The notes below the pieces were generated by a model. That model saw only the letters and a list, made by a program, of their open reading frames with translations, made no database searches and had not been told where the DNA came from. 64,000 nucleotides of DNA from Pyxidicoccus trucidator (GTDB taxonomy: Bacteria > Myxococcota > Myxococcia > Myxococcales > Myxococcaceae): contig NZ_JAAIXZ010000014.1 of NCBI RefSeq assembly GCF_010894435.1, forward strand, positions 1-64,000. Direction: 5' to 3'. Below are positions 1 through 64,000 of the stretch, in pieces. Within the stretch, counting starts at the first letter, position 1; each line of letters starts with the position of its first letter. The position numbers were made by a program, and so were the translations under genes.

Positions 1-2
1 CC

Positions 3-92
3 ACGCGCAACTGGACGCCCGCGGGGCCCGTGCGCCTCAACCCCTCCGCGAACACCACGCCCATTCAGCACGCACGGACGAAGACGCGCTGA
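3..92 (+). CDS. C-terminal end of an unidentified protein (partial)
   Basis: The third forward frame is open from the window edge to a TGA at 90-92 and encodes 29 residues ending in HARTKTR. The composition (Trp, Pro, Asn, Thr) suggests the end of an extracellular protein, but no family is recognisable. It ends 22 bases before the RCC1-repeat frame begins. The RCC1 frame is itself open back to the window edge, but its upstream translation is Pro/Arg-rich and looks non-coding, so this frame is the better guess for the upstream gene. Confidence 0.3.
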   Translation, partial: TRNWTPAGPVRLNPSANTTPIQHARTKTR

Positions 93-114
93 CCCGACTC
101 ACCCGACATCTTCC

Positions 115-1491
115 TTGACGCTCACCGATGGGACGACTACCGATCGGCGGATGCCCACGCAGATGCCCGGTCTCACTGGCGTGGCAGCCCTGACCGCGGG
201 CTCAATTCATTCGTTGGCACTGAAGGCGGACGGCACCGTCTGGGCCTGGGGCTACAATGGGTATGGCCAGCTGGGCAATGGGACAAAAAAACAGGGTTCG
301 ACGCCGACGCAGGTGCCCGGCCTCACCAATGTGGCAGCCTTGGCCGCGGGCTCAAGCCACTCGTTGGCACTGAAGGCGGACGACACTGTCTGGGCCTGGG
401 GCCGGCGGCCGGGATGGTTCCTCGCCCCGATTCTCTCCCAGCTTACGGACTGCCAGAGCATGACCGCAGGCTACCTCTACTCGCTGGCGCTGAAGGCGGA
501 CGCCACCGTCTGGGCTTGGGGCGACAATTCGAACGGCCAGTTGGGTGACGGGGTGCTTCCCGAGCGTGGTGCGCCAAACCAGGTGCCCGGTCTCACTGGC
601 GTGGCAGCCGTGGCCGCGGGCTATCACTACGCGCTGGTGGTGAAGGCGGACGGCACCGTCTGGGCCTGGGGCGACAATGGGTCAGGCCAGCTGGGCGATG
701 GGACGAACACCCAACGGCCGACGCCGACGCAGGTGCCCGGTCTCACCGGCGTGGCGGCCTTGACCGCGGGCTCAAGCCACGCGCTGGCAGTGAAGGCGGA
801 CGGCACCGTCTGGGCCTGGGGCTCCAACACTTCCGGCCAGCTGGGCGATGGGACAAACACCCAGCGGTTGACGCCGACGCAGGTGCTTGACCTCACCGGC
901 GTGGCAGCCGTGGCCGCGGGCGCAAGCCACTCGTTGGCGCTGAAGGCGGACGGCACCGTCTGGGCCTGGGGCACGAATGCGGACGGCCAACTGGGCGATG
1001 GGACAAACACCCAGCGGCTGACGCCCACGCAAGTGCCCGGTCTCGCCGGCGTGGCAGCCCTGGCTGCTGGCCGGTTTTTCTCGCTGGCGCTGAAGGCGGA
1101 CGGCACCCTCTGGGTCTGGGGCGACAATTCGTACAACCAGCTGGGTGATGGGACGCTCACCGATCGTCTGACGCCGACGCAGGTGCCCGGTCTCACCGAC
1201 GTGGTGGCTCTGGCTGCGGGCAACGTCCACTCGCTGGCGGTGAAGGTGGACGGCACCGTCTGGGCCTGGGGCGAGAATGGATACGCCCAGCTGGGTGATG
1301 GGACGTACACCAGCCATAGGAGGCCCACGCAGGTGCCTGGCCTCTCAAGCGTGGTCACCCTGGCCGCGGGCTACCAGCACTCGCTGGCGATGAAGGCGGA
1401 CGGCACCGTCTGGGCCTGGGGCAGTAACCTGGAAGGCCAGCTGGGAAATGGTCGCTCGCAAAGCCAACTGTTCCCGGAGCAAGTCTGGTGA
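115..1491 (+). pseudogene. RCC1-repeat beta-propeller protein, probably lacking its 5' end
   Basis: The frame encodes nine RCC1-type units of about 50 residues, each with the pattern AAGxxHSLALKADGTVWAWG followed by GQLGDGT. RCC1 units form seven-bladed propellers; myxobacterial versions are usually exported proteins with a signal peptide. Here the only usable start, TTG at 115, falls inside a repeat (the first residues match a unit's tail, LTDGT), there is no ribosome binding site before it and no signal peptide. The third unit boundary is 30 bases short and carries an aberrant segment (GRRPGWFLAP). I read this as a 5'-truncated gene or one rearranged by recombination between repeats; an intact cytoplasmic protein is less likely. 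The end at 1491 is a clean stop. Confidence 0.6.
181..1470 (+). repeat. 150-bp tandem repeat encoding RCC1 units
   Basis: Repeat starts fall at 181, 331, 451, 601, 751, 901, 1051, 1201 and 1351. The period is 150 bases except for the 331-451 unit, which is 30 bases (10 codons) short. Blocks such as aaggcggacggcaccgtc are nearly identical at DNA level between units, so unequal recombination is likely. Confidence 0.85.
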
Positions 1492-1598
1492 GTTGTAGAA
1501 GTACGACGGCCAGGTAGAGGAAGCCGCTCCAGGTAGGCAAACCGGATGCTGTAGGCTCCTCGCGTAGCCGGAACAGGTCCGCACGAGGAGTGGCAATC

Positions 1599-2060
1599 AT
1601 GTCCAGCAAGGTCTCACCGTTTCTCTGGTTCAACGACAGCGCGGAAGAAGCCGCTGAGTTCTACCTCAGCGTCTTTCCGCAGGCGCGCAAGGTCACGGAG
1701 CTGCGCTCGAAGGGCGTCGGGCCCTGGCCGGAAGGCAAGATCGCGACCATCGTCATCGAGCTCGAAGGCCAGGAGATGACGTTCATGAACGGCGGGCCCG
1801 CGCACCAGCTCACCCCGGCGTTCTCGTTCTTCGTGCGGTGCGATTCGCAGGAAGAGCTCGACGCGTACTGGGAGAAGCTGATGGCGGGTGGTGGAAAGCC
1901 CATGGCCTGTGGCTGGCTGACCGACCGCTTCGGCCTGTGCTGGCAGGTCGTGCCACGCAATGTCGAGGAGCTGCTGCGCCATCCCAAGGCCATGCAGGCC
2001 ATGATGGGCATGATCAAGATGGACATCGCGGCGCTGGAAGCCGCGGCGCGTGAGCGCTGA
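1599..2060 (+). CDS. PhnB-like VOC (glyoxalase-fold) protein
   Basis: A 153-residue cytoplasmic protein of the PhnB/3-demethylubiquinone-9 3-methyltransferase-like branch of the vicinal oxygen chelate superfamily. It begins with the typical FLWFNDSAEEAAEFYLSVF segment and has FMNGGP near residue 60 and DRFGLCWQVVP near residue 115. The substrate cannot be told from sequence. The ATG at 1599 is preferred over the in-frame GTG at 1590, because GAGGAG at 1585-1590 sits 8 bases before the ATG and would overlap the GTG. It stands alone, followed by genes on the opposite strand. Confidence 0.85.
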   Translation: MSSKVSPFLWFNDSAEEAAEFYLSVFPQARKVTELRSKGVGPWPEGKIATIVIELEGQEMTFMNGGPAHQLTPAFSFFVRCDSQEELDAYWEKLMAGGGKPMACGWLTDRFGLCWQVVPRNVEELLRHPKAMQAMMGMIKMDIAALEAAARER

Positions 2061-2078
2061 GCGCTCTGTGCCGTCACC

Positions 2079-2198
2079 TCATTGACGGTTCACCATCGCT
2101 GAGAAGGCGTCCGAGGTGCCGATGGCGGAGACGCCCGTGGTCACCAGGGTACCCGCCACCGCCACCGTGTAGCCGGCCTTGACGCCCACCGTCAGGAG
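2079..2198 (-). pseudogene. C-terminal fragment of an unidentified gene
   Basis: The minus strand reads about 40 residues rich in Val, Thr, Ala and Gly, ending in SAMVNRQ and a TGA at 2079-2081. An in-frame TGA at 2214-2216 lies upstream and no credible start follows it. The fragment abuts the stop of the lipoprotein gene at 2203. Its composition looks coding, so it may be the leftover end of a deleted gene. Confidence 0.25.
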
Positions 2199-2202
2199 CC
2201 AC

Positions 2203-2754
2203 TCAAGGCGCGCTCAAGGCCTGCACGACCAGCACATCCAGCTCGATGACGTCGCCCGGGGCACCCTCGGTGCCCGTCACCTCCACCCACACCCGCTCCG
2301 TTCCGGCCGGGGCCGTCAGCTCGCGAGCAGTTCGAACCCACTCCGCGGAAAGCACCGGGCTGGAGAGCACGTCCGACCGCAGCTCCTCGCCGCTCGCCTC
2401 GAGCCATCTCACCCGCATCTCGGCGACCAGTGAGCGCTCCGGCGTCCCGCGGGCCCAGAAAGAAGCGCGGTGCGCTCCCGCGGATGCGACAAATCCCGGC
2501 GAGTTGTCGAGATGGACGCCCCAGCCGTACAGCTCGGTCACCTCCACGCGCATGCCCGCTTCGCCAGCTCTCGCAGCGGTGGGCTCTCTCGAGACGTTCA
2601 CCGAGTACCAGGGGACCCACTGTCCGAGCCCGGTCTCGAGAGACGCCGTCTCGGCGTCGAGCAGATTGGAGGTGGGGGGATGGTCGATGATGGCAGGCTC
2701 GCAGGCGGTGAGCGCAGCGACCAGCGACAGCACGCTCCAGCGCCCTGGTCTCAT
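2203..2754 (-). CDS. Lipoprotein with a probable galactose-binding-like (CBM) fold
   Basis: A 183-residue predicted lipoprotein: MRPGRWSVLSLVAALTAC is a signal peptide with a lipobox ending at Cys18. The rest resembles a beta-sandwich carbohydrate-binding module, with a GMRVEVTELYGWGVHLDNSP segment and an ASFWARGTPE segment, but no specific family is certain. Its start overlaps the stop of the FecR gene by 4 bases, so it is the third gene of the sigma-FecR-lipoprotein operon. It is probably an envelope output or sensor partner of that module. Confidence 0.75.
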   Translation of the reverse strand: MRPGRWSVLSLVAALTACEPAIIDHPPTSNLLDAETASLETGLGQWVPWYSVNVSREPTAARAGEAGMRVEVTELYGWGVHLDNSPGFVASAGAHRASFWARGTPERSLVAEMRVRWLEASGEELRSDVLSSPVLSAEWVRTARELTAPAGTERVWVEVTGTEGAPGDVIELDVLVVQALSAP

Positions 2755-3785
2755 CGCCCTGTCTCCCCGTCACGGGCCTGACAGGACAGCGTCTCACGGG
2801 CACGCTGGACTGCCTCTGCATAGCGCCCACGCGGGAACTGTCGTTCGTGGCGGGCCCAGTGCGCACAGGCGCGCTGCGCGTCCTTGAGCTGGTGCGTGAG
2901 CAGCGAGCCCAGCTCGAAGCTGAGGCGCTCCCGCGTCGCTATGGGCTGCTTGCGCATCGCCGCCTCGAGGTGCCGCGCCGCTCGCTCGAACTCGTGCCGA
3001 CCGCGAAGGACCTCCAGCTCTCGCAAGACTTCCTCCACGCTCGGGGCACGGCCTGCCGCGGCGGGGGGGCGGGAGGAAGCGACCTCCGGGCTGGGCGGCG
3101 CCGGGGGCTGGGGCGGCTCCGGCTCGGGCGACGCCAGCCCGCGACGTGCTGGCTCGGCGGGTTCGGCCACCGGCCACCCCAACGTCTGCCCCGGCCGAAG
3201 CGGAACCACCTCACCCGTGAGCCGACGGAAGACAATGGCGCCTTCGTGCAGGGTGACCGCTCCTCCCGCTTCCCGCTCCTCCACCGTGAAGCGCGTGCCC
3301 ATGACCTCAATCGCCCCACCCGACACGAGCACGACAGCGGGGGAGGCCCCTGGCTTTCGGCGCTCCACCGAGAACTCCGCGCGGCCGCGGACCAGTCGCA
3401 CCCCCGACGGCTCGCGACGAACGACGAGCGGCCCCAGGTTCCGAAGGGCGAGGCCCCGGGCGTCGTCCACCAGGGCGGCCTCACCCCTCTGGATTTCCAC
3501 CCCCGCGGCGTCTTCCCGCACCCTCAGGTCGGCAGTGGCCTGCGCGACTTCGAGCCCCCCGAGCGAGCGTGCGGACGGAGCGCTCCAGAAGTACACCGCG
3601 AGGGCCAGCGCCGCTGCCGACGCGGCGAGCATCCACCCCACGGGGCGCCTGTACCGTGCCGGCTTCGGCTCGCGGGCGCCCCGCAGCCGAGACTCCAGCC
3701 GGGCCCGGGCGGCCGGGGACATCCCCTGCTCGCGGCGGAGCTGGTCTTCACGCCGGAGCTCGGCGCGGAAGTCACGGGGCTCCAT
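2751..3785 (-). CDS. FecR-family anti-sigma / sigma regulator
   Basis: A 344-residue single-pass inner-membrane protein. A charged cytoplasmic N-terminus (1-47) is followed by a membrane segment (about 48-68, WMLAASAAALALAVYFW) and a periplasmic FecR domain (about 75-215) with GGAIEVMGTRFTVEERE and VTLHEGAIVFRR. A Pro/Glu-rich linker (about 215-250) leads to a helical, TPR-like C-terminus. FecR proteins pass an envelope signal to a cognate ECF sigma factor. The gene overlaps the sigma gene by 14 bases and the downstream lipoprotein by 4, indicating translational coupling. Confidence 0.9.
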   Translation of the reverse strand: MEPRDFRAELRREDQLRREQGMSPAARARLESRLRGAREPKPARYRRPVGWMLAASAAALALAVYFWSAPSARSLGGLEVAQATADLRVREDAAGVEIQRGEAALVDDARGLALRNLGPLVVRREPSGVRLVRGRAEFSVERRKPGASPAVVLVSGGAIEVMGTRFTVEEREAGGAVTLHEGAIVFRRLTGEVVPLRPGQTLGWPVAEPAEPARRGLASPEPEPPQPPAPPSPEVASSRPPAAAGRAPSVEEVLRELEVLRGRHEFERAARHLEAAMRKQPIATRERLSFELGSLLTHQLKDAQRACAHWARHERQFPRGRYAEAVQRARETLSCQARDGETGR

Positions 3786-4332
3786 CGTCCACCTTCCATC
3801 CCCACGCCGCCAGGCGGCCCTGGGCGCGGCTGATCAACTTCGACACGTAGCCCTCCGACAGCGAGAGGAGCTGGGCAATCTCGCGCTGGCTCAGGTCATC
3901 CAGCATCTTCAAACCCATCACCACCCGCTCCTGTCCCGGCAAGCGGTCCAGCGCCGCCGTGGCGCTGCGCACCGCCTCTCGCCGCTCGAGGGCCGCCTCG
4001 GGCGTGGACTCCGTCTCCGTGCGCTGCGACGGAAAGAGGAGGGCGGCGAGGCGCCGTTGAAACGTGTTCTCGCGCCGCAGGGCGGAGAGCGCCACGTTCT
4101 GCGTGACGCGAAACAGCCAGCCCCTCACGTCCTCCTCGCGCAGCCAGGCCCGGTGCTCCCAGGCCTTGAGGAAGACATCGTGCGTCACGTCTTCGGCCCA
4201 GCCCGAGCGGCCCGCCGCATACCGCATGGCCCAGAAGAAGACATCCTCGGCGTGCTCCTCGTAGAGCGTGTCGAACGACACAGGGCGGGCAGGCACGGCA
4301 GGCAGGGCCTTGGAGTGGGGGGCGCGCGACAT
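3772..4332 (-). CDS. ECF-type RNA polymerase sigma factor
   Basis: A 186-residue sigma-70 family protein with only regions 2 and 4. Region 2 (about 20-90) includes YEEHAEDVFFWAMRY and DVTHDVFLKAWEHR. Region 4 (about 120-178) includes LPGQERVVMGLKML, DLSQREIAQLLSLSEGYVSKL and a helix-turn-helix. It heads the operon with the FecR-like regulator. A GGAAAGTTT-N13-CGTAG element lies just upstream at 4374-4348 and an identical arrangement precedes the DUF1592 gene at 5419, so the sigma factor probably drives its own operon and that gene pair. ATG at 4336 is a possible out-of-frame competitor; ATG 4332 gives the family-like protein. Confidence 0.92.
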   Translation of the reverse strand: MSRAPHSKALPAVPARPVSFDTLYEEHAEDVFFWAMRYAAGRSGWAEDVTHDVFLKAWEHRAWLREEDVRGWLFRVTQNVALSALRRENTFQRRLAALLFPSQRTETESTPEAALERREAVRSATAALDRLPGQERVVMGLKMLDDLSQREIAQLLSLSEGYVSKLISRAQGRLAAWGWKVDDGAP

Positions 4333-4347
4333 CCATCACCTGGGCAC

Positions 4348-4374
4348 CTACGGTTGGCGCCGGAGAAACTTTCC
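4348..4374 (-). promoter_or_regulatory. ECF-type promoter of the sigma-FecR operon
   Basis: Read on the minus strand, GGAAAGTTT occupies 4374-4366 and CGTAG 4352-4348, separated by 13 bases. Counting from GGAAA to CGTAG gives 17 bases, usual for ECF -35/-10 elements. The same two blocks with the same spacing occur at 5384-5410 on the plus strand. The predicted start of transcription lies only about 8 bases before the sigma ATG, so the leader is very short. Confidence 0.65.
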
Positions 4375-4381
4375 TCGGAGG

Positions 4382-5299
4382 TTACGGCCACCAGGAGAGG
4401 CTGGCGCCGGTTTCGAGCCTCGCGCCACCCCGCGACCACAGCGTTGCGCCTTCGTTTACATGAGTCACCGGCCTCAGCAGGCCCAGGGCCACGCGCAGCT
4501 CCGCCGCGAGGCGCTCGGTGAACCTCCACCGGAGCTTCATCCGGGCCCAGCCCGCGGGAGACACCTGCGTACCGGACCGGGCCGACACCCAGGAGGCCGC
4601 GAGCTGGAAGGTGTGGAGGACGACGCCCGCGCCCACGCCAGGTTCGAGCTGGAGGCGCTCCGTCGCGGAGAGTCGATAGCTGAAGAAGGCCCCACCTTGC
4701 ACCTCGAGCACGGTCAACTCCGCGCCGCGAGACACCCCGAGCCCCGTCTCCGCCTCGAGGCCGAGCGCCCCCAGGCCGCGCCTGATGGAGAGCAGGAGGT
4801 GTGGGTCGGCGGCGGGTCCACGCCAGAGCGAACCCAGGCCCAGGCTCAGGTCCAGCTCGGAGCTGCGTGGGGCGGAAGCCACCGCCACGGGAGGCTGGGG
4901 CGCGGGCTCGGGAGGCACGGGCGCGGACGGGGGCGGCTCCGGCTCGGGCTTCAGCGCCCGCGCCAGCTCGGAGAGCTTCTGGGCGATCTCCAGATGAAGC
5001 TCCGCGAGCGAACCCCGCCCCACTCGAACGCGCTGCTCGGCCCGTTGCCGCGGCCCGACTGCCTCGAGCCGCAATCCTTCTGGAGCGCGGCTTGCGCGCA
5101 GTCGAAGCTGCGCCGGGCTCTCCGGAGAGACGACCGCGAAGCCCTCCTGTATCAACCGGATCGCCACCTTTCGCTCCAGCTCCACACCGTCCCACCGCCG
5201 ATAGTCCTGGTCGGACAGGGGGCGAAGGTCGAAGGAGACGGACACCGCCGGGGCCTGGGCCAGGAAGACGAGGGAGAGCGCGCTGAGCAGAGCGGTCAT
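4382..5299 (-). CDS. Exported protein with probable C-terminal outer-membrane beta-barrel
   Basis: A 305-residue exported protein. The start at 5299 gives the signal peptide MTALLSALSLVFLAQAPAVS; the in-frame ATG at 5335 would put a polar extension before it. Residues about 20-115 form a mixed alpha/beta periplasmic domain, about 118-145 is a Pro/Glu linker, and about 150-305 alternates as expected for barrel strands, ending in LSWWP with an aromatic near the end. It has no recognised name. Its 3' end lies 8 bases from the sigma operon promoter, so it is transcribed separately but likely belongs to the same envelope module. Confidence 0.65.
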   Translation of the reverse strand: MTALLSALSLVFLAQAPAVSVSFDLRPLSDQDYRRWDGVELERKVAIRLIQEGFAVVSPESPAQLRLRASRAPEGLRLEAVGPRQRAEQRVRVGRGSLAELHLEIAQKLSELARALKPEPEPPPSAPVPPEPAPQPPVAVASAPRSSELDLSLGLGSLWRGPAADPHLLLSIRRGLGALGLEAETGLGVSRGAELTVLEVQGGAFFSYRLSATERLQLEPGVGAGVVLHTFQLAASWVSARSGTQVSPAGWARMKLRWRFTERLAAELRVALGLLRPVTHVNEGATLWSRGGARLETGASLSWWP

Positions 5300-5383
5300 G
5301 CGGTGACAGTGAGAGTACCGCCGACCGTGGATCACAGCCAGCGTCGGCCGCCCGTGCGCTCCGGCTGCCAGCCCTCACGGGGA

Positions 5384-5410
5384 GGAAAGTTTTTTCGGCC
5401 GCGCGCGTAG
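5384..5410 (+). promoter_or_regulatory. ECF-type promoter of the DUF1592-DUF1552 operon
   Basis: GGAAAGTTT at 5384-5392, then 13 bases, then CGTAG at 5406-5410: the same pattern as the promoter of the nearby sigma operon. The predicted transcription start falls about at the ATG at 5419, so the message may be leaderless; no separate ribosome binding site fits between the two. Confidence 0.65.
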
Positions 5411-5418
5411 TGGGGGGC

Positions 5419-7197
5419 ATGACGTTTCCACGCTACGTGAGCCTCCTGCTTCTTTGCGCTGGCGCGGTCGCCTGCTACGGCACCGTCGAGCAATCAGGTC
5501 CCGGCGGAGAAGACGACCCCGCTCCGCCGGCCTCGTCCGCGCCCGTCCCCCCTGCACCGGCGCGGTTCTCCTGCGACGCGAGCGCCGTCCCCGCGGACCT
5601 GCCCTTGCCCAGGCTGTCCCGGACGCAGCTGGCGAACTCGCTTCGCTTCGCCATTGCTCGTGCATTGCCGAACGAGGCGGACGCCCTCTGGGCGGAGCTT
5701 GCGCCCACCTTCGCCCGGTACCCCACGGACCAACGCAAACCCGCGCCCGGTGACTTGAGAGGTGGCTACAGCCGGCTGGACCAGTCCATCCAGCAGTCGC
5801 AGGTGGACGCCATGTACGACGTGGGCGTGGTCATCGCCCGGGAGCTCACGCGGACGCCGGCCCGCCTCGAGGCCGTCCTGGGCCGCTGCGCGACGGACAG
5901 CAACACCTCCAACGACCGCGGCTGCCTGGAGGACTTCATCAAGGGCTGGGGCTCGCGCATCCTGCGCGCTCCTCTGCCCGCGGCGGAGGTGACGTTCCAC
6001 GCGGACATCGCCGGCAACACGCCCGTGGAGCCCGCGGCGGTGGCGGACGTCATCGCCACCCTGCTGAACTCGCCCAGGTTCCTCTACCGCGTGGAGAGCG
6101 GGACCCAGAACGCGGAGGAGGTGAGCCCCCTGTCCGCGTACGAGCTGGCCTCGCGCCTCTCCTACCAGTTCTGGCAGGAGCCACCGGACGACGCCCTCTG
6201 GGCCGCGGCCGCGGGCGGCTCCCTCCTGACGCCCGAGGGCTACGACGCGCGGCTGACGCGGCTGCTGGAGAGCCCGAAGCTGCGCAACTCCCTGGACGAC
6301 TTCATCAGCGAGTGGCTCCGCCTGGAGGAGCTGCCTTCGCTGGTGACGCTGCGGAATGACCCCGTCTACAAGTCCTTCGTCGGCGAGCGAATGCCCACCG
6401 AGGCCACCCGCACCGCCATGCTCGAGGACGTCCGCCGCTCCGCCTGGCAGACGGTGTCCTCCGGCGGCTCGGTGAGCGACTTCCTCTGGGACAGGCACTC
6501 GTACACGGACGACCCCTTCCTCGCCGCCGTCTACGACGTGCCCGTCTGGAACGGGACGGGGCCGGCCCCCGTCATGCCCTCCACGCGCCGCAGCGGCCTC
6601 TTGACGCGCGCCGCGCTGCTGGCCACGGGGACCGCCTCCACGCGGCCCATCCACAAGGGCTACCTGGTGCGCAACGCGCTGCTGTGCCAGCAGGTGGGCG
6701 CGCCACCGCCCAACGCCACCGACACGCCGCCCGTCCCCACGGCCACCATCACCACGCGCGAGGCCGTGACGGCGATGACGTCCACCGCCGCCTGTCGGGG
6801 TTGCCACAAGGCGACCATCAACCCGCAGGGCTTCGTGCTGGAGGGCTTCGACGCGCTGGGGCGTGAGCGCCTCCAGGAGCGCCTCTTCGACGCGCAGGGC
6901 CACGAGACGGGCGCCCCCACGGTGGACACCGTGGCCGAGGTGCACGTCTACGACGACGAGTTCCGCGTGCTCGACAGCGCGGTGGGGCTCACCCAGGCCA
7001 TCGACGACAGCCAGCTGATGGAGTCCTGCCTGGCGCGCAACTACTTCCGCTTCGCCCACGCGCGCGTTGAGTCAGAGGAGCGCGACGGGTGCCTGCTCGC
7101 CGAGTTGGAGCAGGTGACCCGCGGCGGCGCCCCGCTGGCGGAACTCTTGAGGAAGGTAGCCCACCATCCCAGCTTCAAGCAGAGGAGGTTCCAGTGA
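5419..7197 (+). CDS. DUF1592/DUF1588/DUF1585 multidomain lipoprotein
   Basis: A 592-residue predicted lipoprotein with a lipobox (AVAC) about 20 residues from the ATG at 5419; the in-frame GTG at 5410 lies inside the promoter and is rejected. The central region matches the DUF1592-DUF1588 arrangement known from planctomycetes and myxobacteria (SPLSAYELASRLSYQFWQ, FISEWLRLEELP). Near residue 455 is CRGCH, a CxxCH haem-attachment-like motif, followed by INPQGFVLEGFDALGR and a DUF1585-like tail. These proteins are always paired with DUF1552 proteins and their biochemical role is unknown. The stop overlaps the DUF1552 start by 4 bases. Confidence 0.88.
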   Translation: MTFPRYVSLLLLCAGAVACYGTVEQSGPGGEDDPAPPASSAPVPPAPARFSCDASAVPADLPLPRLSRTQLANSLRFAIARALPNEADALWAELAPTFARYPTDQRKPAPGDLRGGYSRLDQSIQQSQVDAMYDVGVVIARELTRTPARLEAVLGRCATDSNTSNDRGCLEDFIKGWGSRILRAPLPAAEVTFHADIAGNTPVEPAAVADVIATLLNSPRFLYRVESGTQNAEEVSPLSAYELASRLSYQFWQEPPDDALWAAAAGGSLLTPEGYDARLTRLLESPKLRNSLDDFISEWLRLEELPSLVTLRNDPVYKSFVGERMPTEATRTAMLEDVRRSAWQTVSSGGSVSDFLWDRHSYTDDPFLAAVYDVPVWNGTGPAPVMPSTRRSGLLTRAALLATGTASTRPIHKGYLVRNALLCQQVGAPPPNATDTPPVPTATITTREAVTAMTSTAACRGCHKATINPQGFVLEGFDALGRERLQERLFDAQGHETGAPTVDTVAEVHVYDDEFRVLDSAVGLTQAIDDSQLMESCLARNYFRFAHARVESEERDGCLLAELEQVTRGGAPLAELLRKVAHHPSFKQRRFQ

Positions 7198-8813
7198 AGA
7201 AGACTCAGGACCCGGGTGTCTTCAGGGTCGACAGGCGCCAGTTCCTTCGCGGTACGGGCGGGGCGATTTTGGCTCTGCCGCTGCTGCCCTCGCTGCTGAG
7301 CGCCCGCGAAGCGAAGGCGGCGGAGACCCAGCGGCCCAAGTGCTTCGTGCACGTGCGCACGCCGCATGGCGCCATCCTCACCTCCAACATGTGGCCGGGG
7401 GCCTCGGCCCTGAGCGAGACGCTCCGCTATGCGGGCCACGACGTGCGGCGCGGGAGCCTGACGGCCCCGGTGAACGCGAGCGGCGAGGCGGTCATCAGTC
7501 GGGCACTGACGGCGAAGTCGAGCGTCCTGACGCCGAGCCTGGTGTCGAAGATGAACATCCTGCGCGGGCTCGACTACCCCTTGTACATGGGGCACAACTT
7601 CGGCGCCGCCCTGGGCTACTACGACGAAGACAAGGGCCGGCCCGGCTCGCCGCGGGCGACGATTGACCAGCTCATGGCCTACTCCCCGGCCTTCTATCCG
7701 AGCGTCGCCTCGGTGCGGAAGCGCAGCGTGGTCCTCGCCAGCTCGGGGACGTCGAGCGGGAGCTGGGGTTACAACACGCCGGGGGTCCGCTCCTCCGGTG
7801 TGGCCGCGAGCGACGTCAGCGCCATCGAGAGCTCGTTGGCTCTCTTCGACATGCTGCTCGCGGGCGCAGGGGAGGGCACCCACCCGAGCCGGCCCCCGGT
7901 GGTGGACCGCATCCTCGAGAGCTACCGCCGGCTCCGCAACGGCAACAGCCGGCTGTCCGCGGAGGACAAGGTGCGGCTGGACCAGCACATCCACGCGGTG
8001 GCTGAGCTGCAGCGCCGCCTGGGCACCGTCGTGCACGAGGCCTGCCAGGTGCCCGCCCGGCCGACGACGGACAACCTCACCCTGAAGCGCTCGGCCTCGT
8101 TCGCGGGGGACCCGGCGAAGAACGTCGAGTACTTCCGGCTCCTCAACGAGGTGCTCGCGGTGGCGATGAGCTGTGGCACCTGCCGCGTGGCCACCCTCAC
8201 CATTGACGAGAACAACCAGAACCTCACCTTCACCACTCGCGCCCCGCAGGGGGAGGACTGGCACAACAACGTCGTGCACCCGTCCACCGCCCCCGGCGAC
8301 GAGCAGGACCTGGTGGTCCAGTTCAACAAGGTGTTCTTCTCGGAAGTCTTCCTGGACCTCGTCGGCCGCTTCGAGAGCATCTCCAACGGCGTGGGCGGCA
8401 CGCTGCTGGACGACTCGCTGGTGGCGTGGGGCCAGGAGAACGGCAACTACCCCCACTACTCCTTCTCGGTGCCGGTGGTGACCGCCGGTAGTGCCGGAGG
8501 CGCCCTGAAGACCGGCAACTACTGCGACTACCGGAACCTCAACTACAACCTGGCCGGCAGGAACAGCCCCGAGGACGAGTCCTTGTGGCCGGGTCTGCTC
8601 TTCAACCAGTGGCTCGGCACGGCCCTCCAGGCGATGGGCATCCCCCACGCAGAGTGGCGCGAGGAGGACCACCCCGGCTTCGGCTGGAAGACCACGTACC
8701 AGTCCCAGTACGCGTACTTCTTCACGAACACGGGCCTGACGGCCGACAAGGTCTACCACTCGGAGCTGTGGGCCAAGACGGGCGAGATTCTGCCGTTCCT
8801 CGCGCCGACGTAG
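7194..8813 (+). CDS. DUF1552 family Tat-exported protein
   Basis: A 539-residue protein. The GTG at 7194 overlaps the upstream stop (GTGA) and is preceded by AGGAGG, so it is preferred over further-upstream starts inside the DUF1592 gene. Residues about 13-45 form a Tat signal: DRRQFLRGTGGAILALPLLP then LLSAREAKA. The body has DUF1552 features, including FVHVRTPHGAILTSNMWP, VRLDQHIHAVAELQRRL, LLDDSLVAWGQENGNYPHYS and a late NQWLGTALQAMGIP. It belongs to the alkaline-phosphatase-like DUF1501/1552 group by general similarity, but a reaction is not established. It forms one transcription unit with the DUF1592 gene. Confidence 0.9.
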   Translation: MKKTQDPGVFRVDRRQFLRGTGGAILALPLLPSLLSAREAKAAETQRPKCFVHVRTPHGAILTSNMWPGASALSETLRYAGHDVRRGSLTAPVNASGEAVISRALTAKSSVLTPSLVSKMNILRGLDYPLYMGHNFGAALGYYDEDKGRPGSPRATIDQLMAYSPAFYPSVASVRKRSVVLASSGTSSGSWGYNTPGVRSSGVAASDVSAIESSLALFDMLLAGAGEGTHPSRPPVVDRILESYRRLRNGNSRLSAEDKVRLDQHIHAVAELQRRLGTVVHEACQVPARPTTDNLTLKRSASFAGDPAKNVEYFRLLNEVLAVAMSCGTCRVATLTIDENNQNLTFTTRAPQGEDWHNNVVHPSTAPGDEQDLVVQFNKVFFSEVFLDLVGRFESISNGVGGTLLDDSLVAWGQENGNYPHYSFSVPVVTAGSAGGALKTGNYCDYRNLNYNLAGRNSPEDESLWPGLLFNQWLGTALQAMGIPHAEWREEDHPGFGWKTTYQSQYAYFFTNTGLTADKVYHSELWAKTGEILPFLAPT

Positions 8814-8824
8814 CGCTGGCCGCA

Positions 8825-8845
8825 CGCGCCCTCCTCGAGGGCGCG
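8825..8845. terminator. Bidirectional hairpin between convergent genes
   Basis: CGCGCCCTC (8825-8833), loop CTC, GAGGGCGCG (8837-8845): a perfect 9-bp stem between the DUF1552 stop and the convergent gene ending at 8861. There is no U tract, as is common in this group. Confidence 0.6.
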
Positions 8846-8860
8846 CGGCACCCCAGGGGC

Positions 8861-9355
8861 TCAGCGATCCGCGAACGCGCCCCCGCTGTAGCGGTCGCAC
8901 AGCGCCAGGTACTCGTCGCTCGTCATGTCGAGCGCGAAGACGCGCAGCTTCTTCGTCTTGGGCTTCTTCAGCCGCGTCTTGATGACGACGTACCGGCCGA
9001 TGGGGATGAGGCCCATATAGGTCTGGTTGAGGTAGGTGTTCTCCTCCATGTCGTCCCAGTCGATGAGCTGGCCATCGGGGAAGAGGACTCCATCAAGGCC
9101 AATCACCAGCGCGGGCATGTGCAGCTTGCCCAGGCCCCGGATGCAATTGATGAGCATCCACACCGCGGCCAGCGCGATGAGTCCCACCAGGTACCCCGCG
9201 CCCGTCTTGGGGATGGCCATGGCGGTCAGCACGAGGAAGAACGCGCTGCCCATGGACCAGATGATGGCGCCCGCGATGAGCCTGGTGCGCGAGTAGTAGA
9301 ATTCGTGGGGCTTGTCGGACTTCGCCTTCGACTTCGCGGAGCTGTAGATTTCCAT
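8861..9355 (-). CDS. Small membrane protein with PH-like cytoplasmic domain
   Basis: A 164-residue protein with two membrane segments (about 25-45 and 53-70: LIAGAIIWSMGSAFFLVLT and YLVGLIALAAVWMLINCI). A basic, beta-rich cytoplasmic tail follows, with LVIGLDGVLFPDGQLIDWDDMEE and RYVVIKTRLKKPKTKKLR. This is the layout of bacterial PH-like (STM3941-type) proteins, whose function is unknown. It is followed by a gene of similar design on the same strand, 30 bases away, so the two likely form an operon. Confidence 0.7.
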   Translation of the reverse strand: MEIYSSAKSKAKSDKPHEFYYSRTRLIAGAIIWSMGSAFFLVLTAMAIPKTGAGYLVGLIALAAVWMLINCIRGLGKLHMPALVIGLDGVLFPDGQLIDWDDMEENTYLNQTYMGLIPIGRYVVIKTRLKKPKTKKLRVFALDMTSDEYLALCDRYSGGAFADR

Positions 9356-9385
9356 GATGTGATGCCTGTGTTGGGGTGAGGGGTA

Positions 9386-10225
9386 TCAGCCGGCCAGGCG
9401 CGCTGACAGGTAGGCCAGCAGGACGGGGGCGTTGACGACCTTCGCCTCGTCAAGCTTGTGGCGTCTGCCGTTGACCGTGAGGATGAGCTCACGCGTCTCC
9501 GCGCCCGTGTCGCTCTCGTCCTGGAAGCGGATGCTGTCGATGTCGTCCCAGTGAATCAGCCGCCGCTTGTAGGTCAGCCCCTCGTCACCGAGGGTCAGGG
9601 GACCGAAGGGAACCGCTTCCCCCTGGGATACCTGGTGGTGCACCTCCTCCAGGAGCTCCGCGACCACGGAGTCCGTCACCAGGGCCTCGAGCTCGTCCGG
9701 GTCGCTCCACAGGTACAGCCGGAGCCGGTACGTGCCTCGGTCATGACGGAGGACGAGCTGGTCCTCCTGGTGCCGCCGGACGATGGAGCGCACCTGGCCC
9801 CACGCGAGAGACGTGCTGCCCGAGCGCAGCCCCCTGTCGTCCACCACCAGCGAGCGCGGGGACCACCACCAGACGAAGAAGTCGCTGGCCCGCCACGCCA
9901 TCAGGTAGATGCCGCATGGGATGCCGAGCAGCAAGGTGGGGAAGCCATACGTGCTGCGCAGCATGCCCACCACCATTTCGCGTGGCAGCAGGTGGATGGA
10001 CGCGGGCGTGAGCAGCATGGCCAGCACCACGTAGATGAGGACAAGCCCCATCACGAGCCACCACAGGGTGTGCCGGGGGAAAACCAAGGTGTACGAGTGC
10101 TTCAGGGGACGACTCCCAGCGGGCCGGGTGGGGGGCGCGGAACTTAGCGAACGTTCGTTCAGCCTATAGCCTCGGAGCCGACCCTTTACGAGCACCAAAC
10201 GCCTCGGGCCCTGGCCATGGGCCAT
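9386..10225 (-). CDS. Membrane protein with PH-like domains (DUF6585-like)
   Basis: A 279-residue frame with two membrane segments (about 55-75, LWWLVMGLVLIYVVLAMLL; about 92-110, FPTLLLGIPCGIYLMAW). Two PH-like cytoplasmic halves follow, each with the SLxWGQVRSIVRR / RLIHWDDIDSIRFQD pattern. It resembles its neighbour at 8861 and recalls DUF6585 proteins, without certainty. The start is uncertain: the ATG at 10225 puts a palindromic operator-like element (10148-10157) inside the coding region, so the true start may be a downstream alternative codon. Confidence 0.65.
   Translation of the reverse strand: MAHGQGPRRLVLVKGRLRGYRLNERSLSSAPPTRPAGSRPLKHSYTLVFPRHTLWWLVMGLVLIYVVLAMLLTPASIHLLPREMVVGMLRSTYGFPTLLLGIPCGIYLMAWRASDFFVWWWSPRSLVVDDRGLRSGSTSLAWGQVRSIVRRHQEDQLVLRHDRGTYRLRLYLWSDPDELEALVTDSVVAELLEEVHHQVSQGEAVPFGPLTLGDEGLTYKRRLIHWDDIDSIRFQDESDTGAETRELILTVNGRRHKLDEAKVVNAPVLLAYLSARLAG
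10148..10157. promoter_or_regulatory. Palindrome CGAACGTTCG, operator-like
   Basis: A perfect 10-bp palindrome within GAACGAACGTTCG, the core seen in many TetR-type operators. It lies 70 bases inside the longest version of the membrane-protein gene, next to a TATAGG sequence on the minus strand. That would fit a promoter if the gene starts downstream. It could be chance. Confidence 0.3.
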
Positions 10226-10321
10226 GTAAACTCAGAACCTCCAAATTCTCATTGAGTGAGATTCGGCCCATGCCGCTCCAGGGGATGGGCGGAAGGGCTG
10301 GCTTGCTCCCACAAAAGCAAA

Positions 10322-10349
10322 GGGCCGAGTCCCAGAAGGAACCCGGCCC
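10322..10349 (-). terminator. Rho-independent terminator of the GH45 gene
   Basis: GGGCCG and CGGCCC close a hairpin with an additional inner TCC/GGA pairing. On the minus strand it is followed by TTTGCTTTTGT. It lies 33 bases past the GH45 stop. Confidence 0.65.
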
Positions 10350-10381
10350 GCGCAGGTGGTCAACGATACGTTCGCCTGCTC

Positions 10382-11095
10382 TTACTTGCGTATGCAGCCA
10401 GATTTATCAGTGATTGCGGATGGACAGGTGACCTGCTTGAAGCTCACGGTGGGATTATCCGCGTTCTTGAACCAATCGAATCGCCACTGACAGCCCGCCC
10501 TCAATTGAGACGGCAGTTGGCTGCATTCATTTCGAGTGGCGATGCCGCCGTATCTGGCACCCCAACCATCGGCTGGAGCACCCCACTGACTCGTACAGGC
10601 GTTGAAAAGGCCAACACCCCCGCCAGGGATTAGCAGGGCGAAATGGTTCTGACCCAAATCCCCTCCCGTATTAACAGCCTGAACCACCATCTTCTTGCCC
10701 TTCACGGGCCCGCTGGTGAATGTCAATTCGTAACAGGCGCAGCTCCAAGCGGCTTCTGTCAAGCCCTGCAAATTCGCTGCGGCAAATCCATACGACAGAT
10801 TCGAATTAACAGCCCACGGCTGATTGTTGTTACACGCGTAGGCAGTACCACCATTCGCACCGCTTTGCGTATCCGGACTGAGCACGGAGACGCCATTACT
10901 GGCGCAAGCTTTAACCGGACTGGTAACTGAGGCTTTCCCAGGCCACGAAGCGCTTCCTTTGGCACAATCCCAGTATCGGGTCGTCTTGCCCGTTTGTTGA
11001 GCCTCAGCCTCGTTGCCGATGCCGAGCAGGAGCGCGAACGCAGTCACTACAGCCAGCGCTTGTCGAAGGGAGCCTCTGTGACGAATATTTGTCAT
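10382..11095 (-). CDS. Glycoside hydrolase family 45 (endoglucanase-like) protein, catalytic acid replaced
   Basis: A 237-residue secreted protein. ATG 11095 gives the signal peptide MTNIRHRGS...GNEAEA with cleavage near residue 32; an in-frame ATG at 11149 would only add a polar extension. The mature protein follows the GH45 plan known mainly from fungal endoglucanases: TTRYWDC at 38-44 (catalytic base Asp43), CYELTFTSGPVKGKKMVVQ at 121-139, NTGGDLGQNHF at 142-152, IPGGGVGLFNACTSQWG, and the tail WRFDWFKNADNPTVSFKQVTC. The residue after NHF, normally the proton-donating Asp, is Ala153 (codon GCC at 10639-10637). The second Cys of the usual WDCC is also Ala45. It may bind cellulose-like glucan without cleaving it. 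GC is lower than in the neighbours, suggesting transfer. Confidence 0.88.
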   Translation of the reverse strand: MTNIRHRGSLRQALAVVTAFALLLGIGNEAEAQQTGKTTRYWDCAKGSASWPGKASVTSPVKACASNGVSVLSPDTQSGANGGTAYACNNNQPWAVNSNLSYGFAAANLQGLTEAAWSCACYELTFTSGPVKGKKMVVQAVNTGGDLGQNHFALLIPGGGVGLFNACTSQWGAPADGWGARYGGIATRNECSQLPSQLRAGCQWRFDWFKNADNPTVSFKQVTCPSAITDKSGCIRK

Positions 11096-11219
11096 CGTCG
11101 CAGCGTGGCCATAACAGCGCGCGAGTGTCAAGGTGCGGCGCTGCCCCACGCTTCACACCTCGTGCGTACCCGGCAATGCTCTGCTCGGCACGACGCCCCG
11201 CACCAGCTGAACCCATAAT

Positions 11220-11893
11220 GAGGAAACGAGAGGGGATTCGCGGTCAGCCGGAGGGCCGGCGCGTTGACGTTCAGCAACGAAGTGGGGCGGAACAGGGAGC
11301 GGGGCTAAGAGCGGGGCAGGGCTAACCCGTGAGACTCACTCTGGAGTTTGGCGGCCTGCCCCGCTGCCCCGGCGCCCCGGCGGAATACACACGAGTCCAA
11401 GCAGGAGGAATGAGAGGAATTGAATGACTGGCAATTGTCGCCTTGGGGGTTGTGTTCCTCTTCCTCTCTCTCTTCTCTGAAACAGGCGGGGCAGGCGGGG
11501 CCGCGAGACGAAGGCGTGTAAAAGAGTTGTGGTCTCGGGCACTTGGCGTGGTGGGGGCTGCCCCGCTTCGCGCCCCGGTGTGGCGAGGCAGCGGGGCCAA
11601 GGGCATGTGGTCGGGGCAGCACGCCTGAAGGCTGCGCGTCCCCACGTACTGCTGCGCCCGTCGCCGTGGGCGGACTTCTTCAAGACGTGCCTGGGCGCGC
11701 CCCGCAGGAGGCCGAGTGACCGGTCAGCCGCCGCGACCTTCCCCTCGAGGTCCAGCACGCCCAGCGAAGCGAGTCTCGCGCCAGCCAGACGTACAAGGCC
11801 TTCCTCGACCACCTGTGCCCCGCGCTTGTTGTGATGGGGCCACGTGGACAAGGTGCGATTGCAGGAACGTGCTCCCCGGCCACGGAGGTGACC
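11220..11893. other. Non-coding region with long-range inverted repeats before the SIR2 gene
   Basis: No convincing gene is seen. GCCTGCCCCGC at 11354-11364 is matched by its exact complement GCGGGGCAGGC at 11484-11494. Inside this loop a purine-rich stretch (about 11400-11418) faces a pyrimidine-rich stretch (about 11455-11478), including GAGAGGA/TCCTCTC. This could fold as an RNA of about 150 nt. The last 200 bases before the SIR2 gene read weakly coding-like in one frame (SQTYKAFLDHLCPALVVMG) but have no start; they may be debris of a lost gene plus the SIR2 promoter. Confidence 0.4.
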
Positions 11894-12739
11894 ATGGCGG
11901 TTCTCGAGCTGCCCCAGGCCGCGCCATTGCTCCAGCAGGAATACCGGGAAGGCCGGCTCATTCCCTTTCTGGGCGCGGGCTTCTCCAAGCCGCTGCACCT
12001 GCCGGACTGGAGCGAGCTCATCGCGTCCATGGCGGAGCCGCTGGGCTTCGAGCCGGAGTTGTTCATGGACCATGGCAGCGCCGAGCAGCTCGCGGAGTTC
12101 TTCTCCGTGGCGCACCCGAACAACTTCGAGCGCCTCGTCTATGGCATGGCGCGGAAGTTCAACTCGGAAGAGGCCAGCCAGCTCCGCAAGGTCTCTCCCA
12201 CGCACAAGGCCCTGGCCCTCCTCGACCAGTGGCACACCATCTACACGACCAACTTCGACTGCCACATCGAGCACGCGCTCAGGGATGCGGGAAGGAAGGT
12301 CTCCGTGCTGGCCTCCTTCGTGGACTTCCAGGACAAGCAGGAGGCCGGTGCCTGCGATGTCATCAAGTTCCACGGCACGCTGGAGATCCGCAACACCATC
12401 ATCCTGACGGAGAGCGGCTTCTTCGACCGGATGGCGCTGGAGGATGCCGCGGACCAGCGACTGCGGGCAGACCTGCTCAGCCACAGCTTCCTGTTCATCG
12501 GCTACAGCTTCAGCGACATGAACATCCGCTACATCTGGTACCGCATGCACCAGCTTCGCCAGCGCAGCCAGGCCGGAAGCCGCGCTCCGCTGACGCCTCG
12601 CAAGTGCTTCTTCGCCACGCATGGCGCCGGGCCGGTCCAGCCGATGCTGCTCGAGCAGTGGAACGTCGACGTCATCCAGCTCGACCCGGAGGACAAGACC
12701 GCAAGCGTCGCGGAGCTCCTGAGGAGTATCGGCGGATGA
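11894..12739 (+). CDS. SIR2-family NADase-like protein (KomC-like defence effector candidate)
   Basis: A 281-residue cytoplasmic protein of the SIR2-like (SIR2_2) type used as an NAD+-degrading effector in phage defence. Motifs are intact: FLGAGFS at 25-31 for NAD binding, TTNFD with Asn120, KFHG with the catalytic-type His160, and GYSFSD at 203-208. The ATG at 11894 is preceded by GGAGG and gives a start close to the first motif; the frame continues upstream without a better site. A HAM1/ITPase-like gene starts 28 bases downstream on the same strand. The pair matches the KomC-KomB core of the Kongming system, in which a HAM1 protein senses dITP and switches on the SIR2 NADase. No adenosine-deaminase (KomA) gene is adjacent. 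Confidence 0.85.
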   Translation: MAVLELPQAAPLLQQEYREGRLIPFLGAGFSKPLHLPDWSELIASMAEPLGFEPELFMDHGSAEQLAEFFSVAHPNNFERLVYGMARKFNSEEASQLRKVSPTHKALALLDQWHTIYTTNFDCHIEHALRDAGRKVSVLASFVDFQDKQEAGACDVIKFHGTLEIRNTIILTESGFFDRMALEDAADQRLRADLLSHSFLFIGYSFSDMNIRYIWYRMHQLRQRSQAGSRAPLTPRKCFFATHGAGPVQPMLLEQWNVDVIQLDPEDKTASVAELLRSIGG

Positions 12740-12763
12740 CGGGAGCGGATGACGGGAGCGGAT
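12733..12763 (+). repeat. 13-bp direct repeat at the SIR2-HAM1 junction
   Basis: CGGATGACGGGAG occurs twice in tandem (12733-12745 and 12746-12758), followed by a partial third copy CGGAT. It spans the SIR2 stop codon (12737-12739) and the approach to the HAM1 start. Copy-number change would alter the spacing between the two genes. Confidence 0.8.
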
Positions 12764-12767
12764 TGGA

Positions 12768-13328
12768 ATGAAGACCGCCTATTACGTCACGTCGAATGCC
12801 GACAGGCTCCGTGAGGTCGAGCACTTCTTCCAGGGCTCGTCGAAGCTGGGCTTCGTCAAGGCGCGCAGGTCGGCCTTCGTCGAGCTCCTCGAAACGGACC
12901 TGAAGACGCTCGTCCTGAACAAGGCCGCGGCGGCCTACGCCCGGGTCCGGTTTCCCCTCATCGTCGAGCATGGCGCCTTCTGTATCGAAGACTTCGGCTG
13001 GCTCCCGGGGACGCTCATCCGTCCTTTCTGGGAGGCGCTCGGGACAAGGCTCTGCGGGTTGGTCCGTCCCGACCGCAAGAGGGTGACCACCCGGTCCGCT
13101 GTCTGCTTCTGCGACGGCAGGCAGCGGAAGGTGATTCTCAAGGAAGTCGAAGGGACGCTGGCGGATGCACCGCGCGGCAAGGGCGGCTTCGATTGGGACT
13201 CCATCTTCATTCCCCAGGGCCGCACGCAGACCTTCGCGGAAATCGCCGAGGCCTCACTGGATGACAAGCTGGGCCTCTCCGCCTCGGGGCTCGCATACGC
13301 CGAGCTGAAGAAGGAGCTCGGCCTCTGA
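12768..13328 (+). CDS. HAM1/ITPase-family protein, catalytically degenerate (KomB-like sensor candidate)
   Basis: A 186-residue protein of the HAM1/RdgB/ITPA fold, which normally hydrolyses dITP, ITP and XTP to monophosphates. The order of elements fits: VTSNADRLREV (7-17; family TGNxxKLxEV), TDLKTLVLNKAAAAYA, LPG (about 79), EVEGTLADAPRGKGGFDWDSIF (family VEG...PRG.GGFGYDPIF) and TFAEI. The catalytic stretch EDT or DDSG is replaced by Val66-Glu67-His68-Gly69. The base-reading SHR near the end is Ser171-Ala172-Ser173. It therefore probably binds nucleotides without efficient hydrolysis. Together with the upstream SIR2 gene this suggests a sensor-effector pair. Confidence 0.8.
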   Translation: MKTAYYVTSNADRLREVEHFFQGSSKLGFVKARRSAFVELLETDLKTLVLNKAAAAYARVRFPLIVEHGAFCIEDFGWLPGTLIRPFWEALGTRLCGLVRPDRKRVTTRSAVCFCDGRQRKVILKEVEGTLADAPRGKGGFDWDSIFIPQGRTQTFAEIAEASLDDKLGLSASGLAYAELKKELGL

Positions 13329-13351
13329 CCTGACTTCGGGCATGGAAAGGT

Positions 13352-13384
13352 GGCACGGCGACCTGCTCATCCAGGTGCCGTGCC
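13352..13384. terminator. Bidirectional hairpin after the SIR2-HAM1 pair
   Basis: GGCACGGCGACCTG and CAGGTGCCGTGCC pair with a single bulged base, between the HAM1 stop at 13328 and the convergent gene ending at 13396. Confidence 0.6.
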
Positions 13385-13395
13385 GTGATGCTGCT

Positions 13396-13836
13396 CTACG
13401 CGCCGGTCTCGTAGTTGGCGGTGGCGGACAGGATGACCGACTGGCCCGTCTGCAGATCAGTCACCTGCACGCGCTGGGGGTAGTCCCGGAAGGGACCAAT
13501 CGAGCGCGAGCAGACCCAGCCCTCCTGGGTGGTGTACCAGACTCTGGCGCACTTGTTGTCGAGGTACGTGATCTGGTACCGGCCGGCGGACTGGTCGATG
13601 CCGACGACCGAGAACACCGCCGTGGCCTTGGGCTGCCACCAGACGATGGCGGAGCAATAGTAGGGGGTCGCCACGTCCCACGCCGATGTGTCGATGTAGC
13701 AGGCGGCCCGGGCCGACTCGAGCCCCGCGACCTGTACCAACCCCTCTTGTGTACCCGTCGCATCCTCGTGAGCGAGGGCCGGAGTCGCGATGGTGGCCAG
13801 GACAGTCGACATTCCCCACTTCAAGAAAGACTTCAT
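13396..13836 (-). CDS. Small secreted protein of unknown function
   Basis: A 146-residue exported protein. ATG 13836, with GAGGTG about 10 bases before it, gives the signal peptide MKSFLKWGMSTVLATIATPALA; the frame extends further upstream but without a signal. The mature part is compact and beta-rich, with three Cys residues (in AACYIDTSAWD, YYCSAIVWW and DNKCARVWY, and one more in WVCSRS). No family is recognised. Confidence 0.7.
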   Translation of the reverse strand: MKSFLKWGMSTVLATIATPALAHEDATGTQEGLVQVAGLESARAACYIDTSAWDVATPYYCSAIVWWQPKATAVFSVVGIDQSAGRYQITYLDNKCARVWYTTQEGWVCSRSIGPFRDYPQRVQVTDLQTGQSVILSATANYETGA

Positions 13837-13880
13837 ACAGAGCACCTCGTTCCAGTGTGTTGTGGGTCCCTGCCACAGAC

Positions 13881-14396
13881 GTGAAGCGCGGCAGGCAACC
13901 GGAGACACAAATAGAACGAGGCGCCTGGAGGGTATCGGACGACAGCGCACCACGATTCGACTGGGAGTGCCCCCTCTATGCCAGGCCCGAGGAGATCGCG
14001 CGGCAGATTGGCTTCCTGCTGTCAGACGACTGCGCGCCGGACGGCGGGTCGGTCTTCGACAAATGCGTCATGAACCGGGGCCGTACCTCGATGAACATGA
14101 TCGTGAACCCGGAACTCCCATACGTCGGGGAGTTTGCGTGCGAGGAGGTGTACTCGTTCCGCCGTGCCCAGCGGGCGCCCGCCACCGCGCCGCCGGAGGG
14201 CGCCACCTTGCGCTGCTCCACGCTGTACGACGTCGAGGGCGAGTCGCTGTCGGTGAACACGCGCCCGGAGCTCTTCTGCACCACTGGCAACACGACGCGC
14301 TACGCCCTGGTCGACGGCTACACCGGACAGTGGGATGACCGCGCCAACCCGCCCGCGTGGTGGCCCTGCGAGGTGACGCCGCCCTCCGAGCCCTGA
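13881..14396 (+). pseudogene. 5'-truncated gene for a Cys-rich extracellular protein
   Basis: The frame reads a plausible extracellular sequence from about 13935 to the stop at 14396, with six Cys residues spread through it, for example FDWECPLYARPEEIARQIG, CVMNRGRTSMNMI and WWPCEVTPP. There is no signal peptide, and the only in-frame starts (GTG 13881 and others) lie in the promoter of the divergent gene at 13836. A start and export signal have probably been lost. No family is recognised. Confidence 0.45.
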
Positions 14397-14409
14397 GCAC
14401 GGAGAGACA

Positions 14410-14441
14410 CCGGAGGCTGGCTCGGTGAGGCCTGCCTCCGG
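14410..14441 (+). terminator. Hairpin after the truncated Cys-rich gene
   Basis: CCGGAGGC at 14410-14417 pairs with GCCTCCGG at 14434-14441, 14 bases past the stop at 14396. No U tract. Confidence 0.4.
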
Positions 14442-14625
14442 TTCGCGGCGACGACTGCGACAGCTTCGCCTGGAGGCCAGCCTTCTCGCGCCGTGATTCG
14501 ACGAAACGGGATGTGCTTCCCGGGGGCAGGGTGTGCCACGTTGGCGGCTTCGCGCGGCGGTGTGAGGTCGTGACACGCCGGCATCTCGCCGGCCACCAGC
14601 GGCCGCGCGTCCCCACAGGTGGCTC

Positions 14626-16941
14626 ATGGCACTGTCTCGAACAATCCGACTCCGATGGCTTTCTTGCCTCGCGGGCGCCGCGCTCCTCGGCGCATGCACC
14701 TCGGAGGACCTCACCGAAGCCGAGCTGCTCGGCGAAGGCCCCGTTGACGAAGTAGAGGCGGCGCTGGGCGCCAACCTCGCGCTCGGCAAGCCGGCGCTCC
14801 AGTCGAGCAACTATCCACACGGTGGCGGCGAGGCGATGCGCGCGGTGGATGGCAACACCAGTGGCAACTGGGGTCACAACTCCGTCACCCACACCGACAA
14901 CCAGCTCCAACCCTGGTGGCAGGTCGACCTCCAGGGCATCCAGCCCCTCTCCAACGTGGTCCTCTACAACCGCACCGACTGCTGCTCGGAGCGGCTGCAG
15001 AACTTCAGGGTCCGCGTCTCGGATGACGGGATGAGCTGGCAGGACTACCCCTTCGCCGGTGTCGCCCCGGTGCAGTCCACGTTCGCCATCAACCGCCCGG
15101 CCCGGTACGTCCGGGTGCAGCTGGACGGCACGGGCATCCTGAGCCTCGCCGAGGTCCAGGTCTTCGCTCCCACGCAGCCCGCACATGGCGGTGTCCGCTT
15201 CGGCAACACCGTGTATGGCCGGTGGAGCGGCTCCGGCGGGAGGGCCCCACTCAGCGCCGCCAACCGGCAGCTCATCGTGGACTTCGAGGGCCCGAGCGAG
15301 ACGGTGACCTTCCAGCTCACCTCGTCCGCCAATTCCTATCTCTACCTGCTGGACGCGAACGGCAACGTGCTCGCGGAGGATGACGATGGTGGTGGCGGCA
15401 CGCACTCGAGAATCTCCCGGGTGCTGTCGGCCGGAACCTACAAGCTCGTCGCGGCGACCGCCGCTCCCGGCCAGAGCGCCGAGTTCACCCTCAGCGCGGA
15501 CAAGGCCCTGCTGCGCTTCCCGCAGCGCCTCTGGGTCCAGGCGGCCACCCAGCTCCAGTGGCTCTACGACGACTACGAGACGGGGGCGAGCAACAACGTC
15601 TCCGTCTGGCGGCCGAACCTCGGTGCGTATCCGGGCTACTTCTCGCTCGGAGACGTGGCCATGCCCTCTCATGGCGTGGCGCCCCGGATGACCTTCGTGG
15701 TCGCCGGTGAGGGGGACACGCTGGCGCGCCCGGTCGACTACAACTGGATCTGGAGCGACTGGGGCTCGGGTGGCGCCCATGACGTCTCCTTCTGGGACCC
15801 TGTGCCTCCAGCGGGCTACACCTGCCTGGGCACTGTCACCGTTCTAGGCTACGGCAAGCCCTCCACCGACCTCATCCGGTGCGTGAAGAGCGAGTACGTG
15901 CTCCCGGGCAGCTTCAGCTGGGTGTGGAACGACGGCGGCTCTGGCGCGGACTACGACGTGGGCCTGTGGCAGGTGGGGCCCCGGACGGACGACCCCCGCG
16001 GCCTGGCCCTGTCCACCTTCAAGGGTCAGGGCAACTACGGCAATCCCGACGGCGGCCGCGCCTGGGTCCTCAACAAGAGCGCCACCGCCAACCCCGAGCT
16101 GCAGGGGCTTCCAGTCGACGGGGCGACGGCGCTCCAGTTCGCGCCCCGCATCTGGCTGCACGCCGGCGAGTACTACTTCCCCTCCTCGGTCGAGTTCTTC
16201 CTGCCCAACGTGCAGGAGCAGAACGGCTACCTCGTGACCCGGCAGCCCCTGGGCTGTGACTCCTGCACGGACCCGCAGTTCCTCGACGGCCAGCGGCCGG
16301 ACCAGGTCCCCGTGCCCATGTACGTGGAGGTTGTCCACCGCACGAGCCAGGGCGCGCCCACGAACATCACCGACCTCATCTACTGGAACTTCTATCCATA
16401 CAACAATGGCAAGCGGGTGTGCATCGGCTGGTACTCGCCCTGGGGCTGCGCGGGCGGCTACTCCACCTTTGGCAACCACGTGGGGGATTGGGAGCACCTG
16501 ACGGTGCGGCTCATCGACGGCCGGCCGTACGCGGTGTACCTGAGCCAGCACGCGAGCGGACAGACCTTCCTCTTCGGCGCCAAGGAGCTGGCCGTGCTGG
16601 GTTGGCACCCGGAGGCGTACGCGGCGCTGGGCTCGCATGGCCTCTACCCGGACGCGGCCCGGCACATCTACCAGAACCTGCCCAACGGGGACTTCCTCGC
16701 CGACGACACGAGCCGCGGCCTCGCCTGGGACGGCTGGGTGCGGCCGGTGGTCTTCCCCTGGCAGCCGCTGGGCTCGTACACCGGAAGCCTGAGCTGGCTC
16801 AACATCACCAGTGACTGGGGCAACCCCGCTTCCGGCTGTGAATGGAGCGAGCCCGTGGCCGGCCAGTGCGTGCTCAACAGCGGACCGACGGCGCCCATGA
16901 AGAAGACCTTCTCCCAGCCGCAGGCCCTGACGCTGGAGTAG
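14626..16941 (+). CDS. Discoidin (F5/8C) - PPC-like - Vps62-like lipoprotein
   Basis: A 771-residue predicted lipoprotein with a signal ending LAGAALLGAC. Domains in order: an F5/8 type C discoidin domain (about 50-185) with NLALGKPALQSS, VDGNTSGNWG, WWQVDLQG and RYVRVQL; a PPC-like beta domain (about 190-295); repeated Trp-rich blocks of the DUF3421/carbohydrate-binding kind (about 300-450) with NNVSVWRPNLG and YDVGLWQVG; and a C-terminal Vps62 (DUF946) domain (about 455-771) with GRAWVLNKSA and GNHVGDWEHLTVRL. Vps62 proteins are best known from fungi; their activity is unclear. The discoidin domain suggests binding to surface sugars of prey or matrix. Confidence 0.82.
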   Translation: MALSRTIRLRWLSCLAGAALLGACTSEDLTEAELLGEGPVDEVEAALGANLALGKPALQSSNYPHGGGEAMRAVDGNTSGNWGHNSVTHTDNQLQPWWQVDLQGIQPLSNVVLYNRTDCCSERLQNFRVRVSDDGMSWQDYPFAGVAPVQSTFAINRPARYVRVQLDGTGILSLAEVQVFAPTQPAHGGVRFGNTVYGRWSGSGGRAPLSAANRQLIVDFEGPSETVTFQLTSSANSYLYLLDANGNVLAEDDDGGGGTHSRISRVLSAGTYKLVAATAAPGQSAEFTLSADKALLRFPQRLWVQAATQLQWLYDDYETGASNNVSVWRPNLGAYPGYFSLGDVAMPSHGVAPRMTFVVAGEGDTLARPVDYNWIWSDWGSGGAHDVSFWDPVPPAGYTCLGTVTVLGYGKPSTDLIRCVKSEYVLPGSFSWVWNDGGSGADYDVGLWQVGPRTDDPRGLALSTFKGQGNYGNPDGGRAWVLNKSATANPELQGLPVDGATALQFAPRIWLHAGEYYFPSSVEFFLPNVQEQNGYLVTRQPLGCDSCTDPQFLDGQRPDQVPVPMYVEVVHRTSQGAPTNITDLIYWNFYPYNNGKRVCIGWYSPWGCAGGYSTFGNHVGDWEHLTVRLIDGRPYAVYLSQHASGQTFLFGAKELAVLGWHPEAYAALGSHGLYPDAARHIYQNLPNGDFLADDTSRGLAWDGWVRPVVFPWQPLGSYTGSLSWLNITSDWGNPASGCEWSEPVAGQCVLNSGPTAPMKKTFSQPQALTLE

Positions 16942-16956
16942 GGGAGGGCGACGGGC

Positions 16957-16980
16957 GCGCTGACCGTCGTGGGTCAGCGC
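16957..16980. terminator. Hairpin between convergent genes
   Basis: GCGCTGACC (16957-16965) and GGTCAGCGC (16972-16980) form a 9-bp stem with a six-base loop. It overlaps the stop codon (16974-16976) of the leftward gene. Confidence 0.5.
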
Positions 16981-18056
16981 ACCGGGTGCGCTGTCCAGGT
17001 CCTGCCGTCAGCGCTCGACGCGACGACGTGACTTCCCGCCAGCCAGAGGCGGCCACCTCCCGAGGACAGTCGCCCCACGTCGGGCCAGTTGCCCGCGGCG
17101 GCCACCAGGGGCGTAGCGCACCGCTCGAAGCCGGACCCGTCCCAGCGGTAGACCCGCTCCGAGTCCGCCACGTAGAGCTCGCCACCCCACCGCTCGGCGG
17201 TGTGGATGCGACCGACGCGCCCGAGGACGCGGCAGCCCTCCGCCGTCCCCGCGATGACGTCGCCTCGCGCCGTGCCCGCGATGACCTCGCCCGAGGGGAA
17301 GCAGCGGAGGAAGACCACCTCGCTCCCCAGGTAGGGATGGACATCCCGCCATTGGTCCCCCGAATACATCCAGAGGCTCCGGCCTCCCGCATAGAGGACT
17401 CGCGTCCCGTCTTCACCGAGGCGGCTGTCCAGCGCGAGCACCCGACCTGGGACTTGTCCCAGTGAGTGCGTCCACCTCATGACGCCCTCGCCGCGCACGA
17501 GCAGGCCGACCTCGGACGGAGCGTCGGGCTCGAATGACCGACTCCCGGCGAGCACGATGTCGGCACCGCTGAAGCACGCACGCGTGTCGACCAGCCCCGC
17601 CGGCAGCCCCGCGTAGTCGAGGCCCTCCCAGCGGCCTGCTCCGTCCGCGCGAATGGCCGCGAACCAGGCCGAGCCACCGTAAGAGAGCAGCGCGCCGTAG
17701 CCGTGAGTCCCCAGCCGGAACAGCGTGTCGATGGTTCCGGAGCCTGGCAGTTCCTCCAGCGACCAGACGCCCTCCGTGCACACCGCCACGTTCCGGAACT
17801 CGCGGACCTCGTAGGTGGCATCCCCGGGGTCGAAGCCCGAGTCCTCGGGGTCGAAGTCCGCATCCTCGGGGTCGAAGCCCGAGTCGACGAGGGACGCGTA
17901 CGCCTCCGTGTCGTAGGGCTCGCGCCAGTTCCCGACGGGGCCGGGTCCGCCTCCGTGGTCATTGTCCGGATGCGGGTGGCTGACGACGAGCGCCAGGTTG
18001 CGCTCATCGGTGAAACAGCCGCTGTGCACCACTCCCCGGAAGGCGTTGTTCTCCAC
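16974..18056 (-). CDS. Beta-propeller-like protein of unknown function
   Basis: A 360-residue protein without a signal peptide. Residues about 55-80 contain three copies of an acidic SGFDPEDADFDPED-type repeat. From about 90 on, short repeated blade-like blocks occur (GVWSLEELPGSG, GSAWFAAIRADG, RSLWMYSGDQWRDV, ELYVADSERVYRWDG, RLWLAGSHVVASSADGRTW). These suggest a propeller of BNR or Kelch-like type. An early HPHPDNDHGGG segment is His/Asp rich and could bind metal. No specific function can be assigned. Confidence 0.55.
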   Translation of the reverse strand: MENNAFRGVVHSGCFTDERNLALVVSHPHPDNDHGGGPGPVGNWREPYDTEAYASLVDSGFDPEDADFDPEDSGFDPGDATYEVREFRNVAVCTEGVWSLEELPGSGTIDTLFRLGTHGYGALLSYGGSAWFAAIRADGAGRWEGLDYAGLPAGLVDTRACFSGADIVLAGSRSFEPDAPSEVGLLVRGEGVMRWTHSLGQVPGRVLALDSRLGEDGTRVLYAGGRSLWMYSGDQWRDVHPYLGSEVVFLRCFPSGEVIAGTARGDVIAGTAEGCRVLGRVGRIHTAERWGGELYVADSERVYRWDGSGFERCATPLVAAAGNWPDVGRLSSGGGRLWLAGSHVVASSADGRTWTAHPVR

Positions 18057-18202
18057 GGCTGTCCTCTCGCTGAAGGTCCGGCGGCGCGTATACCACCGGC
18101 CTTCAGGAGGACTCTCGCTTTCGCGGCGCTCAGCGCTTCAGCGGGTCGCCGTGCTTCTCGTTCGACGTGGACCGCCTGGGCTCCGCGAAGCCGGGCGGCA
18201 TC

Positions 18203-18236
18203 GTGGCCCGCCTCGGAACTTTCCGAGGCGGGCCAC
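18203..18236 (-). terminator. Strong hairpin after the Cys-rich lipoprotein gene
   Basis: A 16-bp perfect stem with a two-base centre (GTGGCCCGCCTCGGAA and its complement). It lies 18 bases beyond the stop of the leftward gene at 18254. Confidence 0.7.
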
Positions 18237-18253
18237 CGTCAGCGGTTCAGACG

Positions 18254-18718
18254 CTAGCCGATGATGCAGCTGCACTTGCGGGTCACCGCATTGCACCGGC
18301 CACTCATCGTGCCGCCGCACTGGCTATCCGAAGTGCAGGACCTGCCCGCGACGCAGGTGCCACAGTCTGGATCCAGGGCACAGACCTCGGAGCAGCAGTT
18401 GTCCCGGCTACAGCCGCACGTGGGCTGGACGATGGGGTTACAGAACGTCGTATTGGTCCCACCACTATTGGTGCAGGTCACACTTCCGAACCCAGCTGGA
18501 TTGACCGAGCAAGCTCCATTCGAGCCGGTGCAGGAGGCCCAGTTCCCACAGTAGATGCTGGCCGTGCAGTCTCCCTGCACGGCCGAGAACTCCTGCGTCC
18601 GCTCGTGCTGTTCGGAGGACACAGCTCCATTTTCGAGAGCCTGGTCCGCACCGGACGTGGAATCACAGGCGGTCAGCATCATCACCAGGCTGACAAGAAC
18701 TCCGGCCATCATCTTCAT
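18254..18718 (-). CDS. Cys-rich lipoprotein
   Basis: A 154-residue predicted lipoprotein. ATG 18718, after GGAAAG, gives MKMMAGVLVSLVMMLTAC with a lipobox Cys. The rest has about 16 Cys residues in small clusters (TASIYCGNWASCTG, CGCSRDNCCSEVCALDPDCG, CNAVTRKCSC), the pattern of small disulfide-stabilised surface proteins common in myxobacteria. Function unknown. A strong hairpin terminator follows. Confidence 0.72.
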   Translation of the reverse strand: MKMMAGVLVSLVMMLTACDSTSGADQALENGAVSSEQHERTQEFSAVQGDCTASIYCGNWASCTGSNGACSVNPAGFGSVTCTNSGGTNTTFCNPIVQPTCGCSRDNCCSEVCALDPDCGTCVAGRSCTSDSQCGGTMSGRCNAVTRKCSCIIG

Positions 18719-19256
18719 GGAAGCTTTCCTTTCATTGATGCAGTGGATGGACGCTCCCAGGTGCACTCGGAAGCCGGTGTCCGGCTGCTTGCGCGGTCGC
18801 CAGAGCCAGGACTGCCGGTGATAGCGCCAGCACGAGCGCTGGCTGGAAGACCGCCGAGCCATTGCTGAGCTGCCACTTCATCTCCGCTTCCCGAGAGTGG
18901 GTCCATGACCGCGACACCTCTGCGCGGCCACGCCTCGCTACGCAGGCACTGTGCCAACGCGGAACGCTTCGGAATGGCAGGAGGAGGTGACGGCTGCAGT
19001 GACATGCCGGGTTACAAGCCCGAGGTACTTGTAGCGTCGATGGCTACAGTACCTGCGTACGCTCGGCCTTCAGCTCCGCTTCTCCGCGGTGCGCTGGAGC
19101 CGTTCGGCGTGGAGGCGTGGCGCTCGCGTCGATGCGCACGGCGCCTTCACCGTCCGTAGGAGTCCCGTGGAGGGACGGCACTTCATGGGAACGCCCGCGA
19201 CCGAGGTGACGACCGCCCAGGGCATCACACGAGGTGCGGGAGAGCCGAAGGCGGGA
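18719..19256. other. Intergenic region with one hairpin
   Basis: No gene is supported. A bulged hairpin (AGGTACTTGTAGC, 19023-19035, with GCTACAGTACCT, 19043-19054) may end transcription of the leftward gene stopping at 19257. The stretch 19060-19250 has coding-like composition in more than one frame but no start, and may be remnant sequence. Confidence 0.3.
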
Positions 19257-20558
19257 TCAGAGGCCTTCGCGCAGGTTTTCCTCCGCGATGTCCGTGAGTC
19301 GTGACACGTGCTTGTGGAGCCACAAGCCGAAGGGCTGGATGCGCGCGGGAGGCGTCTTCTTCGGCAGCGCTTGCAGGCTCTCGTCGAACGGAACGACGGC
19401 GTGCTCACCCGTCGGAGACTTCGTGCGGTGGTCGAAGGCGAAGGACCTGCCGATGTGCCACCCGCCGTGGAACACGAAGAGGTTCTCCAGGTCCTTATTC
19501 CCGGTGGCCTCGACGAGCCCGTCGATTTCGTAGATGTCGTCGGCTATCTCCAGGCAGCTCCAGCCGCCGCCCGTGACGTTGCCGCAGGGGAACGTGGGCA
19601 GGCCGTTGTCGACGACGTTGTCCACGATCCAGGTGATGGAGCCGTACACGCGCAGGAAGTAGTCCCAGCTCGACTCGCTCTTCCTGGGCTTGAGCGCCTT
19701 CGCCCCGTTCCAGCTCCCGATGCGGTGCTTGTACTCGCGCTTGAAGATGGACAACTGCTGGTCGAGGGAGTCCATCCGCCCGGGCTCCTTCTTCAAGTCC
19801 AGCTGCTCCGCGACGAAGTGCGCTTGGGGGAAGCGCTCGTGGAGGTCCTTCAGCATCGCGATGGCCGTGTCGGCGGCCGCGTAGGCGTCCTGGGGCTTCG
19901 CGAAGGAGGGGCTCCTGGGCGCGGGGGACTTCTTCGGGGAGCCCTTCGGAGCCTTCGGTTCGGGATTGGGATACTTCGCATCCCGGAGATCGACCGTGTG
20001 CAGGACGAAGCCCTCCTTCTCCTTGGCGCGAATGAGCTTCTCCGCCCGCTCGATGGCTTCCTCGTGGCTCGCGGCGACTGTCTCGTTGCGATACGCCTCG
20101 ATGGTCCGGTCCCCATCGACGGAGATGGCCCAACCGGTCGATGGGCCCTTCCGGTACTCACGTATCGCCACTCGCTTCTTCGTCGCGTTCCAGGGGTTGC
20201 CGTCGCGGAAGCCGAGCGTCCGGTAGCGCGCCACCAGCGCTTCGACGTCCGTCGCCTCCACGAGCGAGAGCAGATAGGCGCCGTTCATGGTGCCGCGGCG
20301 GACCACCGCCTGGCTGCCTCGTACTTCCACGTCGACGAAGAGGAGCGACAGCGGCTTGAAGAGCGTGAAGCGCTCCTTCACGGGCGTGGTGAGCTTCAGC
20401 GCCTGGGGCTCCGGCTTGTGGAGGGTTCCATCGCTCCAGACCCGGAGCTCGCCGCCCGCCGAATAGAGCCAGACCTCGCCCTTCAGTGAGAGCTGGGGGT
20501 CCGAGTGCCAGATGGCCTCGCCGCCGTTGAGCTTCTGCAGGTGCTTCCAGTTGGACAT
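19257..20558 (-). CDS. WGR-like / SMI1-KNR4-like protein
   Basis: A 433-residue cytoplasmic protein. Residues about 110-185 resemble a WGR domain (WAISVDGDRTIEAYRNE then SHEEAIERAEKLIRAKEKEGF). A Lys/Pro-rich linker (about 205-225) follows. The C-terminal half (about 290-410) resembles a SUKH (SMI1/KNR4) fold, with DYFLRVYGSITWI, CLEIADDIYEIDGL and VVPFDESL. SUKH proteins often neutralise nucleases or other toxins; WGR domains bind nucleic acid or partner proteins. No toxin gene is adjacent, so an immunity role is only a suggestion. Confidence 0.5.
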   Translation of the reverse strand: MSNWKHLQKLNGGEAIWHSDPQLSLKGEVWLYSAGGELRVWSDGTLHKPEPQALKLTTPVKERFTLFKPLSLLFVDVEVRGSQAVVRRGTMNGAYLLSLVEATDVEALVARYRTLGFRDGNPWNATKKRVAIREYRKGPSTGWAISVDGDRTIEAYRNETVAASHEEAIERAEKLIRAKEKEGFVLHTVDLRDAKYPNPEPKAPKGSPKKSPAPRSPSFAKPQDAYAAADTAIAMLKDLHERFPQAHFVAEQLDLKKEPGRMDSLDQQLSIFKREYKHRIGSWNGAKALKPRKSESSWDYFLRVYGSITWIVDNVVDNGLPTFPCGNVTGGGWSCLEIADDIYEIDGLVEATGNKDLENLFVFHGGWHIGRSFAFDHRTKSPTGEHAVVPFDESLQALPKKTPPARIQPFGLWLHKHVSRLTDIAEENLREGL

Positions 20559-20661
20559 GGGGGCTTTCTCGCACGGGAGTCGTGAGGGGTAAATCTGCCT
20601 CCACGCCTCTCGGGAAGGGGGCTTCCTCCTCGGGAAACAGGGGTGCTCATGATTCAGTATT

Positions 20662-20680
20662 GAAAATGAGAATCGTTATC
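20662..20680 (+). promoter_or_regulatory. Fur box upstream of the HmuY-like gene
   Basis: The 19 bases at 20662-20680 (GAAAATGAGAATCGTTATC) match the classical Fur consensus at 16 of 19 positions. The site lies in an unusually AT-rich patch about 84 bases before the HmuY-like start, indicating iron-repressed transcription. Confidence 0.75.
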
Positions 20681-20763
20681 AAGTAGGTTGCCATCCATCG
20701 AGAGGGCCAGGTGCCAGGCCCTGGAACGAGTCACGCAGTCCGAACAGGGAGAGGGGCAAGAAG

Positions 20764-21570
20764 ATGATGAGTCATACCGAACAGGCGATGCCCAGGCGCG
20801 CCGGACAGCAGGGGCTGTGGGTCCTCGTCGCCGTGGCCGTGTCGCTGGCGCTGCTGGCTGGCTGTGGCGACGACGGGCCAACGGATCTCCAGCCGGACGC
20901 GGGCACAGAGCCCGAGGTGTGTGGCCCGAGCGACGTGTGGTGCAAGGACCAGACAATCGACCGGCTGGACCTGCTGACCACGGTGTCGACGGGTGAGGTT
21001 CGCGAGGAGGGCACGACGTCGGGCGAGTTCCTCACCTTCGTCGACTCGCGCGCGGGCGGCCTGTCGCCGACGATGTCCTATTCCTACCTCCGCTTCACGC
21101 CGCAGGGGCTGACCCCCGTGCAGATCCACGACCAGGAGTCGCTCGGGTCCACGGACTGGGACCTCGCGGTCCGTCGCTACACCCTGCGCGTCAACAGCGG
21201 CACGTCCGGTCCGTCCTGCGTCTCGGTGGCGAACACGCCCGAGGGCACGACGTTCGCGTCGGTGACGGCGGTGAACGCCGCCATGGAGTTCAAGACCGAG
21301 GCCTGGTTCGACACTGCCTGCACGCTCATCCCGGATGACTCCGGCCTCAACGGGCCCTTGACGCAGCTGGGCGGGTTCTGGGCCTATACGAGCTGCGTGC
21401 AGATGACGGGTCGCGTCTTCGTCATCCGGCTGGCGGATGGTCGCCACGTGAAGCTGGAGGTCACCTCCTACTACGAGCCCTCGGCGCAGCAGGTCTGCAA
21501 CCAGACGGGCAGCGTGCCGCAGCCGAGCGGCTCCGGCGCCATTCGCATCAAGTGGGCGTTCCTGCCATGA
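20764..21570 (+). CDS. HmuY-like haem-binding lipoprotein
   Basis: A 268-residue predicted lipoprotein with a lipobox LLAGC at Cys34. The rest matches the HmuY family, surface lipoproteins that capture haem: YLRFTPQGLTPVQIHDQES, the hallmark STDWDLAVRRYTLRVNSGTSG (about 130-150), VNAAMEF, and WAYTSCVQMTGRVFVIRLAD with LEVTSYY near the end. A Fur box precedes it, as expected for iron or haem uptake. The downstream metalloprotease gene overlaps its stop by 4 bases (ATGA), so both are made together. No TonB receptor gene is in view. Confidence 0.83.
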   Translation: MMSHTEQAMPRRAGQQGLWVLVAVAVSLALLAGCGDDGPTDLQPDAGTEPEVCGPSDVWCKDQTIDRLDLLTTVSTGEVREEGTTSGEFLTFVDSRAGGLSPTMSYSYLRFTPQGLTPVQIHDQESLGSTDWDLAVRRYTLRVNSGTSGPSCVSVANTPEGTTFASVTAVNAAMEFKTEAWFDTACTLIPDDSGLNGPLTQLGGFWAYTSCVQMTGRVFVIRLADGRHVKLEVTSYYEPSAQQVCNQTGSVPQPSGSGAIRIKWAFLP

Positions 21571-23090
21571 GACTCGGGGCGTTGCTCCTGTTGCTTCCCC
21601 TGGGGTGTGGCCCCGTGCAGGCGTCGCGTGAGCCGCATGAGCGTCATGAGCCGTTCGCTGAATGGCGAGAGGGGCTGCAGGCAGGAGCGCGCCCCACCTC
21701 ACCGGAGGCGGTGCCTCCGCGCTTCGGCGTGGAGGAGCAGGTGGAGTCGGTGGTGTCCCCAGCGGGGCGCTTCCGGGTCCACTTCTCCCGCGTCGGGCCC
21801 AACGCCGTGGTGGCAGGCGACGTGGATGGCAATGGCGTGCCCGACGCGGTGGACGTCGTCGCGCACGCCTATGACCGGGTGGCCGCCTTCTACCTGGAGC
21901 TGGGGTTCCTGCTGCCGGGCGACGACGCCTCGGTGGGCGAGGACCACGGCGGGGATGGGCTGTTCGACGTGTACCTCGTGGACTTCGCGGGCAGGGCGGA
22001 TGGCGCCTTCCGGCTGGAGGGCTGCGAGGACGAAGAGGAGGGTGCTCGCTGCGTCGGGCACATGCTCCAGGAGAATGACTTCGCGGGTTACAGCTACCCC
22101 TCCTTCGAGGCGGCGGTGAACATCCTGGCGAGCCACGAGTTCTTCCACGCGGTGCAGGCGGCCTATCGGCCCGGGCTGGGCAACGTGGCGTCGGAGGGCT
22201 CGGCGGTGTGGGCCAGCGAGCGCTTCGATTCCTCGCTCGATGACCTGGAGTCGTTCTCTTCGTCGTATCTCTCGCGGCCAGACCGGAGCCTGGTGGTGGA
22301 CCCGACGGGCCCCGCCGTGTCCTTCAGCTATGGTGCGGGACTCTTCTTCCAGTACCTGGGCGAGCGCTTTGGCGACCGGGTCGTCCGGGCGATGTGGGAG
22401 GAGAGCGTGGTGGCGCCCGCCGCTCGCTGGCCTGTCCTGGTGGACACCGTCCTTCGCCGTGAGTGGGGGGCGGACTTCGACACCGCCTTCGCCGAGTTCG
22501 CGCAGTGGAACCTCGCCACGGGCGCGCGGGCGGGTGCAGAGGGCGGCTATGCGCGGGGCGGTGGCTACGATGGCCTGGTGCTCGCGTCCAGGACGCTTCC
22601 CACCGAGGAGGCCCAGGTCCGGGTGCCTCCCGCGGCGACGCGGTATTTCGAGGTGCCGGGCGGCTCGGCGCAGGTGCTGGCCACCTTTACGCCCGATACC
22701 GTGGAGGACCCGCCGAAGCTCCACTTGCTGGTGGCCGCGGTGACGGCCGACGCCGTGCTGCGCGTCTCTCGAGCCGAAGGTCCTGGCGTGCTGAGCGCGC
22801 AGGTGGCCGCATCGGATGCGACCCACGTCGTGATTGCGGTGGTGGATGGCCACCATGAGGGCACGGGCCGATACGGGCAGCTCTGCATCACGGGAGCGGC
22901 CACCGGCGCGCCCTGCGCGGAAGTCGTCCCCGATCCCGAGGAGCCTGCGCGGCCATCGGACGACGGAGGCTGTGGCGCGGCCCCAGGTGGGCTCGGCTGG
23001 AGTCTGCTGGCGCTCATCGTGCTGGCGGGAGGCAAGGCGCGGAGCGCGGTCCCCGCGAGGCTCCGCCCGTCGCCACGTCGACGGTCCTGA
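21567..23090 (+). CDS. Surface zinc metalloprotease (MXAN_6640-like) with MYXO-CTERM-like anchor
   Basis: A 507-residue exported protein starting at the ATG that overlaps the HmuY stop. The signal MRLGALLLLLPLGC is followed by a region with a DVDGNGVPDAVD calcium-binding-like loop (84-95). The zinc motif HEFFH is at 190-194, and EGSAVWASE about 15 residues later supplies a likely third ligand. The C-terminus has a Cys-containing DDGGCGAAPGG, then a hydrophobic stretch (LGWSLLALIVLAGG), then an Arg-rich end: the MYXO-CTERM sorting layout for surface display. Coupling to a haem-binding lipoprotein suggests a role in freeing haem from proteins; this is inference. Confidence 0.8.
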   Translation: MRLGALLLLLPLGCGPVQASREPHERHEPFAEWREGLQAGARPTSPEAVPPRFGVEEQVESVVSPAGRFRVHFSRVGPNAVVAGDVDGNGVPDAVDVVAHAYDRVAAFYLELGFLLPGDDASVGEDHGGDGLFDVYLVDFAGRADGAFRLEGCEDEEEGARCVGHMLQENDFAGYSYPSFEAAVNILASHEFFHAVQAAYRPGLGNVASEGSAVWASERFDSSLDDLESFSSSYLSRPDRSLVVDPTGPAVSFSYGAGLFFQYLGERFGDRVVRAMWEESVVAPAARWPVLVDTVLRREWGADFDTAFAEFAQWNLATGARAGAEGGYARGGGYDGLVLASRTLPTEEAQVRVPPAATRYFEVPGGSAQVLATFTPDTVEDPPKLHLLVAAVTADAVLRVSRAEGPGVLSAQVAASDATHVVIAVVDGHHEGTGRYGQLCITGAATGAPCAEVVPDPEEPARPSDDGGCGAAPGGLGWSLLALIVLAGGKARSAVPARLRPSPRRRS

Positions 23091-23235
23091 GGCCGCCAAC
23101 GGACGCTCAGGCGCAGCGGCCTGGCTCTCCACGTCATGCCGCTGGCGTCCGGTGACGTGAGCGGCATCTGGAGGGGAGGGCGCCCGAGGGCAGGCGAGCT
23201 CGGCTTTCCGGTACGGGCGCGCGTAAAGTGGACGC

Positions 23236-25272
23236 ATGCTCCGTTCCGCCTGTGTCCTCCTGCTGGTCCTGGCGTTCTCCTCCGTGGGCTGTGGTCGTGC
23301 GGGCCCGGGGGGCGATGAGGACGACGTCCCGGTCCTCACCCTGCCCGTGGGCGCGGAGGTGCTCGTGTCCGTCGGCGAGTGCCTCGTCGGCGCCCCGCCG
23401 CTGAGGGTCTGCCCGGACCAGGACGTGGCGACCCTGGTCAGCGTCTCCATGTCGGGTGACCGCTTCGAGCTGGGGGAGCAACGGGTGGAGGCCGGCGCCG
23501 CGCTCATCCGCATGAGGGCGAAGGAGGAGGGAAGGGGGAAGCTCACCGTCGAGTACCTCGACCCGCGCGGCGCTCCCCACACCGTGGAGGCCTGGTTCCA
23601 GGCGATGACCGTCACGGAGGCGCGGGTCTCGGTCCACTGCGACGCCTTCGACTCTCGCGCCGTCCATCCAGTCCCCGCGGGCAGCCGCTTCGGCTTCGAC
23701 CTCCAGGCGAACTCCGGAGACACGTCGCTGACGGTGGGTGACGTCTCGCTGGTGGACGCACCAGGCTTCGCGCTGACGCAGCAGGTGGACGGGAGGGGCG
23801 AGGCCCTCGCACCCTCCGAGCCCGGAACGTACTCCTGGACGCTCGTTGGCGGCGGCTCCGTGGAGTTCCTCGTCTACGCCCCGGAGACGCTGGAGCTCAC
23901 GCTGACCGAGGAGCCCGCACGCGGGAGACAGCCGCGCGCCATCGTCGTGGGGACGACGGCGGGAGGTCACTCCGTCTGTATCCATGACCGAGGTGCGAAG
24001 GCGACGGTGACCGTGGCGGGGAAGGAGTGTGCGCCGGTCCTGTCGGGAGTGGAGATTGACGGCCCGCTGCCCTTCAGCCTCACGGGCCGTGACTTCCAGT
24101 TCGAGCTGGTGGGCCGGGAGACGTGCGACGTGTACGCGCGGCTCGGAGACGGGCGCGGCCTGACGCGCTCGTTCTTCGTGGGCGGCTTGGATGCAGGCAC
24201 GCCGCCTGTTCTCGGCTCGGTGATTCTGGATGGGGGCACGGAGCTCGCGGAGGAGATTCCTCTGGGCAGCAACTGTCCTGGCAGCGTCTCCGACGGACGG
24301 TGCGAGTACCCCTGGTTCCTGGACGGGGACTGCTACATCGACTCCGACTGGCGCATCGAACATCGCGACCCCGCCCCCGACGGAGGGGTGCTGGGCGAGG
24401 ACCAGCTCGTCGGGGTGGGACTCACGACGAAGCTCCTGCTCTCGCTGGAGCTGGGCTTGTCGCCGGTGCCCATCTCCCTCGGGGCTCCGCAGCAGCTCAC
24501 CTTCGAGCAGGACCCCGCGTGGGACTGGAGCGTCTTTCCGCCCGGGCCGAGCGCGGGGCTGGCTGTCGAGGGCGGGCGCTGCGTGGGCTCCAGGATGGTG
24601 ATGACGGTGAAGCCCCTGGCCGAGGGCTCGCACGGCTTGAGCTTCCACGCGGACAACCTCGACGACGAGGGTGAGCTCGACATCGACGCCCGGAAGGTGG
24701 ACCGCATCGCCTATACCCTTCGCGCCGAGGCCGGGAGTCCGACGCAGCGAGGCCCCTCGGTGGAGCTGTTCATCCGCTCGAAGGCGACGATGGCGGCGAG
24801 CTACACGCGCACGAGCGGCACCGTGCTCCATGGCGTTGCCCCGCTGCGCATCGCGACGGATACCCCCGAGGCCCTCTCCCGCGTGAGCGCTCCCGATGTC
24901 CTGGCCTCCGGGACGGTGCCGCACACGCTGACCGTGTCGTCTCCCCTGGGGGCGGACACCCTGACCATCCAGGTGCGAGATGCCTCGGCAATCACTGGCA
25001 TCCGGGGCCTGGAGGCGCAGACCCTGCCCGGCGGTACGGCGAAGTGCGCGGAGGCGCTCACTCCGCTGGGCGTGGGCGGAGTGGTGATTCTCGGGAAGCC
25101 TCCCACCCGACCGCGCGTGACACTCAGCGGTGACTCGCTGGTGTTCAGCCGGAGGGCCTTCTCCGACGGCCTGTGTCTGGAGGGCGTCGCGCCGGGAGGC
25201 TCGACGGTTCACCTCACCTGGGGCTCGGCGACCGTCGAGCGCGCGTGGACGGTCGTGCCCGCGTCACCGTGA
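23236..25272 (+). CDS. Large lipoprotein of unknown function
   Basis: A 678-residue predicted lipoprotein (MLRSACVLLLVLAFSSVGC). The body is beta-rich and looks like a string of Ig-like or CalX-beta-like domains: SVSMSGDRFELGEQRVEAG near residue 70, LVGGGSVEFLVYAPETLELTL near 215, LIVQVRDA-type endings near 575. There are scattered Cys pairs, for example CPGSVSDGRCEYPW around residue 350. No catalytic motif is seen. It is downstream of the HmuY/protease pair by 145 bases and may be a separate unit; a terminator follows. Confidence 0.7.
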   Translation: MLRSACVLLLVLAFSSVGCGRAGPGGDEDDVPVLTLPVGAEVLVSVGECLVGAPPLRVCPDQDVATLVSVSMSGDRFELGEQRVEAGAALIRMRAKEEGRGKLTVEYLDPRGAPHTVEAWFQAMTVTEARVSVHCDAFDSRAVHPVPAGSRFGFDLQANSGDTSLTVGDVSLVDAPGFALTQQVDGRGEALAPSEPGTYSWTLVGGGSVEFLVYAPETLELTLTEEPARGRQPRAIVVGTTAGGHSVCIHDRGAKATVTVAGKECAPVLSGVEIDGPLPFSLTGRDFQFELVGRETCDVYARLGDGRGLTRSFFVGGLDAGTPPVLGSVILDGGTELAEEIPLGSNCPGSVSDGRCEYPWFLDGDCYIDSDWRIEHRDPAPDGGVLGEDQLVGVGLTTKLLLSLELGLSPVPISLGAPQQLTFEQDPAWDWSVFPPGPSAGLAVEGGRCVGSRMVMTVKPLAEGSHGLSFHADNLDDEGELDIDARKVDRIAYTLRAEAGSPTQRGPSVELFIRSKATMAASYTRTSGTVLHGVAPLRIATDTPEALSRVSAPDVLASGTVPHTLTVSSPLGADTLTIQVRDASAITGIRGLEAQTLPGGTAKCAEALTPLGVGGVVILGKPPTRPRVTLSGDSLVFSRRAFSDGLCLEGVAPGGSTVHLTWGSATVERAWTVVPASP

Positions 25273-25277
25273 CTTCC

Positions 25278-25306
25278 GAGGGCCCGGGAGGTCGTCCCGG
25301 GCCCTC
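25278..25306. terminator. Bidirectional hairpin between convergent lipoprotein genes
   Basis: GAGGGCCCGGGA (25278-25289), loop GGTCG, TCCCGGGCCCTC (25295-25306): a perfect 12-bp stem six bases after the stop at 25272 and before the convergent stop at 25334. Confidence 0.75.
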
Positions 25307-25333
25307 TCCACCTGACTGACGGCAGGTCCGCTC

Positions 25334-25915
25334 TCACTTCTCCGGCGGCGCCATTCCCGGGCACTGCCCCGGCTTCATCAGCTCCGCGTTCTGGTGGATC
25401 TCCGAGCTCAGTCGCTCCTGATGCTTGGACTCGGCGGCGGTGTAGGTGATGGTGACGCCCCCGGGGATTTCCTCCAGGCGGGAGACGGAAGGCACGCTCG
25501 GCGAGCCCGCGGTGCCCTGGAGGCCGCCGCCGCCCATGCCCTGGTATTCAATCCCGGGAGCCTGCTCCAGCCCGCGGCGCCCCGAGACGCCGTGCTCCTG
25601 CTGCCGCTGCATCATGTTGCGGCTGCGCTCGCGAAGGTCCGCCACCTGGTCTTCCTCGGAGGTGACGATGACGAGGGCCACCCCCTCCTGCGAATCCTCC
25701 GCTCGCGCCTGGGCCCCGGGGACCGTCATGGGACAGTCCCGCTCGATCTCGGCCCGGGCGGGTACGTCCTCGCCCTCCGCGGTCGGCCCCGGTGGATACT
25801 GCTGGGCGGTGGATTGCTCGCCTCCCTGCGAGGTCGTCGCATTCTTGGAGCAACCGGCCGCGAAGCTCAGCGCCGCGGAGACAGCAAGCACGAATGGAAG
25901 TCTGAACGAGAACAT
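25334..25915 (-). CDS. Small lipoprotein of unknown function
   Basis: A 193-residue predicted lipoprotein. ATG 25915 is preceded by AGGAGG and gives MFSFRLPFVLAVSAALSFAAGC; the frame is open further upstream without a signal. The centre contains a conserved-looking block, DCPMTVPGAQARAEDSQEGVALV followed by DQVADLRERSRNMMQ. The C-terminal part has a Gly/Pro stretch and GGVTITYTAAE. Similar small lipoproteins occur in myxobacteria, but no function is known to me. Confidence 0.7.
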   Translation of the reverse strand: MFSFRLPFVLAVSAALSFAAGCSKNATTSQGGEQSTAQQYPPGPTAEGEDVPARAEIERDCPMTVPGAQARAEDSQEGVALVIVTSEEDQVADLRERSRNMMQRQQEHGVSGRRGLEQAPGIEYQGMGGGGLQGTAGSPSVPSVSRLEEIPGGVTITYTAAESKHQERLSSEIHQNAELMKPGQCPGMAPPEK

Positions 25916-26041
25916 CTTGGCCTCCTCTGCCGTGGGTTCTGTGCGGAGAAGGTGGGGAGCGGCATCCAGGCCACGCAACGCGGCCTCACACGCCAGGTTC
26001 CCCCGCCCCACGGTTGCGGGCCTGTGTCGACGCGCGGACGC

Positions 26042-26485
26042 GTGCATTTGACAGACGAGCGAGGTGTGCGGTTTCGAGCATCGCCTCCCACACACTTCGT
26101 GACTCACGCGGAGGGCGTGTGCCAGGTAGGCAACCCCAATGACGTCTGCGGCCTCAGGGGCGCGGCCTGCCGGGACTGCACCGCCCAGACGAACTCCATC
26201 TGCTCGGCCGGGCAATGCGTGGCCAGCTGCACCCCGCAGAGCTGCCCGAACGGGTGCTGCGACGCGTCCGGCGACTGCCGCGACTTCTCCGACCAGTACT
26301 CTGCCTCCTGTGGCCGCGGCGGCGCCGCCTGCGCCGACTGCAACCCCGGCTCCTCGTTCACGAAGGACTGCGAGGTGGGCGTGTGCTGCACGAGCTTCCT
26401 CAACCCATGCACTACCAGTGCCGAGTGCTGCTCCGGCTACAGCTGCCGGGCCGACAGCTTCGACGCCGCCCTCAAGTGCCGCTGA
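26042..26485 (+). pseudogene. 5'-truncated Cys-rich surface protein gene
   Basis: The frame encodes about 120 residues with regular Cys spacing (CRDCTAQTNSICSAGQCVASC, SCPNGCCDASGDCRDF, VCCTSFLNPCTTSAECCSG), typical of the C-terminal part of myxobacterial Cys-rich proteins. Starts available are GTG 26042 or GTG 26117, neither with a signal peptide. It probably lost its front half. It sits directly before another decayed gene. Confidence 0.5.
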
Positions 26486-26510
26486 CTCCTCACCCCTCCG
26501 CAGGTGTCCC

Positions 26511-26861
26511 ATGAAGTCACTCCTCTTCATCGCGCTCCTCCTCGGCGCCGTTCCGGCAGTCGCCCAGGTCGTCACCGGGCGGCTTCTTCATCAATCGCGA
26601 GGGGCTCATCCTCACCAACGCGCACGTGGTGGAGGGGCGCCAGACGGTGGACGTGGTGCTGCACGACGGGCGGCGGGTGCAGGGGCAGGTCGTGGAGCGG
26701 GGCGCCGGGAAGCTGGACGTGGCGCTCGTGCAGGTGCCGCTGAAGGAGACCCCCATCCTGCCGCTCGGCGGAGCCTCTACGAGGTCTTCGCGGTCATCGC
26801 CGGGCAGATGAAGAAGGTCCAGGTGAAGTACCCCGAGGAGCGCGAGGTGACGCTGCGCTGA
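26511..26861 (+). pseudogene. Decayed HtrA/DegP-type (S1C) serine protease
   Basis: ATG 26511 opens a good signal peptide (MKSLLFIALLLGAVPAVAQ). About 20 codons later the reading frame shifts by one; the shifted frame reads GGFFINREGLILTNAHVVEG, then VVLHDGRRVQGQV and KLDVALVQV. These are the catalytic His and Asp regions of a trypsin-fold HtrA protease. The Ser segment is deleted: after ILPLGG the text jumps back to the first frame as SLYEVFAVIAGQMKKVQVKYPEE and a stop at 26861. Frame breaks and loss of the nucleophile region make a functional protease impossible. Confidence 0.75.
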
Positions 26862-26875
26862 AGTCCTCCTTCAGA

Positions 26876-26909
26876 GGCGCCCGGGCCTACCGCGTCTGTC
26901 CCGGGCGCC
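26876..26909. terminator. Hairpin between the protease remnant and the SMR gene
   Basis: GGCGCCCGGG (26876-26885) and CCCGGGCGCC (26900-26909) form a 10-bp stem. It lies 18 bases past the stop of the leftward SMR gene at 26928. Confidence 0.6.
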
Positions 26910-26927
26910 CGCGAAGCTCAAATTGAT

Positions 26928-27251
26928 TCAATGCGCGCCGCCCAGGTTGATCACGACAACGCCGGCGACGATGAGCCCCACACCGATGATTTTGACTGCA
27001 CTCAGGGGCTCGCCCAGAAAGACCGCGCCAATAACAACGATGCCGGCGGTGCCGAGCCCTGCCCAGAGCGCATAGGCAATGCCTACTGGCACTGTCTTCA
27101 CTGCCTGCGACAAGAATGCAAATGCGGCCACATATCCGCCAAGACAGGCAACTGAAGGCCAGAGCCGGGTGAATCCATCGGTCTTCTTCAGCAGGGATGT
27201 TCCGACGATCTCGCTGGCGATAGCGGCAACCAAATAAACGTACGATAACAC
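26928..27251 (-). CDS. Small multidrug resistance (SMR/EmrE-like) efflux protein
   Basis: A 107-residue protein of four membrane helices, the full SMR length. It matches the EmrE branch: SYVYLVAAIASEIVGTSLLKKTDGF with the essential Glu in the first helix (residue 14), FTRLWPS at the start of loop 1, IAYALWAGLGTAGIV in helix 3, and VGLIVAGVVVINL in helix 4. It exchanges protons for cationic drugs or guanidinium-type compounds in the inner membrane. EmrE versus guanidinium (Gdx) subtype is not settled by eye, though the WPS and ALWAG segments favour EmrE/Qac. Confidence 0.92.
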   Translation of the reverse strand: MLSYVYLVAAIASEIVGTSLLKKTDGFTRLWPSVACLGGYVAAFAFLSQAVKTVPVGIAYALWAGLGTAGIVVIGAVFLGEPLSAVKIIGVGLIVAGVVVINLGGAH

Positions 27252-27349
27252 GGGTGCCTCCTCGTGGATTTCCTACGTCACGAAGCTGCTGAATGCACGT
27301 CGGAATCACCGATGGAAGGGAACTCCCTGTCCCTGCCACAGGACGCGCG

Positions 27350-29575
27350 CTATTGCAGGAGCAGCTCGTCGAACGTGGAGTACGGGACGCCGAGCTCCTC
27401 GCCGCGCAGCGTGAGCACCGCGCGTTTGATGGGGAGCCAGTCCGGGTCGAGCGGAATGGCTGTCACCTTGACCTCGTCACCTGCGGCGAGGGTGGGCTGC
27501 CCGGCGAGCTCCAGCAGGCCGGAGAGGTCCACCGTATGCTTGTCGTTCAAAATCAGCGTGGGCGAGTCCAGGCTCCGTGACGAAAACTCGCTGTCGATGC
27601 TGATGTAGAGCACCGCGGTGGGGGCGGGGGTCTCCAGGGGGTCGGCCCTGAACCAGCAGCAGATGCAGGGATTCTTGCTCGGCTGCGGGTTCGTCCAGGG
27701 CCGGAGCGGGATGCCGTAGTACTGACGGAAGGGGCAGACTGTCTCGTCGTAGCGCCAGCGGTTGGAGCGCAGCGTGCTTTGACGGCACACGGCCAGCGGC
27801 GGCAATTCGACGTCGAGCGTCGAGCCGTCGATGGTGCGGGTGAGCTTCGACTCGATGGATGCCCACGCGCCCTCGTCCAGCGACGGCAGCGGCGAGCCAT
27901 ATGCGGGGCGCGGAGTGCACTCCGGGAGCTGCGTGGAAGGCGGACAGCGCCCGGGCCCTCCCTTACAGGCTTGCACCAGTGCCTCGCAGAGCGAGACGCG
28001 GCGGATGACGCGGCGCGGGTCCGTGACGGCCCAGGGGCAGGGGGACCCGCCCAGGCAGAAGTCCGCGGGGGTGCCCAGGCTGACCGAGGCCTGACGTACC
28101 CGCTCCATCAGCTCGGGCCCGGACAGCTCGGGCCGGTAGCCCCAGAGGGTGGCGACCAGCCCGGACACCACCGCCGTGGACACGGACGTTCCCGTGAGGA
28201 TGTCCGTGGGCACGAGCGCGCCGGTCGCGTCGACGTCGGTCGCCAGCGCGTGCGCGCCGGGTGCCGCCAGGCGCGGGCGCCCCCCGGGGCGGGTGCTCGC
28301 CAGCGGCGCGTCGTCCCCCCGCACTCCGCCCACCGCGTAGACCAGGGGCCGGTAGACAGTCGCCCCCGCTGGCGGAAGCGGGGGATACGCTCCCGTGCCC
28401 GAGTAGCCCAGGCCCTCGAAGGGCTCGCACTGCGCGAGCGCGGGTGCCGGCTTCTGCTCCCAGTCCGCGGGGTACATGGCGCCGAAGACCGGCTCCGGTC
28501 CGCCCGGATCATTCCCCGCAGCGGCGATGACCAGGCCCCCGCGGCAGACGGCATGGGTGATGGCGGCATGGACCGCGCGCACCGGAGCCGGCAGCTGCTC
28601 CACCAGGTCACCGCTGTAGGCGCCGCCGAAGCGCCCGTCCCACGCGAGGCTGAGGTTGACGACCAGGCGCGGCTGGGGCGTCGCCGTCTTCCCCGGCGGG
28701 ACCTCCCCCGCGTTGTGGCCGCGCCACTCAGTCACCGCGGCGTGGATGGCCCGCGCCAGCTGCGTCTGTTCCCCGAAGTAGCCTCCATGCGCCAGGTCCC
28801 TCACGTTCGGCGTCACCTGTGGGAGCGCCAGGTGGTTGGCCACCTGGGCAATGCAGACGGGGCTTCCGTCCGGACAGCCCAGCTCGCGCACGACGCGGCC
28901 CATCGCATGACCATGACCGAGCCTGTCCTCCACCGCCTCGCCGTCGCTGTAGCGGTGGGGCGCGGAGTCCACAATGGCGACGCGCACCTCCGCGGGTTGA
29001 AACGTTCCGCCCGGGGGGAGGACCGCCAGCTGTCCCGTCTGCGCATGGAAGTCCGTGTGCAGCGTCTGCCAGGCGGCCTTGACGGTGGCGCTCGAGCCCA
29101 TGGGGGCCACCACCTGACAGTCGCGGTCGAGCCGGAGGGCCCGCGCGCCCAGCCCCGACTTCAGCAGCGTCACCGCCTGCTGCGAGGGGAGGCCGCCCCC
29201 TGGAGTCTGCCAGTCGTACGAACAGAAGGGCGCGAGCCCGGGGGGCAGTGCCCACTGGCCCCGGCTGACCTCGAACAGCCGCGCCCCGGCCCACTGGCCT
29301 CCCTGGCCGGAAGGGCCCTGCGGACAGCTGTCGATGCCCTCCGCCAGGACGGCAATCCAACGGTTGCTCGGGCAGGCCGCGTCCTGGGGGATGGGAGGCG
29401 ACACGGGGACGCAGGTGCCTCCCATCATGGGGCAGGGCGGCGCGCCGGCATCCAGGGCGAACGTACCCCGCGTCAGGGCCGGGCTCCCTCCCTCCTCGGG
29501 GCTTGCTCCCGAGGGCGCGCAGGCCGTGACTCCGACGGCCAGGATGCCGGCAACCAGAAAGCGGACGGACTTCAT
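27350..29575 (-). CDS. Subtilisin-like (S8) serine protease lipoprotein
   Basis: A 741-residue predicted lipoprotein (MKSVRFLVAGILAVGVTAC). The S8 triad is visible: Asp203 in VRVAIVDSAPH, His221 in GHGHAMG, an oxyanion Asn in VIAAAGNDPGG, and the nucleophile Ser in LTGTSVSTAVVSGLVATLWG. Both flanks of the catalytic domain are large; the C-terminal third (about 560-741) is Cys-containing and beta-rich. It starts 25 bases after the stop of the CHAT-domain gene on the same strand, so it is the fourth gene of the sigma-anti-sigma-CHAT operon. It would act at the cell surface or periplasm. Confidence 0.85.
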   Translation of the reverse strand: MKSVRFLVAGILAVGVTACAPSGASPEEGGSPALTRGTFALDAGAPPCPMMGGTCVPVSPPIPQDAACPSNRWIAVLAEGIDSCPQGPSGQGGQWAGARLFEVSRGQWALPPGLAPFCSYDWQTPGGGLPSQQAVTLLKSGLGARALRLDRDCQVVAPMGSSATVKAAWQTLHTDFHAQTGQLAVLPPGGTFQPAEVRVAIVDSAPHRYSDGEAVEDRLGHGHAMGRVVRELGCPDGSPVCIAQVANHLALPQVTPNVRDLAHGGYFGEQTQLARAIHAAVTEWRGHNAGEVPPGKTATPQPRLVVNLSLAWDGRFGGAYSGDLVEQLPAPVRAVHAAITHAVCRGGLVIAAAGNDPGGPEPVFGAMYPADWEQKPAPALAQCEPFEGLGYSGTGAYPPLPPAGATVYRPLVYAVGGVRGDDAPLASTRPGGRPRLAAPGAHALATDVDATGALVPTDILTGTSVSTAVVSGLVATLWGYRPELSGPELMERVRQASVSLGTPADFCLGGSPCPWAVTDPRRVIRRVSLCEALVQACKGGPGRCPPSTQLPECTPRPAYGSPLPSLDEGAWASIESKLTRTIDGSTLDVELPPLAVCRQSTLRSNRWRYDETVCPFRQYYGIPLRPWTNPQPSKNPCICCWFRADPLETPAPTAVLYISIDSEFSSRSLDSPTLILNDKHTVDLSGLLELAGQPTLAAGDEVKVTAIPLDPDWLPIKRAVLTLRGEELGVPYSTFDELLLQ

Positions 29576-29600
29576 GTGAGTGTCTCCCGGAGGGGGTGAA

Positions 29601-32354
29601 TCATGGAACGAGTGCGCGGAAGGCGGCCCAGTCCGACTCCGGCCGGCTGGCGCGAAGCTCGAGCTGGGCGCGGCGGAGCGCGTCCGGCAGCTCGGTGGAG
29701 GTGCCGGGTCCGCCCTCGCGGTAGAGCGCCCGCATCAGCTCCATGGCGTGCGCGTCATCCACCTCGCGCCACGCGGCCACGGCCCCCTGGGCGCCTGCGG
29801 CGAGGAAGGCCTGCGCCAGTTCCAGGCCCTCCACCGGGGAGTCCTGGGCCGCGCGAACCGTCTCACAGCCCGAGAGCACCACCCAGGAGGGCACGCGGCG
29901 CAGGGCCAGCACGTCCCCCACCAGCAGCCGCCCCTCGTGGAGGGGCATCGTGCTCTCCCACCCGCCGAGCCCGGCGAAGCGCCCATGCCCCGCGTAGTGG
30001 AAGAGCTCCGCGCGCTCGAGGGCTGCGCGAACCCCGGCGCCCGTCGCGGCGGGGCCCGACAGCATCTGGACGCGCCAGTCCCCCCGCAGCGCTTCGTCGA
30101 CGCGCCGCGCCTCCTCACGCGCCTGGGGGAGGTTGCCCTCGGGGTCCGCGACGATGAGCGCGGTGCGCTCCCGGGCTCCGGCCCCGGCCAGCCTCGACTC
30201 CGATCTCGCCAGGTCCAGCGCGTAGGCCACCGGACGCCCCGCGACCAGTGCGTCCCCGTTGAAGGGCAGGGCGTGGAAGTCCACGGCGCGAAGCACGCCG
30301 TAGGGCACCAGGGTGACGCGCCTCGCCGCGGCCAGCTCCGCGTGAAAGGGCTCCAGCAGGGTGGCGGCCAGCGTCGCGGGTGGAGCGCCGGGGGAGACGG
30401 GCTCGAGGAAGCGGGCCGTCACGCCGCGGTCGTCGGCCGCGAAGCCGACCCAGCCTCGCGGTGCCGGGTAGTAGACGAGCCACAGCTCACCGGGCACGGG
30501 GCGGGCGCGCGCGCCCCGCGAGGGGCTCACTGCGGAGGCAGGCGCCAGCAGGGAGAACGCCTCCTCCAGGAGCGCCCGCAGTCGCTCCTCGCGCAGCCGC
30601 CGGGCCTGGCGGACCTCCGCGAGACGGGCCGCGGAGAGCCGCCAGTCCCGCGCGGCCTCTTCATCCAGCGCCTCGCGCTCCTGGCGGTAGGCCGAGAGGG
30701 CGCTGTCCCACCGGGCGCGCTCCGCCGACGGGAGGTGCGTCACCCGGCCGGACAGCCGCACGGCCTCGAGTACCCGCGCCCGCGCGCGCCGCGCCACTTC
30801 CAGGGCCTCCTCGACGTGTCCCGCTTTCACCGCGAGCGTCACGTACGCGCGGCTGCCGCGCTCGCGCTCGCGCAGGAAGACGTGCCTGCCCTCCATCAGC
30901 GGCACCCGCAGGGCCTCGCCGTCCAGCAGGTCCTCGGCCTGGGCATAGGTCGCGAGCGCCGCGCGCACGTCCCCGAGCTGCTCCGCCGCCCGGGCCCGGC
31001 CGAACGCCGCGCGCCAGCGGGCCTCGGGTGACGCCGACGCCTCGGCCAGCTCCGCCAGTCGCGCGAAGCGGTGCCGTGCCTGGCGCGCGTGCCCCGCCGC
31101 CAGGAGGATGCGGCCCTCGAGGTCCAGCCACCACAGGGCGAGGCGTGCTCCCGGCTCCGGGCGCGCGCGGCGGGCCTCGCGCAGCCGGGCCGCCGCGGCC
31201 TCGGCGCGCCCCGCATGCAGCTCCGCCAGCGCCAGATTCACGAGGACATTGGCCTCATCATCGGGGCTGGCACACACGCCGCGGTAGAGCGCGAGCGCCT
31301 CCTCCAGCGGGGGCTCCGGCTCGCCCCGGGGCGGGCCCCCGGCTTCCCGCGCGAGCAGCAGTCCCCAGCCGATGTTGGTGAGCAGGTCCGCCTTTTCACA
31401 GTCGGAGTCCCCGGTCTCCGCACGCAGCACCTCCAGCAGCGCGAGGGACTCGGCGTCGCGGCCGAGGGACTGGAGCGTCGTCGCCAGCACCTGCTGCACC
31501 GCCCGTTGCATGCGCCCGATGCCCAGCCGCTCCGCGAGCAGCGCCGCCTCGGTGAAGTGCCTGAGCGCGGTGCCGGGGTCCCCCGACTCGAGGGCCAGCA
31601 GCCCCTCGTGATAGGCCACATGGGCGCTCCCCTCGGGATGGCTTCCCTCCAGGGGGCCCAGCGCGCCGAGCACCTCGCGCGCCTCGGTGAAGCGGCGCCC
31701 ATGGTGGATGAGCGTATAGGTGAGGACCATCGCGTCGCTGGTCTCGTCCGAGCGGCGCTGCGCGTCGCGGTGGAGCTTCAGCGTCTCCCTCAGCAGCGCG
31801 ACTGCCTCCTCGGAATGGCCCAGCGACAGCTCGACGCGGGCCAGGAGGCTCCTCGCCCGTGCGCGAGCGACGTCCGGGAGCGCCGGGGCCTCCTCGCGCA
31901 GCAGTCGCGCCGCCTCGTCGGCCTTCCCCTCCATGCGCAGCGCCGTCGCGCGCTGGAGGAGTGGCACCGGCTCCGTCTCCCGCACCGGCAGCCGCCACAC
32001 TGCCGGGCCCCCCGGTAGCGCCACCTCCAGCACCACCTCCGTGGCTCCGGCTGGCACGACGAAGGTGCAGGCACGCCCGCCCGGCGCCTCCCGCTCCTCC
32101 ACGGGAAGCCGGGCCCCACCCGCCGAGACAGCCAGTGCCACCCGCGCGGGAAGCTCCACCCAGAGCCGCAGGCGGCGGTCCCCGGGGAGCTCACATACCG
32201 GTCCACCGATGACGGCGGCGCAGCCGGCGAACCCGACGCGCAGCGACTGCGTCGGAGGGGGAGGGGGAAGTGCGGCGGGCGCCTGCCGTTGGCACTGGCA
32301 GGCCCCGCTGGTGAGCACGAGCGCCAGGGCCAGCAGCAGCGCGGCCCGCCTCAT
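29601..32354 (-). CDS. CHAT-domain (caspase-like) protease with TPR-like repeats, lipoprotein
   Basis: A 917-residue protein. The ATG at 32354 overlaps the anti-sigma stop by 4 bases. The N-terminus MRRAALLLALALVLTSGAC is a lipoprotein signal. Residues about 120-520 are TPR-type helices (LAERLGIGRMQRAVQQVLATTL, ALAELHAGRAEAAAARLREA). The C-terminal CHAT domain (about 620-917) has the caspase-like dyad: His in ELFHYAGHGRFAG and Cys in WVVLSGCETVRAA, plus GLELAQAFLAAGAQGAVAAWREVDD. CHAT proteases cut partner proteins on activation. Export of a CHAT domain is unusual; most known ones act in the cytoplasm. Confidence 0.87.
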   Translation of the reverse strand: MRRAALLLALALVLTSGACQCQRQAPAALPPPPPTQSLRVGFAGCAAVIGGPVCELPGDRRLRLWVELPARVALAVSAGGARLPVEEREAPGGRACTFVVPAGATEVVLEVALPGGPAVWRLPVRETEPVPLLQRATALRMEGKADEAARLLREEAPALPDVARARARSLLARVELSLGHSEEAVALLRETLKLHRDAQRRSDETSDAMVLTYTLIHHGRRFTEAREVLGALGPLEGSHPEGSAHVAYHEGLLALESGDPGTALRHFTEAALLAERLGIGRMQRAVQQVLATTLQSLGRDAESLALLEVLRAETGDSDCEKADLLTNIGWGLLLAREAGGPPRGEPEPPLEEALALYRGVCASPDDEANVLVNLALAELHAGRAEAAAARLREARRARPEPGARLALWWLDLEGRILLAAGHARQARHRFARLAELAEASASPEARWRAAFGRARAAEQLGDVRAALATYAQAEDLLDGEALRVPLMEGRHVFLRERERGSRAYVTLAVKAGHVEEALEVARRARARVLEAVRLSGRVTHLPSAERARWDSALSAYRQEREALDEEAARDWRLSAARLAEVRQARRLREERLRALLEEAFSLLAPASAVSPSRGARARPVPGELWLVYYPAPRGWVGFAADDRGVTARFLEPVSPGAPPATLAATLLEPFHAELAAARRVTLVPYGVLRAVDFHALPFNGDALVAGRPVAYALDLARSESRLAGAGARERTALIVADPEGNLPQAREEARRVDEALRGDWRVQMLSGPAATGAGVRAALERAELFHYAGHGRFAGLGGWESTMPLHEGRLLVGDVLALRRVPSWVVLSGCETVRAAQDSPVEGLELAQAFLAAGAQGAVAAWREVDDAHAMELMRALYREGGPGTSTELPDALRRAQLELRASRPESDWAAFRALVP

Positions 32355-33148
32355 GGGCGGTCCACGAGCAGGAACTTCCGGGTGAGCAGCCTCCAGGTGC
32401 CCGCCTCCGGTGCGCGGCCCTCCTCGACCCGGGCGAGCACCTCGCCCGGGGCCTCCGGGAGCGTCCCGGGGCGCCCCACGGCGATGGCCAGGGTCCACTC
32501 GCCCGGCGGAAGGGGGAGCAGCGCCTCCACCGGACCGCGAATGCGCACCGCGCCTTCCGGAGAGCGCTCCAGGAGCGGTGACCAGGCCCTCGCCTCGCCC
32601 GACCGCAGGAGGAAGGCGCGTACCTCCACGGGCCCTTCCACCGCCTGCTCCGGGCGTAGGAGCACGTCGAGCCGCGAGCCGGGGCCCAGGCGTGGCACCT
32701 CCGGCTCCGTCGCCCCCGCGCGCACCGCCTGCTCGCTGGAGACCGACAGGGTATAGCCCGGCAGCGGCGGGGCCTCTCGGGGGAGGGCAAGCAGGAGGAC
32801 CGCGGCGGCCGCGGCCAGGGCCGCCACGGCCGGCGCGAGCCTCCGCCAGCGAGACCTGGGGGCGGGTGGGGCGGAGCGGGCGGGAGGCGCCGCTTCCCGG
32901 GCCGGCTCCGCCGCGAGCTCCCGCTCCAGCCGCGTGGCGATGCCCTCCCGCGCCGCCGCATCCAGCGGACGGAGGGCCTCGTAGGCCTCCGCGGCGGAGG
33001 GGTCCTCCGCGGCAAGCCGCTCCAGCTCCCGTCGCTCGTCTTCCGAGAGCGTCCCCTCCGTGAGTGACTCCCAGCGCTCGTCGCGTGACTCGGCGCGCTG
33101 GCGCTCCCGCGCCACGCGGCCCAGCTCCAGGAGAAGTTTGTCGCTCAT
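32351..33148 (-). CDS. Membrane anti-sigma-like protein
   Basis: A 265-residue protein with a cytoplasmic N-terminus (LTEGTLSEDERRELERLAAEDPSAAEAYEAL, an anti-sigma-like helical segment). One membrane pass follows (about 105-122, LAPAVAALAAAAAVLLLAL) and then a periplasmic beta-rich domain. No zinc-finger HxxxCxxC is present. It overlaps the sigma gene by 4 bases upstream and the CHAT gene by 4 downstream, so the three are translationally coupled. Its place in the operon supports a role holding the sigma factor at the membrane. Confidence 0.78.
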   Translation of the reverse strand: MSDKLLLELGRVARERQRAESRDERWESLTEGTLSEDERRELERLAAEDPSAAEAYEALRPLDAAAREGIATRLERELAAEPAREAAPPARSAPPAPRSRWRRLAPAVAALAAAAAVLLLALPREAPPLPGYTLSVSSEQAVRAGATEPEVPRLGPGSRLDVLLRPEQAVEGPVEVRAFLLRSGEARAWSPLLERSPEGAVRIRGPVEALLPLPPGEWTLAIAVGRPGTLPEAPGEVLARVEEGRAPEAGTWRLLTRKFLLVDRP

Positions 33149-33807
33149 GGGAAGTCACTCACTTTGCGTATTTGCGGCGGGCCGTGCGGATCTGACAAGA
33201 GCTCCGCGCCGAGCCGGCGGCTCAGCTTCCCCAGCCGGCTCTGCCAGGCGTAGACGGCCTCCCGGCTCATCCTCATCTGCTCGCAGACCTCGGGCACCGT
33301 GCGCTGCTGGATGAAGATGAGCTCGAAGAGGGAGAGGCCCAGCGGGCTGAGCTCCTCGCGCAGGCGGTCCAGGAGGGCCTCCAGCATCTGCTGGGACTCC
33401 AGCCGCAGCTCCACGCCCGAGTGGTCCTCGGGGGTGTCGAGCTCCTCCATCAGCGTGGGGTCCTCCGTCCAGGGACTGCGCCGCGCCGTCCGGAGGATGG
33501 AGGCCACCTGCCGCTCGGCGACGAAGCCGACGAAGCTGGCCAGCGTCAGGCCGCGCTCGGGCTTCCACGCCCGCAGCGCCTTGCCCTGCTCGGCGAAGAG
33601 GGCGGCGAACACGTCCTGCGTCAGGTCCGCCACTTCCTGGCGGATGTTCCGCCCGCTCGCTGCCACGGCCCGGCGCAGCAGGGCTCGCGCCACGCGGGCC
33701 TGGATGACGGGGGTGAGCGCATCCACCAGCGCGCGCAGCGCCTCGCCATCCCGGGCGAGCGCGCGTTCCACCAGCTCCGAGGTTCCCTCCGTTACGCCGC
33801 GAGTCAT
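33145..33807 (-). CDS. RNA polymerase sigma-70 family (ECF-like) sigma factor
   Basis: A 220-residue sigma factor. Region 2 lies at about 40-110 (RNIRQEVADLTQDVFAALFAE, then LTLASFVGFVAERQVASILR) and region 4 at about 145-205 (LSPLGLSLFELIFIQQRTVPEVCEQMRMSREAVYAWQSRL). It heads the operon with the anti-sigma-like, CHAT and subtilase genes. The region 4 helix-turn-helix is recognisable but divergent. No copy of the GGAAAGTTT element seen at 4.4 and 5.4 kb occurs upstream, so this module uses a different promoter. Confidence 0.85.
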   Translation of the reverse strand: MTRGVTEGTSELVERALARDGEALRALVDALTPVIQARVARALLRRAVAASGRNIRQEVADLTQDVFAALFAEQGKALRAWKPERGLTLASFVGFVAERQVASILRTARRSPWTEDPTLMEELDTPEDHSGVELRLESQQMLEALLDRLREELSPLGLSLFELIFIQQRTVPEVCEQMRMSREAVYAWQSRLGKLSRRLGAELLSDPHGPPQIRKVSDFP

Positions 33808-33949
33808 TTAAGTCCGAGGACTCTAGAGGTGCCGCCGCGCGGGTGTCCACCCGCCGTGCCGGGGGCGGAAGAATTCCGTTTCTCGCAATGGCTTGTCAGA
33901 TATTCCAAAGCCGCCGCGAAAAGCCTCATGCACTCGCAAGGAGGCTTCA

Positions 33950-35242
33950 TTGTCCGTTGACTCGTCACACGTTCATCGCCGTTCCGTCCGCACGCCGGTT
34001 GCCCTGTCTCTCATCGCCGGTCTCGTCGGGTTCTCCGCCCCAGCGGAGGCCGCCGACGAGCGCGACATCGTCCAGAGCCCCATCGTCTTCCCGTGGAACA
34101 CCGTGGTGAAGGTGAAGCTCGGCCCGTTGGGTGGAGGCCGCGGCAGCGGCGGGCTCATCGCGGGCTGCACCATCCTGACCAACGGGCACGTGGTCTGGAA
34201 TGGCCAGACAGGCACCTGGCGTGAGGTCGCGTCGGTCCATCCCGGCAGCTACTACAGCGAGGTGCAGGGCAGCAGCGTCGACCCCTATGGGAGCAAGGTG
34301 GACTCGGGGCGCGCCACCAACACGAAGTGGATTGCCACGCTGGACAGCAAGTACGACTACGGCGCCATCTTCGTGTCGAGCTCGTTCGCCGGCATGGGCA
34401 TCAACACCTATATCCCCGTCGCGTTCGAGGAGGAGCCCGGCTTCATCAACCTGTCGGGCTATCCGTCCGAGTCGCTGCCGCTCGCGGGGGTCGGCGTCAA
34501 CCAGGAGCAGTGGCGCGGGTTCGGCGACGTCGGCCTCTACGAGTCGCGCAGGATGTACTACGACGCGACCTCGACGGGAGGCGCCAGCGGCAGCCCCGTC
34601 TGGGTCTACTACAGCAGCACGAACGAGCGGTACATCGTCGGAGTCAACCGGGGGCACAGCGCCGCCTGGGATGGAATCGGCGTTCGCATGGTCTCCCAGA
34701 ACCAGAACGTCGTCGAAGGCTGGATGAACAGGCTGTGCTTCATCGGGCCCGGAGTGCCGGGCGCCGGTCAGCCGTTGCCGCGGTTGTCGTTGAGCGCGCT
34801 GCTGCAGACTCGGAAGACGGTGCTGGGCGCCCCCATCCCGCTGCATCCGCCGGGGTACTTCCGCGTGGTGAGCCCGCCGAGCAACCGCGATGGCCTCATC
34901 CCGAAGCGTGAGGTCCTGCAGATCATCGAGGGCACGTACTACCGCTGGCAGGAGTTCCACGCGCCGGGTGACGCCGTCCACGGGGCGGTGGAGGGAGACC
35001 CGGATGGGCAGCTCGCGCCCACCCGCTTCGTCCACCTCGTGGCCCCGGAGAATCGCTGGCTCACGGCCGAGGAGGCCTCGGTGGTCCTCTCGGCGTCGCT
35101 CCTCTGGATGAAGTCCGCGCAGCCGACGAACCCGGTCCTCGACCCGTCGTCTTCGCAGGTCCAGGCCGTGCAGCCTCCCGCGCCGCTTCAGGTCAACGAC
35201 GATCCCACCCAGCCGGAAGTCGGGGTCCAGAGCTCGAACTGA
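33950..35242 (+). CDS. Secreted trypsin-fold (V8-like, S1B) serine protease
   Basis: A 430-residue exported protein. TTG 33950 is chosen because AAGGAGG at 33938-33944 sits 5 bases before it and the signal peptide follows (RTPVALSLIAGLVGFSAPAEA). The triad is visible: His in ILTNGHVVW, Asp in SKYDYGAIFV, Ser in TGGASGSPVWVY. The N-terminus before the domain is short (ADERDIVQSPIVFPWNTVV), as in glutamyl endopeptidases. The C-terminal 170 residues are an extra domain of unknown type. The last 50 bases overlap the convergent DUF3565 gene. Confidence 0.86.
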   Translation: MSVDSSHVHRRSVRTPVALSLIAGLVGFSAPAEAADERDIVQSPIVFPWNTVVKVKLGPLGGGRGSGGLIAGCTILTNGHVVWNGQTGTWREVASVHPGSYYSEVQGSSVDPYGSKVDSGRATNTKWIATLDSKYDYGAIFVSSSFAGMGINTYIPVAFEEEPGFINLSGYPSESLPLAGVGVNQEQWRGFGDVGLYESRRMYYDATSTGGASGSPVWVYYSSTNERYIVGVNRGHSAAWDGIGVRMVSQNQNVVEGWMNRLCFIGPGVPGAGQPLPRLSLSALLQTRKTVLGAPIPLHPPGYFRVVSPPSNRDGLIPKREVLQIIEGTYYRWQEFHAPGDAVHGAVEGDPDGQLAPTRFVHLVAPENRWLTAEEASVVLSASLLWMKSAQPTNPVLDPSSSQVQAVQPPAPLQVNDDPTQPEVGVQSSN

Positions 35243-35597
35243 CGCGCTCGAGTGCGCGGTGGATGACCGGGAGGAGGTCTGTTGAACCGAGCGCGTCCAG
35301 GGCCAGCTCCCACCGGCCCTCGGCGCAGAGGCCACTCAGGCCTCCGTCCTCATACGCTTGCCGGGCCGCGGTCCTCAGCGCTTCGCGTACCGCCTCGGCG
35401 ACCGCGCGCCCTGCCTCGTCACAGCGTTTGCAATCGAGCTCGACTCCCAGCCGGCTGCGCCTCCCTTCCTCCGTGAGGATCCAGGGGCGCACCACCCAGG
35501 GCGGGTCATGGCGCATGTGCTGCCGGTGGCCACATTCGAGGTCGGCGACCCAGTGCTCTTCCTGGTCGCGATGGAAGCCTGTGATTTTCTGGTTCAT
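35193..35597 (-). CDS. DUF3565 domain protein
   Basis: A 134-residue protein. ATG 35597 gives MNQKITGFHRDQEEHWVADL, the usual beginning of this family; further upstream codons are ignored. The domain covers about residues 1-60, with LECGHRQHMRHDPPW, RPWILTEEGR and LDCKRCD; the Cys and His residues suggest metal binding. The C-terminal extension overlaps the end of the convergent protease gene by 50 bases. Function of the family is unknown. Confidence 0.82.
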   Translation of the reverse strand: MNQKITGFHRDQEEHWVADLECGHRQHMRHDPPWVVRPWILTEEGRRSRLGVELDCKRCDEAGRAVAEAVREALRTAARQAYEDGGLSGLCAEGRWELALDALGSTDLLPVIHRALERVSSSSGPRLPAGWDRR

Positions 35598-35616
35598 CGG
35601 TTCACCATGACAGTGT

Positions 35617-36768
35617 TCAGTCGAGCCCCCAGCCGAGCAAGGCCACGTCCTGTCCCCATGGCGCAACCAGCTGAACGCCCACTGACAGCGCCCCGAGCGG
35701 ACGGGGGAGGCACAGCGTCGGCGCGCCCAGCAGACTCCACTGCGCGGTGATGCGCAGCACCGCGCGCCGCACCGGCAGCGCTCCTTCAGCGACGCTGACT
35801 TCTTCCTGCTCGAATCGTGGCGCCACGTCCGGCACCGCGGGGCCGAGCAGGACGTCCACCTCGCTGAACAGCGCTTCCAAGCGCGTGCGGTACGCCTCCC
35901 GCCTGGCGCGCGCGGCGGCCACGTCCGCTTCGCTCAGCGCCGCGCCCGCGCGCAGGTTCGCTTCCGTGGCGGCGATGAAGCCTGGCGCTTCGCTCGTCAA
36001 GGCCCGCGCATGCACGGCCGCTGCCTCGCTCAGCACGATGGGGGTGTACGCATCCATGACGTCGGGGAAGGACACCTTTGTGACTCGCGCCCCCAGCGCC
36101 GCCAACCTCGCCGCGTCCGCCTCCACCACGGCCCAGACATCCGGGGTGACCCAGGCGGAGACGTCCCACACGCCCACGCGGACGCCGGCCCATTCACGCG
36201 GAGTCACGGCCTCGCCCGACAGGGCGCTGTGGACGCGCGCCACCCCGCGCACGTCCCGCGCGAGCGGGCCCGTGTGGTCGCAGGTGTCGCTCAGCGGCAG
36301 CACACCCTCGGTGGGCCACGCGGTGTTGCCTTTCGTGGGCTTGAAGCCCACCACGCCGCACCACGCCGCTGGCACGCGGATGCTGCCACCCGTGTCCGTG
36401 CCGAGCGCGAAGTCCACCTCGCCCGTCGCGACGCTCACGGCCGCACCGCCGCTGGAGCCACCCGCCACACGTGCGGGGTCCAGCGGGTTGCGCGTCCCGC
36501 CGAAGGCGTTGGCGCCGGTGATGCCGAGTGCCACCTCGTGCAGGTGCGTCTTGCCGAGGAGCGTCGCCCCGAGCCCCAGGAGGCGGGCCACGAGCGGACT
36601 GTCACCCACCTCGGGAAGGACGGCCCGTGAGCTGCCCCGGAGCGGCCAGCCCGGCACCCCGTACAGGTCCTTCGCGCTGAACGTCAGGCCCGCGAGTGGC
36701 CCTTCCGCCATGCCTCGAAGGGGAGCATCCGGGCGGTACGCCCATGCCCCGTGAGGATCCATCGTCAT
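35617..36768 (-). CDS. Amidase-signature family amidase
   Basis: A 383-residue amidase with the Ser-cisSer-Lys triad: Lys in [12 protein letters not shown] (about 33), the cis-Ser in [16 protein letters not shown] (about 106), and the nucleophile Ser in [16 protein letters not shown] (about 130). It hydrolyses an amide bond in the cytoplasm; the substrate is not evident. It is shorter than many family members (450-500), closest to the compact indole-acetamide hydrolase/AtzF-like forms. The ATG at 36768 yields [13 protein letters not shown], and the frame before it lacks domain character. Divergent from BioY. Confidence 0.87.
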
Positions 36769-36931
36769 GCCCGGAGTGTACCGGACGCGGGGAGGGATGC
36801 CGCGCCCCGAAGTCACATTCCCGGGCTCGTCGACAGCTTGCATCGGAGCGCGTCCTCGCTGAGCATCGGTCCGTGTCTCCGCGCCCCTCCGAGTCGTCCC
36901 GCTGCTCGTACTCCTCCCGGGTGGGACGTTC

Positions 36932-37525
36932 TTGAGCGCGAGCACCGGTGCTCCACCGCCTCGCGTCCTGGCCGACGTCTTCGCACGCACGCGCATCCAT
37001 GATGGGGCGCTCGTGCTCGGCGCCGCGCTGTTCACCGCGTTGCTCGCGCAGGTCGCCATCGCGGTGCCGGGCTCCCCTGTGCCCATCACCGGCCAGACGC
37101 TCGCGGTCGTCCTCACGGCCGCGGCGCTCGGGCCCGTGCGGGGCACGGCCGGGCAGCTCGCCTACGTCCTGCTCGGCGCGGTGGGACTGCCGTTCTACTC
37201 CAAGGGGGCCAGCGGCTGGGCCCAGGTGCTCGGGCCGACGGGCGGCTACCTGGTGGGCTTCATCCCCGCGGCCTTCCTCGTGGGGCTCGCGGCGCGGCAG
37301 GGCTTCGACAGGCTGCCGTGGAAGGCGATCCCGCTCTTCCTCGTGGGCCAGCTCGTCATCCTGGCCATCGGCGTGACCTGGCTCAGCGTGGTGGTCCCAC
37401 TCGACCTCTCCACGGCCCTCCACAAGGGCTTCCTGCCCTTCCTCCCCGGTGGGTTGCTCAAGGCCGCCATCGCCGGCCTGTGGATGCCTCTCGCCTGGAG
37501 GCTCGTACGGCTTCGCGAGCCCTGA
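36932..37525 (+). CDS. bioY: BioY family biotin transporter
   Basis: A 197-residue inner-membrane protein of about six helices, the S component that binds biotin for an energy-coupling-factor transporter. Family marks: [22 protein letters not shown] (about 47-68), [38 protein letters not shown] and the late [17 protein letters not shown]. No ECF ATPase or EcfT genes are nearby, so it may work alone or share a remote module. The TTG at 36932 starts it; the ribosome binding site is weak. Confidence 0.9.
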
Positions 37526-37556
37526 AGGTGCGCCTGCCCCGGTCCGGCTGTGGCCG

Positions 37557-38885
37557 TCAGGGAATGAGGAAGAAGGACTCCTGCCGGGGCACGAAGAGCT
37601 TCCAGCCCTCGTCGGAGAGCCAGGCCGGATCCTCCTGCATCACCTGGACCTTCTGACCTCCCCATTCGGGCACGGCCGTCGTCGTCTTCAGCTCGATGGC
37701 GATGTACGAGCCCTTTCGCAGTCTCGGCGGGTCTGGCCGCCTCGCGCTCCCTTCGTCGATGTCCGCGCCCAGGGCATGCCCGTGGTTGCCCAGGGGATGG
37801 CAATAGATTCGCGCTTCGATGCCCTGCGCACGCATCTCCGCCATGGCCGCCTCGTGGACCTCGGAGACAGGCCGCTCGGGCTTGGAGGCGCGCAGCATCA
37901 GCGCGTCCTGCAGGGCATGGGTGTTGGCCAGCGCCAGCTTCAGCCCCTCGGGGACATCCTCCTCGTCTTCGCGAAGGAGGTAGGCCATCCGCTGGAAGTC
38001 GCTGTGCAGCCCCATGTAGCTGATTCCAAAGTCCAGATGCACGAGGTCTCCCCGCTGGAGGACCGTCTCGTCCTTCACCGCCTTCAGGAAGCCCATGTTC
38101 ATGTCCGGGACGAGCCCCTGACGCTGCACCCTCACGTCCGGCTGGAACCACATCCCGAGGCCCAGTCCCCCGACACGGTCATAGAGCCAGCCGCGCAGGT
38201 CCTTCACAGTCGTCCTGCCAGGGACAATCACCTCCGGCGAGAGCACCTGGCGGCCCAACTTCTCCGTGAGCACGACCAGGTTCTGGTAGTGCTCGAACTC
38301 CCCAGGCAGGCGCGTGTCCAGGTACTCCGTGATGAGCGGCTCCGCGCTCACGAAGCGCTGCTCCGCCTCGGGCCCCATCGCGTCGACGAGGAAGGCATGG
38401 CCCGCGCGCGTCAGGCTCCGAGTCACGCCGCGCTTCCCATTCATGCTCAGGCCAATGGTGCGTAGCTGGTACTGGAGGAACAGCTCGGACAGGGCCAGTC
38501 CCGCGCCGTAGCGCATGGGGGGCACCTCGAAGAACTTCTCGACGTGCTCCTCGGACTGGAGCGGCAGCGCGAACTTCTTCAGGCCCTGATCGCCCGCGTC
38601 GATGAAGACGAAGAGGTCCCAGGAGCTGGCGTAGGGCCGTGGCGGTGCCACGTACTGGGTCAGCGGATCGTCGTGGAACTCCTCGTTCACGATGATCCAC
38701 ATGCCCATGCCGTGGTTCCGCATCATGGGAAGCAGCAGCGCATGGCGCTCGGCGAGCCACGCCTCCCGCACCTCGATCTGCCTGGACCAGGGAAGGAGTC
38801 TGGACTCGGGAGTCTGCTGGGGCGGGGCAGGTCGACACGCCAGCCCGAGTATGAGGCCCAGGGCCAGTAGGACTCCACGCATCAT
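37557..38885 (-). CDS. M24 family metallopeptidase (Xaa-Pro peptidase-like) lipoprotein
   Basis: A 442-residue predicted lipoprotein (MMRGVLLALGLILGLAC). The C-terminal pita-bread domain (about 235-440) carries the five metal ligands: two Asp in LVHLDFGISYMGLHSDFQRMAYL, His in CHPLGNHGHALG, Glu in YIAIELKTTT and Glu in VQVMQEDPAWL. The N-terminal half (about 25-220) is the creatinase-type domain. It probably trims proline-containing peptides in the periplasm; export of an M24 enzyme is less common but known in this group. Confidence 0.85.
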   Translation of the reverse strand: MMRGVLLALGLILGLACRPAPPQQTPESRLLPWSRQIEVREAWLAERHALLLPMMRNHGMGMWIIVNEEFHDDPLTQYVAPPRPYASSWDLFVFIDAGDQGLKKFALPLQSEEHVEKFFEVPPMRYGAGLALSELFLQYQLRTIGLSMNGKRGVTRSLTRAGHAFLVDAMGPEAEQRFVSAEPLITEYLDTRLPGEFEHYQNLVVLTEKLGRQVLSPEVIVPGRTTVKDLRGWLYDRVGGLGLGMWFQPDVRVQRQGLVPDMNMGFLKAVKDETVLQRGDLVHLDFGISYMGLHSDFQRMAYLLREDEEDVPEGLKLALANTHALQDALMLRASKPERPVSEVHEAAMAEMRAQGIEARIYCHPLGNHGHALGADIDEGSARRPDPPRLRKGSYIAIELKTTTAVPEWGGQKVQVMQEDPAWLSDEGWKLFVPRQESFFLIP

Positions 38886-39043
38886 CGCTCCATCCTCCAG
38901 GTCCGTGTCTCGTGAGGCTATCAGCGGGGTCGGGCTCCCCCAAGCGAGGCCGTAGCGGGCAGGTGGCGCGGCCCCAACTCATTCCCGTGCAAGCGAGCTG
39001 CTCGCGGTCCGTAACGCCTGGGTACCCTCATTGAAAGAGCCCC

Positions 39044-39934
39044 ATGCGTTCTGTTTTCTTCGACGGTCAGCGCCACTGGCGCAGCGGGTGGAAGGCCGTC
39101 GGCTTCCTGCTCCTCACGATTGTGCTCACCGGCCCACTGCTTGCCGGGCACCGGTTCCTGCCGGCGGAGGCGCGGTTCTTCGTGCCGGGTTCCTGGGTGG
39201 CCTTCTTCGGCGTCCTGCTCTCCACGGCCATCTGTGTGCGGCTCGAGCGCCGCGGCGGCAGCAGCGTCGGGCTCCGGATGGACCTGCGCTTCGCACGGCA
39301 CCTCGCGGGTGGCATCGCCGCGGGCGTGGCGCTGGTGGGGGTGGGGACCGCCATTGTCTGGCTTGCCGGTGGCTTTCACTTCGTGCGCGTGCCGGAGGCG
39401 CAGGTGGGACTGCTCCTGCGCAGCGCGCTGGTCATGCTGGGGGTAGGTCTGTCCGAGGAGCTGGCGTTCCACGGCTATGCCTTTCAGCGGCTCACCCAGG
39501 GAATCGGGCCCGTGAAGGCGCAGCTGGTCATGGCCACGATCTTCGCGCTCGGCCATCCCGTGGGCGATGTCCCGGGAAGCGGCAGGGTCTGGGCCCTGGT
39601 GAACGTGTTCGTGGCGGCACTGGTCTTCGGCCTCTGCTTCATGCGGACGGGAAGCCTCGCGCTGCCGGTGGGTCTGCACATGGGCTGGAACTGGGCCATG
39701 GGCGCCCTTGGCGTCGCGGTGAGTGGCGTGGAGTCCAAGGGCTGGTGGGCGCCGGTCCAGCACGCCGGGAAGGAGTGGCTCACCGGCGGCAGCTACGGGC
39801 TGGAGGCTTCGCCCGTGGACTTCGGGGTCCTCGTCGCCGCGGCGCTCGTGCTGCTTCGCTGGAAGGCGCGACCCGCGGCGGAGCACCCCGGGTTGCCGGA
39901 GGCTCCGCTGCTTGCCGCTTCAACGGTCAGGTGA
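39044..39934 (+). CDS. CPBP family intramembrane metalloprotease
   Basis: A 296-residue multi-pass membrane protein (about 8 helices). The CPBP (CAAX protease, Abi) motifs are present: SEELAFHGYAFQRL (EExxF-like; His replaces the usual Arg) near 146, MATIFALGHP near 172 and ALPVGLHMGWNWAMG near 210. Members process prenylated or bacteriocin-related peptides or act as self-immunity proteins; the substrate here is unknown. Divergent from the M24 gene. Confidence 0.84.
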   Translation: MRSVFFDGQRHWRSGWKAVGFLLLTIVLTGPLLAGHRFLPAEARFFVPGSWVAFFGVLLSTAICVRLERRGGSSVGLRMDLRFARHLAGGIAAGVALVGVGTAIVWLAGGFHFVRVPEAQVGLLLRSALVMLGVGLSEELAFHGYAFQRLTQGIGPVKAQLVMATIFALGHPVGDVPGSGRVWALVNVFVAALVFGLCFMRTGSLALPVGLHMGWNWAMGALGVAVSGVESKGWWAPVQHAGKEWLTGGSYGLEASPVDFGVLVAAALVLLRWKARPAAEHPGLPEAPLLAASTVR

Positions 39935-39957
39935 CGCCAGGTACCAGGCTGCCACGC

Positions 39958-40212
39958 TCAGAGCGGCTCCCAGCCGTTCTCGGTGCAATAGCCGACGAAC
40001 TCGTCGGTTCCGTAAAAGGAGTAGGTACCCTCGAGATGGTATTGCACGTAGTGCAGGCCGCAGCTGGGATAGATGTGCCCGACCACCGTCGTGTAGGTGG
40101 CGTCGCTGTAGAGCGTCGTCACGTAAGCGGCTTCCCGGTAGCCGGCGCTGGCCGGGCTGGCGCTCAGGAAGACGGCCGCGACAGCGAGAGAGGACAAGAT
40201 CCGCTTTGCCAT
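39958..40212 (-). CDS. Small secreted protein (DUF6289-like)
   Basis: An 84-residue exported protein. ATG 40212 gives the signal MAKRILSSLAVAAVFLSASPASA. The mature 60 residues contain YSDATYTTVVGHIYPSC and FVGYCTENG with two Cys, resembling the DUF6289 group of small secreted proteins (aromatic, TVVG, Cys, G). It lies 23 bases before the convergent CPBP stop. Function unknown. Confidence 0.65.
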   Translation of the reverse strand: MAKRILSSLAVAAVFLSASPASAGYREAAYVTTLYSDATYTTVVGHIYPSCGLHYVQYHLEGTYSFYGTDEFVGYCTENGWEPL

Positions 40213-40351
40213 TGGTTCCTCCACGGTTTGATTGGATACCCACCTGTTCGTGCGAGAGGGTTTATCGCCCACCGGCACGAGTCGTGAGTAGAGCCGAGTA
40301 GGAAGAGCAAATCTAGCGCATGGGAGAAATGCAGCGCCCAATCGGGCAGGC

Positions 40352-41767
40352 TCAGTTCGCGGGACCCGAGGTGGCGGGGCGCGGGGGTGGGTAGGCGGGC
40401 ACAAAACACCCGTCCTTGTACACGTAGCCGTTCTCTTCACAGTCCTTCTGGGACCAGTCCAGCTTCAGCCAGCAGCTGCCCTGGAGGGGAACCTGCCCTT
40501 TGCGTGGACAGCGGCCGCGGGGGTCTGGCCGCTGCTGTCCCGGGAAGGGCTTGAGTGGCATGTCCACGGCGATGGTTGACCACGCGAACGGGGCGATGGA
40601 TGACGGCACCGGCTCCATCAGCGCGGAGTCACCGACAGCGACAGCGCCGCCATCCAGCGCCTCTCCTTGCGCTGAAGCTCGGACCTCCGCGGGCGCGTCT
40701 CCGGCCGACATGCTCAGCATCCACCCGGCCAGAGTAAGTGCCACTCCCAGGCTTGCCGCCGCGACCCACGGACTCCAACCCGTACGACGCGCCGGGGACG
40801 CGACGCGCGGGCGAGATGTCCACGCGTCCTCGGACTCAGGCGCTGGCCGGACGAAGAGGGACGCATCCGCCTCCGGACCCGCATGGCGAGCGGCCCGCTC
40901 CAGCGCCACCGCGAGCTCACGGGCGCTACCGCGCGTCTCGGGGGTGGGGGAGAGCATTCGTGAAACGAGGGCGCTCAGCTCCGCGCAGCAGCGTTCGTTG
41001 AGCGCTCCCGGAGGACGAGGTCCATTCCCGGCCAGGAGCCAGAGCCGAGCGCCGTCATCCGCGGTTGCAAGCGAAGGGGGGTACTCCCCTGTCATCAGTC
41101 GGTAGGCGGTGACGCCCAGCGCGAAGACATCATCCGCCGGCCCGGGGGCGTAGGGCACGGCCACGTCCCTGTCAGGGTCAAGCACGTACCGCCACGCCTC
41201 CGGCGAGCGGTACTCCGGAGTGCCGGGAGGAAACGGCGGCGAGGTCAGCGGGGTGGCGCCCAGGTAGTTCCCGGAACCAAAGTCGGTGAGGAAGACGTGG
41301 CCGTCGGAATGCCGCACCAACACGTTGTCACCTTTGACGTCCCTGTGGACGCCGCCCGCTGAATGGGTGGCCTCGAGGGCGCGCGCCAGGGTGGCGAGGA
41401 GCCGGAGCAGCTGACGGGAAGAGGGCAGGTGCGCTTGCGCCCAGATGTACAGGGACGCGCCCTGCACGAACTCCATGGCGAGGTAGGGGTAGCGCGCGCC
41501 GGCCGCGTCCTTCCAGTGCCCCGAGTCCAGGAGGCGAGGGACGGCCGGGTGGCATAGGCGGGAGAGGAGCTCTCCTTCTCGCTTGAAGCGCGCATCGCGA
41601 GGGTAGAGGGCCAGCTTGAGGGCCACGGGCCCTGGCGTTTCCTGCTCGGGGCCCACGGCAAGGTAGACGGCGCCGTAGGTGCCCATGCCCAGCCGGTTCA
41701 CCACGCGCCACGGCCCGACCTGGGTGCCCGGAGGAAGGCGTGCCGGATTCAGGTAGCCACCTGCCAT
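40352..41767 (-). CDS. Membrane-anchored Ser/Thr protein kinase
   Basis: A 471-residue Hanks-type kinase. The kinase domain is at about 18-300: glycine loop RLGMGTYGAVY, Lys in PVALKLAL, VHRDVKGDNVLV with the catalytic Asp (RD type), LTDFGSGN, an APE-like GTPEYRSPEAW, and DDVFALGVTAYRLMTGE. One membrane segment at about 345-365 (WSPWVAAASLGVALTLAGWML) leads to a 100-residue extracytoplasmic tail with several Cys and Trp. ATG 41767 is just before the domain. A tandem-repeat region precedes the gene. Confidence 0.9.
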   Translation of the reverse strand: MAGGYLNPARLPPGTQVGPWRVVNRLGMGTYGAVYLAVGPEQETPGPVALKLALYPRDARFKREGELLSRLCHPAVPRLLDSGHWKDAAGARYPYLAMEFVQGASLYIWAQAHLPSSRQLLRLLATLARALEATHSAGGVHRDVKGDNVLVRHSDGHVFLTDFGSGNYLGATPLTSPPFPPGTPEYRSPEAWRYVLDPDRDVAVPYAPGPADDVFALGVTAYRLMTGEYPPSLATADDGARLWLLAGNGPRPPGALNERCCAELSALVSRMLSPTPETRGSARELAVALERAARHAGPEADASLFVRPAPESEDAWTSRPRVASPARRTGWSPWVAAASLGVALTLAGWMLSMSAGDAPAEVRASAQGEALDGGAVAVGDSALMEPVPSSIAPFAWSTIAVDMPLKPFPGQQRPDPRGRCPRKGQVPLQGSCWLKLDWSQKDCEENGYVYKDGCFVPAYPPPRPATSGPAN

Positions 41768-41880
41768 GAGGTTCCTCGCGGAGAAGGGATGCGGTGCACC
41801 CGCCATCGAGGAGACTACTCGCGGAGTAGGCCTGTGTCTGCGCGACGGTGGGCGACCCGGGCGCTGCGCCGCGAAGCACC

Positions 41881-42059
41881 CACGGTGATCTACGACCCGG
41901 GGCGATTCCCTGAGAAGCCCCCACGGTGGGCCCACAACCCGGGGCGGGGGCACTGCCACGTGAGGCACCCCACGGTGGGCCCACAACCCGGGGCGGGGGC
42001 ACTGCCGCGTGAGGCACCCCGCGGTGGGTCCACAACCCGGGGCGTTGCCGTGTGAGGCC
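41881..42059. repeat. 49-bp intergenic tandem repeat
   Basis: Three copies with a period of 49 bases (aligned at 41922, 41971 and 42021), plus a degenerate partial copy from 41881. The core is CACGGTGGGCCCACAACCCG followed by GGGCGGGGGCACTGCC and CGTGAGGCACC. It occupies the non-coding gap 41768-42196 between the kinase gene and the TetR-like gene; its reverse translation has no coding character. Confidence 0.85.
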
Positions 42060-42196
42060 CCCCTGTCAGACCCACCCGGTAGACAGGTGCAGGCGGAAGG
42101 AACGTTCATACCGCGGAGGCTCCTCCCCCGAGGGGGAGGGCGAAGCGGAGGGGCGGCTCGTTCACGGCAGTCAGTCGCCCGAGGGAAGGGAAGGGG

Positions 42197-42948
42197 ATGG
42201 GGATGGGGATTCTGGAGATGATGCACGCCGAGTCCATGCGCGAGGCGGCGGCGTTGCTGGCGTGGCGGGGGTACGACAACGTGCAGGCCTCGGGGCTGGC
42301 CCAGGCCATGCGGATGTCGGTGGGCACGCTGTACCGGCGCTACGGCAGCAAGCTGGGCCTGGCCCTGGCCGTGCGCGACTTCACCGAGAAGGAGCTCAGC
42401 TACCAGGCGGAAGTCGCCTTCATGTTGAGCCACGGCAGGCCGGGCGTGAGCTTCGGCCAGGCCTTCCACGCTTTCTGGTGGGAGCTGGCCCGGTGGGCGC
42501 TGGCGCAGCCGGACTTGTTCGGCTTCACCTTCCTGCACTGGCACGCGCGGGAGTATGGGCCGCGCTCGCCGCCCGCTCCCGGGCCTCGGGCGGCTGGAGC
42601 GCTCATCTCGCGACAGTCGTACGGCGGGGCGACGCGGGCGCTGGTGCGCGAGGTGCTGGAGAAGGGCGAGCGCGACGGGGCGCTCGTCCCCGGCTGCGTC
42701 CGGCTGGGCGAGGGGTTGGTGTGGGGCGCGCTGGTAGACTTGGCGCGCACGGCGGCCCAGAACGGCGAGCAGGTAGGCGAAGCCGAGGTGCTCGCGTCGG
42801 CGCGGGCCCTCTGGCGAGCCCTGGTGCGCGAACAAGACGCCGGGCCTCGCGGTACGGGCACGCCATCCCCTGGCGAAGACTCCGGCCCCCGAGGCGCTGG
42901 CACTCCTTTCGCCAGGTTGGGCGTCCCAGAAGGAGGCCGAGCCGCTGA
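42197..42948 (+). CDS. TetR-family regulator, 3' end uncertain
   Basis: The frame from ATG 42197 encodes a TetR-type N-terminus: AESMREAAALLAWRGYDNVQASGLAQAMRMSVGTLYRRYGSKLGLALAV, a helix-turn-helix at about 15-60, then a helical ligand domain to about residue 215 (SARALWRALVREQD). In this frame there is no stop until 44785, far into the antisense of the cytochrome gene; the next nearby stop (TGA 42946-42948) is in another frame, and I used it only as an approximate limit. A frameshift near the 3' end, or a genuine long antisense extension, would explain it. The homology-bearing part ends near 42850. Confidence 0.6.
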
Positions 42949-43006
42949 GGTGGCAGCCTCCCAACGGGCGACCCGAGAGCGTGGTTCAAGAAGGGCGAAA
43001 GTCGAG

Positions 43007-44446
43007 TCAGAGCGCGTAGAGGTAGACCACCAGGTCCCGCTTCTCGGCGTCGGTGAGCTGGGTGCCCAGCACCAGGTTGAAGTACTCCACCGTGTCATCG
43101 AGCGTGAGCAGCCGGTCGTCGTGGAGGTAGGGCGGGCTCTCCTTGATGCCACGCAGCGGGAAGGTCTTGATGGGCCCGTCCATCGCCGCCATCCGGCCGC
43201 TGACGAGCACCGGCTCGTAGAAGCGCTCCACCTTCAGGTCGTGCATCAGGTTGTCGCTGAAGAGCGGAGGCGGGTGGCACTCCGCGCAGCGGCCCCTGCC
43301 GAAGAAGACCTTCTCTCCGCTCAACTCCTGCTCGCTGGCCAGCGCCGGGACGAGCCGTCCGAAGACGTCCAGCTTCGGGGCCGGGGGGAAGTTGAGCAGC
43401 TCCTGGAACTCGGCCATGTCCTGCACCTGCCCGCCGCGCTCGAGGATGTTCTGTCCCTTCTTCGTCGCGATGACCGGGTCGCCGTCGAAGTAGGCGGCGC
43501 GCTGCTCGAACTCGGTGAAGTCCTCCACCGTCTTGAGCGCGCGCTGGGAGCCGAAGAGGCGCTGGTTGTGCACGCCGCGCAGGGTCGGCGTGTCGATGCG
43601 CTTGCGGAAGGGCTGCGGGCGGATGTCTCCCACCAGGTGGGTGGACGCGTTGGTGTGGCCGTTGGCGTGACAGTCGAAGCAGGAGACGCCCCCGCTGGGC
43701 TTCACGCTGCGTCGATCATGGGTCAGGTTGAACTGCTGCTGGGGAAACTGCGTCACCAGCAGCCGCAGCCCGTTGAGCTGCTTGGGGTTGAGGATGCCGT
43801 TGAAGAGCCGGTAGAAGGTCTGGTTGGTCACCAGCTCGCCCTTCGACACGTCACCGAGGTCCGGGCGAGTGGTGAGGAAGATGGCCGGCGGGAACTCGGG
43901 CAGGAAGTGGTCGGCGAGGTCGAACTCGACGTCGAACCGCTCCAGGTCGCGTCCCTCCTGGCGGCGGATTTCCTGGATGTGGAAGTTCGGGAACACCATC
44001 CCGCCCTCCTCGTGGAAGGGGTGCGGCAGGGGCAGGAAGCCCCGGGGCCACAGCCCCTTCTGGCGAAGCTCCGCGGGGGCCATTCGCGCCAATTGCTCCC
44101 ATGTGGCTCCCTGGGGAAGCTTCACCCGCACGCCGACCTGCACCGGCTTGCCGCGCGTCATGGTGACGGCCTTCAAGGGCCTGTTGGCCAGGTCGTAGCG
44201 CTCCTGCAGCAGGGCGCGCTGGCGCTGCATCATCTTGGGCTTCGCCGCGACCCCGCGCTTGTGGATGTCCTCGAAGCTGGCGTCGTTGTCGACCGGGATG
44301 TAGCTCGACTCCGCTCTCAGGGGGACGGGGAGCGGCGCCTGGCTCTTCGACTTGCCCTGGGTGGGCGCCTGCGCCGCCGCGCCGAAGGCGAGGATGACCA
44401 CCGCTGCCGCGCCCAATACGACACCGGCTACCCGTCTTGCGCTCAT
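43007..44446 (-). CDS. Diheme c-type cytochrome (peroxidase-like)
   Basis: A 479-residue exported protein. ATG 44446 is preceded by GGGAGG at 6 bases and opens a signal peptide (MSARRVAGVVLGAAAVVILAFGAAAQA). Two CxxCH haem sites, CFDCH near residue 250 and CAECH near 390, with late axial-ligand-like regions (ESPPYLHDDRLLTLDDTVEYF). This matches di-haem cytochrome c peroxidase/MauG-like proteins, though its N-terminal 200 residues are larger than usual. It would act in the periplasm in peroxide reduction or electron transfer. Confidence 0.83.
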   Translation of the reverse strand: MSARRVAGVVLGAAAVVILAFGAAAQAPTQGKSKSQAPLPVPLRAESSYIPVDNDASFEDIHKRGVAAKPKMMQRQRALLQERYDLANRPLKAVTMTRGKPVQVGVRVKLPQGATWEQLARMAPAELRQKGLWPRGFLPLPHPFHEEGGMVFPNFHIQEIRRQEGRDLERFDVEFDLADHFLPEFPPAIFLTTRPDLGDVSKGELVTNQTFYRLFNGILNPKQLNGLRLLVTQFPQQQFNLTHDRRSVKPSGGVSCFDCHANGHTNASTHLVGDIRPQPFRKRIDTPTLRGVHNQRLFGSQRALKTVEDFTEFEQRAAYFDGDPVIATKKGQNILERGGQVQDMAEFQELLNFPPAPKLDVFGRLVPALASEQELSGEKVFFGRGRCAECHPPPLFSDNLMHDLKVERFYEPVLVSGRMAAMDGPIKTFPLRGIKESPPYLHDDRLLTLDDTVEYFNLVLGTQLTDAEKRDLVVYLYAL

Positions 44447-44627
44447 CGTGCCTCCCATGCCGGGCACTCGGAGCAGCGCGCCAGCGGACGGCCAATGGAC
44501 ATAGAGAAGGGAAGCTCCGGCCGGGTAGGTACCCGGGGGCAGGTCTGTTGTCCGCCGGATGCCGGGCGCCTGGAGGGTCCGGTGACTGACGGCTACACTG
44601 GGGCCCCCTCGCTTCCCGGACTGCCCC

Positions 44628-45932
44628 ATGTTCGCCCTGCGCTCCGCCCTGTCCCTCTCCCTGTGCACCGCGCTTGGCCTCGTCGCCACGCTGGCCCACG
44701 CCCAGCCCGCGCGGGAGGACGCCGCGCGCCTGGAGCGCGCCCGCGGGCTGCTGCGCCAGGTTCCCCTCATCGACGGGCACAATGACCTGCCCTGGCAGTT
44801 TCGCGAGCGCGTGGGCAACCGGCTCGCCGCGCTCGACCTCGCCCAGGACGGCCGCAAGCTCGAGCCGCCGCTGCACACCGACCTGCGCCGCCTGCGCGAG
44901 GGCGGGGTAGGGGGCGTGTTCTGGAGCGTCTACGTCCCGGCGGACCTCGAGAGTGGCGCGGCAATCCAGGCCACGCTCGAGCAGATCGACGTGGTGCACC
45001 GCCTCGTGGAGCGCTACCCCAAGCAGCTCTCGCTCGCGCTGACGGCGGACGACGTGGAGCGTGAGCACCGCGCGGGCCGGGTCGCCTCGCTCATCGGCAT
45101 GGAGGGGGGACACTCCATTGGCGGCTCGCTGGCGGTGCTGCGCCAGATGCACCGCGTCGGCGCGCGCTACCTCACCCTCACGCACTCCAAGAACGTGCCC
45201 TGGGCGGAGTCCGCCACCGATGCGCCCATGGCCACCCCCCTCACCGAGCAGGGCCGCGCGGTGGTGCGCGAGATGAACCGGCTGGGGATGCTGGTGGACC
45301 TCTCGCACGTGTCCGCGCGCACGATGAACGCGGTGCTGGACGTCACGCAGGCGCCCGTCATCTTCTCCCACTCCTCGGCGTTCGCGCTCGACCCGCACCC
45401 GCGCAACGTCCCCGACGAGGTGCTGCGACGGCTGCCGAAGAATGGCGGCCTGGTGATGGTGACCTTTGTCCCTGGCTTCATCTCCGATGCGGTGCGCAAG
45501 CACTACGCCGAGGAGAGCGCCGCCGGCGAGCGCTTCAAGGCGCTGCATCCCGGCAACCCTGAAGCGGGGAAGGCCGCCTTCGAGGCGTGGCGTGCGGCGA
45601 ACCCCGCGCCCCGCGCGACGCTGGCCCAGGTGGCGGACCACATCGACCATGTGCGCAAGGTCGCCGGCATCGACTCGGTGGGGCTGGGCTCGGACTTCGA
45701 CGGCATCTCCACGACCATCCAGGGGCTCGAGGGCGTGGAGACCTACCCCGCGCTGCTCGCGGAGCTGCTGCGCCGCGGCTACTCGGATGAGGACGTTCGC
45801 AAGGTGGCCGGGAAGAACCTGCTGCGCGTGATGCGCCAGGCGGAGGCCACGGCGAGGCGCCTGCAGAAGGAGCGGCTCGCGGAGGATCCGCTCGTCGAGG
45901 CGGAGAAGCCCGTGGCCGGAGCCACGAAGTAG
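44628..45932 (+). CDS. Membrane dipeptidase (peptidase M19)
   Basis: A 434-residue exported protein (MFALRSALSLSLCTALGLVATLAHA). It has the M19 marks: PLIDGHNDLPWQ at about 46-57 with the first metal ligands, IGMEGGHSIG (bridging Glu), LTLTHSKNVPWAE, VDLSHVSA, PVIFSHSSA and GLGSDFDGI. The enzyme is a binuclear zinc dipeptidase that cleaves dipeptides, and D-amino-acid-containing ones in some members, in the periplasm. Convergent with the LysR gene, 13 bases apart. Confidence 0.92.
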   Translation: MFALRSALSLSLCTALGLVATLAHAQPAREDAARLERARGLLRQVPLIDGHNDLPWQFRERVGNRLAALDLAQDGRKLEPPLHTDLRRLREGGVGGVFWSVYVPADLESGAAIQATLEQIDVVHRLVERYPKQLSLALTADDVEREHRAGRVASLIGMEGGHSIGGSLAVLRQMHRVGARYLTLTHSKNVPWAESATDAPMATPLTEQGRAVVREMNRLGMLVDLSHVSARTMNAVLDVTQAPVIFSHSSAFALDPHPRNVPDEVLRRLPKNGGLVMVTFVPGFISDAVRKHYAEESAAGERFKALHPGNPEAGKAAFEAWRAANPAPRATLAQVADHIDHVRKVAGIDSVGLGSDFDGISTTIQGLEGVETYPALLAELLRRGYSDEDVRKVAGKNLLRVMRQAEATARRLQKERLAEDPLVEAEKPVAGATK

Positions 45933-45945
45933 GGGAGGGGGCCGT

Positions 45946-46848
45946 TCAGGGGCGACGAACGAGGGGCGCCGCGTCCTCCGGGGCGAGCGCCAGGGCGGCC
46001 TCGACGAGCGGCTGGGGCGCCTCTCCCCGGCGCGTCACGGCGTAGATGGGGAAGTCCGCTCGCGGGCGCAGGAGCGGCCGGGCGACGACGCCCCGCTCGC
46101 GCGGCCCCGAGGGCTGGAATGACGGGACGATGGAGTACCCGAGCCCCGCCGCCACGAAGCCGAGGATGGTCTCCGCGGACTCGGCCGAGTACAGCCGCTG
46201 CGGGTGGACGCCGTGCAGGGCCAGCGCGCGGAGCTGCAGGTCCAGCAGGTACCGGTCCGTGCTGTAGCCGATGAAGGGCTCCTCCGCGAGCTGGTCCGGA
46301 GCGACTGTCTTCATCCGCGCCCGTGGGTGCGACGCGGGCAGCACGAGGAACCCACGCACCGTGCCGATGCGGCGGGCCTCCATGTCCCCGGGCACCTCGG
46401 GCAGGTGGTCCACCAGCAGGTCCGTCTCCCCCAGCCGCAGCAGCGCCAGGTCCGGCGTCTTCGCCTCGGACAGGCGCACCTGGATGTCCGGCCGGGCGCG
46501 CCGCAGCCGCAGCAGCCAGGGGGGCAGCAGGTGGCGCAGCACCAGGTTCGAGGCGTGCATCCGCAGCGTGCCTCCCTGCTCGCCCGTGCGCAGCGAGCTC
46601 GCGACGGCGGGTAGCCGCTCCATGAACGGCGCCACGAAGTCATGCAGCGCGCGCCCCGCGCTGGTGAGCACCACCTGGTCCCGTCCGGTGCGCTCGAAGA
46701 GCGTCACGCCCAGCTCCTCGCTCAGTCGCTGCACCTGCCGGTACACGCCGGGCTGTGTAATCGGGTAGGGGAACGCGCGGGCCGCACGCGAGTACCCGCC
46801 CGTGCGCGCCACCCAGTAGAAGCCCTCGAGCCGCTGGAGTCGAATCAT
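45946..46848 (-). CDS. LysR-family transcriptional regulator
   Basis: A 300-residue LysR-type protein: winged helix-turn-helix at about 3-62 (RLEGFYWVARTGGYSRAARAFPYPITQPGVYRQVQRLSEELGVTLFERT), then a periplasmic-binding-fold effector domain (about 90-290). Usual HTH sequences are altered to a YPITQPGVYRQV form. It is divergent from the malectin lipoprotein gene across a 144-base gap, the usual place for a LysR target, so it may control that gene or itself. Inducer unknown. Confidence 0.86.
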   Translation of the reverse strand: MIRLQRLEGFYWVARTGGYSRAARAFPYPITQPGVYRQVQRLSEELGVTLFERTGRDQVVLTSAGRALHDFVAPFMERLPAVASSLRTGEQGGTLRMHASNLVLRHLLPPWLLRLRRARPDIQVRLSEAKTPDLALLRLGETDLLVDHLPEVPGDMEARRIGTVRGFLVLPASHPRARMKTVAPDQLAEEPFIGYSTDRYLLDLQLRALALHGVHPQRLYSAESAETILGFVAAGLGYSIVPSFQPSGPRERGVVARPLLRPRADFPIYAVTRRGEAPQPLVEAALALAPEDAAPLVRRP

Positions 46849-46992
46849 GACTCACCGTCATAGAAGAGCGGACCTCTAATTCCCAGTCAGCCGGTGAATG
46901 CCGGAGCAGAGTCCTCCGTGTGTTCACGCGAGCGGACACCACGAAGGTGCCCCGCCATCGAGGCCTCCCGCGCGGAGGCCCGGAGAAAACAC

Positions 46993-48708
46993 ATGCACGG
47001 GAAGAGAATGGGGACCTTGCTCGGTCTCATGGGCGCGGTGTGGCTGGCCGCCTGCGGTGGCAGTGAAGCGCTGGAGGAGGCTCCACCGTCCACACAGGAG
47101 CAGGCGCTCGCTCCGGTGACGCTGCCCATCCGCATCAACTCGGGGGGCGGTGCGTTCACCGACACCTATGGACGGCTCTGGCAGGCGGACACCGCCTACT
47201 CGGGCGGGCAGGCCTTCCAGACGACGGCCCCCATCGCGGGCACGGAGAACGACGGGCTGTACCAGTCGCTGCGCATCGGCGACGGCGTGAGCTACAGCAT
47301 TCCGGTGCCGGGACCGGGCATCTACACGGTCCAGTTCCTCCTCATCGAGCCGGAGCCGTCCCCCCAGGCCGTTCGCCGCATGCAGGTGCTCGCTGAATAC
47401 GAGACGCATGTGTACGACTACCGGGACCTGGTGACGCCGCTGCGCGCGTACACGCTGTCCTTCGACGTGCCCGTGAGGGACGGCCACCTGAACCTGTGGC
47501 TCCGGGCGATTCCAGGCTCGCCCCCGCCCGGGGTCTCCGCCGTCGAGGTGACGGACTCGCGGTGGAAGTGGCTGGGTGGCAGCCCCCAGCTCTCGGGCCA
47601 GTTCAACAGCAGAGCCCCTCAACTGGCGGTGGATGGGACGAACCAGCCCGTCGTGGCGTGGGAGGACGACAGCCTGAACAACATCCTCGTCTCGCGCTGG
47701 ACGGGCAGCACCTGGCAGCAGCTGGGCGACGCGCCGGGCGGCAACAGCTCCAGTCGGCCCGTGCTCCTGATGGATGCGGCGGGCTCTCCCATGGTGGCGT
47801 TCGTCGAGCTGCGCCCCTTTCCCGCGGTGACGAGCGTCCGCATGCGGCGCTGGAGCGGGGTGGCCTGGAGCGAAGTGGGCGACGCCCTCGGTCTGGAGGA
47901 CTACGAGGCCCAGTCCGTGGCGGCCACGCTGGACAACCAGGGCCGGCCGCTCGTCGCGGTGGTGTTCGCCGGCTACAACGTCACGGACTCGCGCCTCCAC
48001 GTCTACCGGTTCAACGGCCTGGCCTGGGAGCAGGTGGGTGACGCGCTAGCCTCGCTGGGCCCCACGGCGTGGGACGGAAGTCTCCGCAATCCCTCCATCG
48101 CCGTGGACCGGTTCGACCGCATCGTGGTGGCGTGGGACGAGTCCTACTGGCGCGGCGACCTGAAGGGGAAGATGTTCACCCACGTCTTCCGGCGCAGCGG
48201 CAGCCAGTGGCTGCGCGTGGGCACGAAGGTGCCGGACGACAGCGCCACCCTGTCGCAGGTGCCCTCGCTGGCGCTCGCCCCGGATGGGACGCCCTGGGTC
48301 GCCTACGTCAGCAACGGCATCGTCGGGGTGGTGCGCGAGCAGAACGGCGCCTGGGCGGCCACGCCGACGGCGGGACTCAAGGGTTGGGGCGCTGCCACCC
48401 TCCATGACGTACCTCCGCTGCTCAGGATGGATGGAGCGGGTGTCCCCACGGTGTTGCTGATTTCGCGCGCCCCGGATGCCCGCGCCGGGCGCTTCCTGCG
48501 CAAGTGGAATGGCTCCGCCTGGGTTCCGGTGATGAGCCGTGTGGGCCCCTTCGACACGAGCCCCTTCATCGAGAGCATCCGGCACGGCCTCCGCAGCGAC
48601 ATGGGGTTCGCGTTCAACAAGTCGGGGCACTTCCTGGTGGCCATGCCTGAAGACACGCCGTCCGGCGCGAGCCACGGACCGCTCCGCGTCCGCACCTTCA
48701 CGCCGTAA
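46993..48708 (+). CDS. Malectin-domain lipoprotein with beta-propeller-like repeats
   Basis: A 571-residue predicted lipoprotein (MHGKRMGTLLGLMGAVWLAAC). Residues about 45-175 form a malectin domain: RINSGGGAFTDTYGRLWQAD, ENDGLYQSLRIGD, SYSIPVPGPGIYTVQFLLIEP. The rest has blocks of about 50 residues (QLAVDGTNQPVVAWED, PVLLMDAAGSPMVAFVEL, PSIAVDRFDRIVVAWDE) that look like propeller blades. Malectin domains bind di- and oligosaccharides such as maltose-type glucans. It may serve in surface carbohydrate recognition. Confidence 0.8.
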   Translation: MHGKRMGTLLGLMGAVWLAACGGSEALEEAPPSTQEQALAPVTLPIRINSGGGAFTDTYGRLWQADTAYSGGQAFQTTAPIAGTENDGLYQSLRIGDGVSYSIPVPGPGIYTVQFLLIEPEPSPQAVRRMQVLAEYETHVYDYRDLVTPLRAYTLSFDVPVRDGHLNLWLRAIPGSPPPGVSAVEVTDSRWKWLGGSPQLSGQFNSRAPQLAVDGTNQPVVAWEDDSLNNILVSRWTGSTWQQLGDAPGGNSSSRPVLLMDAAGSPMVAFVELRPFPAVTSVRMRRWSGVAWSEVGDALGLEDYEAQSVAATLDNQGRPLVAVVFAGYNVTDSRLHVYRFNGLAWEQVGDALASLGPTAWDGSLRNPSIAVDRFDRIVVAWDESYWRGDLKGKMFTHVFRRSGSQWLRVGTKVPDDSATLSQVPSLALAPDGTPWVAYVSNGIVGVVREQNGAWAATPTAGLKGWGAATLHDVPPLLRMDGAGVPTVLLISRAPDARAGRFLRKWNGSAWVPVMSRVGPFDTSPFIESIRHGLRSDMGFAFNKSGHFLVAMPEDTPSGASHGPLRVRTFTP

Positions 48709-48894
48709 GCGCGCGCCGCGCGGCGGCGAGCGGGAGTCGAGCCGGGCCAGGCGCTCGCGCCCTGGCTGCTGGTTCGACTCCCGCCGCTCAAGCAATCGGT
48801 GGCTTCCCCTGCCGATGCTTCTGGAGTGCCCTTCCCACCTCCATCGTGAGGCTGGGGAGGGGGCTTGTGCCGCTTCACCCTGGGGGGACGTGGG

Positions 48895-51800
48895 TTGCTT
48901 CAGATTCCTGGCTACCGCGACTTTCTTCAAATCCACCAGGGGCGCCGGTACGCCGTGTTCCGTGTCCGGGACGAGCGCTCGGGCGGGCCTCGGGTCATCA
49001 AGATGGTCCAACCCGGGACTGCCGGGGCCGACGCCACCGCCGCGCTCCGGCACGAGCACACGGTGCTGCGGGGGCTGAACCTTCCAGGGGTGGTGAAGCC
49101 GCTCGCGCTGGAAGAGGTGGCGGGAGTCCTGGCGCTCGTCCTGGAGGACGCCGGCCCGTTCGACCTGGAGCATCGGCTGGGGCAGGCGCCGCTCGCGACC
49201 GAGCTGTTCCTGGAGCTGGCCGTCCAGCTCACGGACATCGTCCTGAGCCTCCACCAGCGCAACGTCATCCACCGGGACATCAACCCGTCCAACGTCGTCG
49301 TGCGGCCCGACACCCGGCAGCTGACGATGATTGACTTCGGCACGGCGACGAAGGCCTCGGGACTCGTGGGCGCGTCCGAAGGGACGCTGTCGTACATCGC
49401 GCCGGAGCAGACGGGGCGGATGAACCGGCTCGTCGACCACCGGGCCGACCTCTACGCCCTCGGCGCCACCTTCTACGAGATGCTCACCGGGGTTCCTCCT
49501 TTCGTCTCGGCGGACCCCATCGAGCTCATCCACGCCCACCTGGCCAGGCCCCCCGTTCCCCCGGAGCAGCTCAACCCCCTCATCTCCAAGGTCCTCTCCG
49601 ACATCGTCCTCAAGCTGCTCGCGAAGATGCCCGAGGAGCGCTACCAGAGCGCGGAGGCCCTCGACTTCGACCTCCGCGAGGCCTGGCGTCAGTGGAAGGC
49701 CGTCGGCGCCATCGCTCCCTTCACGCTCGCGTGGCATGACCTGGCGCGCGAGCTCGTCATCTCCAACACCCTCTATGGGCGTGAGCGCGAGCTGGCCGAG
49801 CTGCGCGGTGCCCTGGAGCGCGTGCGCGCCGGCCCCAGCGAGGTCCTCCTCGTCACGGGGGAGGCCGGCTCCGGCAAGTCCTCGCTCGTCCACGAGCTGC
49901 ACGGACGCTTCGGGAAGGGCGCACGGTTTCTCTTCGGCAAGTTCGACCCGCTCCACGGCAACGTGCCCCATGCCTCCCTGGTGAAGGCGCTCGGCGGGCT
50001 GGTCCGGAGCCTGCTCCAGGAGCCTCCCGCCACCGTCCTCTCCTGGAGCCAGCGCCTGCGCGACGCGCTGGGCTCCAGCGGCGTCATCCTGCTTCGCTTC
50101 GTTCCAGAGCTGGCGCGCCTCCTCGGTGAGCAGCCCCTCCCTCCGCCTCTGGAGGCCGCCGAGACGGAGAGGCGCTTCCAGTTCGCGTTCCAGTCCTTCC
50201 TCCAGGTCTTCGCCACCCGCGAGAGTCCGCTCGTCCTGTTCATGGACGACATGCAGTGGGCGGACGCGGGCTCGCTCCAGCTGTTCCGCTCCCTGACCAC
50301 GGCAACGGACCTCCACCATGTGCTGTTCGTCGGTGCCTATCGCTCTCCAGAGGTGGGGCCGGACCATCGCCTGACCCGGACGCTCGGGGAGATGCGCGCC
50401 GCGGGAGCGACGCTGAAGACCCTCGAAGTCCCCCCGCTGGACCTCCATGCCCTCATCCACCTGTGTAGCGACACCCTCCACGGGGGGCCCGGGCGCGTCG
50501 AACCCCTGGCGGAGCTGCTGTTGCGCAAGACGGCGGGCAACCCCTTCTTCGTCAAGCGCCTCCTGCGCTTCCTCCACCAGTCCGGGCTCCTGGTCTTCGA
50601 CGCCGAGCGCGGTGGGTGGACCTGGGACCTGGAGCGCATCGTCCAGGTGGAGGCCACCGAGAACGTCGTCGAGCTGATGCTGCTGGCCATCCGCCGGCTC
50701 CCCGCGCTCACCCAGCAGCTCCTCAAGGTGGCGTCCTGCTTCAGGGACAGGGTGGACCTCTGGTTGCTGTCCGCCGTGGTGGGGAAGTCCGCCGAGGACA
50801 CGGCCGGAGCGCTCTGGAGCGCCCTCCAGGAAGGACTCCTCGTCCCCGCGGGCCAGGGGCCCCGCTTCGTGGGTGGGGGGCGCGCGTCGGAGAGCCCCGC
50901 GGCGCGGGCCGCCACCTACCGCTTCGTGCACGACCGCATCCAGCAGGCCATCTACTCGCTGCTCTCCGACGAGGAGCGGCGCCACCTCCACCGGGAGCTG
51001 GGGCGCCGGCTGCTGGAGGGGGTCGCCGAGTCGGAGCTCGACGAGCGAATCTTCGAGGTGGTGGACCATCTCGACATGGGCCTGGAGCCGGGCCAGCGGC
51101 TGGAGCCGGCCGAGCGCCTCCAGCTCGCCGGGCTGTACTTGCGGGCCGGCGGCAAGGCCGAGGCGACCTCGGCCCTCGGCTCCGCGCTCGTCTATCTGAA
51201 GCATGGGCTGGAGCTCCTCCCAGGGGACGCGTGGCGCTCACTCCCCGAGCTGGCGCTTCGGCTCCACCGGCAGGCAGCGGAGTGCGCGCACCTCACCGGC
51301 GACCATCGCCTCGCCGAGGAGCTCATCCAGGCCGCGCTGCCCCATGTCACCTCCGACCTCGAGAAGGTGAACCTCTACGAAATCCACATCACGGCCTACA
51401 CCCTCGCGCGCAACTACCGGGAAGCCATCCGGTGGGGGAGGGAGGGTCTGCGGCTGATGCGGGAAGAGCCCCCGGAGCACGACCTGGAGCGGGCCATCGC
51501 GGAGGAAGCCACCGCCGTGGGCGCCTTGCTGCGGGGCCGCACCCGGGAGGAGCTCCTGGCCGCCCCTTCCACCCGGGACCCATGGCTGCTCACCCTGATG
51601 CGGTTCACGTCGAGCATCGTCATGGCCGCGTACTTCGAGGACCAGCAGGCGCTCTTCGCCTTTCTCCAGGCGCGCATGCTCCACCTCGCCCTGGAGCACG
51701 GACACAGCCGTTACTCCTCACATTCCTATCTGGGCTACGCCATGACAGTCGGCGTAGCCACGGGCGACTACGACACCGGCATGTTGATTGGCGAGACGGG

Positions 51801-54621
51801 AGTGGAGCTGAGCCGGCGCTATGGCGACCCGACGCAGGAGTGCCGATGTCTGACCACGTTCGCCGGGGGGGTGAGCCATTGGCGGACGCCGTACCGGGCC
51901 AACATCTCGCTGCTGCGGCGGGCCATCACCGTGGGACTGGAGGGCAACGAGTTCCTGTTCGCCAGCTATGCCGCCACGCAGGTGGTGGAGGTCCTGTTCG
52001 CCATGGGCACGGAGCTGTCCGTCGTCCACGCCGAATGCGAGGCCAGCCTGGCCTTCATCCAGAAGGTCGACCACCGGGACATGGCGAGCCTCCTCTGCGC
52101 CTACCGTCAGGCCATCCGGTGCCTCCAGGACAGGACCCACCAGCGGGCGCGCTACGACGATGCTGCGTTCACCGAGAAGGAGTACCTCGACACCATCCGC
52201 GACAGCCCCCTGGTGCTCTGCGAGTACCAGATCCTGCGCCTCCAGACGTCCTTCCTGCTGGGCGACCTCGCGGATGCGCTGGAGATGCGCCGCGCCGCCC
52301 GCCGCCGCTTCCACCTGGTGCGGCCCCTGTTGCCCTCCATCGACTACACCTTCTACTCGGCGCTGACGCTCGCGGCGTACCACCCCGCGGCCCCTGACTC
52401 GGAGAAGGGCTTCCTCCTGGCCCGCTTCAGGGAGCACCTGGACCAGCTCGACACGTGGGCCCGGGGCTTCCCCGGGAACTTCCGCCAGAAGCACCTGCTG
52501 GTCGCCGCCGAGCTCGCCCGCCTCGAGGGTCGCCATGACGATGCGATGCACCTGTACGACTCGGCCATCGACGCCGCACATCAGAACGAGTTCCCCCAGG
52601 ACGAGGCGCTCGCCCACGACCTGGCGGGCCGCTTCTACCGCGCGCGGGGACACCGCCGCATCGCCTCCCTCTACCTGGGCGCCGCCGTGAAGGGCTTCGC
52701 CCGCTGGGGCGCCAGGGCCAAGGCCGCGGCCCTCGAGGAGGAGTTCCCGGACCTCGCCCTCGCCGGGGCCCTGCCCTGGAAGACCCCCACCACGCGAGAG
52801 CATGGGGAGGCCCGCGGCGCCAGCCTCGACCTGCTCAGCATCCTCAAGGCCGCGCAGACCCTCTCCGGAGAAGTGGTCCTCGACAGGCTCCTCGAGAAGC
52901 TGATGACAGTCTGTCTGGAGGTCGCCGGCGCTCAGTGCGGCGCCCTGGTCCTCCACGAGGAGGGCTCGCTCTTCGTTCGCGCCCGCGGCTCCACCTCCGA
53001 GCCCGTCTCCCTCGAGCGCACGCCCTTCCACGCCTCTCCGCATGTGCCCCCGACCATGGTGGCCCACGCCTACGACTCCGGGGACGCCGTCGTCCTCGCC
53101 GATGCCCGTCAGGGCGCCTTCTCCTCCGACCCCTACGTCGTCTCCCACGCCCTCAAGTCCGCACTCGCCGTCCCCATCCGCCGTCAGTCCACCTCCGTTG
53201 GCGTGCTCTATCTCGAGAACAATCTCGCCACCCGCGCCTTCTCGTCCGACCGGGTCCGCATCCTCCAGCTCCTCTCCTCCCAGATGGCCATCTCCCTGGA
53301 GAACAGCCTCCTCTTCGAGAAGCTCCAGGTCGAAGTCGAGGAGCGCCGCCGGGTCGAGCGCGCCGTCCGCTTCCTCGCCGAGTCCTCCACGGGCATGGCC
53401 GAGTCCCTCGACTACGAGACGACGGTGAGCCGCGCCGCCCACCTCGCCGTTCCCTTCCTCGCCGACTGCTGTGGAGTCGCGGTGCTCGACGAGCCCCAGA
53501 AGCCCCGCTGCGTCGCCGTCGCCTGCGCCACCCCCGCCAGCGAGGCGCGCCTGCGTGAGCTCCAGCAGCGACATCCCCTTCGTTGGGACTCAGGGCTGCC
53601 GGAGGTGGTGGCGCTGCGCACCGGCGCGCCGCTGCTCGTCCCCGAGGTCTCCGACGAGCACCTCCGGACGTTCAGCCTGGATGACGGGCACCTCGAGCGG
53701 CTGCGCTCGCTCGGAATCCAATCCGCCATGGCCGTGCCGCTCATCGCCCAGGACAGGAGCTTCGGCTCCATCTGCTTCTTCCGGGTGACTCCCGGGCATC
53801 GCTACGGGCCCGCGGACCTCGCGCTCGCCCAGGAGCTGGCGCGGCGCATCGCCACCTCCATCGACAATGCCCGGCTGTACCGCGAGGCCCGCGAGGCCAT
53901 CCGCCTGCGCGACGAGTTCCTCTCCATCGCCGCCCATGAGCTGTACACCCCGCTCACCTCGCTCAAGCTCTCCATGCAGGGGCTGGAGCGCCCTTCCCAG
54001 CCCGCCATGCCCGAGGTCGTCTCCCGCGTCTCCAGGACCGCCCGGATGCAGATACGCCGGCTCACCCGCCTCATCGACGAGCTCCTCTCCGTCTCCCGCC
54101 TCCAGGAGGGCCAGGTGCCCTTCCAGCTCGAGGAGGTGGACCTCGCCGCCGTCACCCGCGACGTCGCCGAGTACTTCAGTGAGGAGTCCGCCCGCTCCCA
54201 CTCACCCGTCATCCTCCACGCGGAGACGCCGGTCATCGGCCGCTGGGACAGGACCCGCCTCGAGCAGGTCATCACCAACCTCCTCGCCAATGCCCTCAAG
54301 TTCGGCAACGGACAGCCCATCGAGCTCTCCGCCATCCAGGAAGGTGGCGTCGCGCTCCTCACCGTGAAGGACCACGGCATCGGCATCGCGCCGGACAGGC
54401 TCACCCACATCTTCGGGCGCTTCGCGAGGGCCGTCTCCTCGCGCGAGTACGGGGGGCTCGGCCTCGGGCTCTACATCGCGCACGAAATCGTCTCGGCGTT
54501 TGGCGGCTCCATCCACGTCGACAGCACGCCCGGTGTCGGCACCTGCTTCACCGTGCTGCTTCCGCGAATGCGCCCCCCTGTCTCGGCCGTCACTGCCGAG
54601 CAGGTGGTCGGGCATGCGTGA
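48895..54621 (+). CDS. Giant hybrid kinase: Ser/Thr kinase - AAA ATPase - TPR-like - GAF - GAF - histidine kinase
   Basis: A 1,908-residue cytoplasmic protein (start TTG 48895 gives MLQIPGYRDF, the usual family start; TTG 48865 is an alternative). Domains: kinase (about 1-265; NVIHRDINPSN, MIDFGTAT); AAA/STAND-type ATPase with Walker A VTGEAGSGKSSL near 318 and Walker B LVLFMDDMQW; helical repeats (about 700-1280); GAF (about 1305-1450); second GAF (about 1480-1650); HisKA with AAHELYTPLTSLKL near 1680; ATPase domain with VITNLLANALKFG, VKDHGIGIAP and EYGGLGLGLYIAHEI. It lacks a receiver domain. Family members combine two kinase chemistries; the H-box has Tyr where Arg is usual. Confidence 0.9.
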   Translation: MLQIPGYRDFLQIHQGRRYAVFRVRDERSGGPRVIKMVQPGTAGADATAALRHEHTVLRGLNLPGVVKPLALEEVAGVLALVLEDAGPFDLEHRLGQAPLATELFLELAVQLTDIVLSLHQRNVIHRDINPSNVVVRPDTRQLTMIDFGTATKASGLVGASEGTLSYIAPEQTGRMNRLVDHRADLYALGATFYEMLTGVPPFVSADPIELIHAHLARPPVPPEQLNPLISKVLSDIVLKLLAKMPEERYQSAEALDFDLREAWRQWKAVGAIAPFTLAWHDLARELVISNTLYGRERELAELRGALERVRAGPSEVLLVTGEAGSGKSSLVHELHGRFGKGARFLFGKFDPLHGNVPHASLVKALGGLVRSLLQEPPATVLSWSQRLRDALGSSGVILLRFVPELARLLGEQPLPPPLEAAETERRFQFAFQSFLQVFATRESPLVLFMDDMQWADAGSLQLFRSLTTATDLHHVLFVGAYRSPEVGPDHRLTRTLGEMRAAGATLKTLEVPPLDLHALIHLCSDTLHGGPGRVEPLAELLLRKTAGNPFFVKRLLRFLHQSGLLVFDAERGGWTWDLERIVQVEATENVVELMLLAIRRLPALTQQLLKVASCFRDRVDLWLLSAVVGKSAEDTAGALWSALQEGLLVPAGQGPRFVGGGRASESPAARAATYRFVHDRIQQAIYSLLSDEERRHLHRELGRRLLEGVAESELDERIFEVVDHLDMGLEPGQRLEPAERLQLAGLYLRAGGKAEATSALGSALVYLKHGLELLPGDAWRSLPELALRLHRQAAECAHLTGDHRLAEELIQAALPHVTSDLEKVNLYEIHITAYTLARNYREAIRWGREGLRLMREEPPEHDLERAIAEEATAVGALLRGRTREELLAAPSTRDPWLLTLMRFTSSIVMAAYFEDQQALFAFLQARMLHLALEHGHSRYSSHSYLGYAMTVGVATGDYDTGMLIGETGVELSRRYGDPTQECRCLTTFAGGVSHWRTPYRANISLLRRAITVGLEGNEFLFASYAATQVVEVLFAMGTELSVVHAECEASLAFIQKVDHRDMASLLCAYRQAIRCLQDRTHQRARYDDAAFTEKEYLDTIRDSPLVLCEYQILRLQTSFLLGDLADALEMRRAARRRFHLVRPLLPSIDYTFYSALTLAAYHPAAPDSEKGFLLARFREHLDQLDTWARGFPGNFRQKHLLVAAELARLEGRHDDAMHLYDSAIDAAHQNEFPQDEALAHDLAGRFYRARGHRRIASLYLGAAVKGFARWGARAKAAALEEEFPDLALAGALPWKTPTTREHGEARGASLDLLSILKAAQTLSGEVVLDRLLEKLMTVCLEVAGAQCGALVLHEEGSLFVRARGSTSEPVSLERTPFHASPHVPPTMVAHAYDSGDAVVLADARQGAFSSDPYVVSHALKSALAVPIRRQSTSVGVLYLENNLATRAFSSDRVRILQLLSSQMAISLENSLLFEKLQVEVEERRRVERAVRFLAESSTGMAESLDYETTVSRAAHLAVPFLADCCGVAVLDEPQKPRCVAVACATPASEARLRELQQRHPLRWDSGLPEVVALRTGAPLLVPEVSDEHLRTFSLDDGHLERLRSLGIQSAMAVPLIAQDRSFGSICFFRVTPGHRYGPADLALAQELARRIATSIDNARLYREAREAIRLRDEFLSIAAHELYTPLTSLKLSMQGLERPSQPAMPEVVSRVSRTARMQIRRLTRLIDELLSVSRLQEGQVPFQLEEVDLAAVTRDVAEYFSEESARSHSPVILHAETPVIGRWDRTRLEQVITNLLANALKFGNGQPIELSAIQEGGVALLTVKDHGIGIAPDRLTHIFGRFARAVSSREYGGLGLGLYIAHEIVSAFGGSIHVDSTPGVGTCFTVLLPRMRPPVSAVTAEQVVGHA

Positions 54622-54669
54622 GGGTACCATGCCGAGCGGCAGTCACACCCGGCAGTCCTGGAGCACCCC

Positions 54670-55161
54670 ATGGTTCGAATCCTCAGCGGCGTCCTGCTCG
54701 TCCTCACCCTGAGCGGTTGCGCAGCGACGCCTCCTCGCCAACCCGCCACCGCCTCGCCCACAGGAGCCGCACCCATGCGCCTCGGCAACTTTTCCGTGAG
54801 CCTCGCCGTCAAGGACCTCGCCGTCTCCCGCGCGTTCTACGAGAAGCTCGGCTTCCGAGCCATCGGCGGTGACGCGGCCCAGAACTGGCTCATCCTGCAG
54901 AACGAAACCAGCACCATCGGCCTCTTCCAGGGCATGTTCGACAAGAACCTCCTGACCTTCAATCCGGGCTGGGACCGCAACGCCAGTCCATTGGCCGACT
55001 TCGACGACGTGCGCGAGCTCCAGCGGACGCTCCAGGCCCGAGGCCTCACCCTCGCATCCGCCGCGGACGAAGCCTCCACCGGCCCCGCGAGCCTCATGCT
55101 CATCGACCCCGATGGCAACCCCATCCTGATTGATCAGCACGTCCCGAAGCCGGCGCGCTGA
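54670..55161 (+). CDS. VOC-fold lipoprotein
   Basis: A 163-residue predicted lipoprotein ([17 protein letters not shown]). The rest is a glyoxalase/bleomycin-resistance-like VOC domain (about 36-160), with [45 protein letters not shown] and [19 protein letters not shown]. Function is open; export of a VOC domain is unusual. It starts 48 bases after the giant kinase, on the same strand, and may be co-transcribed. Confidence 0.82.
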
Positions 55162-55200
55162 CGGGCTTGGGGCGACCCGTTATCTGCGGTACGAACGCGC

Positions 55201-55770
55201 ATGCGCCTCGCAGTGACTGGCTCGCACCGGGTGGGAAAGTCGACGCTCATTGAAGCGCTGGAGGAACGACTCGCGGAGTATCGGGTCGTCGACGAGCCGT
55301 ACCACCTGCTCGAAGAGGAAGGTTACGAGTTCGCTTCTCCTCCGAGCTTGGAAGACTTCCTCGAACAGCTCCGTCGCTCGATGGAGTTGCTCGAAGAGGA
55401 GGAGGGCGCGCGAAAAGTCCTGTTTGATCGCTGCCCCCTCGATTTTCTTGGGTACCTCCTGACGCACGAGGACGCAGCTTCGTTCGACCTGGACGAGTGG
55501 CTTGCCCGGATTCGTTCCACCACCCGGACCCTGGAGCTCGTCGTCTTCGTGCCCATCGAGGAGCGGGAGCGCATCAAGCTCCCTGCACACGAAGATGCCG
55601 AGCTGAGGGCGGAGGTGGACGAGAAGCTCGCCTGGCTGCTGCTCGACGACCCTTTTGAGCTGGGAGTGGAAGTTCTATCCGTCCACGGGTCCACGGCCGC
55701 GCGGGTCACCCAGGTCCTCGATCGCCTTGGGCGAGGCCGTCCCCGCGAGTCACGGCCCCGGGGGGACTGA
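55201..55770 (+). CDS. P-loop NTPase, AAA/kinase-like
   Basis: A 189-residue soluble protein. Walker A is GSHRVGKSTL at 7-16, close to the N-terminus as in small nucleotide-kinase-like enzymes. Further marks: DEPYHLL at about 30, KVLFDRCPLDFLGYLL near 75 (DR/CP region), and FVPIEERERI near 115. This fits the AAA_28/nucleoside-kinase-like group. Substrate unknown. It lies in a same-strand run with the neighbouring VOC and DUF998 genes. Confidence 0.75.
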   Translation: MRLAVTGSHRVGKSTLIEALEERLAEYRVVDEPYHLLEEEGYEFASPPSLEDFLEQLRRSMELLEEEEGARKVLFDRCPLDFLGYLLTHEDAASFDLDEWLARIRSTTRTLELVVFVPIEERERIKLPAHEDAELRAEVDEKLAWLLLDDPFELGVEVLSVHGSTAARVTQVLDRLGRGRPRESRPRGD

Positions 55771-55774
55771 CCTC

Positions 55775-56386
55775 TTGCGAACCATCGCCTTTGCCTGCGC
55801 GATCCTGAGCCTGCTCATCCTGGCTGGCGCGGCCATCGCGGGCGGTCTGGCCTATCCGGGTTACGACCATCTTCGGCAGTACATCAGCGAATTGGGCGCG
55901 ACCGGTGCGGACACCGGACAGGCGGTCAGTCTCGCCTTCATGGCCTCGGGCGCACTGCTGGCCGCCTTCTGGCTGATGTGCGCCGGGCTGTTTCCGAAGT
56001 CGCCGCTGCTGTTCATCGGCTTCGGCCTCAGCGCGCTGAACGGCCTCGGCCTGTTCTTCGGCGGCGTCTTCCGCTGCGACTTCCAATGCTCGATGGAGTC
56101 GCCCAGCAAGGCGGCGATGCTGCACGAGCTTCTCGGCGGGCTCGGCTATCTGGCGGGGATCGTCGGGGTCTTTGTAATCGGCCTGGCGATGCGGAGCCGC
56201 CCCGCCGGCCGAGGCCTGTTCACCGTCGCCCTGTGGTGCGGCGTGCCGGCGGCCCTGGCGATCTGGCTGATCGATCCTACCTTCGAGTTCGACGGCGCCG
56301 CGCAGCGGGTGCTCGAGTTCGCGCTGGCGGTGTGGACCGTGGCCGTCGCCCTTTCCGTCCGCCGCCCCGCAGGAGCCGTCGGATGA
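55775..56386 (+). CDS. DUF998 membrane protein
   Basis: A 203-residue membrane protein of about six helices. TTG 55775 follows a GGGGGG purine run and lies 4 bases after the upstream stop; longer versions overlap the P-loop gene. Family signs are GYDHLRQYISELGATGADTGQ after helix 1, the loop FFGGVFRCDFQCSM, and LHELLGGLGYLAGIVGVFVIG. Function of DUF998 is unknown. Its codon use differs somewhat from nearby genes. Confidence 0.82.
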   Translation: MRTIAFACAILSLLILAGAAIAGGLAYPGYDHLRQYISELGATGADTGQAVSLAFMASGALLAAFWLMCAGLFPKSPLLFIGFGLSALNGLGLFFGGVFRCDFQCSMESPSKAAMLHELLGGLGYLAGIVGVFVIGLAMRSRPAGRGLFTVALWCGVPAALAIWLIDPTFEFDGAAQRVLEFALAVWTVAVALSVRRPAGAVG

Positions 56387-56580
56387 CCCCGCCCGCCTCC
56401 AGGGCTTGAAGCGGCGGTGCCTCGCGGTGGAGATGCCCGCCAGCGCGCCGGTCGACTGCGCCCTGCGACGTCTGGCGCCGGATTTCGACCGCTGGCCCCG
56501 ACCGACCCGCCGCCCTCGCGCGGGAGTGCCACCTTAGGCCTGCTTCGACCCTTTCCATCATCGACAATGGAGACACGCCC

Positions 56581-56952
56581 ATGCGAACCGCGACCCCCAG
56601 CACCGCGTACCGGGCCGCCCTTGGCCTCGCTCTCTTCGCCTCGTTCAGCCTGATCTGGCTGAGCCTCGGCGTCGGCATCATCGGCGCGGACGGCGACCGC
56701 ACCAACCTGCTCTACAGCGGGGTGCTGCTCGTCGGCCTCGCCGGTGCCTTCATCGTGCGCCTGCGCGCGGCCGGCATGGCGCGCACGCTGGTCGCGATGG
56801 CCTTCACGCAAGCCGCGATCGCGGTAGTCGCGGTGCTCGCCGGATGGGGGCTGCCGTGGAGCCCGCCTGTCGAGATCCTGGCGCTCAACGCTGGCTTCGT
56901 CGCGCTGTTTCTCGGAGCCGCCTGGCTGTTCCAGCGCGGTGCGCACGGGTGA
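56581..56952 (+). CDS. Small four-helix membrane protein
   Basis: A 123-residue protein with four membrane helices (ALGLALFASFSLIWLSLGVGII; LLYSGVLLVGLAGAFIV; LVAMAFTQAAIAVVAVLAGW; ILALNAGFVALFLGAAWLF). It has no recognised family. The 194 bases before it, after DUF998, contain no clear gene. Similar proteins in proteobacteria often accompany DUF998 genes, so the two may have moved together. Confidence 0.7.
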   Translation: MRTATPSTAYRAALGLALFASFSLIWLSLGVGIIGADGDRTNLLYSGVLLVGLAGAFIVRLRAAGMARTLVAMAFTQAAIAVVAVLAGWGLPWSPPVEILALNAGFVALFLGAAWLFQRGAHG

Positions 56953-56968
56953 GCTCAAGGTGGCTGGC

Positions 56969-58186
56969 TCACGGCGAATCCTCCACTCCAGGCTCAGGGA
57001 GCGCGGGGACGGGGGTCACCTTCCACAGCTGCCCCGAGTCATTGCAGCCTGTCTTGTCGAGGATGGGGATGTTGTTGGCCCTGCTGTCATTGACGATGTC
57101 CAGTGATAGCGCGTCGCCCTGCGCCTGGGTCGTCAGCCGGTAGATGCCGTTGGGCTCCGGAGTCAGCTTCCATCGCTGCTCCGGAACAGCCGCCGATTTG
57201 ACGAGGAGGGGGCGATTGCTGGCGGTGTTGGCCAGGGACAGGCTGGTCCCATGCCACTGGGTCGTCAGTCGGTAGAAGCCGTTGGCCTCCGGAGTCAGCT
57301 TCCACAGCTGTCCCCAGTAGTCGCCCGTCTTGGCGAGGATGGGCACGTTGTTGGCCTTGCCGTCAGAGAGAATGTCCAGCGACATGCCATCGCCCTGCCA
57401 CAGGGTCGTCAACCGGTAGTAGCAGCGGGCATCGAAGGCGGCGGACACCGGCGGCGGGGTGGGGGGCGTGGTCGTGGGCACCTGCCACACCTGCTGGAGC
57501 AGCGCGAGCATGCCCGGGTCGTGCTTGCCCAGCTCTTCACGCGTGAAGGGATAGAAGTCGTTACGGCCGAAAAACGCCTCCGAGTTCTCCGCGAAGTACT
57601 CCCCCACGTCAGTCATGGCATAGGCACGTTCGAACGTGTTGGGCTGCTCGGGCCCACGCCAGCGCTCCACGCGGTCGTAGCTCTTGCATGCCCTGGCGTG
57701 CTCATAGACAGCCGCGAGGCCGGCGTGCTCCCAGCCGAGCACCTGGTCATGATAGGCGTGGCTGAGCTCGTGGAGCACGAACACGGGCATCCGCTTGGAT
57801 TCCTCCTCGAAGATGAAGACATTCGAAAACTCGACGCTCTTCAACATCGCCAGGTTGCGACCATTCTGGCTCATCCAGGATTCGGAAAGATGGTACGTAG
57901 CCCTCGGCTTCTCGTTGGGATAGGGCGGCGACAGCCACAGCGTCACCTTGCGGAGCTGAGCCACGGGGCCCGCGGGGACGATCCGGACGACATCCTTGAG
58001 CTGCGCCGCCAGGAGCACCAGGGCCTTGTCCGTCGCGGGCTTGTTCGCCGCTGTCAGCAGGCGGTCATCGATGCGAACCGTCCAGCCCTCGAGGGTCTGG
58101 GTCTGGTAGGTGGGAACGGGGCTGGCCGCGGAGGCGACGCAAGCGAATGCCAGGGCGGCCAGGAGGGGCCATTTTGGAGAGCGCAT
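56969..58186 (-). CDS. Secreted zinc metallopeptidase with ricin-type lectin domain
   Basis: A 405-residue exported protein (MRSPKWPLLAALAFACVASA). The catalytic half has HELSH at 139-143, with a likely third ligand Glu in YFAENSEAFFG about 62 residues later. The C-terminal half (about 250-395) is a ricin B-type beta-trefoil: three repeats of the form YRLTTxWQGDxxSLDI ... QLWKLTPEANGF. The lectin would target the protease to glycans. Likely secreted by the general pathway. Confidence 0.83.
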   Translation of the reverse strand: MRSPKWPLLAALAFACVASAASPVPTYQTQTLEGWTVRIDDRLLTAANKPATDKALVLLAAQLKDVVRIVPAGPVAQLRKVTLWLSPPYPNEKPRATYHLSESWMSQNGRNLAMLKSVEFSNVFIFEEESKRMPVFVLHELSHAYHDQVLGWEHAGLAAVYEHARACKSYDRVERWRGPEQPNTFERAYAMTDVGEYFAENSEAFFGRNDFYPFTREELGKHDPGMLALLQQVWQVPTTTPPTPPPVSAAFDARCYYRLTTLWQGDGMSLDILSDGKANNVPILAKTGDYWGQLWKLTPEANGFYRLTTQWHGTSLSLANTASNRPLLVKSAAVPEQRWKLTPEPNGIYRLTTQAQGDALSLDIVNDSRANNIPILDKTGCNDSGQLWKVTPVPALPEPGVEDSP

Positions 58187-58471
58187 GCCTCATCCTACTG
58201 CCCGCGTGGCAGGCAGCGCCCACCCTCCACGCTGGCGATTCCCGCCGCCTCCACATTTTCCGGCATGCAGCCGCGTCTTCACGGAACGCTCCCGCGTCCC
58301 GGCGAGACGCGGTCGCCCTGAGCCGGAGCGACTGGCTCCGGGCCCGAGGACGAAGAGCGCCCACGGCGAACAGCCTTGCGCGCCATGGAGAAGGAGCCGC
58401 CGGTGCCTCTGGCACGCTCGTTGCGACCGGGCCTTCCACAGAAGGCTCGCTTCGCTCACGGGAGGAACTCG

Positions 58472-58828
58472 GTGCTCGTCATCCGGGATGATCAAATCGC
58501 CGCCCTCCGGCAAGCCCGCGGCGAAGCCTTCGAGCGCCGCGTCGAGGCGCTGCTCCGAGCCCAGCTGCCGGAGTGGCGCGACGCGCCGGAAGGAATGGTT
58601 CGCCAGCTCGTCACCGCCGCCCGTGCGCGAGCGGCGCGTCACGCCATCTTCCAGCCCGCGGATCTGGAGCGCTTCATCCTCTATGCCGGACGCTACGGGG
58701 CAGATCTCGGCGAGACGCCGGAGACCGGGTGGGCCCGGCCCATCCTCGAGGATCGGTCCAGGCTCGGGCGGCAGAAGCTCGACGCCCTCGACGCGCTGGG
58801 GCGCTCACCGCTCGCCCGGAGCCGCTGA
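58472..58828 (+). CDS. Small accessory protein of a toxin-like operon
   Basis: A 118-residue soluble helical protein. GTG 58472 is chosen because GGAGG (58461-58465) lies 6 bases before it and the conserved-looking start VIRDDQIAALRQARGEAFERRV begins there. Later parts: DLERFILYAGRYGADLGE and WARPILEDRSRLG. This resembles small proteins often encoded beside type VI secretion effectors (IRDxQMxAL... family), but I cannot name it. Its stop overlaps the next start by one base (TGATG). Confidence 0.6.
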   Translation: MLVIRDDQIAALRQARGEAFERRVEALLRAQLPEWRDAPEGMVRQLVTAARARAARHAIFQPADLERFILYAGRYGADLGETPETGWARPILEDRSRLGRQKLDALDALGRSPLARSR

Positions 58829-60843
58829 TGCCCATCATCACCGCCCAGCCCGGGACCCCGGAGGAAGTCGAGGAGCATGCGCTGAGCTGCTCCCCCACCC
58901 GTGTCATCGTCACGGTGTGCAACGCCGGCACCGAGAACCGCGCGGGGGGCACCGGCGTTCGCCTGACGCTGCTGGCAGACGGGCCGAGCGCGGAAGGCAC
59001 CACCGATGCGCACGGCGTCGTGACCTTCACGATCACCGACCTCGACCAGGGCAGCGCCGAGCTCACGCTCACGTCCACGAACCCGAAGCGTCCCGCGAAG
59101 GCCTGTCAGCGCAGCGTGACGCGCGGCGAGTACCATGCCGTCCCCCTGGAGCTGGGAAGCCACATCGCGGCGATCGACATCCTCCACGGCGACGACGTGG
59201 CCGGCGAGGGCGACCTCATCCAGTTCGTCAATCTCCCGGCGGAGGAGGCGTGGCTCGCCCGGACGAAGGCGCCGAACCTGGACCGGCTGTCGACATGCAT
59301 CCGCGTCCGGGTGCGGTTCCACTACCCATGCGTCGAGCCGTTCACCGTCAAGATGGCCGCCTCCGTCGACAACGCCATCTACACGGCCCATGAGAGGGAG
59401 CGGAACGCGCGGTACAAGCCCGTACCGGAAGATCCCGAGGGCGGTGTCAAAAGCACTACCGACGACAAGGGCATGGCCACGCTCCCCGACGACTTCCGGG
59501 TGACCGCGGCCGGTGGCGACCGCTATCGCTTCGAAGCCGTGGACTCCTATGGGAACGGGGTCAGGACGGAGAACGCGTCCATCGTGACGCGCCGGCTCTT
59601 CTTCCTTCAACCCCTGCTGATGACAGGGCTGACGAACCAGCCCACCCGCGAGCTGTCGGTGCTGACCGAGGAGTACCGGACGCACCACGTCGAGCTCGTC
59701 ATCCTCGAGCCCGTGGACATGGCCTACATCTCGAACGTGGGCCTGTCCAACATGGATGACTTCAAGGTCAAGGCCCGGGAGGCCTGCCCGGAGAGCGAAT
59801 ACACGCCATACGTCATCTTCGTCGCGTTCGCCGAACAGCTCGCCGAACGCGCGGATGGCCTCTCGCTCAAGAACAACTACACCGTGAGACCGGGCATGCC
59901 GGACTACACCATCCTGTGCCTGGCAACACTATGGACCGGCTTCGGCGACGGCATCCCCTGGCTGCTCGATGCCACGTTCACACCGGACGCGCCCAGGGAC
60001 GACGATCTGGAGAATGACGCGGAGGAGCTCAGGCTTGCGTTCGACGCGTATGATGCGAAGCGCGATACGTTCGAACTGGAGCGCTCCGAGCTCAACGAGG
60101 AGTGGACTCTCCTCCGAAAGGATGCGGAGGGCGTGACGGAGCAGTCAGATGGCTTCGCGGCACTGAAGGACAGGAAAGAGGAACTCGACGAGAAGCAACG
60201 GCTCCTCGACGAACGAAAAGAGGATCTCGACGCCGAGGAGGACGACCTCTCGCAGAGGCAGGAGGACATCGATGCGCGCCGGCAGGTAACGGCCTTGGAG
60301 CCCATCGACCTCACAGACTACTGCATCGCCGTCAACAAGGAGGGCGGGACCGACGTGGGGCCGTTCAAGCGAATCGTCATCAAGCTGGGCGACGCCGTCG
60401 AACAGGAGATGACCGGAACGCTGAGGGTCAGCTACCAGAAGATTGGCTACCAGCGCGGCGGCCTCAGCATCCCCAAGACCAACCTCTGCGCCGTGGCGAC
60501 ACGCATCAACGGGAAACCGAAGGACGCGTCGGGGCAGAACCAGATCCTGATTCACGAGATCGGGCACCAGATTGGCATGGTTCCAAGCCATGATCCCCAG
60601 GGCAACGTCGGGCCCAGGAGCGCGGCCGAGCTCGACCGCCACGCGAACCAGTACGAGGGCAGGGGACACAATGGCTCTCATTGCTGCAATGGGCTGGATG
60701 CAATGGCCGAGGACTACCAGAAAGTGAAAGAGGGCGCCCTGTGTGTGATGTTCGGCTCTGTGCATGCGCCCACCACGTTCTGCGTGGACTGCGCGAGCGC
60801 GGTTCGCCGCAAGGACTTGAGTGCTGGATTCACTTTCGTCTGA
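58828..60843 (+). CDS. Large zinc metallopeptidase, secreted-toxin candidate
   Basis: A 671-residue protein without a signal peptide. N-terminal part: an Ig-like domain (about 25-105, VIVTVCNAGTENRAGGTGV, GVVTFTITD) and further beta-rich domains to about 290. A charged coiled coil lies at about 400-485 (FELERSELNEEWTLLRKDAE). The C-terminal catalytic domain has HEIGHQIGMVPSH at 576-588, a metzincin-like zinc site in which the third His comes two residues later than usual. Flanked by small tightly spaced genes, this layout fits an effector delivered by a contact-dependent system such as T6SS; no VgrG, Hcp or PAAR gene is visible. Confidence 0.72.
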   Translation: MPIITAQPGTPEEVEEHALSCSPTRVIVTVCNAGTENRAGGTGVRLTLLADGPSAEGTTDAHGVVTFTITDLDQGSAELTLTSTNPKRPAKACQRSVTRGEYHAVPLELGSHIAAIDILHGDDVAGEGDLIQFVNLPAEEAWLARTKAPNLDRLSTCIRVRVRFHYPCVEPFTVKMAASVDNAIYTAHERERNARYKPVPEDPEGGVKSTTDDKGMATLPDDFRVTAAGGDRYRFEAVDSYGNGVRTENASIVTRRLFFLQPLLMTGLTNQPTRELSVLTEEYRTHHVELVILEPVDMAYISNVGLSNMDDFKVKAREACPESEYTPYVIFVAFAEQLAERADGLSLKNNYTVRPGMPDYTILCLATLWTGFGDGIPWLLDATFTPDAPRDDDLENDAEELRLAFDAYDAKRDTFELERSELNEEWTLLRKDAEGVTEQSDGFAALKDRKEELDEKQRLLDERKEDLDAEEDDLSQRQEDIDARRQVTALEPIDLTDYCIAVNKEGGTDVGPFKRIVIKLGDAVEQEMTGTLRVSYQKIGYQRGGLSIPKTNLCAVATRINGKPKDASGQNQILIHEIGHQIGMVPSHDPQGNVGPRSAAELDRHANQYEGRGHNGSHCCNGLDAMAEDYQKVKEGALCVMFGSVHAPTTFCVDCASAVRRKDLSAGFTFV

Positions 60844-60862
60844 GCCACGGAGAGGTGATGTC

Positions 60863-61339
60863 ATGACCCGCAGGGACGACTTCTCTGACGTGGTGCTGGG
60901 CTCGCTGACGTCGAACGCGCAGTCCCCCCGGCCCCCTCACCCCGGCTTTCAAGGTGTCCTCCTGCGCGCGCCACGGCGGGTCGTGCTGCGCCCGGGGGCG
61001 GCAATCCCGGTCTGCGGGTTCTACCTGCTCCCCGCCGCGTCCCTCCTGCCGCCAGGCGATCCTCCCTCGGCCATACAGCTCATGGCGGTGGACGTGATGA
61101 CCGGACTCGTGCTGTCCGCGCACCTGACGCCGCCGGACCCGATCGAGCCGCCGGACGAGGCGGATGCCGTGAGTCCGGCAGAGGTTGGCGACGCGCTGTG
61201 CGGAGGCTACTTCAATCCCAACCTGTTCGATTACCTCCCGCTCCCCTGGCGCCCCGCGAGCTATGAAGTCGTCGCGGAGCTCGCCGGCCGGAGGTCCAAT
61301 GTGGTGCGTATCCGGCTGGAGGAGGAGCGCCGGGCCTGA
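60863..61339 (+). CDS. Small protein downstream of the metallopeptidase
   Basis: A 158-residue protein beginning at ATG 60863, after GGAGAGG; ATG 60858 is out of frame. It has a compact N-terminal beta domain (RAPRRVVLRPGAAIPVCGFYLLP) and a C-terminal beta part (SYEVVAELAGRRSNVVRIRL). No family is recognised. Its position 19 bases behind the toxin-like gene is where an immunity or chaperone gene would be expected, but no signal or immunity fold is evident. Confidence 0.55.
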   Translation: MTRRDDFSDVVLGSLTSNAQSPRPPHPGFQGVLLRAPRRVVLRPGAAIPVCGFYLLPAASLLPPGDPPSAIQLMAVDVMTGLVLSAHLTPPDPIEPPDEADAVSPAEVGDALCGGYFNPNLFDYLPLPWRPASYEVVAELAGRRSNVVRIRLEEERRA

Positions 61340-61409
61340 GTGAAGGCGATGCGGTGGCGCGGCCGTGCCGCCCGTGAAGGCCGGCACGGCGTGGGCTCCG
61401 GGACTACTG

Positions 61410-61679
61410 GACGAGCACGCTCCAAGGCCAGCGCCTTCTTCATCCAGCTGCTGTGGCGACTGGCCCGCGAGTACCGGAGCGCTCGGCGTGTGCTACTTCC
61501 CCCAGGCCAACCGCATCGAGCGCGTGTGGTTGGACCTGCACGCCAACGTCACCCGCAACCACCGCTGCCGCGCCCTGAACGGGCTGATGGCACGGGTCCA
61601 TGCCTACCTGGCTGCGCGCAACACCCAGCGCCATGCCAGTCCATGCCTGCGGCGAGCCGAGCTCAGGCGGGCCGCCTGA
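61410..61679 (+). mobile_element. IS630-family transposase remnant
   Basis: Two fragments in different frames. The first reads FFIQLLWRLAREYRSARRVLL, like the segment before the second catalytic Asp of IS630 transposases. The second reads PQANRIERVWLDLHANVTRNHRC and then an alpha-helical end, stop at 61679, like the family's terminal DDE part. The middle of the catalytic domain is missing and a frameshift separates the parts. No terminal inverted repeats were found. Confidence 0.65.
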
Positions 61680-61744
61680 GCCCGTGCGAGAATCCCGATT
61701 CTTTGTTTTGTTCCTCCTCTGTGCGGAACAGCTCTGCGTAGAGA

Positions 61745-62110
61745 TCAGCCACACGACCGCTGTCGCTGACAATGAACTTTGGAGTGGAGGGATTGACGCT
61801 GAGGAGGAGGCAGTGGCGGTGTGAGGATTGGTCGGCGAACCCGGATGATGAGCTCGCCTTCGCTGGACTCTGTGGCTTCGGTATCGTTCGATACTGTCCC
61901 CACACTGCGATTGAGGCGGACGGAGGGGTATCGCGGCAAATCGTGGAGCCTCAGGCTTCAGAGTTGCTCACGCAACAGGCGCGGCTCCGGGTTGCGGTGT
62001 TGGTTCAGCGTCTGGAGGTAGCGGTAGAGGCGGGCCACGCGGTCGCGCGCGACACGCAATTTATCTGGGGACGTCATCGGATTGACTTTGAGAATGCCCC
62101 TGCCGATCAT
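61745..62110 (-). pseudogene. Remnant of a large conserved protein (helicase-like N-terminus), with premature stops
   Basis: On the minus strand, ATG 62077 (or 62110) opens MTSPDKLRVARDRVARLYRYLQTLNQHRN then a TGA at 61960-61958. The same frame continues beyond it as SLRLHDLPRYPSVRLNRS and ELIIRVRRPILTPPLPPP, so the TGA probably replaces a Trp codon. It then loses the frame. The N-terminal pattern is similar to large AAA/DNA2-like proteins I recall from defence loci of this group; that assignment is weak. Clearly non-functional. Confidence 0.5.
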
Positions 62111-62333
62111 GATGGCCGGGCGTGGAAGGGTTTCGCATTGTGCCCTTACAGAACCAGGACTGACAACACAGGGTCAGGAAGGCCCCACCGTAGGCCCCCA
62201 ATACCGACAGCAGGTAGCGCGTAATACGCTGTGGGGTGCTGCCACTGTATATCATGCAGCGTCAGCGCTCGTCAGCGCGAAGCCTGAGGGCCGTGCGAAG
62301 CCCATCCGTCTTATCAGTACTTTCAGGAGAACC

Positions 62334-63659
62334 ATGGACACGTCCAAATCGAGTGCAGCCGAACTGCCAGCGGGGCTTATCTCCGCCATCCAGGCAGGAA
62401 ACTGCATTGCCTTCGTTGGCGCAGGCTTCAGCATCCCAGCAAAGCTGCCGAGCTGGTCTGAACTCCTGAACGACCTTTCCCAGCATGTCGGTGCGGGGCT
62501 GCGCAAACACCTGAAACTGCTCCTTGAGAAGAAGGATGGCGGCGCTTCCTTGGAGGAAGCGGCACAGGCTATCGAGGATGAACTCGGCCAGAACAAGCTG
62601 GCCAAGCGCCTGAAGGCGCGGCTGACCACCCGCGAGCTTCCGCTGGAGATGGCAGAACGTATACGCCTTCTACAGGGCATCCCTTTTCGCGCAATACTTA
62701 CCACGAATTTCGACATGCTGCTCGAAGGCGAGACACCAAGTCCCCCTGCCTACCGAAAGATCATGCGGGCGCCGCGCCCAAGGTGGTGGGACGAGGGATT
62801 CTGGGACCAGAAGGCGTGTTTCCCTCCAGTGCTAAAGATCCATGGCGACGTTCGAGATGCGGACACCGTCGTCTTCACCCGACGAGGGTACCGCCAGCGC
62901 CTGCACAACGACCCACATTTTACGAGATTTCTGAGCTCTCTATTCACACAGCACACAGTGCTGTACCTCGGTTTTTCCTTCAGCGATGCGTACCTAAATG
63001 AACTGCGCTCTGGAGCGCTCTCGCTGCTCGGGGAAGGTGGCGGAGATAGTCCAATCGCATACGCCATTGCGAACGACATTCCACCTCGCTCATGCCGCCA
63101 CCTCATGCGCCACGAGGGCATCCATGCTCTCTCATACTCGAGCAACGGCCACAAAGACTTCTCAGGCTTTGATGCTCTCCTGCGCGACCTCCATGAAGCG
63201 ACGAACCCCCTCCTCCATTTCGGCCGGCGTCTGAAAGGACGAAGACTTCTCTGGCTCGACAAAGCTCCTGAGAACAACGCTCTGGTCGAGCGGTTCTTCT
63301 TGCAGGCGAAACGAGAGGCTCATTTACCACTCGGCACGCTACAAGTTACGCATGTGCGGAGTGTAGAGAAGGCAATCGCCGCGCTGCGCTCCGAGAAAAT
63401 GAAGAACGAGCAATTCGATCTTGTCATCTCCCACTTCGGGCAAGAGCTTAAAGGCCTGACCGTTGCTGAACGGTTGCTCGAAGCAATGCGACACCAAGAC
63501 CTTCGCAGCCCTGTCCTCATCTTCTCCAAAAATGATGACGCGTCAGAGCGTCGGCGTCGCGCGCTTGCCCTTGGCGCCCATGAATACTGTTGGTCCTTCG
63601 GGGGGCTATTACGAGCAATCGAGCGCGTGCTGGGACCAGGGGTCGAACACGAACCATAG
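62334..63659 (+). CDS. SIR2 NADase-like protein fused to a degenerate receiver domain
   Basis: A 441-residue protein starting at ATG 62334 behind AGGAGA. The SIR2 domain (about 10-295) has FVGAGFS at 27-33, TTNFD with Asn125, KIHGDV with His170 and LGFSFSD at 212-218, so the NAD-binding and catalytic residues are kept. A C-terminal domain (about 303-438) follows the response-regulator fold: RRLLWLDKAPENN, FDLVISHFG, SPVLIFSKNDD, and ALGAHEY. The paired acids of a receiver read Asp309-Lys310 and the phospho-Asp position reads Ser-His, so phosphorylation is unlikely. GC is lower than the surroundings. Likely an anti-phage NAD-depleting protein with a ligand- or protein-sensing receiver-like domain. 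Confidence 0.82.
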   Translation: MDTSKSSAAELPAGLISAIQAGNCIAFVGAGFSIPAKLPSWSELLNDLSQHVGAGLRKHLKLLLEKKDGGASLEEAAQAIEDELGQNKLAKRLKARLTTRELPLEMAERIRLLQGIPFRAILTTNFDMLLEGETPSPPAYRKIMRAPRPRWWDEGFWDQKACFPPVLKIHGDVRDADTVVFTRRGYRQRLHNDPHFTRFLSSLFTQHTVLYLGFSFSDAYLNELRSGALSLLGEGGGDSPIAYAIANDIPPRSCRHLMRHEGIHALSYSSNGHKDFSGFDALLRDLHEATNPLLHFGRRLKGRRLLWLDKAPENNALVERFFLQAKREAHLPLGTLQVTHVRSVEKAIAALRSEKMKNEQFDLVISHFGQELKGLTVAERLLEAMRHQDLRSPVLIFSKNDDASERRRRALALGAHEYCWSFGGLLRAIERVLGPGVEHEP

Positions 63660-64000
63660 GTGCGCGGTAGGGACGGCCCTTGATAGGCCGCCCCCACGGA
63701 TCCCAGCAAGCACTGCTAACACACCGAGCTCTTGTCTTGGGTCCTGATGTGGAGTCACTCGATGGGCCAGGGATGCAGAGCCCGTGTGCAAGCGTAGTTG
63801 TCGCCCGGACCACGAGGTCGGAAGAAGCACCCAGGAGCGTGAAGTGCAGAGAGGGCGTCCTGCCTGGGGTTTCTTATCGCCGTGTCCACGGGGGCAATTC
63901 CCGCCGCCACCATCCAACGAAGGCTTCACTTCCCGCGGCCACCGGATCAGGATGAGGGAGGATGTCTCACCGCGCCGCCCTCCGACCCCGCTGTCACCGT
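63660..64000. other. No gene supported at the window end
   Basis: No frame in this stretch looks coding or has a credible start. A purine-rich GAGGGAGG lies immediately before an ATG at 63962, which may open a gene that continues beyond the window, but only 39 bases can be read. Confidence 0.3.

Follow-up and report, generated by a model that had tools for sequence, protein, structure and literature searches.

Canonical ECF operons encode a two-domain sigma factor together with a membrane anti-sigma factor, are positively autoregulated and use promoters with a CGT-containing -10 element, FecI-like sigma factors being the stated exception to autoregulation (PMC8103513). Cytochromes with DUF1592 and DUF1588 domains and proteins of the DUF1552 family are functionally uncharacterized, although genomes of Planctomycetes, Verrucomicrobia and myxobacteria encode them, frequently more than once; no regulator of DUF1592 or DUF1552 was found in open-licence papers. 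In the ECF/FecR-type systems of Bacteroides and in the clostridial SigI-RsgI systems, membrane anti-sigma factors and carbohydrate-binding modules gate the expression of glycan-degrading genes. Here, an ECF sigma factor gene with a FecR-type partner is described that lies close to a DUF1592-DUF1552 gene pair and appears to share its promoter pattern. The window, that is, the whole stretch of 64,000 nucleotides that was analysed, belongs to a genome of 12.67 Mb in 136 contigs that groups with the Myxococcaceae, and the same locus was found in the named relatives Pyxidicoccus caerfyrddinensis, Myxococcus qinghaiensis, M. llanfairpwll..., M. dinghuensis, Citreicoccus inhibens and Archangium lansinium.

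Organization of the locus

The features of the locus, in window coordinates, are the following.

2203..2754, minus strand: lipoprotein of 183 aa (lipobox LTAC), all-beta, with a predicted CBM-like fold (AlphaFold, Foldseek)
2751..3785, minus strand: FecR-type putative anti-sigma protein of 344 aa (Pfam FecR, PF04773, 2.5e-6)
3772..4332, minus strand: ECF sigma factor of 186 aa (Pfam Sigma70_r2 1.7e-12 and Sigma70_r4_2 1.3e-9; NCBIfam sigma70-ECF 4e-25)
4348..4374, minus strand: predicted ECF promoter of the sigma operon (-35 GGAAAGT at 4374-4368, -10 CGTAG at 4352-4348, 15-nt spacer)
4382..5299, minus strand: predicted outer-membrane barrel protein (AlphaFold, Foldseek, conservation)
5384..5410, plus strand: predicted ECF promoter of the DUF1592-DUF1552 operon (-35 GGAAAGT at 5384-5390, -10 CGTAG at 5406-5410)
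5419..7197, plus strand: DUF1592 lipoprotein of 592 aa with the domain order DUF1595-DUF1592-DUF1588-DUF1585 (Pfam)
7194..8813, plus strand: DUF1552 (HXXSHH) protein of 539 aa (Pfam 1.3e-19)

The sigma factor consists of regions 2 and 4 only (Pfam) and starts at the ATG at 4332. Its gene overlaps that of the FecR-type protein by 14 nt, which in turn overlaps the lipoprotein gene by 4 nt, so that the three genes have the appearance of an operon. The family of the FecR-type protein (Pfam match), its single predicted transmembrane segment (about residues 43-67, by eye) and the coupling of its gene to that of the sigma factor identify it as a putative anti-sigma factor. The DUF1592-DUF1552 genes are divergent from the barrel gene, whose open reading frame can alternatively be read from 5335. 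The DUF1592 lipoprotein starts at the ATG at 5419 and carries one CxxCH haem motif, CRGCH, in its DUF1588 region, its DUF1585 match falling below the curated Pfam cut-off; the adjoining DUF1552 gene overlaps it by 4 nt and encodes a protein with a Tat-like signal, DRRQFLRG. Elsewhere in the window, an ORF with RCC1-like repeats (115-1491, plus strand) adjoins the cluster, with neither the shared promoter motif before it nor an NCBIfam match, and an ORF at 11831-12739 (plus strand) has the look of a SIR2-type domain (LIPFLGAGFSKP), by eye only.

Two matching putative promoter sites

A preliminary description of this DNA had noted the pattern GGAAAGTTT-N13-CGTAG on opposite strands before the sigma gene and the DUF1592 gene, and both occurrences were recovered with zero mismatches and equal spacing, within GGAAAGTTTCTCCGGCGCCAACCGTAG at 4374-4348 (minus strand) and GGAAAGTTTTTTCGGCCGCGCGCGTAG at 5384-5410 (plus strand). 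Its remark that the two sites have little else in common was too strict, since the likeness is slightly wider: GAGGAAAGTTT is common to both, and the best ungapped alignment has identity at 20 of 27 positions. Counted from the first G of the -35 element, the ATG lies at a distance of 42 nt in the sigma gene and of 35 nt in the DUF1592 gene. With the usual geometry of ECF promoters, which was used to place the transcript start, the latter distance puts the start of the DUF1592 transcript about 2-3 nt before the AUG, and the DUF1592 mRNA would thus be nearly leaderless.

Pattern searches of the whole genome returned two exact matches of GGAAAGTTT-N13-CGTAG in 12.67 Mb, both at this locus and each directly upstream of a start codon, and the motif is therefore not one that is common at random places. 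The core pattern GGAAAGT-N15-CGTAG likewise matched these two sites only. Two further sites were found when one mismatch to GGAAAGTTT-N13-CGTAG was allowed, and both were rejected as promoters, the one at L003 lying inside the coding start of a PspA-like gene and the one at L004 facing a convergent gene at its 3' end. The relaxed pattern GGAAAG-N16-CGTRG gave mostly chance-looking matches and was left aside in defining the regulon. When two 100-nt upstream regions were dinucleotide-shuffled, a shared 9-mer and 5-mer at equal spacer arose in 66 of 100,000 trials; the pair of sites taken alone is thus unlikely, yet could still be due to chance, and it is the comparison across genomes that decides.

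Conservation and specificity across the family

The family survey covered 96 genomes, 21 of which carry the close sigma factor or its Archangium form. The core motif matched 51 times in these 21 genomes, versus six matches of a reversed-pattern control, and 19 times in the 75 other genomes, versus 35 for the control. All but four of the 51 matches (47/51) lie at four kinds of gene, namely the sigma gene (20), DUF1592 (18), an apiosidase-like lipoprotein (7) and a beta-propeller-like lipoprotein (2). No GGAAA-N17-[CG]GTR site was found near 13 DUF1592 copies unlinked to the sigma gene, four in the genome of the window and nine elsewhere, and the four other copies of this genome are probably outside the control of this sigma factor.

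Twenty family genomes, including that of the window, encode a sigma orthologue of 83-96 % identity, and close DUF1592 orthologues (68-75 %) occur in exactly these 20. Conservation of the motif at orthologous loci, which the preliminary description had proposed as a check, was borne out at both genes: GGAAAGT-N15-CGTAG precedes the sigma gene in 20/20 genomes, and the DUF1592 site has GGAAAGT and an equally spaced -10 element in 20/20, the latter being CGTAG in 17 and AGTAG in three. Across these orthologues the spacers and flanks drift while the half-sites are nearly invariant, with 12/12 half-site, 3/15 spacer and 0/11 upstream columns unchanged at the sigma promoter and 11/12, 4/15 and 0/11, respectively, at the DUF1592 promoter. 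The start codon lies 42 nt from the first G in 18/20 sigma genes and 35 nt from it in 19/20 DUF1592 genes. Within the sigma clade the recognition stretch of region 4, SEGYVSKL, hardly varies, which is consistent with a constant -35 element.

The motif is also kept where the locus has been rearranged. In Archangium lansinium (G058; loci L066 and L165) the sigma factor is 68 % identical, whereas the DUF1592-DUF1552 pair is only 40-43 % identical, lies on the opposite side of the cluster and includes a DUF1592 protein of a separate lineage in the tree. This DUF1592 gene is preceded by GGAAAGTTTGTTGGGCCTCGTTCGTAG, an exact match to the motif. Upstream of the Archangium sigma gene, only a degenerate site (GGGGA-N17-CGTGG) is present, which makes self-activation of the sigma factor uncertain in this species. 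Together, the comparison shows that the sigma operon and the DUF pair have predicted promoters of a common class.

Further predicted targets and distant relatives

The apiosidase-like lipoprotein (Pfam Apiosidase, PF13204, 1.1e-32, and Collagen_bind_2) is encoded in 7/96 genomes; all seven carry the sigma factor and have the promoter site before the gene (7/7 each), and the genome of the window does not encode it. These seven are relatives of one genus and do not count as seven independent events. In several of them (L147 5987, L149 6034 on the minus strand, L150 6061, L145 5275 and relatives), part of the leader of the apiosidase-like gene is similar to the beginning of the coding sequence of Archangium DUF1592 (MRFDRK..INACW). 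Such a remnant points to a promoter that persisted after its DUF1592 gene was lost and that the apiosidase-like gene may then have taken over. In two genomes with the sigma factor (L148 5057 and L152 5483, both plus strand), a site of sequence GGAAAGTCCGCCACCGCTCATGCGTAG lies before the gene of a propeller-like lipoprotein of 464 aa.

Distant homologues of the sigma factor (42-51 %) in other Myxococcota adjoin a FecR gene and mostly a barrel gene too. Most of these sigma genes are preceded by GGAAA-N17-CGTG or GGTGA, and at most of them the distance from the -35 element to the AUG is short (34-38 nt). An unusual -10 element (CTCGCGGGTGA) is found both at the sigma promoter and at a second site in two loci, L168/L075 and L169/L073, the second sites (L168 4780 and L169 11616, both plus strand) lying before a gene for an Ala/Asp/Gly-rich lipoprotein directly after the FecR gene. 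In L068 and L072, CGTG sites precede the sigma gene and also a divergent pair of genes for an FAD oxidoreductase and a secreted propeller protein. The divergent GGAAA-N17-CGTG sites in these distant-sigma genomes lie close together (L068 12166 minus/12197 plus; L072 5803 minus/5816 plus) and face an FAD-dependent oxidoreductase, followed in L068 by a CrtC-type lipocalin, and a secreted BNR-like propeller protein. Among the distant relatives, the -10 variant changes together at the sigma gene and at other local targets, being GGTGA at both sites in two loci and CGTG in others. Matching -10 variants with differing targets suggest that the promoter code moves with the sigma factor while the targets change, and the clade would then illustrate an ECF regulator that keeps its promoter code as the DUF pair, the apiosidase-like protein and the FAD oxidoreductase with beta-propeller are exchanged.

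Alternative explanations

The genome of the window has about 25 ECF-like matches, and another ECF sigma factor of the cell might read both promoters, the linked sigma gene being merely a downstream target. Such an arrangement is improbable, as the motif and the linked sigma factor co-occur across the 96 genomes, the site is present wherever the clade of this sigma factor sits, and the -10 variants change jointly at the sigma gene and its targets; moreover, the genome contains no second close member of the clade, a single match being obtained at E <= 1e-20. It could also be argued that the sigma factor reads its own promoter only and that the DUF1592 site is a relic, the pair being expressed from a housekeeping promoter, and the deviation of three of the 20 DUF1592 sites at a single -10 base (AGTAG) speaks for this view. 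The invariance of 11 of the 12 half-site columns, the distance to the ATG fixed in 19/20 and the retention of an exact site after rearrangement in Archangium make a relic very unlikely.

The proximity of the two sites (about 1 kb), their inverted orientation and their identity at up to 20 of 27 positions speak for a recent inverted duplication by recombination, free of any shared function. This explanation is scarcely credible, since the two sites are unlike in spacer and flanks, which in 20 genomes have changed independently around fixed half-sites, and since the motif also stands before the moved Archangium pair and before unrelated genes elsewhere. The uniqueness of the motif, its conservation at both genes and the rearranged locus all support the earlier proposal that the sigma factor controls itself and the DUF1592-DUF1552 operon. 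Both sites are therefore best read as predicted promoters of the linked ECF sigma factor (3772-4332), a regulatory link to which a probability of about 0.9 is assigned.

A putative signalling mechanism

The barrel protein has a signal peptide, an N-terminal periplasmic domain, a Pro-rich linker and an 8-stranded beta-barrel in its AlphaFold model (pLDDT about 90 for the barrel but low for the N-terminal domain), which resembles OmpA, NspA and OmpW in Foldseek; Pfam and NCBIfam searches of the protein gave no match. Its N-terminal domain is conserved, and the gene is kept beside the sigma gene in distant relatives. These features, a predicted 8-strand outer-membrane barrel, the conserved domain and the retention next to the sigma gene, make the barrel protein a plausible candidate for the sensor that supplies the signal. 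The lipoprotein at 2203..2754 is modelled with a pLDDT of 62 overall and about 70-90 in its C-terminal core, and from this moderate-confidence model Foldseek returned CBM4, CBM16, CBM22 and CBM61 at E values of 4e-7 to 5e-5; for the family of this lipoprotein, Pfam and NCBIfam gave no more than weak CBM matches, such as CBM_6/CBM_4_9 in an orthologue. It is considered CBM-like by fold with moderate confidence.

At rest, the FecR-type protein with its single membrane pass would, as expected from its family, tether the sigma factor to the inner membrane. Release of the sigma factor would follow a signal from the surface or the periplasm, for which the adjoining barrel protein is the most likely sensor. 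From GGAAAGT-N15-CGTAG the freed sigma factor may then activate its own operon (sigma, FecR and CBM-like lipoprotein), providing positive feedback, as well as the divergent DUF1592-DUF1552 operon, whose predicted products would be a c-type cytochrome in lipoprotein form and a DUF1552 protein exported via Tat. A carbohydrate role has been suggested for PSCyt proteins (PMC5615132). This suggestion, the CBM-like lipoprotein and the apiosidase-like target point to a polysaccharide as the most likely signal, and the system might respond to polysaccharide, perhaps of plants, with the DUF pair taking part in its oxidative processing. As this reading draws on a resemblance in fold and on a target that just seven genomes encode, that of the window not among them, it is regarded as possible, somewhat short of an even chance. 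The full picture is put forward tentatively, the odds leaning against it: an autoregulated ECF system of the FecR type, not described before, whose components include a CBM-like lipoprotein and, as sensor, an OmpA-like barrel, would detect a plant polysaccharide and switch on the haem lipoprotein and the DUF1552 protein for an oxidative attack on it. If true, the DUF1592-DUF1552 families would have a part in the extracellular oxidation of glycans. A sigma factor that switches on one DUF pair would also offer a direct experimental handle on the role of a widespread gene pair.

Comparison with described systems

The locus resembles the FecI-FecR-FecA system of E. coli and relatives in that an ECF sigma factor lies beside a FecR-type inner-membrane protein, with an outer-membrane barrel gene alongside and an adjacent target operon. 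Unlike FecA, however, the barrel is predicted to be 8-stranded and OmpA-like rather than a TonB-dependent receptor, and no Pfam receptor domain was found in this neighbouring barrel protein. The same promoter precedes the sigma gene and its target here, so that the sigma factor is apparently autoregulated, and a cytochrome-DUF1552 pair takes the place of iron transport as the target. Given apparent autoregulation and a barrel other than a TonB-dependent receptor, the system is assigned to the broad ECF/anti-sigma kind and not to FecIRA. With RpoE-type autoregulated operons it shares a two-domain sigma factor, a co-encoded putative membrane anti-sigma factor, a conserved promoter before its own gene and CGT in the -10 element, whereas its -35 element is GGAAAG, not an AAC-containing box, and its regulon in this genome is narrow, with only local sites at the stringency used.

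The Bacteroides ECF/FecR-type and SigI-RsgI systems differ in that the CBM-like domain here is a separate lipoprotein and the protein families are different; no SusCD transporter was found among the neighbouring genes examined. The genes for planctomycete-specific cytochromes (PSCyt3/PSD) of Verrucomicrobia and Planctomycetes have the same DUF1592/1588/1595/1585 set beside a partner gene, and the present pair has the features of that type, namely DUF1592, DUF1588, the CxxCH motif and an adjacent DUF1552 gene. Those genes have no assigned regulator, whereas here a regulator is assigned, with a CBM-like lipoprotein in its operon, and the DUF pair is a predicted, previously unassigned target of an ECF/anti-sigma system.
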